From the NCBI RefSeq assembly GCF_011682075.1, contig NZ_VSMK01000813.1:1-32312 (forward strand): a stretch of DNA of 32,312 nucleotides, in the 5' to 3' direction. How positions within the stretch are numbered: the first letter of the stretch is position 1; each line of letters begins with the position of its first letter. The DNA comes from Nitratidesulfovibrio liaohensis (GTDB lineage Bacteria; Desulfobacterota; Desulfovibrionia; Desulfovibrionales; Desulfovibrionaceae). Below the pieces are notes generated by a model that was not told the origin of the DNA, did no database searches, and worked only from the letters and a program-made list of their open reading frames with translations. The position numbers and the translations under genes were made by a program. Of the stretch, positions 1 to 32,312 are shown one piece after another.

Positions 1-774
1 GGCGCAACCGCAGTGGCCGAGATGCGCCAGTCGCAGGGCGTGCCGCCGCAGCCCGCGTCCATGGCGCCTCAACCCCCACGCCTTGGCGCGGACCCCGGCG
101 CCCCGCTGGAGGCCAGGGAATCGGGCGAGGCCAACGTGAACGGGCAAACCATGCCCCTGTCCACGGTGGTCACCCACGACAACGGCTTCATGGTGCCCGA
201 CAATCAGGGCGGCATGTTCTGGAGCAAGGGCGTGCCGCGCCCTCAGGCGGACCCCAACTACATGGAAGCCCGCGAGCTGAAGCTGAAGGTGCGTGAACTG
301 GTGGACCAGTTGTTGGCCACGGTGCCCAACGATGCCCTGATGGGGTACATTGCCCTGCCCACGTCGTTCGTGAACCAGGACGACTTCGACGAATCGTCGT
401 CGCTGGGCCGGTACATCGCCGAGCAGTTGTTCTACGAATTCAACCAGCGCGGCTTTCCCGTGCGTGAATACCGCCTGCCCGGCACCCTGCGCCCGCGCGA
501 GGGCGAAGGCGAATTCCTGCTGTCGCGCAACGTGGGCGTGCTGCCCGCGCGCGAAGGCTGGGCCGTGTTCGTGGCGGGCACCTACTACCGCGACAAGTAC
601 AGCGTGTTCATCAATGCCCGGCTGATCCGCGCGGCGGACGGCCTGGTGCTGCGCACGGCGGAACTGGTGATGCCCGCCAACGGCCTGTTGGGCCGCATGC
701 TGGCCAATACCGGACGCAAGCTGATGGGCGGCTCCATGAACATCGGCGATTTCGACCGGACTGCCCGGAAATAG
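1..774 (+). CDS. FlgO-domain flagellar outer-membrane/basal-body protein, 5' partial
   Basis: The reading frame is open from the first base of the window, so the true start and any signal peptide lie upstream. The GTG at position 13 is only the first possible start inside the window. The visible N-terminal part is Pro/Gly-rich and low in complexity. The C-terminal half (from about residue 105) matches the FlgO family pattern: a TSFVNQDDFDESSSLGRYIAEQL segment in pieces (TSFVNQDDFDES, then SLGRYIAEQL), then GEFLLSRNV, then a VAGTYYRDKYSVFINARLI strand pair. FlgO proteins are envelope proteins linked to the flagellum outer ring in Vibrio. It is followed 17 nt later by a lipoprotein gene and then a second FlgO-like gene, which suggests one transcription unit. 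Family assignment is by motif memory; a flagellar role in this organism is inference. Confidence 0.72.
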   Translation, partial: GATAVAEMRQSQGVPPQPASMAPQPPRLGADPGAPLEARESGEANVNGQTMPLSTVVTHDNGFMVPDNQGGMFWSKGVPRPQADPNYMEARELKLKVRELVDQLLATVPNDALMGYIALPTSFVNQDDFDESSSLGRYIAEQLFYEFNQRGFPVREYRLPGTLRPREGEGEFLLSRNVGVLPAREGWAVFVAGTYYRDKYSVFINARLIRAADGLVLRTAELVMPANGLLGRMLANTGRKLMGGSMNIGDFDRTARK

Positions 775-791
775 CCGCGAGGACTTCTGCC

Positions 792-1058
792 ATGCGTACC
801 CCCGCCATCCTTCTGCTGCTGGCCAGCCTGGCTTTGCCCGTCCTTGCCGGGTGCGGCAGGCAGGTGGCCTCGGTGCCGGAAAGCGACGAGGCCCTGCACA
901 ACTGGCACCAGGGCCGCACCTATCAGGCCCAGGGCCGCTACGAACTGGCCCGCGAACACTACCTGCTGGCCCTTGCCGCCGCGCGCTCCGACGACGTGCG
1001 CGACGCCCTGGCCCGCGAAGTGGACGTTGTGGACCGCCAGATAAAGACGCTGCGCTGA
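792..1058 (+). CDS. small lipoprotein with TPR-like helices
   Basis: This 88-residue protein begins with a clear lipoprotein signal: basic start, hydrophobic stretch (residues 5-18), then the lipobox LAGC with the lipidated Cys at residue 21. The mature part contains one TPR-like helical hairpin (WHQGRTYQAQGRYELAREHY), followed by a charged Ala-rich helix. The upstream GAGGA (778-782) spaced 9 nt from the ATG supports the start. It sits between two FlgO-domain genes, so a role as a small envelope partner of those proteins is likely but unproven. FlgP, the Vibrio partner of FlgO, is also a lipoprotein, but I see no specific FlgP signature here. Confidence 0.7.
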   Translation: MRTPAILLLLASLALPVLAGCGRQVASVPESDEALHNWHQGRTYQAQGRYELAREHYLLALAAARSDDVRDALAREVDVVDRQIKTLR

Positions 1059-1080
1059 CGCGGCGATTCCGGAGCATCCC

Positions 1081-1656
1081 ATGAAGCGCATACTCGCCCT
1101 GCTCGTGCTGACCATAGGCCTGCTGCTGCCTCTGGCGGCGGCCGCCGCCAGCGTGCCCGAAGCCGCCGACGCCATGGCCGCCGCCATGGACGTGCAGATG
1201 GCCCGCAAACTGGGGCAGGAAGCCCCGCCCGCCAAGGGCATCAGCATCATGGTCACCACCCCGGTGGACCTTGGCGACCTGGAAGGCGCCAACGGGCTGG
1301 CCCGCCAGATGGCGGAAGAAATGTCCCGCTGGTTCGTGCAGGCGGGCTACCGGGTGCAGGAAATCCGCAAGGGCCGCACCATCCTGTTCCAGCCGGAAAC
1401 GGGCGAACTGCTGCTGACCCGCAAGACGGAACTGCTGGGCACCCAGAACGTGTCCAGCGTGGCCATTCTGGCGGGCACCTACACCATCACCCCCAAGGCC
1501 GTGCGCTTCAACATGCGGCTCATCCACACCCCATCCAACGAGGTGCTGGCCATGGGCACCGCCACGGTGCCGGTTTCCGAGGAACTGCGCCCGCTGCTGG
1601 TGGACGCCTCGCGCCTTGGCCCCATCCGGCCCAGCGTGGGCACCAGCCTGCGCTGA
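1081..1656 (+). CDS. secreted FlgO-domain protein
   Basis: This 191-residue protein has a typical Sec signal peptide (MKR, a hydrophobic core to about residue 19, Ala-rich cleavage region near residue 22). A FlgO-like domain follows. Visible landmarks are VTTPVDLGDLEGANGLARQM, GYRVQEIRKGRTI, GELLLTRKTELL and ILAGTYTITPKAVRFNMRLI, in the same order as in the upstream FlgO-domain protein. GGAG at 1071-1074 precedes the ATG by 6 nt. It is the last gene of the small + strand unit and is followed by a hairpin terminator. Having two divergent FlgO paralogues around one lipoprotein suggests they assemble together in the envelope, probably at the flagellum; this is inference. Confidence 0.75.
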   Translation: MKRILALLVLTIGLLLPLAAAAASVPEAADAMAAAMDVQMARKLGQEAPPAKGISIMVTTPVDLGDLEGANGLARQMAEEMSRWFVQAGYRVQEIRKGRTILFQPETGELLLTRKTELLGTQNVSSVAILAGTYTITPKAVRFNMRLIHTPSNEVLAMGTATVPVSEELRPLLVDASRLGPIRPSVGTSLR

Positions 1657-1727
1657 CACACAAATTCCGACGCCCGGCCCCGCGCGCCAGCGGGGCCAGG
1701 GCACGGGCACCACGCCCAGGATACGGA

Positions 1728-1767
1728 CCGCCCCGCCCTGCCGTTCAGGACGGGGCGGCTCCTATTT
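1728..1767 (+). terminator. hairpin terminator after FlgO-like unit
   Basis: Arms CCGCCCCG (1728-1735) and CGGGGCGG (1751-1758) pair perfectly, with further CCTG/CAGG pairing inside. The tail CTCCTATTT is only moderately T-rich. It lies 70 nt after the stop of the last + strand gene. Confidence 0.6.
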
Positions 1768-1807
1768 GACGTACCGAAATCCTCCCCTCTCCCCAACAGC
1801 CCTTCGC

Positions 1808-1846
1808 AAACAAAGAGCCCCCGTCGCGTTTCCGCTACGGGGGCTC
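1808..1846 (-). terminator. Rho-independent terminator of lon
   Basis: Perfect 10-bp arms GAGCCCCCGT (1815-1824) and ACGGGGGCTC (1837-1846) enclose a 12-nt loop. Read on the minus strand the hairpin is followed by TTTGTTTG, a T-rich tail. It lies about 180 nt downstream of the lon stop. The long inverted repeat at 1885-1985 lies between lon and this terminator, so the lon transcript would carry it. Confidence 0.7.
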
Positions 1847-1884
1847 ACCAGACCAAACAAAACGTTTGCGGGTGGGAAGGGGGG

Positions 1885-1985
1885 CCGGGGGAAGGGAGGG
1901 GCTTTGCACCAGCCGTTGGGTGCGCGCGTAGCGCGAACCTTACGGATGGCGACCGCAGAGCGTCAAAGCCCCCTCCCTCCCCCGG
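1885..1985. repeat. 101-bp long inverted repeat with nested hairpins
   Basis: A 22-nt left arm (1885-1906, beginning CCGGGGGAAGGGAGGGG) is almost perfectly complementary to the right arm (1964-1985, CAAAGCCCCC...CCCCCGG). The 57-nt interior contains its own hairpins: GCACC/GGTGC (1906-1910 with 1919-1923) and CGCGC-GTA-GCGCG just after it. This size and layout resemble a dispersed palindromic unit or MITE-like element rather than a simple terminator. No coding sequence is present. Identity is unknown from this window alone. Confidence 0.6.
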
Positions 1986-2022
1986 TTACTCTTGCATCAA
2001 ATCACCCTTGCTACCACGCCGC

Positions 2023-4485
2023 CTAGTGCGCCGTGGATACGGGCGGGGTCACTTCGCAGCCCGCGCCTTCGCGCAGGGTGCGGAAGAGCGGCAGGCCTTC
2101 GTCGGCACGACCGGAGAAGATGGCTTCGGCTTCGCTTTCGAGTGCCAGGGGCAGCACTTCGTCCACGTGATCCACGAAGGTGATGGTCAGGTCCTTGAGG
2201 ATTTCGTCGGGGACGTCCTTGAGGTCCTTCTTGTTGTCGCGCGGCACGAGCACCTTGGTGATCAGGCCCCGGTGCGCGGCCAGCAGCTTTTCGCGCAGGC
2301 CGCCGATGGGCAGCACGCGACCGCGCAGGGTGATCTCGCCGGTCATGGCCACGTCGTTGCGCACGGGCACGCCGAGCAGCGCCGAGACCAGCGAGGTGGC
2401 CAGGGTGATGCCTGCCGAGGGGCCGTCCTTGGGGGTGGCGCCTTCGGGCACGTGCACGTGGATGTCGATGTCCTTGTGGAAGTCGCTGCGCAGGCCGAAC
2501 ATGTTGGACCGCGAGCGCACGTAGGACAGGGCGGCCTTGGCCGATTCGGTCATGACGTCGCCGAGCTTGCCGGTGATGACCACCTTGCCGGTACCTGGCA
2601 TGAGGGCGGTTTCCACCATCAGCAGTTCGCCGCCAAGTTCGGTCCAGGCAAGGCCGGTGGTCACGCCCACCTGCGCGTTGGCCTCGCGCTCGCCGTAGCG
2701 GAACTTCTTCACGCCCAGGAACTGGGACAGGTTCTGCCGGGTGACGGTGACCGTCTTGTCCAGGTCGTCGGCCTCGACGATCTGCATGGCCACCTTGCGG
2801 CACACGCCCGCCAGTTCGCGCTCGAGGTTACGCACCCCGGCCTCGCGGGTGTAGGTGCGGATCATCTCCAGCACGGCGTTGTCCGACATCTTCACGTTCT
2901 CGGGCTTGATGCCGTGGGCCTCGATCTGCTTGGGCAGCAGGAATTCGCGCGCGATGCGGCGCTTTTCCGTTTCGAGGTAGCCGGGCAGCCGGATGATTTC
3001 CATGCGGTCCTGCAACGGCAGGGGGATGGAATGCAGGCTGTTGGCCGTGGTGATGAAGAACACCTGTGACAGGTCGTAGTCCATGTCCAGATAGTGGTCG
3101 TTGAAGGTGTTGTTCTGCTCGGGATCCAGCACTTCCAGCAGGGCGGCGGAAGGGTCGCCCCGGAAGTCCATGCTCATCTTGTCGATTTCGTCCAGGCAGA
3201 ACAGGGGGTTGTTGAACTTCACCCGCTTCAGCGACTGGATGATCTTGCCGGGCAGCGCACCCACGTAGGTACGGCGATGGCCGCGGATTTCGGCCTCGTC
3301 GCGCACGCCGCCAAGGGAAAGGCGCACGAACTCGCGGCCCGTGGCCTTGGCCACGGACTTGGCCAGCGAGGTCTTGCCCACGCCGGGGGGGCCGACCAGG
3401 CACAGGATGGGGCCCTTCAGGCGGTTCACCAGCTTCTGGACGGCCAGGTACTCAAGGATGCGCTCCTTGGGCTTTTCCAGGCCGTAGTGGTCGGCGTCGA
3501 GAACCGTGCGGGCCTTCTCGATGTCGATCTCGGTTTCCTTCAGGGTGTTCCACGGCAGATCGAGAATCCAGTCCACGTAGTTGCGCACCACGGTGTACTC
3601 GGCGGACGAAGGCGGCATCTGGCGCAGCTTCTTCATCTCGCGCAGGGCCTTCTCGCGCGCCTCGTCGGGCATATTCTTTTCCGCCAGGCGCTGTTCAAGC
3701 TCGTTGACCTCGGCCTGGGGGTCTTCCTCGCGGCCCATCTCCTTGTGGATGGCCTTGATCTGCTCGTTCAGGTAGTACTCGCGCTGGTTGCGCTCCATCT
3801 GGTTCTTGACGCGGTTCTTGATGCGCTTTTCCATGGACGAGATGGCGATCTCGCCCTGGAGCAGCTCGTACACCTTTTCAAGGCGCACCACCGGGTCTTC
3901 CAGTTCCAGCACTTCCTGCTTCTTGCGATAGTCCACCTTCAGGTGGGGCATCACCGCGTCGGCCAGGCGGCCCGCCGTGTTTATGGCGGTGATGGCCAGC
4001 AGGGTTTCCTGCGCCAGCTTCTTGTTGATCTTGCTGTATTCCTCCAGCGCTTCCTGCGTGGCGCGCACCAAGGCCTCGGACTCGGCGGTCAGGGCGTCGG
4101 ATTCGCGCAGGGGCAGGATGGAGGCGCGGGGAAATTCGCCCTCGCCTTCTTCGCCAAGGGCTTCCCAGCGGGCGCGGTACAGGCCTTCGAACAGCACCTT
4201 GATGGTGCCGTCGGGCAGGCGCAGCAGTTGCAGTATCTTGCTGACGGTGCCGACCTCGAACAGGTCTTCGCCGCCGGGCTTTTCCACTTCGGGCTCGCGC
4301 TGGGCCACCAGGAATATCTTCTTGCCGTAATCGGAGATGGCGTTCTCGATGGCCCGGATGGACGCCTCGCGCCCCACGAACAGGGGCACGATGGAGCGCG
4401 GGAACATCACCACCTCGCGCAGCGACATCAGCGGCAGGTCCAGAACAGGACGGGCCTTTTCGCCATCAACGTCGAAATCGCTCAT
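2023..4485 (-). CDS. lon: ATP-dependent protease Lon
   Basis: This 820-residue protein has the full LonA layout. The N-terminal substrate-binding domain (about residues 14-210) opens with [20 protein letters not shown]. The AAA+ module carries Walker A GPPGVGKT (365-372) and Walker B FCLDEIDK. The C-terminal protease domain has the catalytic Ser690 in KDGPSAGIT and Lys733 in GGLREKLL, 43 residues apart as in E. coli. Lon is a cytoplasmic homohexamer that degrades misfolded proteins and short-lived regulators. The ATG is preceded by GGAGGAATGA. It lies downstream of clpX but has its own promoter (4580-4607), and a terminator separates the two. Length is normal and no key residue is missing. 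Confidence 0.98.
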
Positions 4486-4579
4486 TCATTCCTCCAGAAC
4501 GGCGGCAGGGGCCGCCGGGTGCCCGCGCGCCGGAAGGGGGCGCGGGAGCCCCGCGTGCGAGACGGGGCACAATGCACAC

Positions 4580-4607
4580 AAACTAGTGTCCCGATTCCCG
4601 TTGTCAA
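4580..4607 (-). promoter_or_regulatory. sigma70-like promoter of lon
   Basis: On the minus strand TTGACA (4602-4607) is separated by 16 nt from TAGTTT (4580-4585). The predicted start of transcription lies about 85 nt upstream of the lon ATG. No sigma32-type (CTTGAA / CCCCAT) promoter with correct spacing was found here. Confidence 0.6.
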
Positions 4608-4641
4608 CGCACCCCCGAAGGGGCGGCGGGGCGATTGCCGT

Positions 4642-4673
4642 GGTACCCTGCGGGGTACCGGGCGGAAATCCGC
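4642..4673. promoter_or_regulatory. paired inverted repeats upstream of lon promoter
   Basis: Two adjacent dyads, GGTACCC-TGCG-GGGTACC (4642-4659) and GCGGA-AA-TCCGC (4662-4673), lie 35-70 bp upstream of the lon -35 box. They could be an operator or activator site. They do not match the CIRCE element. No regulator is named. Confidence 0.35.
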
Positions 4674-4852
4674 AGTTGACGCCAAGCCGGGTGGTCCATG
4701 CGCGGCCGCCCCCCGTGAAAGTTTCTCCCGTGGATGGGGAAAGGGGCGGACTCCAGCGACAGGGACAACGGGGCCGGTCGGGTGCCAGTGGACGTCATAA
4801 GCATCACGGGCGTCACGGGGCCGCATCAGCACGGCACTCGGGACAGAACCAT

Positions 4853-4882
4853 AACGGCGCGGCCCTTGCGGACCGCGCCGTT
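4853..4882 (-). terminator. terminator after clpX
   Basis: Perfect 10-bp arms AACGGCGCGG (4853-4862) and CCGCGCCGTT (4873-4882) lie 7 nt beyond the clpX stop codon. The following minus-strand tail (ATGGTTCTGT) is only moderately T-rich, so termination may be partial. Confidence 0.6.
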
Positions 4883-4889
4883 GCATTCG

Positions 4890-6143
4890 CTAGGAGCCGG
4901 TCTTGGCCTCGGTGTGATAGATCATCACCGGTTCGCGGCTTTTTTCCACCACGGCGCGGTTGATGACGCACTCCTTGATGTCCTGCTGCGAGGGCAGCTT
5001 GTACATGATGTCGAGCATCACCGATTCCATGACGTTGCGCAGGCCGCGCGCGCCGGTCTTGCGTTCGATGGCCTGGCTGGCGATGCTCTTCAGCGCGTTG
5101 GCGGTGAAGCGCAGGTTCACCTTGTCCAGTTCGAACAGCTTCTGGTACTGGCGCACCAGCGCGTTCTTGGGCTCGGTAAGGATGCGCACCAGGTCGTCCT
5201 CGCTCAGTTCCTCCACGTGGGTGACCACGGGGATGCGGCCCACGAATTCGGGAATCAGGCCGAACTTGACCAGGTCGTTGGGGTGCACCTGGCCCAGCAG
5301 TTCGCCGAAGGGCAGATCCTTGCGGGTGGCCACCTTGGCGCCGAAGCCCATGGCCCCGCCGCCGATGCGCTGCCCGATCAGCTTGTCCAGCCCGATGAAC
5401 GCCCCGCCGAGGATGAACAGGATGTTCGAGGTGTCCATCCTGATGAATTCCTGCTGCGGGTGCTTGCGTCCGCCCTTGGGCGGGATGTTGGCCTCGGTGC
5501 CTTCGATGATCTTCAGCAGGGCCTGCTGCACCCCTTCGCCCGACACGTCGCGGGTGATGGAGGGGCCGTCGCCCTTGCGGGATATCTTGTCGATTTCATC
5601 TATGTAGATGATGCCCTTGGACGCCGCCTCAATGTCGTAGTCGGCGTTCTGGAGCAGCTGGACCAGGATGTTCTCCACGTCCTCGCCCACGTAGCCGGCT
5701 TCCGTCAGGGTGGTGGCGTCGGCGATGGCGAAGGGCACCTTCAGCACGCGGGCCAGCGTCTTCGCCAGCAGGGTCTTGCCGCTGCCGGAAGGACCGATGA
5801 GCAGGATGTTGCTCTTTTCCAGTTCCACCTCGCCGCCAAGGGCGCTGGCGAAGAAGACCCGCTTGTAGTGGTTGTGCACCGCCACGGACAGTATCTTCTT
5901 GGCCTGATGCTGGCCGATCACGTATTCGTCGAGCTTGGCCTTGATCTCGGCGGGGGTGAGCAGCTTGCCCTCTTCCACCGTTTCGGTGATGTGCTCCTGC
6001 GCGATGATCTCGTTGCACAACGAGACGCATTCGTCGCAGATGTAGACGCCGGGCCCGGCAATGAGGCGCTGGACGGCGTCCTGCCCCTTGCCGCAGAAGG
6101 AACAACGCAGCTCGCGTTCCGAGCTGCCCTTGGTATTGGCCAT
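4890..6143 (-). CDS. clpX: ClpX, ATPase/unfoldase subunit of ClpXP
   Basis: This 417-residue protein begins with the ClpX zinc-binding domain, with Cys14, Cys17, Cys36 and Cys39 in the CSFC...CDEC pattern. The AAA+ core has Walker A GPSGSGKT (117-124), Walker [10 protein letters not shown] and the [18 protein letters not shown] region that includes the RKGxG pore residues. IGF-type loop sequence (FIGLDK) follows. ClpX unfolds tagged or recognised substrates and feeds them into ClpP. The chosen ATG gives MANTKGSS and matches the family N-terminus; longer frames would run into clpP. It starts 7 nt after the clpP stop, with an AGTAGG-like ribosome site overlapping that stop, so the two are translated from one message. 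Confidence 0.97.
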
Positions 6144-6150
6144 GATGTAC

Positions 6151-6756
<606 letters not shown>

Positions 6757-7325
6757 GTGCCTCTCCTGCGTGTATCGGCGTGAACTGCCGCGTGCTGTCG
6801 CGTGCTGCCGTGTGCGTTGGTGATTTCTGGTCCGGGCGGCCGGGGGGCCGCATTCCGGGGCCGGGCGCCGGGTTCCGGTTCCGCCGCCAGTACGGCTGAC
6901 GGCCAACCGCATGCTCTGACGCGCACCCGGTTCCGGCGCATGCCGCATCGTCTCCGGCCATGTCAGGGGCCTGACTTGCCAAGTGCTGGACTGACTTGCC
7001 AAGCCATGGCCTGATCTGCCGGGCCATGGCCGGAACGGCCACCGGGAAGACACGGGCCGGTGCGGAACTTACTCGTTGCCCGAAGGATAGCAGAAGACCG
7101 CACCGCACCACAAGGCGCCCGTGGCGGCCCGGCCGTCTGGCCGTATTTCATGGTCGGAGCGCCCGCCGCCGTGCGTCACTCACCAGTCTTGTCGGTCGAA
7201 AGCCGCGATGCTTTACGAACCACCCGCCAAAACAAGGGCAGGGAAGGTGCGGGTGCACCCCCCCTGCTCCGAACATGCGTCCATGAACCGGGCGGGCCGG
7301 TTCGCGTGCGCGGGCAAAGCGGCCG
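6757..7325. other. 569-bp tig-clpP intergenic region
   Basis: No credible gene lies here. The spacer contains two short tandem repeat blocks (6781-6810 and 6971-7030) and a hairpin near tig (GAACCGG...CCGGTTC, 7285-7303) without a T-tract. I could not identify a convincing -35/-10 pair for clpP, although a promoter is expected somewhere in so long a spacer. Confidence 0.5.
6971..7030. repeat. three tandem 20-bp repeats
   Basis: Three consecutive 20-mers share a period of exactly 20: CTGACTTGCCAAGTGCTGGA (6971-6990), CTGACTTGCCAAGCCATGGC (6991-7010) and CTGATCTGCCGGGCCATGGC (7011-7030). The first two share CTGACTTGCCAAG, which contains the dyad CTTG-C-CAAG. Location about 215-275 bp upstream of clpP on the clpP strand fits a repeated protein-binding site or a decaying tandem duplication. 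Confidence 0.65.
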
Positions 7326-8624
7326 CTACTTCGCGGCGGGCTCCACCTCGGTCACGGCGGCCTTCTCGTAGATGGCGTCCATGGCCTTGTCGGCCAGCAT
7401 GCGGTCGCGCAGCGAGAAGATCAGGTTGTTCTTGATGTAGTAGTCCTTCAGGGCATTGTAGTCCTGGCCGGAGCGCATGGCGATCTGCTGGATCTGGGCG
7501 TCGATCTCCTGCTCGTTCACTTCCACGCCTTCCTTGCGGGCGGCGCGCAGCAGGAATATCTGGGTGCGGGTCACCTGCTCGGCTTCGGGGCGCACTTCGG
7601 CGCGCAGTTCCTCAGGCTTCTTGCCCAGGGATTCCATGCTCTTGCCCTGGCGTTCCAGCTTGGAGCGCATGTCATCCAGCAGGTGGCCGACGTACATGTC
7701 CACCATGGATTCGGGCAGGGGGAAGTCCACCATCTTCAGCAGCTTGTCCAGCATGGTCTTCTGGGCGGTGGCCTTCACCAGTTGGGTGCGGCTCTGCATG
7801 TAGGAAGAGGTGACCGCCTCACGCATCTTGTCCATGGACTCGAAGCCACCGGCCTTCTGGGCCAGGTCGTCGTTGGCCTCGGGCAGGCGGCGTTCCTTCA
7901 CGGCGTGCACCTTGACCTTGACGGTCAGGCTCTTGCCAGCGAAGTCGGGGTTGATGAAGTCCGCCGGGAAATTCAGAGGGCCTTCGCCTTCCTGGCCGGG
8001 AGCCAGGGTCTTCACCAGGCTCTCAAAGTCTTCCAGAGCCTGGCGGTCGCCAAGGTTCATCTGGAAGTTCTCGGCGCTGATGCCTTCCACGGGCTCGCCG
8101 TTCTCGAACGCGGCGAAGTCCAGCACCACCACGTCGCCGTCCTTGCCGGGGCGCGCTTCGGCCACGGGCACCAGTTCGGCCATGTTGGTGCGGATGCGGG
8201 TGATGACTTCATCCACTTCCTTCATGTCCACCACGGCCTTTTCCTGCTCCACGGCAAAGCCGTCGTAGTCGGGCAGGTCGAATTCGGGCAGCACTTCGAA
8301 GGAAATGCTGTATTCGAAGGGGGTGCCGCGTTCCAGCTGCCCGCCGTCGAAGTCGATGCGCGAGATGGGGTTGGCGTCCAGCGCGGTCATCACTTCGTTG
8401 ATATGCACGTTGACGAGGTCCTGGGTGGCCTCGCCGTAGATTTCCTTGCGGAAGCGGCTTTCGACCAGATTCGAGGGCACCTTGCCCTTGCGGAACCCGT
8501 CGAGGCTCATGTTGGTGCGGTACATGGCGATGGCGGCGGACAGGGCGGCCTCCACCTCTTCAACAGGCACCGAGATGTTGACCTTTTTCTTGACCGGGGA
8601 AAGATCTTCGACGGTATATTCCAT
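7326..8624 (-). CDS. tig: trigger factor, ribosome-bound chaperone and peptidyl-prolyl isomerase
   Basis: This 432-residue protein has the trigger factor layout. The N-terminal ribosome-binding domain carries the signature GFRKGKVP at residues 43-50. A central FKBP-type PPIase domain (about 155-240, GKDGDVVVLDFAAFENGEPV) follows. The C-terminal part is the long helical arm domain. Trigger factor docks on ribosomal protein L23, encoded in this same window, and shields nascent chains. The ATG at 8624 gives the conserved MEYTVEDLSPVKK start and has AAGGAG 8 nt upstream; a longer frame to 8747 would overlap the tRNA gene and is rejected. The upstream tRNA-Leu on the same strand may share its transcript. 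Confidence 0.97.
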   Translation of the reverse strand: MEYTVEDLSPVKKKVNISVPVEEVEAALSAAIAMYRTNMSLDGFRKGKVPSNLVESRFRKEIYGEATQDLVNVHINEVMTALDANPISRIDFDGGQLERGTPFEYSISFEVLPEFDLPDYDGFAVEQEKAVVDMKEVDEVITRIRTNMAELVPVAEARPGKDGDVVVLDFAAFENGEPVEGISAENFQMNLGDRQALEDFESLVKTLAPGQEGEGPLNFPADFINPDFAGKSLTVKVKVHAVKERRLPEANDDLAQKAGGFESMDKMREAVTSSYMQSRTQLVKATAQKTMLDKLLKMVDFPLPESMVDMYVGHLLDDMRSKLERQGKSMESLGKKPEELRAEVRPEAEQVTRTQIFLLRAARKEGVEVNEQEIDAQIQQIAMRSGQDYNALKDYYIKNNLIFSLRDRMLADKAMDAIYEKAAVTEVEPAAK

Positions 8625-8705
8625 GGTGCTGCGCTCCTTGTGAAAATCTTGTTGGTGCCCGTCGCCCCTGCCCTGCCCCGTTACGGGAAAGCGGCGCGGC
8701 GGCGC

Positions 8706-8790
8706 TGGTGCCGGGGGCGGGGATTGAACCCGCACGGTGTGAACCACTGGCTTCTAAGACCAGCGCGTATACCAGTTCCGCCACCCCGGC
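8706..8790 (-). tRNA. tRNA-Leu, anticodon UAG
   Basis: Acceptor arms GCCGGGG (complement of 8784-8790) and CCCCGGC (complement of 8710-8716) pair fully. The T arm GCGGGTTCAATCCCCGC is present. The anticodon stem CTGGT/GCCAG closes the loop CTTAGAA, giving anticodon UAG. The long variable arm typical of Leu tRNAs is seen. Discriminator A and a genomically encoded CCA (8706-8708) end the gene. Length with CCA is 85 nt. Confidence 0.95.
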
Positions 8791-9098
8791 AGTGCGACGG
8801 CGCGATCCGAGGCCGTCAGCCCGGCGCCCCCACCCGTGCGGCTGTGCGCATGGTGGAAGGCGGTCCGGTGGCGGTTCGGCAACGCTTCGGAAAGCCCGCT
8901 CCTTTACCATTTGTGCCAACGGAGCGCAAGCCCGTGCCGGGACAGGCGCGGCACTCCGGGTGGGTGCACGCGCGACGTCGAGGGGCCGGGCTCAGCGCGT
9001 ATCTCCGCCCGGCCCGTATTTCCTCCCGCCCCTCCCCCTCCAGCCTGCCGCAACGCCGGGCACGCATGAGAAAGATGGTTTCCAACCCTCCAGCTTTC
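8791..9098. other. intergenic region between tRNA-Leu and LysR gene
   Basis: No gene is supported in these 308 bp between two divergent units. The promoter for the tRNA-Leu/tig unit must lie here, but I see no clear -35/-10 pair on the minus strand. TTGCGC-N16-GTAAAG near 8902-8930 is the best of several weak candidates. Confidence 0.4.
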
Positions 9099-9125
9099 TT
9101 GACGTATCGTTTCCATCAATATACA
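9099..9125 (+). promoter_or_regulatory. promoter of the LysR-selD unit
   Basis: TTGACG (9099-9104) and TATACA (9120-9125) are separated by 15 nt, short for sigma70 but otherwise good. Transcription would begin about 7-9 nt further on, at or within a base or two of the ATG at 9134. There is no purine-rich ribosome site between them, so the message may be leaderless. Confidence 0.5.
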
Positions 9126-9133
9126 CAATCGAC

Positions 9134-10096
9134 ATGCTGGATTTCAGAAGACTCGAAGCATTCTGCAAGGTCTACGAACTGCGCAGCTTCTCGCGGGCCG
9201 GGGCGGACCTGTTCCTGTCCCAGCCCACCATCAGCGCGCACGTCCTTGCACTGGAAAAGGAACTGGGCGTCCGCCTGCTCGACCGCATGGGTCGGCAGGT
9301 GCTGCCCACGCCCGCCGGAGAAGTGCTGTACCGGCGCGCGTCGGAGGCGTTTGCCAGCCTTGCCGCCGCAGAGGCCGAAATCGGCCAACTGCGCGACGAG
9401 GTCAGCGGCGATCTTGTGGTTGGCGGCAGTACCATACCCGCGCATCACGTCCTGCCGGAGGTCATCGCCGGGTTCGTGCGCACCTATCCCTCGGTGCGCG
9501 TGCACCTGCGCGTGGGCGACACGGCGGACATCGTGCAGCGCGTCACCGATGGCGAGCTGATGCTGGGGCTGGTGGGCGCGGTGGAGCCGCACTCCGACCT
9601 GGTGTTCGAACCGCTGGTGGACGACGAACTGGTGGTGGTGGCCGCGCCGGAGCTTGCAGGCGGCAGGCGTCACGTACAGGTCGAGGAACTGGCCCAGTGG
9701 CCGTGGATCATGCGCGAGGCCGGGTCCGGTACGCGGCGCACCTTTGCCGAGTCCCTGGCCGCCGCAGGCATGGACGTGCGGCGACTGCCGGTGGCCCTGG
9801 TGGTGGACAGCACCCAGGCTGTCGTGCAGTACGTGCGCGCGGGCCTTGGGATCAGCGCCACCTCGCGCCTGGCCGTGGCCGAAAGCATCGCCCGTGGCGA
9901 ACTGGTGGAACTGCAACTGGACGATTGTCGCCCTGCGCGACAATTCCACTCGGTACGGCATGCCCGGCGGCACCAGTTCCCTGCGGCGGTGGCCTTTGCC
10001 GCCTTCCTCGGCGAGCATACCAGCCACCTGCGCAACGGCCATGCAACGGGCGCCGAAGCTGGCAACACCAAGACCCGTCACAAGGACAAGGCATGA
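9134..10096 (+). CDS. LysR-family transcriptional regulator coupled to selD
   Basis: This 320-residue protein has a LysR N-terminal winged helix-turn-helix (about residues 1-60: MLDFRRLEAF, then SFSRAGADLFLSQPTISAHV as recognition region, then LEKELGVRLLDR). A periplasmic-binding-protein-like effector domain (about 92-300) follows. The ATG at 9134 gives the canonical LysR start; longer frames upstream cross the tRNA gene antisense and are rejected. Its stop codon overlaps the start of selD (ATGA at 10093-10096), so the two are translationally coupled. A family of selenium-metabolism-associated LysR regulators is known from this genomic setting, so control of selD or selenoprotein genes is likely. 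The effector is unknown. The C-terminus after about residue 300 is low in complexity. Confidence 0.88.
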   Translation: MLDFRRLEAFCKVYELRSFSRAGADLFLSQPTISAHVLALEKELGVRLLDRMGRQVLPTPAGEVLYRRASEAFASLAAAEAEIGQLRDEVSGDLVVGGSTIPAHHVLPEVIAGFVRTYPSVRVHLRVGDTADIVQRVTDGELMLGLVGAVEPHSDLVFEPLVDDELVVVAAPELAGGRRHVQVEELAQWPWIMREAGSGTRRTFAESLAAAGMDVRRLPVALVVDSTQAVVQYVRAGLGISATSRLAVAESIARGELVELQLDDCRPARQFHSVRHARRHQFPAAVAFAAFLGEHTSHLRNGHATGAEAGNTKTRHKDKA

Positions 10097-11145
10097 GCCG
10101 CATCCGTCTGGTCGATTCGGTCAAGGCCGCCGGTTGAGCCGCCAAGGTGGCTCCGGGGGACCTGGAGCGCATCCTGGCGGGGCTGCCGCGCGACCCGTCC
10201 GTTGAAGACAGGGTCATCGTGGGCACGCGTCACAACGAGGACGCGGCCGTGGTGCGCCTGCCCGGTGGTCAATCCATCGTGCAGACGCTGGACTTCTTCA
10301 CGCCCATCGTCAACGATCCCTACCGGTTCGGGCGCATCGCCGCAGCCAACGCCCTGTCTGACGTCTACGCCATGGGCGGCGAACCATGGTGCGCCATGAA
10401 CATCGTCTGCTTTCCGGTAAAGCGGTTGCCGGAATCCATCCTGGCCGACATCCTGCGCGGCGGGTCCGACGCGATGCGCGAGGCGGGCGCTGCGCTGGTG
10501 GGCGGCCACAGCGTGGAAGACGATGAAATCAAGTACGGGCTGTCCGTCACCGGCCTCATTGATCCAGAGGTCATCGCCTCCAATGCCGGTTTGCGCCCCG
10601 GCGACCGCCTGCTGCTCACCAAACCGCTGGGCACCGGCATTCTTGCCACCGCAGTCAAGGCCAACTGGCCCGGCTGCGACGCCCACGAGGAAGAACTGTT
10701 CCGCTGGGCCGCGCGCCTGAACAAGGGCGCGGGCCAGGTGATCCGTGAATTGCGACTGAAGGCCGCCACCGACGTCACCGGCTTCGGCCTTGGCGGGCAC
10801 TGCCTGGAAATGGCCGGGGCCTCCGGGGTCACCGTGGCCCTGGACATCGCCGCCCTGCCTGTGCTGCCCGGCGTGCTGGAACTGGCGAGCATGGGGCTGG
10901 TGCCGGAAGGCAGCCACGCCAACCGCGCATACTGCCACAAGTACGTGCACGCGGAACCCGGTGTCAGCCCCGAGTTGGCCGACGTGGCCTTCGACGCCCA
11001 GACTTCTGGCGGCATGGTGCTGGCCGTGCCGCCGGACCAGGTGGGCCGGGCAACTGCCCTGCTGGCCGAAACCGGAGACCCCGCCTACCCCGTGGGCGAG
11101 GTGCTGGAACAGTTGCCCGGCGGCGTGCGTTTGCTGCTGCGGTAG
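10093..11145 (+). CDS. selD: selenide, water dikinase (SelD), selenocysteine-containing, read through in-frame TGA
   Basis: SelD makes monoselenophosphate from selenide and ATP for Sec-tRNA and tRNA selenouridine synthesis. The frame starts at ATG 10093 (AAGGA 6 nt upstream, overlapping the LysR stop) and meets TGA at 10135-10137, codon 15. On both sides the protein is SelD: before it IRLVDSVKAAG, after it AAKVAPGDLERIL. The TGA therefore falls where E. coli has catalytic Cys17, with the essential Lys at position 18 (E. coli Lys20). A SECIS-like hairpin follows. Downstream features are typical: TRHNEDAAVVRLPGG, TLDFFTPIVNDPYRFGRIAAANALSD in part, GGHSVEDDEIKYGLSVTG, TKPLGTGI, TDVTGFGLGGH and DAQTSGG. 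Full length is 350 residues including Sec. Calling the start at GTG 10147 would delete the active site and is wrong. Confidence 0.95.
10138..10180 (+). promoter_or_regulatory. candidate bacterial SECIS element of selD
   Basis: Thirteen nt after the UGA, CUCCGG (10151-10156) pairs with CC-U-GGAG (10161-10167), leaving a bulged U and a GGGA loop. This matches the bulged-U, G-containing minihelix that SelB binds in E. coli fdhF. An outer stem pairs CCGCC (10139-10143) with GGCGG (10176-10180) and AGG (10145-10147) with CCU (10173-10175). Distance and shape fit a functional SECIS. Folding was done by eye. Confidence 0.75.
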
Positions 11146-11250
11146 CAGGATCGCGCACCATCTTCCGCCATCCTGTCGGCGGCTGGACCACCCTGCCCTC
11201 TGCCCCCCCCCGGCACATGCCCTCGACAGCACCCGACAGCCCCTGACATG

Positions 11251-11288
11251 AAAAGGCCGCCCCATCCCGGAGCGGCCTTTTCCTTTGC
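11251..11288 (+). terminator. Rho-independent terminator of selD
   Basis: AAAAGGCCGC (11251-11260) pairs perfectly with GCGGCCTTTT (11272-11281) and is followed by CCTTTG. It lies about 105 nt after the selD stop. The A/T flanks make it potentially bidirectional, backing up the rplQ terminator next to it. Confidence 0.85.
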
Positions 11289-11291
11289 TGA

Positions 11292-11326
11292 CGAAAAACG
11301 GGGCGGACCATGCGGTCCGCCCCGTT
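11292..11326 (-). terminator. Rho-independent terminator of the rplQ end of the ribosomal cluster
   Basis: On the minus strand AACGGGGCGGACC and GGTCCGCCCCGTT form a perfect 13-bp stem with a GCAT loop (11297-11326), followed directly by a run of T. It lies 30 nt past the rplQ stop and ends the longest operon in the window. Confidence 0.92.
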
Positions 11327-11355
11327 GATGTACATGATGCCGAAGGCGTAACCGA

Positions 11356-11760
11356 TTACTCGGCGGCCTTCTTTTCTTCCGCCGGGGCTTCGGCGGCGGC
11401 GGGCTGGTGGGTCAGTTCGATGACCGCCAGCGGGGCGTTGTCGCCCTTGCGGGGCAGACCCAGCTTCACCACGCGGGTGAAGCCGCCGGACACGCCGACA
11501 AAGGCGGGGCCGATGTCGTCGAACAGGCGCTTGACCAGCTGGTGCGAACCCAGCACGTCGTACGCCAGACGGCGGGAGTGCAGGTCGTTGCGCAGGGCCA
11601 GGGTGATCAGCGGTTCGACGATGCGGCGCAGTTCCTTGGCCTTGGTCTCGGTCGTGCGGATCTTGCCGTAAGTCAGCAGGGCCTTGGCCATGTTGCGGAA
11701 CAGTGCCTTCCGGTGGGACGGCGTTCTGCCCAGCTTCTTGCCGGAATTGCTATGCCTCAT
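11356..11760 (-). CDS. rplQ: 50S ribosomal protein L17
   Basis: This 134-residue protein begins with the very conserved L17 signature [20 protein letters not shown], followed by the [24 protein letters not shown] segment in the expected order. L17 sits near the peptide exit tunnel. The C-terminus is an Ala/Glu/Lys-rich tail after about residue 118 that is probably disordered. The ATG at 11760 lies inside the end of rpoA (11-nt overlap), so translation is coupled to rpoA. It is the last gene before the strong terminator at 11292-11326. Confidence 0.97.
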
Positions 11761-12793
11761 TTTGCTGCTTCCTCTTCCATTCCTGGTATTTCTTCTCGAA
11801 GCCGTCGACCTTCATGCCGAAGTCCAGGTTCATGTCGGACAGCACGCGCTTGATTTCATCCAGCGACTTGCGCCCGAAGTTCTTGGTCTTCAGCATTTCG
11901 TTCTCGGACTTCTGAACCAGTTCGCCCACCAGGGTGATGTTGGCGCTCTTCAGGCAGTTGGTGGCGCGCACGGACAGTTCGAGCTCGTCGATCCCCTTGA
12001 ACAGGTTCTCGTTAAGATCGCTGCTGCCCGACGAATTGCCGGAACTTTCACCCGAAATGCGCTCATCGAAGTTGATGAAGACGGATATCTGGTCCTTGAT
12101 GATCTTCGCACTGTAGGCAATCGCATCTTCGGGGGTCACGGACCCATCGGTCCAGACCTCGATGATGAGCTTGTCGTAGTTGGTCATCTGGCCGACGCGA
12201 GCCTGCTCCACCGTGTAGGCGACCTTGCGGACCGGGGCGAAGCTGGAATCCAGCTTGATCAGCCCGATCTCTTCGCTGAGGCCTTCGTGCATGTCCGCGG
12301 GCACGTAGCCCTTGCCCATGCGCACCTCGAACTCGAAGGTGAGTTCCAGGTCTTCGGTCAGCGTGGCGATGTGCAGGTCGGGGTTGAGGACCATCACGTG
12401 CTGGTTGGTCTTGATGTCGCCGGCCTTCACCGCGCCCTTCTTGTTCACGGAAAGCTCCAGGAACTGGGGCTCGTCCGTGTCCATGGCAAGACGCACCTGC
12501 TTCAGGTTGAGGACGATGTCGGTCACGTCCTCAAGCACGCCGGGAATGGTGGTGAACTCGTGCTGTACGCCCGAGACCTTCACCGAGACGAACGCCGCGC
12601 CCTGAAGCGACGACAGCAGAACCCGACGCAGCGCATTGCCGATGGTGGTGCCGTAGCCACGTTCCAGCGGTTCGCACACGAACTTGCCGTACATGGCATC
12701 GGCCGGGTCGCTGTCCCGGGTGATCTGTTCGGGCTTCACGAGCTCCGACCAGTTCCGGGTGTTGATAAGCCTGTCGCCTTGTTTGATGAGCAT
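11750..12793 (-). CDS. rpoA: DNA-directed RNA polymerase subunit alpha
   Basis: This 347-residue protein has the alpha N-terminal dimerisation and assembly domain (about 1-235, with [19 protein letters not shown] and the [10 protein letters not shown] segment). A Ser/Gly-rich linker at about 238-250 ([13 protein letters not shown]) follows. The C-terminal DNA- and activator-binding domain (about 255-325) contains [17 protein letters not shown] and [15 protein letters not shown]. The ATG at 12793 giving MLIKQGDRL is preferred over a GTG two codons upstream because it matches the usual N-terminus and lies behind a GGGTGTGAG stretch. It follows rpsD by 12 nt and overlaps rplQ by 11 nt. Confidence 0.97.
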
Positions 12794-12805
12794 GCTCACA
12801 CCCGC

Positions 12806-13432
12806 TTATTTGGAGTAAAGCTCGACAATCAGGTGTTCGTTGATCGGGAACTGAATGTCTTCGCGCTGCGGCAGGGCCTTGACCATGCCCTTGAAGTTCG
12901 GACCGTCCACTTCCAGCCACGAGGGGCAGCCGCGACGGGCAATAACTTCCTGGGCCTCGGCGATCACGGGGATCTTGCGGCTGGCTTCGGGCACTTCGAT
13001 GATGTCGCCAACGCGAACCTGCATCGAAGGAATGTTCGCCTTGCGGCCGTTCAGCGTGAAGATGCCGTGTCGCACCAGCTGGCGCGCCTGCTGGCGCGAG
13101 TTGGCGAAACCGAGACGGTAGATCACGTTGTCGAGGCGGCGTTCGAGAATGGCCAGCAGGTTGGCGCCGGTCACGCCCTTGGCCATGTCGGCCTTGTGGA
13201 AGTAACCGCGGAACTGGCGTTCAAGAACGCCATACACGCGACGGACCTTCTGCTTCTCGCGCAGCTGGACGGCGTAGTCGCTCACCTTCTTGCGGGCGCG
13301 GCCATGCTGACCGGGCGCGTAAGGACGACGGTCGTACGCGCACTTGTCGGTGTAGCAGCGGTCGCCCTTGAGGAAAAGCTTGGTGCCTTCACGCCGGCAC
13401 ATCCGGCACTTTGCGTCATTGTACTTAGCCAA
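12806..13432 (-). CDS. rpsD: 30S ribosomal protein S4, zinc-binding form
   Basis: This 208-residue S4 carries four N-terminal cysteines (Cys9, Cys12, Cys26, Cys31) in the zinc-binding C+ arrangement, followed by [12 protein letters not shown]. The S4 RNA-binding fold runs from about residue 98 ([29 protein letters not shown]). S4 nucleates 30S assembly by binding the 16S rRNA 5' domain. In E. coli it also represses the alpha operon; whether that holds here cannot be seen. It lies 16 nt after rpsK and 12 nt before rpoA, with AGGAGGATCC upstream of its ATG. Confidence 0.97.
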
Positions 13433-13448
13433 GGCTGGATCCTCCTAA

Positions 13449-13838
13449 CTAGACGCGGCGCCGCTTGGGCGGACGGCAGCCGTTGTGGGGAATCGGGGTG
13501 ATGTCACGGATGAAGGCGACCTTGAAGCCCGCGGCATTGACTGCGCGCATGGCGGCTTCACGGCCGGAGCCGGGGCCCTTGACGTAGATGCCCACGGTAC
13601 GCATGCCGTGATCCTGGGCACGCTTGGCCGCCTGTTCGGCAGCCACCTGCGCGGCGAACGGGGTGCTCTTGCGCGAGCCCTTGAAACCGCTCTGCCCGGC
13701 GCTGGCCCAGCTGATGGTGTTTCCCCGCGTGTCCGTGAAGGTCACGATGGTGTTGTTGAACGTCGCCTGAATGTGAACAATCCCGACCGGGACGTTCTTC
13801 TTCTCTTTCTTTTTGACCGTACGCTTGGGTCTTGCCAT
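13449..13838 (-). CDS. rpsK: 30S ribosomal protein S11
   Basis: This 129-residue S11 has a Lys-rich N-terminus ([15 protein letters not shown]), then [18 protein letters not shown] and the conserved [20 protein letters not shown] in order. It ends with the invariant [14 protein letters not shown]11 sits on the 30S platform near the anti-Shine-Dalgarno region. It is separated from upstream rpsM by an unusually long 151-nt gap that holds a possible internal promoter (13859-13888). AGAG lies upstream of the ATG. Confidence 0.97.
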
Positions 13839-13858
13839 GACTTACTCTCTGCGGACTA

Positions 13859-13888
13859 GAATTAGGGGGCTTGCAGCCGGAACCTCAA
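13859..13888 (-). promoter_or_regulatory. possible internal promoter in the rpsM-rpsK gap
   Basis: TTGAGG (complement of 13883-13888) is spaced 18 nt from TAATTC (complement of 13859-13864). The two boxes are only moderate matches. The 151-nt gap is far longer than any other spacer in this operon, which makes an extra promoter or a structured control element plausible. Confidence 0.35.
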
Positions 13889-13989
13889 AACGAGCTCAGT
13901 CATGACAGAGCCGTGCCGCGCTGGCCACCGGGAAATTTGCTTGCCCTGGCGACGCAGGTGAGATTCCACGCCTTTGTGCTAGCCTTGGA

Positions 13990-14358
13990 TTACTTCTTCT
14001 TGCCGACAGCGCCGCGACGCGGGCCCTTGCGGGTGCGGGCGTTGGTATGGGTGCGCTGACCGTGAACCGGCAGACCGCGACGATGGCGCAGGCCGCGGTA
14101 GCAGCCAATGTCCATCAGACGCTTGATGTTGCTGGAAATCTCACGCCGGAGATCGCCTTCAACCTTGTGGTTCTGCTCGAGTTCCTTACGGATTTCGTTA
14201 ACTTCGTCGGCGCTCAGGTCATCGATGTTCCGGCTCCAGTCAACGCCGGTAACATCCAGAATCTGAAGCGCGGTAGTGCGCCCGATACCGTAGATATAGG
14301 TAAGGGCGATGTCAACGCGCTTGCCACGGGGCAGATCGACACCTGCAATTCTGGCCAC
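13990..14358 (-). CDS. rpsM: 30S ribosomal protein S13
   Basis: This 122-residue S13 begins [20 protein letters not shown] and has the [13 protein letters not shown] helix-hairpin-helix region. It ends with the basic tail [20 protein letters not shown] that reaches the tRNA sites. S13 forms bridges to the 50S subunit in the 30S head. The start codon is GTG (14356-14358 complement), with AGGAG upstream. It follows rpmJ by 17 nt. Confidence 0.97.
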
Positions 14359-14375
14359 TGTTTACTCCTGACGGC

Positions 14376-14489
14376 TTAGCCCTGGCGCTGCTTGTGCCGG
14401 GGGTTGTCGCAAATGACCCTGAGAATGCCCCGGCGGCGGATAACCTTGCACTTGGGGCACATCTTCTTGACGGAAGGCCTGACTTTCAT
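14376..14489 (-). CDS. rpmJ: 50S ribosomal protein L36
   Basis: This 37-residue gene is easy to miss. The product begins [19 protein letters not shown] and ends NPRHKQRQG. It has the zinc ligands Cys11, Cys14, Cys27 and His32 of the zinc-binding L36 form. CGGAG lies upstream of the ATG. It is the first gene after the predicted alpha-operon promoter (14550-14578) and is followed by rpsM, the standard order. Confidence 0.96.
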
Positions 14490-14549
14490 GTTCGACTCCG
14501 TTGTTTGTCTTTGGCCCGACATGACGGAAGAGCAACGTCGGAACAGGGG

Positions 14550-14578
14550 TGCATATCACCCCCACCGGCGTCCGTCAA
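14550..14578 (-). promoter_or_regulatory. promoter for rpmJ-rpsM-rpsK-rpsD-rpoA-rplQ
   Basis: TTGACG (complement of 14573-14578) overlaps the map stop codon and is spaced exactly 17 nt from TATGCA (complement of 14550-14555). It would give a leader of about 55 nt before rpmJ. The 85-nt map-rpmJ gap is one of the few wide gaps in the cluster. Confidence 0.55.
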
Positions 14579-15369
14579 CCGGCAAGTCGCGCCGCCTCTG
14601 CCTGCGACAGGCTGAGAATGATCGGCCCGTCCGGCGTGATGGCCACGCTGTGTTCGAAATGGGCCGACAGCTTGCGGTCGCGGGTGACCGCGGTCCAGTT
14701 GTCGGCAAGGATTTCCACCTCGTACGTCCCCACCGTGACCATCGGTTCGATGGCCAGCACCATGCCCGGCTTCAGGGGAACGCCAGGCATGCCGCGCGGC
14801 ACGAAGTTGGGTATTTCGGGCTTTTCGTGCAGCGACCGGCCAATGCCGTGCCCCACGAACCTGCGCACCACCCCGAAACCGGCAGCCTCGACATGCCGTT
14901 GCACGGCCGCCGAGATGTCGTACAGGGTGTTGCCCACCCGCGCCTCGGCGATGCCCTCGAAGAGCGATTCGCGCGTAACGCGGATGAGGCGCGCGGCCTC
15001 GTCGCTCACCGTCCCCACCGGATAGGTGCGGGCGGAGTCGCCGTAGAAGCCGTCGTACACGACGCCCATGTCGAAGCTGACGATGTCCCCTTCCTGGAGA
15101 ATCCGCTTCGTCGAGGGAAAGCCATGCACCACCTCTTCGTTCACCGAGCAGCACAGGGCAAACGGAAATCCGTGATAGCCCTGAAAGGCCGGGCGGACGC
15201 CGTGCTTGCGGCATTCCGCCTGGGCCAGCTCTTCGAAATGCATCGTCGAAACGCCCGGGCGAACGTGTTCGCCAAGGACGTCCAGTATCGCGGCAACGAT
15301 TCGATTGGCCTCCCGAAGGAGGCCAATCTCGTTGTCATTCTTGATGAAGACTCCGCGGAACTTCTTCAA
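14575..15369 (-). CDS. map: methionine aminopeptidase, type I
   Basis: This 264-residue enzyme removes the initiator methionine from nascent proteins. All five metal ligands of the pita-bread fold are visible: Asp100 (SFDMGV), Asp111 (YGDSART), His174 (VGHGIG), Glu208 (AIEPM) and Glu239 (HFEHSVAI). The start codon is TTG (15369), one base after the secY stop, so translation is probably coupled to secY. No upstream in-frame ATG exists. adk, which often lies between secY and map, is absent here. Confidence 0.96.
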   Translation of the reverse strand: MKKFRGVFIKNDNEIGLLREANRIVAAILDVLGEHVRPGVSTMHFEELAQAECRKHGVRPAFQGYHGFPFALCCSVNEEVVHGFPSTKRILQEGDIVSFDMGVVYDGFYGDSARTYPVGTVSDEAARLIRVTRESLFEGIAEARVGNTLYDISAAVQRHVEAAGFGVVRRFVGHGIGRSLHEKPEIPNFVPRGMPGVPLKPGMVLAIEPMVTVGTYEVEILADNWTAVTRDRKLSAHFEHSVAITPDGPIILSLSQAEAARLAG

Positions 15370-15370
15370 C

Positions 15371-16684
15371 TCACTGCCGTCCCTTGATGCGGGTCTTGTT
15401 CATGAGACCCTCGTACTGCCGTGAGATCAGGTGCGATTCCACCTGCGACATGAAGTCCATGGCCACGCCCACGAGAATCAACACGCTGGTGCCGCCGAAA
15501 TAGAACGGCACGTTGAACTGCGCGATGAGGATCATGGGCAGGACGCAGATTGCGGATATGTAGATGGCCCCCCAGATGGTCATCCGGGTAAGCACTCTGT
15601 CGATGTACTGCCGGGTCTTGTCCCCGGGGCGGATGCCGGGGATGAACCCGCCGCCCTTCTTCAGGTTTTCGGCGATGTCCTTCGGGTCGAAGATGATCGC
15701 CGTGTAGAAGAAGCAGAAGAACACGATGAGGCTGATGAACAGGATGTTGTACATCACCGTATGCGGCGCGAACCACGAGGCCACGTGCTTCAGCGTCTCG
15801 TTGGCCGAGAAGCTGGCGATGGTCGCGGGGAACAGCAGCAGCGACGAGGCGAAGATGGGCGGAATGACGCCCGCCGTGTTGATGCGCAACGGCAGATGCG
15901 TGCTCTGCCCGCCGAACATCTTACGGCCAACCTGTCGTTTGGCGTAATGGATGGGAATGCGCCGCTGCCCGCGTTCCATGAACACGATGCAGCCAAGCAC
16001 CACCGCCATCAGCGCCAGTACCAGAATCGCCGTGAACACGCTCATGTCGCCAGCCTTGATCAGCTGGGCCGACTTGACTATGCCGCCGGGAATGCCGGCG
16101 ACGATGCCCGAGAAGATGATCAGCGAAATGCCGTTGCCGATTCCCTTCTCGGTAATCTGCTCGCCAAGCCACATGATCAACACGGTGCCGGCGGTCAGGG
16201 TTGCGATGGTGATCATCCGGAAGCCCCAGCCCGCATCCAGCACCACGGGCGCGCCCGCGGGGCTGTGCATGTTTTCCAGGCCCACGGCGATGCCGAAGCC
16301 CTGGATCACGGTGATGAGCACCGTGGCGTACCGGGTGTACTGGGTGATCTTGCGGCGGCCCGCCGCCCCCTCCTCCTTGGACATCCGCTTCAGTTCAGGG
16401 CTTACGACCTGCAGAAGCTGGATGATGATGGAGGCGGAGATGTAGGGCATGATACCGAGGGCGAACACCGACAGATTGCGGAGCCCGCCCCCGGAGAACA
16501 TGTCGAAGAGGCCGAAAAGGGTGTTCTGGACGCTGGCGAAGAAATCGGCCAGCGCTCCGGAATCCACCCCGGGAACCGGGACGTGAACCCCGATGCGGTA
16601 TGCGGCCAGCAACAGGAACGTCCAGAAGAGCTTCTTGCGAAGCTCCGGCAGACGCGCCAGGTTTTCTACACCACTAAGCGCCAC
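15371..16684 (-). CDS. secY: SecY, central subunit of the Sec translocon
   Basis: This 437-residue integral membrane protein has ten hydrophobic segments. Landmarks are RIGVHVPVPGVDSGALADF at the first helix and periplasmic side, then LGIMPYISASIIIQLL (plug and second helix). The cytoplasmic loop QVVSPELKRMSKEEGAAGRRK follows, then TEKGIGNGISLIIFSGIVAG. KKGGGFIPGIRPG before the last helices is the conserved C5-type loop. SecY forms the protein-conducting channel with SecE and SecG, which are not in this window. The start codon is GTG. It lies 3 nt after rplO and 1 nt before map. Confidence 0.98.
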   Translation of the reverse strand: MALSGVENLARLPELRKKLFWTFLLLAAYRIGVHVPVPGVDSGALADFFASVQNTLFGLFDMFSGGGLRNLSVFALGIMPYISASIIIQLLQVVSPELKRMSKEEGAAGRRKITQYTRYATVLITVIQGFGIAVGLENMHSPAGAPVVLDAGWGFRMITIATLTAGTVLIMWLGEQITEKGIGNGISLIIFSGIVAGIPGGIVKSAQLIKAGDMSVFTAILVLALMAVVLGCIVFMERGQRRIPIHYAKRQVGRKMFGGQSTHLPLRINTAGVIPPIFASSLLLFPATIASFSANETLKHVASWFAPHTVMYNILFISLIVFFCFFYTAIIFDPKDIAENLKKGGGFIPGIRPGDKTRQYIDRVLTRMTIWGAIYISAICVLPMILIAQFNVPFYFGGTSVLILVGVAMDFMSQVESHLISRQYEGLMNKTRIKGRQ

Positions 16685-16687
16685 GGC

Positions 16688-17137
16688 TTACCCTTCCAGT
16701 GCCTTGGCTTCGCCACCGGCGTTGCGGATCTTTTCGGCAGCGGAAGCGCTGAACTTGTGCGCTTCCACCGTAAGGGCCACGCTGACTTCGCCCACGCCGA
16801 GAATCTTCACCGAGGCGCCAGCCTTGCACAGGCCGCGCGCGTAGATGTCTTCCAGCGTGATGTCGGTCTTGCCTTCGAAGGACGCCACGAGGCGATCGAG
16901 GTTGATCACTTCGTAGGTTGCCTTGAAGGGAGCGTTCTTGAAGCCGCGCTTGGGCAGACGACGCTGCAGCGGCATCTGGCCGCCTTCGAAACCGGGGCGG
17001 ACACCGCCACCAGCGCGGGCGTTCTGGCCCTTGTTACCCTTGCCGGAGGTGCAGCCGAGCCCCGAACCGGAACCGCGGCCCACGCGCTTGCGCGATGCCC
17101 GTTCCTCGGCGAACGGATAGAGTTCGTGCAGTCTCAT
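16688..17137 (-). CDS. rplO: 50S ribosomal protein L15
   Basis: This 149-residue L15 starts MRLHELYPFAEERASRKRVG and has the Gly-rich, rRNA-binding extension (GRGSGSGLGCTSGKGNKGQN, then GGGVRPGFEGGQMPLQRRLP). A compact C-terminal domain follows. L15 is a late-assembly protein buried in 23S rRNA. Its ATG overlaps the rpmD stop (TAATG), giving coupled translation. Confidence 0.97.
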   Translation of the reverse strand: MRLHELYPFAEERASRKRVGRGSGSGLGCTSGKGNKGQNARAGGGVRPGFEGGQMPLQRRLPKRGFKNAPFKATYEVINLDRLVASFEGKTDITLEDIYARGLCKAGASVKILGVGEVSVALTVEAHKFSASAAEKIRNAGGEAKALEG

Positions 17138-17307
17138 TATTCACTGACCTCGACCAGGTGCTTTACTTCGGCGATCATGCCGCGAATGGCGGCATTGTCC
17201 TCAAACGACTTCTCGCAACGGATCTTTCGCAGGCCAAGCGCGTCAAGAACCTTGCGCTGCTTGGGGTTGCAGCCGATCCAGCTGCGTACGAGCTTCACCT
17301 TGATCAT
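17137..17307 (-). CDS. rpmD: 50S ribosomal protein L30
   Basis: This 56-residue protein reads MIKVKLVRSWIGCNPKQRKV, then DALGLRKI, then NAAIRGMIAEVKHLVEVSE. That is the standard ferredoxin-like L30 of bacteria, with the SxIGxxxxQRxxLxxLGL motif. The stop codon shares a base with the rplO ATG. It begins 9 nt after the rpsE stop. It lies in the usual rpsE-rpmD-rplO order, and its short length makes it easy to overlook. Confidence 0.96.
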   Translation of the reverse strand: MIKVKLVRSWIGCNPKQRKVLDALGLRKIRCEKSFEDNAAIRGMIAEVKHLVEVSE

Positions 17308-17316
17308 GATTGCGTC

Positions 17317-17808
17317 CTACTTTCTGGGCGCTTCGAGCTTCATGCCGCGAAGCTGGCTCACGTACTCGGCGCTGCGCAGCGAGGTAAGCCCCGCCATGGT
17401 GGCGCGCAGCACGTTGTGCGGGTTGTTGGTGCCGATGGCCTTGGCAAGCACGTCGGTCACGCCCACGGCTTCCATGACGGCGCGCACCGCACCACCGGCG
17501 ATGATGCCGGTACCCTTGGAGGCGGGCTTCAGCATGACGCAGCCGGCGCCGAACTCGCCCTGGATTTCGTACGGAAGGGTGCCGTCCACCAGCGGAATCT
17601 GGACCATGTCCTTCTTCGCGCGTTCGGTGGCCTTGCGCAGGGCTTCCGGCACTTCCTGGGCCTTGCCGAGGCCGAAGCCCACGGCGCCCTTGCCGTCGCC
17701 CACGACAACGAGGGCGCTGAAGCTGAAGCGGCGACCGCCCTTCACAACCTTGGCAACTCGGTTAAGGTAGACAATCTTCTCTACCAACCCGAACTCATTC
17801 TGTTCCAT
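17317..17808 (-). CDS. rpsE: 30S ribosomal protein S5
   Basis: This 163-residue S5 has the N-terminal dsRBD-like domain ([52 protein letters not shown]). The C-terminal domain has [20 protein letters not shown] and [14 protein letters not shown]5 helps shape the mRNA entry site and fidelity. I place the start at ATG 17808 ([11 protein letters not shown]). A GTG five codons upstream would add MVGTG, which is not part of the family N-terminus, and GGTAGG lies upstream of the ATG. Confidence 0.96.
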
Positions 17809-17826
17809 GCCAGTACCTACCACCCG

Positions 17827-18186
17827 TTAGAATTCCAGGCCGCCCTCACGGGCACCGTCGGCAACAGCCTTGATGCGCCCGTGATACAGGTAGCCGTTAC
17901 GGTCGAACACCACGCGCTTGATGCTCTTTTCGCCAGCAAGACGCGCGATTTCCTTGCCCACCAGTTCCGCCCCGGCCTTGTTGCAGTGCGCCCCGGCCTG
18001 GGCCTTGCCGATGGCAAGGGTGGAGGTGGCAACAAGCGTGGCACCGGTGGCGTCGTCCACGATCTGGGCGTAGACGTGCAGGTTCGAGCGGTAGACAACC
18101 AGCCGGGGACGCTCGGTGCTCCCGGCGATCTTCTTGCGAATGCGGACTTTGCGCCGCTTTCTGGCATCGTTCTTGGTCATCGTCAT
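17827..18186 (-). CDS. rplR: 50S ribosomal protein L18
   Basis: This 119-residue L18 has a basic N-terminus ([17 protein letters not shown]), then the conserved [20 protein letters not shown] core, and ends [21 protein letters not shown]18 binds 5S rRNA with L5, which is also encoded here. Two ATG codons (18186 and 18180) are possible; the first gives MTMTKND and sits behind AGGTATGAG. Gaps to neighbours are 14 and 18 nt. Confidence 0.96.
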
Positions 18187-18200
18187 TTTCTCATACCTGC

Positions 18201-18737
18201 CTATTTGCCACCAGACTTGCCGGCCTTGCGGCGAATCTGCTCGTTGTCGTACTTGATGCCCTTGCCCTTGTAGGGTTCAGGCTTACGCACGCGGCGGATG
18301 CGTGCGGCGATCTCGCCGACCACTTCCTTGCTGTTGCCCGAGATGGTCAGCTTCTGGCCTTCCACCTTGGCTTCGACGCCTTCGGGCATTTCCATGATGA
18401 CCGGGTGCGAGAAACCGACCGCGAGTTCCACAAGATTGCCCTTCACGGCAACCTTGTAGCCGACGCCGATGACTTCCAGGGTCTTGGAGAAGCCCTTGGT
18501 CACGCCCTGGATGCAGTTGGCAAGCAGGGTGCGGCGCAGGCCGTGCTGAGCACGGGCGGTACGGGTTTCGGTGGCGCGGGTGATGACGACATGGCCGTCT
18601 TCCACCGCGTAGTTCAGTTCCGCGTGGGTGGGGGTGACAAGCACGCCCTTCGGGCCCTTGACCTCGACGGCTTCGGTCCCGACCTTCACTTCAACGCCGG
18701 AAGGAATGGCGATGGGGAGTTTACCGATTCGCGACAT
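18201..18737 (-). CDS. rplF: 50S ribosomal protein L6
   Basis: This 178-residue L6 begins [19 protein letters not shown] and shows the two-fold repeated L6 domain. The C-terminal signature is [21 protein letters not shown]6 lies near the sarcin-ricin loop, where elongation factors bind. It sits between rpsH (9-nt gap) and rplR (14-nt gap) in the standard spc order. Confidence 0.97.
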
Positions 18738-18746
18738 GTCCGTACC

Positions 18747-19127
18747 CTACCAGATTTCGCAGAGCAGTTCACCGCCGACCTTGCGGTCGCGGGCCTGCGT
18801 GCCCGCAAGGACACCGCTGGAGGTGGACAGGATGCAGATGCCAAGGCCGTTCTGGACCTTGGGGATGTCGGAGGAACCGACATACACCCGGCGGCCGGGC
18901 TTGCTCACCCGCTTCAGGCCGGAAATGACCGGCTTGCCTTTGAAATACTTGAGGGAGATCTTGATCTCGGCCTCTTCCATCGCGACATCTTCGATGTAGC
19001 CTTCCTGCTTCAGGATGGCAGCGATGGATTCCTTGATCTTCGAGCGCGGCACACTCACTTCCTTGTGCAGGGCCAAGTGTGCGTTGCGGATACGCGTAAG
19101 CATATCAGCAATAGGATCAGTCAGCAT
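18747..19127 (-). CDS. rpsH: 30S ribosomal protein S8
   Basis: This 126-residue S8 starts MLTDPIADMLTRIRNAHLAL and ends with STSSGVLAGTQARDRKVGGE and LLCEIW, the typical S8 C-terminus. S8 binds helix 21 of 16S rRNA. In E. coli it is the translational repressor of the spc operon by binding an mRNA site near rplE. Whether the rplX-rplE junction here holds such a site cannot be judged by eye. Confidence 0.97.
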   Translation of the reverse strand: MLTDPIADMLTRIRNAHLALHKEVSVPRSKIKESIAAILKQEGYIEDVAMEEAEIKISLKYFKGKPVISGLKRVSKPGRRVYVGSSDIPKVQNGLGICILSTSSGVLAGTQARDRKVGGELLCEIW

Positions 19128-19145
19128 TCCTTACTCCTTGGTGAC

Positions 19146-19331
19146 TTACCAGCTCGACTTGCGAACGCCGGGCAGTTCGCCGCGCAGGGCCATGTTGCGG
19201 AAGCAGATACGGCAAAGACCGAACTTGCGCATGTAGGCACGCGGGCGGCCGCAGACCGGACAACGGTTGTAGGCGCGTGCGGAGAACTTGGGCTTGCGCT
19301 GCGCCTTCACTTCAAGCGATGTACGAGACAA
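19146..19331 (-). CDS. rpsN: 30S ribosomal protein S14, zinc-binding type
   Basis: This 61-residue protein is the short, zinc-binding S14. Cys24, Cys27, Cys40 and Cys43 form CPVC and CRIC pairs, followed by the conserved [18 protein letters not shown] end. The start codon is TTG at 19331, with AGGAG 9 nt upstream. No in-frame ATG gives the right N-terminus ([15 protein letters not shown]). It lies between rplE and rpsH. Confidence 0.95.
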
Positions 19332-19343
19332 AGCCGTTTCTCC

Positions 19344-19883
19344 TTACTTCTTGAAAGGCATGCCGAGCTGGTCGAGCAGCAGCTTGCCTTCCTTGTCCGT
19401 CTGGGCAGTGGTAACGATCGTGATGTTCATCCCCTTGGGGTTGTCAACGCGATCCACTTCCAGCTCGGGGAAAATGGTGTGTTCCTTGATGCCCAGGGTA
19501 AAATTGCCCCGGCCATCGAAGCCACGGTCCGGAATCCCTCTGAAGTCGCGCACGCGGGGCAGCGCGAAGTTCATCAGCTTGTCCAGGAAGTCCCACATGC
19601 GTTCCTTGCGCAGCGTCACGCGGCAGCCGATGGGCATGCCTTCGCGCAGCTTGAACGACGCGATGGACTTCTTTGCGCGGGTCACGACGGCCTTCTGCCC
19701 GGCGATAGCGGTCAACTCCTTGATGGCTTCTTCCATCAACTTGTTGTTCTGGCTCGCGGCGCCGAGGCCGATATTCAGAGAGACTTTTTCAATCCCGGGA
19801 ACCTGCATCGAAGAAGTGTAGTTGAACTCCTTCTGCAATACCGGAACCACTTTCTCGCGGTATATCTGTTCAAGACGCGTCAT
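19344..19883 (-). CDS. rplE: 50S ribosomal protein L5
   Basis: This 179-residue L5 has the family features [27 protein letters not shown]-like [34 protein letters not shown] and the C-terminal [21 protein letters not shown]5 binds 5S rRNA and contacts the P-site tRNA. It lies 12 nt upstream of rpsN and 11 nt after rplX. Length is normal and no anomalies are seen. Confidence 0.97.
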
Positions 19884-19894
19884 CGTCTCTCACC

Positions 19895-20218
19895 CTATCC
19901 AATGATTTCGTTGCACTTCTTGCAGAAGCGAACTTTCTTGCCGTCCTCGGTGTAGCGGTAGCCCACCTTGGTGGCCTTGGCGCACGCATCGCACATCACC
20001 ATCACGTTGGAGATGTCAACAGGCATCTCCTTCTCGATGATGCCGCCCGGCTGCTGCCGGTACGGATTGGCGCGCATGTGGCGCTTGACCATGTTGACCT
20101 TCTCGACAAGCACTCCGTCCTTCTTGGGAAGAACCTTCAGCACCTTGCCGATCTTGCCCTTGTCCTTGCCGGCGATGACGACCACTTTGTCGTCCTTGCG
20201 GATGCGGAACTGTTTCAT
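19895..20218 (-). CDS. rplX: 50S ribosomal protein L24
   Basis: This 107-residue L24 begins with a KOW motif ([20 protein letters not shown]), followed by [20 protein letters not shown]. The C-terminus carries four cysteines in two CxxC pairs (CDAC and CKKC), a zinc-ribbon-like tail present in many bacterial L24 proteins. L24 is an assembly initiator near the exit tunnel. Gaps are 11 nt to rplE and 10 nt to rplN. Confidence 0.96.
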
Positions 20219-20228
20219 TTGTGGGCTC

Positions 20229-20597
<369 letters not shown>

Positions 20598-20606
20598 CGC
20601 AAACCC

Positions 20607-20873
20607 CTACACGGCTTTTTCGAGAATGGAGACCAGATGCCAGCGCTTGTTGCGGCTGAGCGGACGGTACTCGATGATCTTCACCTTGTCGCCGATGCCG
20701 CACTCGTTCTGGGGATCGTGAGCGGTGAACTTGTTGCGGCGGCGCACGTACTTCTTCAGCAGGGGATGCTGCACCAGCGTCTCGACGCGGACGACAATGG
20801 TCTTGTCGTTCTTGTCGCTGACGACGATCCCGGTGAGCACCCTGCCCTTGCGGTTCATCAGTTCTTCGGACAT
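20607..20873 (-). CDS. rpsQ: 30S ribosomal protein S17
   Basis: This 88-residue S17 contains [40 protein letters not shown] and [20 protein letters not shown], the OB-fold layout of the family. It ends [19 protein letters not shown]17 binds the 5' domain of 16S rRNA early in assembly. It starts 4 nt after the rpmC stop and is followed by rplN. Confidence 0.96.
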
Positions 20874-20877
20874 GGGC

Positions 20878-21063
20878 TTACCCCTTTTCCTTCAGGATGG
20901 TCAGAATCCGGGCGATCTCGCGCTTGGTCGCCGGGAGGTTGGAGGTCTTCTCCAACTGCGCGGTGGCGTGGCGGAAGCGCAGATCGAACAGTTCCTTGCG
21001 GGATTCGGCCAACTTGTCCTTGAGCTGTTCAGCGCTGAGCTTTCTCAGTTCTGCGGCGTTCAT
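20878..21063 (-). CDS. rpmC: 50S ribosomal protein L29
   Basis: This 61-residue, all-helical protein reads [20 protein letters not shown], then [20 protein letters not shown], ending [15 protein letters not shown]29 flanks the exit tunnel beside L23 and contributes to the trigger factor and SRP docking surface. The ATG at 21063 is preferred over a frame start 8 codons upstream, which would intrude into rplP and give a non-family N-terminus. The spacer to rplP is a single base. Confidence 0.95.
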
Positions 21064-21064
21064 T

Positions 21065-21477
21065 CTAGAGGCCCTCCCGCACGACAATGGTCGTCTTGAT
21101 GGGGAGCTTGTGGGCGGCGCGGGTCAGAGCTTCCTTGGCCAGCTCCAGGCTGACGCCCTTGATTTCGTAAAGCACGCGGCCCGGCTTCACCGGAGCGCAC
21201 CAGCCCACCGGGGCGCCCTTACCGGAACCCTGGCGGGTTTCGAGGGGCTTGGCGGTGACCGGATGGTCGGGGAAGATGCGGATCCAGACCTTACCGCCGC
21301 GCTTGATGTGGCGCATCATGGCGATACGGGCGGCCTCGATCTGCTGGCTGGACAGCTTGCCGTGTTCTACTGCCTTAAGACCGATATCACCGAAGGAGAC
21401 AGTGGCGCCGCGGGTGGCCATGCCACGCAGACGGCCCTTCTGCCACTTGCGGAATTTAACCTTTCTGGGGCTCAGCA

Positions 21478-21478
<1 letters not shown>
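21065..21478 (-). CDS. rplP: 50S ribosomal protein L16
   Basis: This 137-residue L16 begins [20 protein letters not shown] and has the conserved [36 protein letters not shown] and RMGSGKG-like [19 protein letters not shown] segments. L16 contacts the A-site tRNA and is a late-assembly protein. Its ATG overlaps the rpsC stop (TAATG), showing coupled translation. Confidence 0.97.
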
Positions 21479-22121
<643 letters not shown>

Positions 22122-22122
22122 C

Positions 22123-22461
22123 CTATTCCTGCCCTTCTGCGAGAATCACGGTGATGTGGCTGGTACGCTTCCGAATCTTGGTGGCGCGACCCTGCGCACG
22201 CGGAAGAAACCGCTTCCAGGTGGGGCCTTCGTTGATGACGATCTGCTTCACGACCATGGCGTCCACGTCGATGCCGGGCAGCTGCTCGGCGTTGGCGAGG
22301 GCGGAACGAAGCACGCCGAAGATGATGTCGGCAGGCTTGTTGGGCGTGAACTTCAGGATATTCATGGCGTCTTCGACAGGCAGCCCCTTCACGTTCTGGG
22401 CAACCAGGCGGGCCTTACGCGGCGACACACGCATGAATTTCGCGGTGGCTCTCGATTCCAT
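22123..22461 (-). CDS. rplV: 50S ribosomal protein L22
   Basis: This 112-residue L22 begins MESRATAKFMRVSPRKARLV and has DIIFGVLRSALANAEQLPGI. The extended hairpin region GPTWKRFLPRAQGRATKIRK with RTSHITVIL forms part of the tunnel constriction. The ATG at 22461 is preferred over a GTG three codons upstream, because the family begins here and GGGTGA lies at ribosome-binding distance. The gap to rpsS is 12 nt. Confidence 0.96.
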   Translation of the reverse strand: MESRATAKFMRVSPRKARLVAQNVKGLPVEDAMNILKFTPNKPADIIFGVLRSALANAEQLPGIDVDAMVVKQIVINEGPTWKRFLPRAQGRATKIRKRTSHITVILAEGQE

Positions 22462-22473
22462 CGGATTCACCCA

Positions 22474-22755
22474 CTACTTCTTTGCTTTGCTCTTCTTGTC
22501 CGCGGCATGCCCGTAGAACGTGCGGGTCGGGGCGAATTCGCCCAGCTTGTGACCCACCATGTTCTCGGTGACGAACACGGGAATGAACTTCTTCCCATTG
22601 TGGACCGCGAACGTCAGGCCGACCATCTCGGGAGCGATGGTGGACCGACGCGACCACGTCTTGATGACGCGGCGGTCGCTGTTCGACACGGCCAATTCCA
22701 CTTTCTTGATCAGATGGTCGTCGATGAACGGACCTTTCTTCAGGGATCTGGGCAT
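22474..22755 (-). CDS. rpsS: 30S ribosomal protein S19
   Basis: This 93-residue S19 shows [20 protein letters not shown], then [40 protein letters not shown] and [20 protein letters not shown]. That is complete and typical. S19 lies in the 30S head next to S13. It is between rplB (9-nt gap) and rplV (12-nt gap). Confidence 0.97.
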
Positions 22756-22764
22756 GCTCTACTC

Positions 22765-23595
22765 CTACTTCTGACCGCGACGCTTGACGATGAGCTTCGT
22801 GGAAGCCTTCTTGCGATCGCGGGTCTTGTACCCCTTGGTGGGCACGCCCCACGGAGTCACCGGATGGCGACCGCCGGAGCTGCGGCCTTCACCACCACCC
22901 AACGGGTGGTCGATGGGGTTCATGGCGACGCCGCGGACCTTGGGACGACGGCCGAGCCAGCGATTGCGGCCAGCCTTGCCCAACGAGATGTTCTCGTGGT
23001 TCACGTTGCCGACCTGGCCGATGGTGGCGCAGCAGGCCGCAAGCACCTTGCGCACTTCGCCCGAAGGCATGCGCAGGAGGGCGTACTTGCCTTCCTTGGC
23101 CACCAGCTGGGCGTAGGTACCGGCGGCGCGGCAGAACTGGCCGCCACGACCGGGGTAGAGCTCGATGTTGTGCAGCACGGTACCGACCGGGATGCGGGCC
23201 ATGGGCATGGCATTGCCAGGCTTGATGTCCGCGCCTTCGCCAGCCTGCACCATGTCGCCCTGCTTGATGCCGAGCGGGGCGAGGATGTAACGCTTCTCGC
23301 CATCCGCGTAGTGCAGCAGCGCGATGCGGGCGGTACGGTTGGGGTCGTACTCGATGTGCGCGACGGTGGCCGCGATACCGAGCTTGTTACGACGGAAGTC
23401 GATGATGCGGTACAGGCGCTTGTGACCGCCGCCGCGACGGCGCATGGTCACGCGGCCATTGTTGTTGCGACCGCTCTTCTTGGTCAGCCCCTCGGTAAGG
23501 GACTTCTCGGGCGTGCTCCTGGTGACTTCCTCGAAATCCGAGACGGTCTGGAAGCGGCGACCGGGAGATGTCGGTTTCAGCTTACGAACAGCCAT
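22765..23595 (-). CDS. rplB: 50S ribosomal protein L2
   Basis: This 276-residue L2 opens [20 protein letters not shown] and has the [20 protein letters not shown] loop. The SH3-like and OB folds follow, and then the conserved [20 protein letters not shown] segment with the His needed near the peptidyl transferase centre. L2 is required for subunit joining. It begins 3 nt after rplW and precedes rpsS. Confidence 0.98.
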
Positions 23596-23598
23596 TGC

Positions 23599-23889
23599 TT
23601 ACACTCCCTCGAAGAATTCGATTTTTTCGCCGGGAGCCAGGGTCACATAGGCCTTCTTGCAGCCGGAGATCCGGCCCACGACGCGGCCCTGACGGACCTT
23701 GTCAGAAGGCTTCTTGGTGATGACGTTGACGTCGGTCACCTTGACCTTGAAGGCGGCTTCGACGGCCTTCTTGATTTCGATCTTGTTGGCCCGGGGGTTC
23801 ACGAAGAACACGACCTGCTGGGCCTGTTCCTTCACGAAGGTGGCCTTTTCGGACACCAGGGGCTTCACGAGAATCTGTGTATAATCCAT
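23599..23889 (-). CDS. rplW: 50S ribosomal protein L23
   Basis: This 96-residue L23 has ILVKPLVSEKATFVKEQAQQ, VVFFVNPRANKIEIKKAVEA, then VKVTDVNVI and the C-terminal GRISGCKKAYVTLAPGEKIE. L23 is the docking point for trigger factor (tig, this window) and SRP at the tunnel exit. The ATG at 23889 (MDYTQIL) follows GGAGGT at the right distance; a TTG two codons upstream is not favoured. Confidence 0.96.
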   Translation of the reverse strand: MDYTQILVKPLVSEKATFVKEQAQQVVFFVNPRANKIEIKKAVEAAFKVKVTDVNVITKKPSDKVRQGRVVGRISGCKKAYVTLAPGEKIEFFEGV

Positions 23890-23900
23890 GACCAACCTCC

Positions 23901-24521
23901 CTACTTCAGCCTGGCCTGGACGGATTCGACGGCGCCCTCGAACATCACCAGCTTCGGGTGCTTCAGAATCTCGTAGACGCTGAGCTGGTCGGCGGTGATC
24001 AGGGTAATGCCGGGAATGTTGCGGGCCGAAAGGGCGAGGGTGGTATCCGCTTCGGCGGTGATCACCAGAGCCTTTTCGAGGCCCAGGGCACCGGCCACCT
24101 TGGCGAACAGCTTGGTCTTGATCTCGGGCAGTTCGATGCCCTTGACCACCATCAGGTTCTCGCCGGCAAGCCGCGAGCTGAGCGCCATCTTCAGGGCCAG
24201 CTGGCGGACCTTCTTGTTCACCTTGAAGCCGTACTCGCGGGGCTGGGGGCCGAAAATGATGGCCCCACCACGCCAGATGGGCGAGCGGTTCGAACCGGAA
24301 CGTGCGCGGCCGGTGCCTTTCTGGCGCCAGGGCTTTGCACCACCGCCGGAGACGAAGGCGCGGGTCTTGGTGGCATGGGTGCCGGAGCGCAGCCCGGCGC
24401 GGTGCGCACGGACCACGAGATTGAGAATCTCAGGCTTCACCTCGACCTCGAACACCTCGGGAGCGAGCGTCAGTTCGCCGGCTTCCTTCTTGTTCTGATC
24501 GTATACTTTCACCACAGCCAT
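23901..24521 (-). CDS. rplD: 50S ribosomal protein L4
   Basis: This 206-residue L4 has the long basic tunnel loop (GTHATKTRAFVSGGGAKPWR, QKGTGRARSGSNRSPIWRGG) and FGPQPREYGFKVNKKVRQLA, with the globular domain around it. L4 lines the exit tunnel. In E. coli it also represses its own S10 operon by binding the leader. The long leader at 25500-26155 makes a similar role worth testing here. Confidence 0.97.
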   Translation of the reverse strand: MAVVKVYDQNKKEAGELTLAPEVFEVEVKPEILNLVVRAHRAGLRSGTHATKTRAFVSGGGAKPWRQKGTGRARSGSNRSPIWRGGAIIFGPQPREYGFKVNKKVRQLALKMALSSRLAGENLMVVKGIELPEIKTKLFAKVAGALGLEKALVITAEADTTLALSARNIPGITLITADQLSVYEILKHPKLVMFEGAVESVQARLK

Positions 24522-24539
24522 GTGATCATCCTCATTTCG

Positions 24540-25169
24540 TTACTGCTTGCGCACCAGGACCAGGCCGTTCTTGGGGCCGGGAACGGCACCCTTCACCAGA
24601 ATGACGTTGTCTTCGGCGCGGATGTCGACGATCTCGAGATTCTTGACCGTCACGCGCTCGTCACCCCAGTGGCCAGCCATCTTCTTGCCCTTGAACACGT
24701 GACCCGGGAAGGTGTTGTTACCGATGGAACCACCGGAACGATGCACCTTTTCGCAGCCGTGCGTGTCCTTGGAGCCGGCGAAGTTCCAGCGGCGCATGAC
24801 GCCCTGGTACCCCTTGCCTATGCTGGTGCCGGTCACCTTCACCTTTTCGCCAGCGGCGAACAGGGACACGGTGAGTTCCTGGCCGACTTCGAATTCGGCA
24901 GGCGCTTCCAGGCGAATTTCGCGGAGGTTGCGGAAAAGACCCTTGCCTGCCTTGGCGAAGTGGCCACGGGCGGGCTTGGTTACGTGCTTTTCCTTGGCTT
25001 CCTCAAAAGCGATCTGGACGGCGTCGTAGCCGTCGGTCTCGCCGTTGCGAACCTGGATGACCGGACAGGGACCGGCCTGGATGACCGTAACAGCCACGGC
25101 GGAACCATCACTGGCGAAAATGCGGGTCATGCCGACCTTGCGACCCAGGATACCCAATTTCTCAGCCAT
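24540..25169 (-). CDS. rplC: 50S ribosomal protein L3
   Basis: This 209-residue L3 begins with [20 protein letters not shown] and carries the loop [20 protein letters not shown] that reaches the peptidyl transferase centre. In E. coli the motif is KKMAGQMG and its Gln150 is methylated by PrmB; here His replaces that Gln (KKMAGHWG), so this modification cannot occur on this residue. L3 is an assembly initiator. It is second in the S10 operon, 12 nt after rpsJ. Confidence 0.97.
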
Positions 25170-25181
25170 GACTTCCTCTCA

Positions 25182-25499
<318 letters not shown>

Positions 25500-26155
25500 T
25501 GTTGATTACTCCGTTATCTGGCAAACGTACCCTTGCCGTCCGACGCCTGACTGCCATGAGGTGAGAGGCAGGTGCCGTAGGCTGCAGAGTTCCTCACGTT
25601 CGGTGGCGGCACACCGAGACCCGCCATAAGCATCCGGAGCTACGCAATACCCGGACGCCGCTTCCGCGACGCGGGCACAGGTGGCATATGACGCCATGGC
25701 GGCTTGCCGTCCGGCGGGGGACGGGGGTGCCGTGATCTTCGGGGGTTCGGAGCGATTTGGAGAAAGGCGGGAGGGGGGAGCCGGCTGGCACACCCAAAGG
25801 CCTTCTCGTCGCCGCGCGGCACCGCATTCGCGGTATCCGTCCGGGAAGATCACCCATGTTGTCGCCAGCCTGGCCCAGGCCGGAGCATGCTCCGGCGAGT
25901 GCAGGTGGTCCACAGGGGTCACCGAATAGGGCGCATAGCGCCCCGCACGTACAGTACCTTACAGCCCGCCAACAAGGGGTTAACGACGGACTGGAACGGC
26001 ATGACATAATTGCGGCATTCGGTAACGCCTGCAATTGTCAAAGCTTGGCTTGCGCCAAACGCATCAGGACAGGCTCGACCCGCCCTTCCCCTGCCGTTAC
26101 AGGGGCCCCCGAAGCTTCGGGGATCACGTTTTTCACACCGGAGAACCGGCGCGAG
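25500..26155 (-). promoter_or_regulatory. long structured leader of the S10 operon
   Basis: About 650 nt separate the predicted transcription start from rpsJ without a credible gene. Read 5' to 3' on the minus strand it contains several hairpins. CCGG-TTCT-CCGG lies near the start. The 16-bp palindrome CCCCGAAGCTTCGGGG (26107-26122) is followed by CCCCTG...CAGGGG (26088-26105). A longer stem spans 26003-26039 (AATTGC/GCAATT with GGC/GCC). GGGCGC-TAT-GCGCCC (25929-25943) and the 18-bp palindrome GCCGGAGCATGCTCCGGC (25879-25896) come next. A regulatory leader (for L4, S10 or another ligand) is inferred. An RNA gene hidden here is possible. Confidence 0.5.
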
Positions 26156-26160
26156 AGGGT

Positions 26161-26189
26161 TCAATACCCCAGCCACCCGCCCCCGTCAA
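26161..26189 (-). promoter_or_regulatory. promoter of the S10-spc operon
   Basis: TTGACG (complement of 26184-26189) and TATTGA (complement of 26161-26166) are spaced exactly 17 nt. The promoter lies about 10 bp beyond the fusA terminator T-tract, so the str and S10 operons are separately transcribed. Confidence 0.65.
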
Positions 26190-26198
26190 GAATTTTCT

Positions 26199-26233
26199 AA
26201 AAAAAAGAGCCCCGGGCAAACACCCGGGGCTCT
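26199..26233 (-). terminator. Rho-independent terminator of the str operon (fusA)
   Basis: On the minus strand AGAGCCCCGGG (complement of 26223-26233) and CCCGGGGCTCT (complement of 26206-26216) form a perfect 11-bp stem with a 6-nt loop, followed by seven or more T. It lies about 50 nt after the fusA stop. Confidence 0.93.
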
Positions 26234-26285
26234 GATTTCTACGGAGTCCTTTACCGATGGCTCCGGCTCTCCACGAGAGGAAGGG

Positions 26286-28361
26286 CTAGCCCTTCTTCTT
26301 GATCACTTCTTCGGCGAGCTGGGCCGGAACCCGCTCGTAGTGGTGGAACTGCATGGAGAAGGTGGCGCGGCCCTGCGTCTTGGAACGCAGGTCGGTGGCG
26401 TAGCCGAACATCTCGGACAGCGGCACCTGGGCACGCACGGCCTGGGAACCCACGCGGGCTTCCATGTTCTGCACGCGGCCGCGGCGGCCGTTCAGGTCGC
26501 CCATGACGTCGCCGAGGTATTCGTCGGGGGTCACCACTTCCACGTCCATGATCGGTTCAAGCAGAACCGGCGAGGCCTTGTGGATGGCGTCCTTGATGGC
26601 CATGGAGCCGGTCACGTAGAACGCCTGCTCCGAGGAGTCGACGTCGTGGTACGAACCGAACACCAGGGTGACCTTGATGTCCACGGTGGGGAAGCCAGCC
26701 AGCACGCCGCTCTTCATGGCGTCCTGGATACCCTTGTCCACCGGGGCGATGTATTCCTTGGGGATGACGCCGCCGGTGATCGCGTTCACGAACTCGTAGC
26801 CCTTGCCGGGGTTCGGTTCGATCTCGATGACCGCGTGACCGTACTGGCCACGGCCACCCGACTGCTTCACGTGCTTCATGTCCGACTTGGACGAAGACGT
26901 GATGGTTTCGCGGTACGCAACCTGAGGCTTGCCCACGTTGGCGTTGACGCTGAACTCGCGGGTCAGGCGGTCGACGATGATTTCAAGGTGCAGTTCGCCC
27001 ATGCCCGCGATCAGGGTCTGGCCGGTTTCCTCGTCGCCCTTCACGCGGAACGACGGGTCTTCCTTGGCCAGCTTGGCGAGGGCGGCGGACAGCGCATCGC
27101 GGTCGGCCTTGGTCTTGGGCTCGATGGCCACTTCGATGACCGGCTCGGGGATATCCAGCGATTCGAGCACCACGGGGCGCTTTTCGTCGCACATGGTATC
27201 ACCGGTGGAGGCCTGCTTCAGACCCACCACGGCCACGATGTCGCCTGCGCCCGCCCACTTGATCTCTTCACGCTTGTTGGCGTGCATGCGCAGCAGGCGG
27301 CCGACGCGTTCCTTCTTGCCGGTGGTCGAGTTCAGCACGGTCATGCCGGACTCGATGAAACCGGAGTAGATGCGGAAGAAGGACAGGTGGCCGATGTAGG
27401 GGTCGGAGAACAGCTTGAACACCAGACCGGCCAGAGGCTCCTTGTCGCTGCAGGGGCAGACGATGGTTTCCTCTTCGTTGTCCGGGTTCATGCCCTTCAT
27501 CTGCTCGATGTCCAGGGGCGAAGGCAGGAAGGCGACCACCGCGTCAAGCAGCGGCTGCACGCCCATGTTGCGGAAGGCCGATCCGCAGAACACCGGAACG
27601 ATGTTGCGGGCAATGGTGGCCTTGCGCACGCACGAGATGATTTCTTCCTCGGTCAGCTCTTCGCCGCCCAGGTACTTCTCGAGCAGGGCTTCGTCCTCTT
27701 CGGCCACGGCTTCGACCATGGCGAGGCGCTTTTCAAGGTACAGGTCCATCATGTCGGCGGGCACGTCTTCTTCCGTGAACTCCACGCCCTTGCTGGACTT
27801 GTCGAACTTGATGGCCTTGCCGCTGATCAGGTCGACCACGCCTTCGAACTTGTCTTCGCTGCCGATGGGCAGTTGGATGGGGATGGGCTTCGCGCGCAGG
27901 CGCTCGACCATCATGTCGACGCAACGGAAGAAGTTGGCGCCGATGCGGTCCATCTTGTTGACGAAGCAGATGCGGGGAACGCCGTAGCGGTTGGCCTGGC
28001 GCCACACCGTTTCCGACTGCGGCTCGACACCGGCGACGGCGTCGAACACGGCCACTGCACCGTCAAGCACGCGCAGCGAACGTTCGACTTCGATGGTGAA
28101 GTCGACGTGGCCGGGCGTGTCGATGATGTTGATGGTGTGGTCTTTCCAACTGCACGTGGTGGCAGCGGAAGTGATGGTGATGCCGCGTTCCTGCTCCTGC
28201 TCCATCCAGTCCATGGTAGCAGCGCCATCATGCACTTCGCCGATCTTGTGGGAAACGCCGGTGTAATAGAGGATGCGCTCGGTAGTCGTGGTCTTGCCCG
28301 CGTCAATGTGGGCCATGATCCCGATGTTCCTCTGCCGTTCGAGGGGGACGGTTCTGGACAC
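26286..28361 (-). CDS. fusA: elongation factor G
   Basis: This 691-residue translational GTPase drives tRNA-mRNA translocation and, with RRF, ribosome recycling. G motifs are visible: G1 AHIDAGKTT (17-25), G3 DTPGH (81-85) and G4 NKMD (135-138). Domain II follows from about residue 290, and the domain IV sequence YRETITSSS and [14 protein letters not shown] come later. The C-terminal domain V has [20 protein letters not shown]. The start codon is GTG with GGAG 8 nt upstream. It is the last gene of rpsL-rpsG-fusA; tuf, the usual fourth member, is absent and a terminator follows directly. Confidence 0.98.
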
Positions 28362-28379
28362 GATGGGTACTCCGGCGCC

Positions 28380-28850
28380 CTACCAGCGGTAATGGGCGAA
28401 GGCCTTGTTGGCTTCGGCCATGCGGTGGGTGTCTTCCTTCTTCTTCACGGCGCCGCCGCGACTGTTGAAGGCATCGATGAGCTCGGCGGAAAGCTTCGCG
28501 GACATGCCCTTCTCGCCACGCGAGCGGGCATAGTTGATCAGCCAGCGGATGGCCAGGGAGACCTGGCGATCGGGGCGCACGTCCATGGGCACCTGGTAGG
28601 TGGCACCGCCAACGCGGCGGGCCTTCACTTCAAGGTGCGGCTTCACGGACTCGACGGCGCGTTCGAACGCCTTCAGGGGTTCTTCGCCGGTTTTTTCGCC
28701 CAGGGTTTCGAGCGACTTGTAGAACAACTTTTCTGCCACACCCTTCTTGCCGTCGTACATCAGGCGGTTGATGAAACGGGCGGCCAGCCGGCTGTTGTAC
28801 ACCGGATCGGGCAGAATTTCACGTCTGGGGACGGGACCTTTACGAGGCAT
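28380..28850 (-). CDS. rpsG: 30S ribosomal protein S7
   Basis: This 156-residue S7 begins [20 protein letters not shown] and has [20 protein letters not shown] and the C-terminal [20 protein letters not shown] and [12 protein letters not shown]7 organises the 30S head and contacts the E site. In E. coli it represses its own operon. It lies 15 nt after rpsL and 18 nt before fusA. Confidence 0.97.
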
Positions 28851-28865
28851 CGAAATACTCCCTTG

Positions 28866-29237
<372 letters not shown>

Positions 29238-29285
29238 TCTGCTCCTCCGTGAAAGTGGATCGGAAACAATCGGTAAAGGCGCATG

Positions 29286-29314
29286 GGCATAGCCCAGCGC
29301 CTGACCGTTGTCAA
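29286..29314 (-). promoter_or_regulatory. promoter of the str operon (rpsL)
   Basis: A consensus TTGACA (complement of 29309-29314) is spaced 17 nt from TATGCC (complement of 29286-29291). The predicted leader before rpsL is about 40 nt. Confidence 0.7.
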
Positions 29315-30110
29315 GCAACATGATACGGAACCCGCCCATCACCTACGGGCAGGTTCACACCGAACACACGGTCACACGGGCTACCGGACGCGCCGCAAGC
29401 GCTCCGGTGGGGCGGGGTTCCAGCAGCCAGCATCCCCGCAAAATCGCCCACCATGGTCCTGAACCCAGTTTGTGTACTCCTTTTCCTCACGATGGACAAG
29501 TTTTTTCCACGCCCCCGGCACTGCCTTCCACACGCGTGGCCCGCACGGACCTTTTGCCGCCCCCTGCTCGGCAACCGCCCCATGGTCGGTGAGCGGACAC
29601 CCTCCAGACACATATATATGAATGATGCCTTGCGCGCATCCCGCACACACCCCATCACCGAGCCCGCCCCCGATTGCCGTGCCGATGCCCCTGCCTTGCC
29701 CCTTTCGGCCGTGAGAAACGAAGCCCCCCTGCCCCTCCTTGGTCATTTTATCACAACCAAATTGGTGGACAATCGTCACTCCCGGCGAGCGCCATCAACA
29801 CTTGCCAAACCCTACCCGCATGCCCAGCCGGTCTTTTCTGGCGCGGAGAAATCCATCACCAACCACCCAGAAAAACAGCATATCCGCAACAATACAGCGA
29901 GCCCCCCCCGTCAACACGCCACCTCCTCCAACAGCCTCCCGCTCCCCACGCCTGGGCACACCGCCTCCCGGCCCATTGCCGCCATTGCTCGCCATTCCAA
30001 CACCGGTATGGCCGCCAGCTCCCCGGCCTTGCCCATTCCCCGTCGCCCCTGTGCCGCATGGGGCGCGGCCTGACCGAGTCAAAATCAGCGGGCTGACGCT
30101 TTTCTCCCAT
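29315..30110. other. long non-coding region between rpsL and sat promoters
   Basis: About 800 bp without a recognisable gene on either strand. Local features are an AT island with the palindrome CATATATATG near 29610, the dyad ACCAAATTGGT near 29757 and a C8 tract (29902-29909). No terminator or tRNA is seen. It may hold distal control sites for sat or a small RNA; nothing firmer can be said. Confidence 0.5.
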
Positions 30111-30143
30111 TTGCCGCTTGACATTATGTAAAATATTTCACAA
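30111..30143 (+). promoter_or_regulatory. sat control region with Rex-like operator
   Basis: TTATGTAAAATATTTCACAA (30124-30143) is an inverted repeat: TTATGTAAA against TTTCACAA, whose complement is TTGTGAAA. This fits the Rex redox-repressor operator pattern. It overlaps possible core elements: TTGACA (30118-30123), and TAAAAT (30129-30134) as a -10. Exact promoter boxes are uncertain. In Desulfovibrio vulgaris Hildenborough Rex has been reported to repress sat and to be released by NADH. Confidence 0.65.
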
Positions 30144-30286
30144 GAGGGATGCGTGGACGGCGAGATGCACTCCCGAATGCACCGCCGCTCCCGCATGCTT
30201 CTCGCACGAGAACAGCTTTTTTCGTACGCCGCCGCCCCGATGCGGCGCGCCATGGCAACAACACATTCATTTGGAGGATGGAAGGT

Positions 30287-31573
30287 ATGTCCAAGCTGGT
30301 TCCCCCTCATGGTGGCAAGGGCCTCGTCTGCTGCCTGCTCGAAGGCGCTGCCCGCGAAGCCGAACTCAAGAAGGCCGCCGGCCTGAAGCAGATCGAAATC
30401 AGCTCGCGCACCAAGGGCGACCTCATCATGATGGGCATCGGCGGCTTCTCTCCGCTGAACGGCTTCATGAAGAAGGCCGACTGGAAGAGCGTCTGCGAAA
30501 AGATGACCACCGCCGACGGCACCTTCTGGCCCGTGCCGGTGACCATGGACATCTCCAAGGAAGACGCCGCCGCCGTCAAGGTGGGCGACGAAGTGGCCTT
30601 GGTGCGTAAGGGTGAAACCTTCGCCACCATGAAGGTCGAAGAAATCTACGAAATGACCGAAGCCGACAAGAAGTGGGAATGCGAGCTCGTCTTCAAGGGC
30701 GAAGGCCCCGACTCCCAGAAGTTCTGGGAAGTGGCGCTCGAAGACCACCCCGGCGTGAAGATGGTCATGGAACAGAAGGAATTCAACGTCGCCGGTACCG
30801 TGAAGGTGCTGTCCGAAGGTGACTTCCCCACCAAGTTCGCCGGCGTGTACAAGCGCCCCGCCGAACTGCGCGCCGAAATGGAAGAACGCGGCTGGGCCAA
30901 CGTTGCCGCCCTGCAGCTGCGCAACCCCATGCACCGCTCGCATGAATTCCTGGCCAAGATCGCCATCGAAGTGTGCGACGGCGTGGTCATCCACTCCCTG
31001 GTGGGCGCCCTGAAGCCCGGCGACATTCCCGCCGAAGTGCGCGTGAAGTGCATCGACACCCTGGTCGAAAAGTACTTCGTGAAGCAGAACGTCATCCAGG
31101 CCGGCTACCCCCTGGACATGCGTTACGCCGGTCCCCGCGAAGGCCTGCTGCACGCCACCTTCCGCCAGAACTACGGCATCAACCGCATGATCATCGGCCG
31201 TGACCACGCTGGCGTGGGCGACTTCTACGGCATGTTCGAAGCCCAGACCATCTTCGACAAGATCCCCTACGTCAACGAAGCCTGCCCCGAACCCGGCAAG
31301 GCCCTGATCTGCACCCCGCTGAAGATCGACTGGACCTTCTACTGCTACAAGTGCGACGGCATGGCCTCTCTGCGCACCTGCCCGCACGGCAAGGAAGACC
31401 GGGTCATCCTGTCCGGCACCAAGCTGCGCAAGGCCCTGTCCGACGGCGCCCCCGTTGCCGACCACTTCGGCCGCGACGAAGTGCTGGAAATCCTGCGCGC
31501 CTACTACGAAGGCCTGACCGAAAAGGTCGAAGTCAAGATGCAGCAGGCTGCTTCCGGCTCCGTGATGAAGTAG
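30287..31573 (+). CDS. sat: sulfate adenylyltransferase (ATP sulfurylase), dissimilatory type
   Basis: This 428-residue enzyme activates sulfate to adenosine 5'-phosphosulfate, the first step of sulfate respiration in the cytoplasm. The nucleotide-binding motif [10 protein letters not shown] is at residues 210-219 and GRDHAG at 304-309. A metal-binding cluster CYKC...TCPH gives Cys353, Cys356, Cys365 and His367. It lacks a fused APS kinase domain. The start [10 protein letters not shown] at 30287 is preferred; GGAGG lies upstream and an ATG three codons earlier is less likely. The upstream Rex-like site ties expression to NADH/NAD. A strong terminator follows, so it is monocistronic. Codons are strongly biased to C/G endings, as expected for a highly expressed gene. 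Confidence 0.98.
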
Positions 31574-31603
31574 GCCCCGGCCACTTCAACGCTCGCCACA
31601 TCG

Positions 31604-31633
31604 GGGAGGCGCCGCAAGGCGCCTCCCTTTTTT
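31604..31633 (+). terminator. Rho-independent terminator of sat
   Basis: GGGAGGCGCC-GCAA-GGCGCCTCCC is a perfect 10-bp stem with a GCAA tetraloop (31604-31627), followed by six T. It lies 30 nt after the sat stop. Confidence 0.96.
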
Positions 31634-31689
31634 GCGCGGAATTCCGGGCTGGCACAGCCTCAACGCTGTCCCCATGAAAATGAAGGCGC

Positions 31690-31707
31690 GGCCCCCAGCC
31701 GGGGGCC
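31690..31707 (-). terminator. possible terminator of the metallopeptidase gene
   Basis: GGCCCCC and GGGGGCC pair perfectly around a 4-nt loop. On the minus strand it is followed by a moderately T-rich stretch (CCTTCATTTTCAT). It lies about 45 nt after the minus-strand stop at 31751. Confidence 0.45.
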
Positions 31708-31750
31708 ACGCCGATGTGCGTCATTAGATATCAGGGCAATGGGTACAGTG

Positions 31751-32312
31751 CTAGCGTGCCCACCACGGCACATGCGACCACCCGGAGCGCAGCCCCTCTC
31801 GCCACAGCGCGGCATCGGGGTCCACCTTGTCCAGCAGGGCATGAAAGCGTGATGAATGGTCCAGGTGCACGGTGTGGCAAAGCTCGTGCAGCAACACGTG
31901 GCGGGCCAGTTCGCGCGGCAGGAACAGCAGGCTGGCATTGCAACTGATGGTGCCCCGGGCGGAACAACTGCCCCAACGGGTCTGCTGCATGCGCACCACA
32001 CAGCGTTGGTAGTGGAATCCGTGCTCCACCGCCAGCCCGTGCAGCCAGGGCGCAAGTTTTCGTCGACCCACGGCACGCAACCAGTCGCGCAAGAGGTCCA
32101 CGGCCACGCCGTCACCAGCCCCGCCTTCAGGCACGCGCAGGCGCAGGGCGGCGTCAACCTCGCGCAATTCCGGGCGCATGCCCGGCGCAAGGGGAGCGCG
32201 AATCACGGCATAGCGCGCCTGCACCGCAGGCAGGAGCACCTCGCCGGGCACGCTGCGGATGCCGTCCGGCCCCAGGAACGCCCCACCGCCGGGAAGGATG
32301 GTGCCAGTATCC
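31751..32312 (-). CDS. YgjP/SprT-like zinc metallopeptidase (DUF45), 5' partial
   Basis: The frame is open to the window end on the minus strand, so the start lies outside; a GTG at 32251 is possible but the frame continues upstream in a plausible way. The C-terminal half has the DUF45/YgjP signature in order: TRWGSCSARGTISCNASLLF, then the zinc site HELCH (31874-31888) followed by HLDHSSRFHALL, which gives the third His ligand. The family is of predicted cytoplasmic metal-dependent hydrolases of unclear substrate. The N-terminal part diverges from the usual RRARRLSL-type start. It is convergent with sat. Confidence 0.88.
   Translation of the reverse strand, partial: DTGTILPGGGAFLGPDGIRSVPGEVLLPAVQARYAVIRAPLAPGMRPELREVDAALRLRVPEGGAGDGVAVDLLRDWLRAVGRRKLAPWLHGLAVEHGFHYQRCVVRMQQTRWGSCSARGTISCNASLLFLPRELARHVLLHELCHTVHLDHSSRFHALLDKVDPDAALWREGLRSGWSHVPWWAR

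Follow-up and report, generated by a model that had tools for sequence, protein, structure and literature searches.

Selenophosphate synthetases with selenocysteine at the catalytic site

Cys17 and Lys20 are essential in the selenophosphate synthetase SelD of Escherichia coli, which we take to be the protein of PDB entry 3u0o. The SelD described here is encoded by Nitratidesulfovibrio liaohensis within a window of 32,312 nucleotides (the whole stretch of DNA analyzed, contig NZ_VSMK01000813.1). It has the family, the catalytic site, and Lys20 in common with the E. coli enzyme and differs in having a predicted selenocysteine (Sec) in place of Cys17 and Ala17 in place of the second Cys (Cys19). 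Aquifex aeolicus is a distant organism, and the solved chain of its SelD (presumably entries 2yye and 2zod) carries Cys in place of the native Sec. This chain has SGCAAKVGPGDL at the catalytic place, like the window, and in the PDB alignment 2yye (GCAAKVGPGDL) and the window product (GUAAKVAPGDL) are near-identical at this site. The idea that SelD is autoregulated reportedly goes back to Guimaraes et al. in 1996, to judge from the title of that paper, which is cited in PMC10778597.

Closer to the window, Table 3 of a 2006 survey (PMC1794560) credits both Desulfovibrio vulgaris and D. desulfuricans with SelD as a selenoprotein, and these proteins are of the same family and the same Sec form as the SelD of the window. 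D. vulgaris is now classified as Nitratidesulfovibrio vulgaris and shares its genus with N. oxamicus, the named close relative beside whose SelD the window SelD is placed in our SelD tree of 87 rows (97/62). We know of no difference in kind between D. vulgaris SelD and that of the window, the two being likened at the level of the published listing. Among reference prokaryotes, Sec-coding genes make up 19% of SelD genes, with the position always the same, according to PMC4561486. Since Sec-type SelD has been published for the genus since 2006, the finding presented here is correct but already known, in kind as well as in genus, and is nothing new in kind.

The selD gene and its in-frame TGA codon

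The selD gene (selenide, water dikinase; positions 10093 to 11145, forward strand) runs from an ATG at 10093 to a TAG stop at 11143-11145, with a single in-frame TGA at codon 15 (10135-10137), a candidate Sec codon. Its read-through product comprises 350 residues, including Sec15, and reads MSRIRLVDSVKAAG-U-AAKVAPGDL around the TGA. The curated profile TIGR00476 scores 360 bits against this product (cut-off, 125) and spans residues 6 to 316, covering both flanks of the TGA without a frame shift, just as the initial annotation had described an unbroken SelD sequence on either side of codon 15. In a phmmer alignment to PDB sequences, residues 15 and 18 fall opposite Cys17 and Lys20, respectively, of 3u0o, and the catalytic Cys/Sec followed by Lys three residues on thus appears as U15 and K18; the placement of the TGA on E. 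coli Cys17, proposed earlier from the letters alone, is borne out. The same codon is TGC in three homologous loci (L037, L089, and L102). Judging from these matches, the gene is a selD whose product is predicted to make selenophosphate from selenide and ATP. Family score, alignment, and conservation all agree with a selD carrying an in-frame TGA at the catalytic position.

Conservation of the TGA codon among relatives

We searched 59 genomes (the window's own and 58 relatives) for SelD and obtained a match in 56, of which 53 carry one in-frame TGA, the TGA of G024 falling in a match segment of its own. Genome G015 has a full-length match with no in-frame TGA and TGC at the site, the matches in G021 and G053 stop short of the codon-15 site, and G013, G017, and G050 gave no SelD match in this search. 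The position of the TGA inside SelD was read for 30 loci of this set, namely, the window's own locus and the 29 ranking next to it, and codon 15 is TGA in 29 of them and TGC in one (L037, from G015). All seven congeners have the same TGA. From a contig scan, the best 80 named loci were retained, and here codon 15 is TGA in 78 and TGC in two (L089 and L102). The two sets overlap by 10 sequences, the 110 loci corresponding to 100 different selD stretches, and among the matches listed 107 of the 110 keep TGA, the other three having TGC. With all seven congeners and 107 of the 110 loci sharing the codon, its conservation exceeds chance.

Where translation begins

A gene call under translation table 11 opens at a GTG (10147-10149, forward strand) and yields an open reading frame (ORF) of 332 amino acids that drops the active site, as the initial annotation had anticipated. 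This ORF start, along with the absence of selA from the assembly (see below), speaks for the TGA being a true stop, with a protein made from GTG 10147 that has no catalytic residue. We regard this as highly improbable, given that the residues ahead of the TGA are conserved (A12 in 20, A13 in 18, and G14 in 22 of 22 sequences, residues 1 to 5 not being conserved) and that the family profile matches from residue 6. A start at codon 19 is not conserved, as this codon is ATG, GTG, or TTG in just 31 of the 107 TGA loci listed in the two overlapping sets. In addition, a Shine-Dalgarno-like stretch, AAGGACAAGG (10082-10091, forward strand), precedes ATG 10093 and is identical in 8 of 8 genus members, the window counted, and wherever the TGA is replaced among the loci listed (3 of 110), it is replaced by Cys.

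A SECIS-like hairpin follows the TGA codon

Directly 3' of the TGA we observe a bacterial SECIS-like hairpin (10139-10180, forward strand), identified by its fold, synonymous shuffling, frozen codons, pair counts, and published constraints. Its upper stem of 8 pairs (10150-10157 with 10161-10168) is surrounded by lower stems and closes an apical GGA loop (10158-10160) 20 nt after the TGA. Starting at the TGA, a segment of 46 bases has a folding energy of -30.6 kcal/mol (z, -4.13), and none of 200 dinucleotide shuffles folds as well. The bacterial SECIS model, as given in PMC13188914, asks for a loop of 3 to 9 nt, an upper stem of 4 to 16 bp, a G within the first two bases of the loop at 16 to 37 nt from the UGA, and an energy of at most -7.5. 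The window hairpin fits every one of these published constraints, with its GGA loop, 8 pairs, G in first place, distance of 20 nt, and energy of -30.6 kcal/mol.

Compared with synonymous shuffles, the window hairpin has a z of -3.6 (p, 0.001). The mean z over 29 TGA loci is -2.4, with L031 at +0.8 and L023 at -0.2, and the energy is not exceptional in every relative. Codon identity was assessed in 22 TGA sequences of the 30 loci, a set from which L037, being of the Cys type, and all seven congeners were dropped. Among the 17 to 22 sequences that share the respective residue, codons 22, 23, and 25 (GGG, GAC, and GAG) are 100% identical, codon 24 (CTG) is 95% identical, and codon 21 is 73% identical, so that codons 22 to 25 are nearly frozen at synonymous sites. 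Outside codons 16 to 26, there are 177 codons for which 15 or more sequences share the residue, and 1 of these has an identity of at least 90%.

Pairing was evaluated in 90 distinct TGA segments from the 107 loci listed. In a 7-pair stem, 90.8% of cells are standard pairs, falling to 56% or less when the stem is slid by 1 to 3 bases, and 0 of 1,000 column shuffles, which ignore the relatedness of the sequences, score as high. Changes on both sides of the stem amount to 19 cells, a number reached in 0 of 1,000 shuffles, yet the version slid by -2 also has 19. All 90 segments have a G at the first or second position of the loop. In the common register, the upper stem forms 7 of 7 pairs in 47 of the 78 TGA loci among the best 80 named, 6 pairs in 19, and 5 or fewer in 12. 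An Rfam search around selD returned no SECIS match, tRNA alone reaching the gathering score. We rejected the hairpin as proof of Sec decoding, since the Cys gene L037 has a strong hairpin too.

Exchange of Cys and Sec in a small clade

In the 87-row tree, the Cys-type sequences L037, L089, and L102 form one clade nested among TGA types, and the TGA-type L118 lies inside it as the sister of L037 (98/80). This mixed TGC/TGA clade belongs to the Desulfovibrionaceae. L118 retains only 4 of 7 hairpin pairs in the common register. Both selA and tRNA-Sec are present in the genomes of L118 (TGA) and L102 (Cys), and we obtained no selA and no tRNA-Sec match in those of L037 (G015) and L089, the genomes of L089 and L102 being of unstated completeness. 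The notion that Cys-type SelD occurs only where the Sec machinery has been lost was rejected because L102 combines Cys with selA and tRNA-Sec. The clade reflects either repeated loss of Sec or a return from Cys to Sec in L118.

The strong hairpin of L037 follows its Cys codon where a SECIS would stand and has a CGU loop instead of GGA; it is likely a fossil SECIS. Leftover SECIS-like hairpins in Cys homologues, as well as changes from Sec to Cys in SelD, are already on record in PMC1794560.

Selenium machinery in the genome

The assembly is a draft of 813 contigs rated 86.8% complete. It holds a tRNA-Sec gene (selC, contig C520; 83.6 bits against a cut-off of 47) with the anticodon TCA and a selB fragment that scores 337.7 bits, above cut-off, covers profile positions 1 to 349 of 581, and has a frame running off the end of the 3,177-base contig C330. 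The initial annotation had looked to selA, selB, and selC elsewhere in the genome: tRNA-Sec is there, selB is there in part, and the genome search of this draft gave 0 candidates for selA. It had also named a lack of selA as grounds against its reading; selA is indeed missing from the assembly, but by synteny its locus falls in a contig gap, and selA is present in 6 of 7 congeners (tRNA-Sec likewise being found in 6 of 7). The congener G007, a single contig, carries selA at 5692-7005 of L057. Contig C2 of the window's genome ends (base 30480 of 30480) at L057 position 4567, and C125 (from base 8) resumes at 7035 in the same orientation relative to L057. No match from the window's genome falls between 4567 and 7035 among the 40 of 523 candidates that were scored. 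The lack of selA candidates would be explained by its syntenic place, which lies past the last base of C2 and ahead of C125, and we infer that selA would sit on an unassembled piece between these contigs.

Four full-length formate dehydrogenases in the same genome score above cut-off, each with one in-frame TGA somewhere in the gene, and UGA decoding therefore probably extends beyond selD. That the UGA might be read as another amino acid, such as Trp or Cys, instead of Sec draws on the charging step, which is unproven without selA in the assembly. Set against tRNA-Sec, the selB fragment, the SECIS-like hairpin, the four formate dehydrogenase genes with their in-frame TGA, and a contig gap at the syntenic place of selA, this reading is scarcely credible. 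That the TGA stands for a Cys codon misread in sequencing, or marks a pseudogene, is a reading for which a draft in 813 contigs at 86.8% completeness might speak. It has a practically negligible chance of being right, as all seven congeners and the majority of the loci read across the order share this TGA and the remaining selD frame is intact.

A single SelD above the family cut-off is found in the window's genome, with no Cys-type spare. The selenouridine synthase YbbB, representing a second use of selenophosphate, has no match there and is above cut-off in 3 of the 59 genomes, none of them of the window's genus. Two relatives, G017 and G050 (rated 99% and 97% complete), have selA, selB, and tRNA-Sec and no SelD above cut-off, which may be due either to an assembly gap or to a different SelD.

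Neighboring genes and signals

Upstream of selD lies a gene for a selenium-associated LysR family regulator (9134-10096, forward strand, ATG at 9134) with Pfam LysR domains; the profile NF040786 (LysR_Sec_metab) scores 271.4 bits over 9137-10093 (cut-off, 250). Its stop overlaps the selD start codon (ATGA), and a similar LysR gene adjoins selD in 42 of the 110 loci listed, some of which end early at contig ends. A LysR_Se subfamily located beside Sec genes has been proposed as a selenophosphate sensor in PMC5322559. Taking this report together with the LysR stop lying on the selD ATG, selD and its probable regulator seem to form an operon-like pair.

Between selD and the gene for ribosomal protein L17, which is on the opposite strand to selD, there is an inverted repeat (11251-11281) with flanking runs of A and T (AAAAGGCCGC...GCGGCCTTTT) that looks like a two-way terminator. 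A promoter and terminator scan gave nothing useful for selD and did not list this repeat, perhaps missing it for its long loop. Pfam searches of 20 hand-picked ORFs of the window found no family in 9 of 10 of one batch and in 2 of 10 of the other; the family-less ORFs are probably spurious frames that shadow genes of the opposite strand.

Interpretation and implications

Sec insertion at the TGA is supported by the alignment with Cys homologues, conservation, the SECIS-like hairpin, and the frozen synonymous sites, as well as by tRNA-Sec, the partial selB, and the in-frame TGA of four further genes. On these grounds, the window gene is almost certainly an ordinary Sec-type selD whose Sec15 would be inserted by means of the UGA and the SECIS hairpin. 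SelB and Sec-tRNA-Sec would bind the hairpin just 3' of the UGA (10135-10137), and residue 15, which in Cys-type SelD is the catalytic Cys, would become a selenocysteine with a presumed role in catalysis. The enzyme would then supply SelA with selenophosphate made from selenide and ATP, and in this way may feed its own synthesis along with that of other selenoproteins, e.g., the formate dehydrogenases. That SelD needs its own product, as had been suggested at the outset, is a fair inference given one SelD above the family cut-off in the genome, and the idea is an old one.

With a single Sec-type SelD, no Cys spare, and a LysR gene whose stop overlaps the start codon of selD, the locus might even constitute an unbuffered positive loop, in which selenophosphate is needed to make SelD while a LysR of a kind proposed to sense selenophosphate sets selD transcription; we think this unlikely. 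If it were true, the selenium trait as a whole could behave like a switch, with any cell depleted of SelD restarting only by inherited enzyme or by low-level readthrough.

Read as an ordinary Sec-type selD, the gene has its main bearing on annotation, where the table-11 call drops the first 18 residues of SelD with the catalytic site among them. The selD relatives also show how an RNA element constrains the synonymous sites of a coding stretch, and they include the small clade with exchange between Sec and Cys. The selD of the window itself is a clear-cut instance of a case already known.
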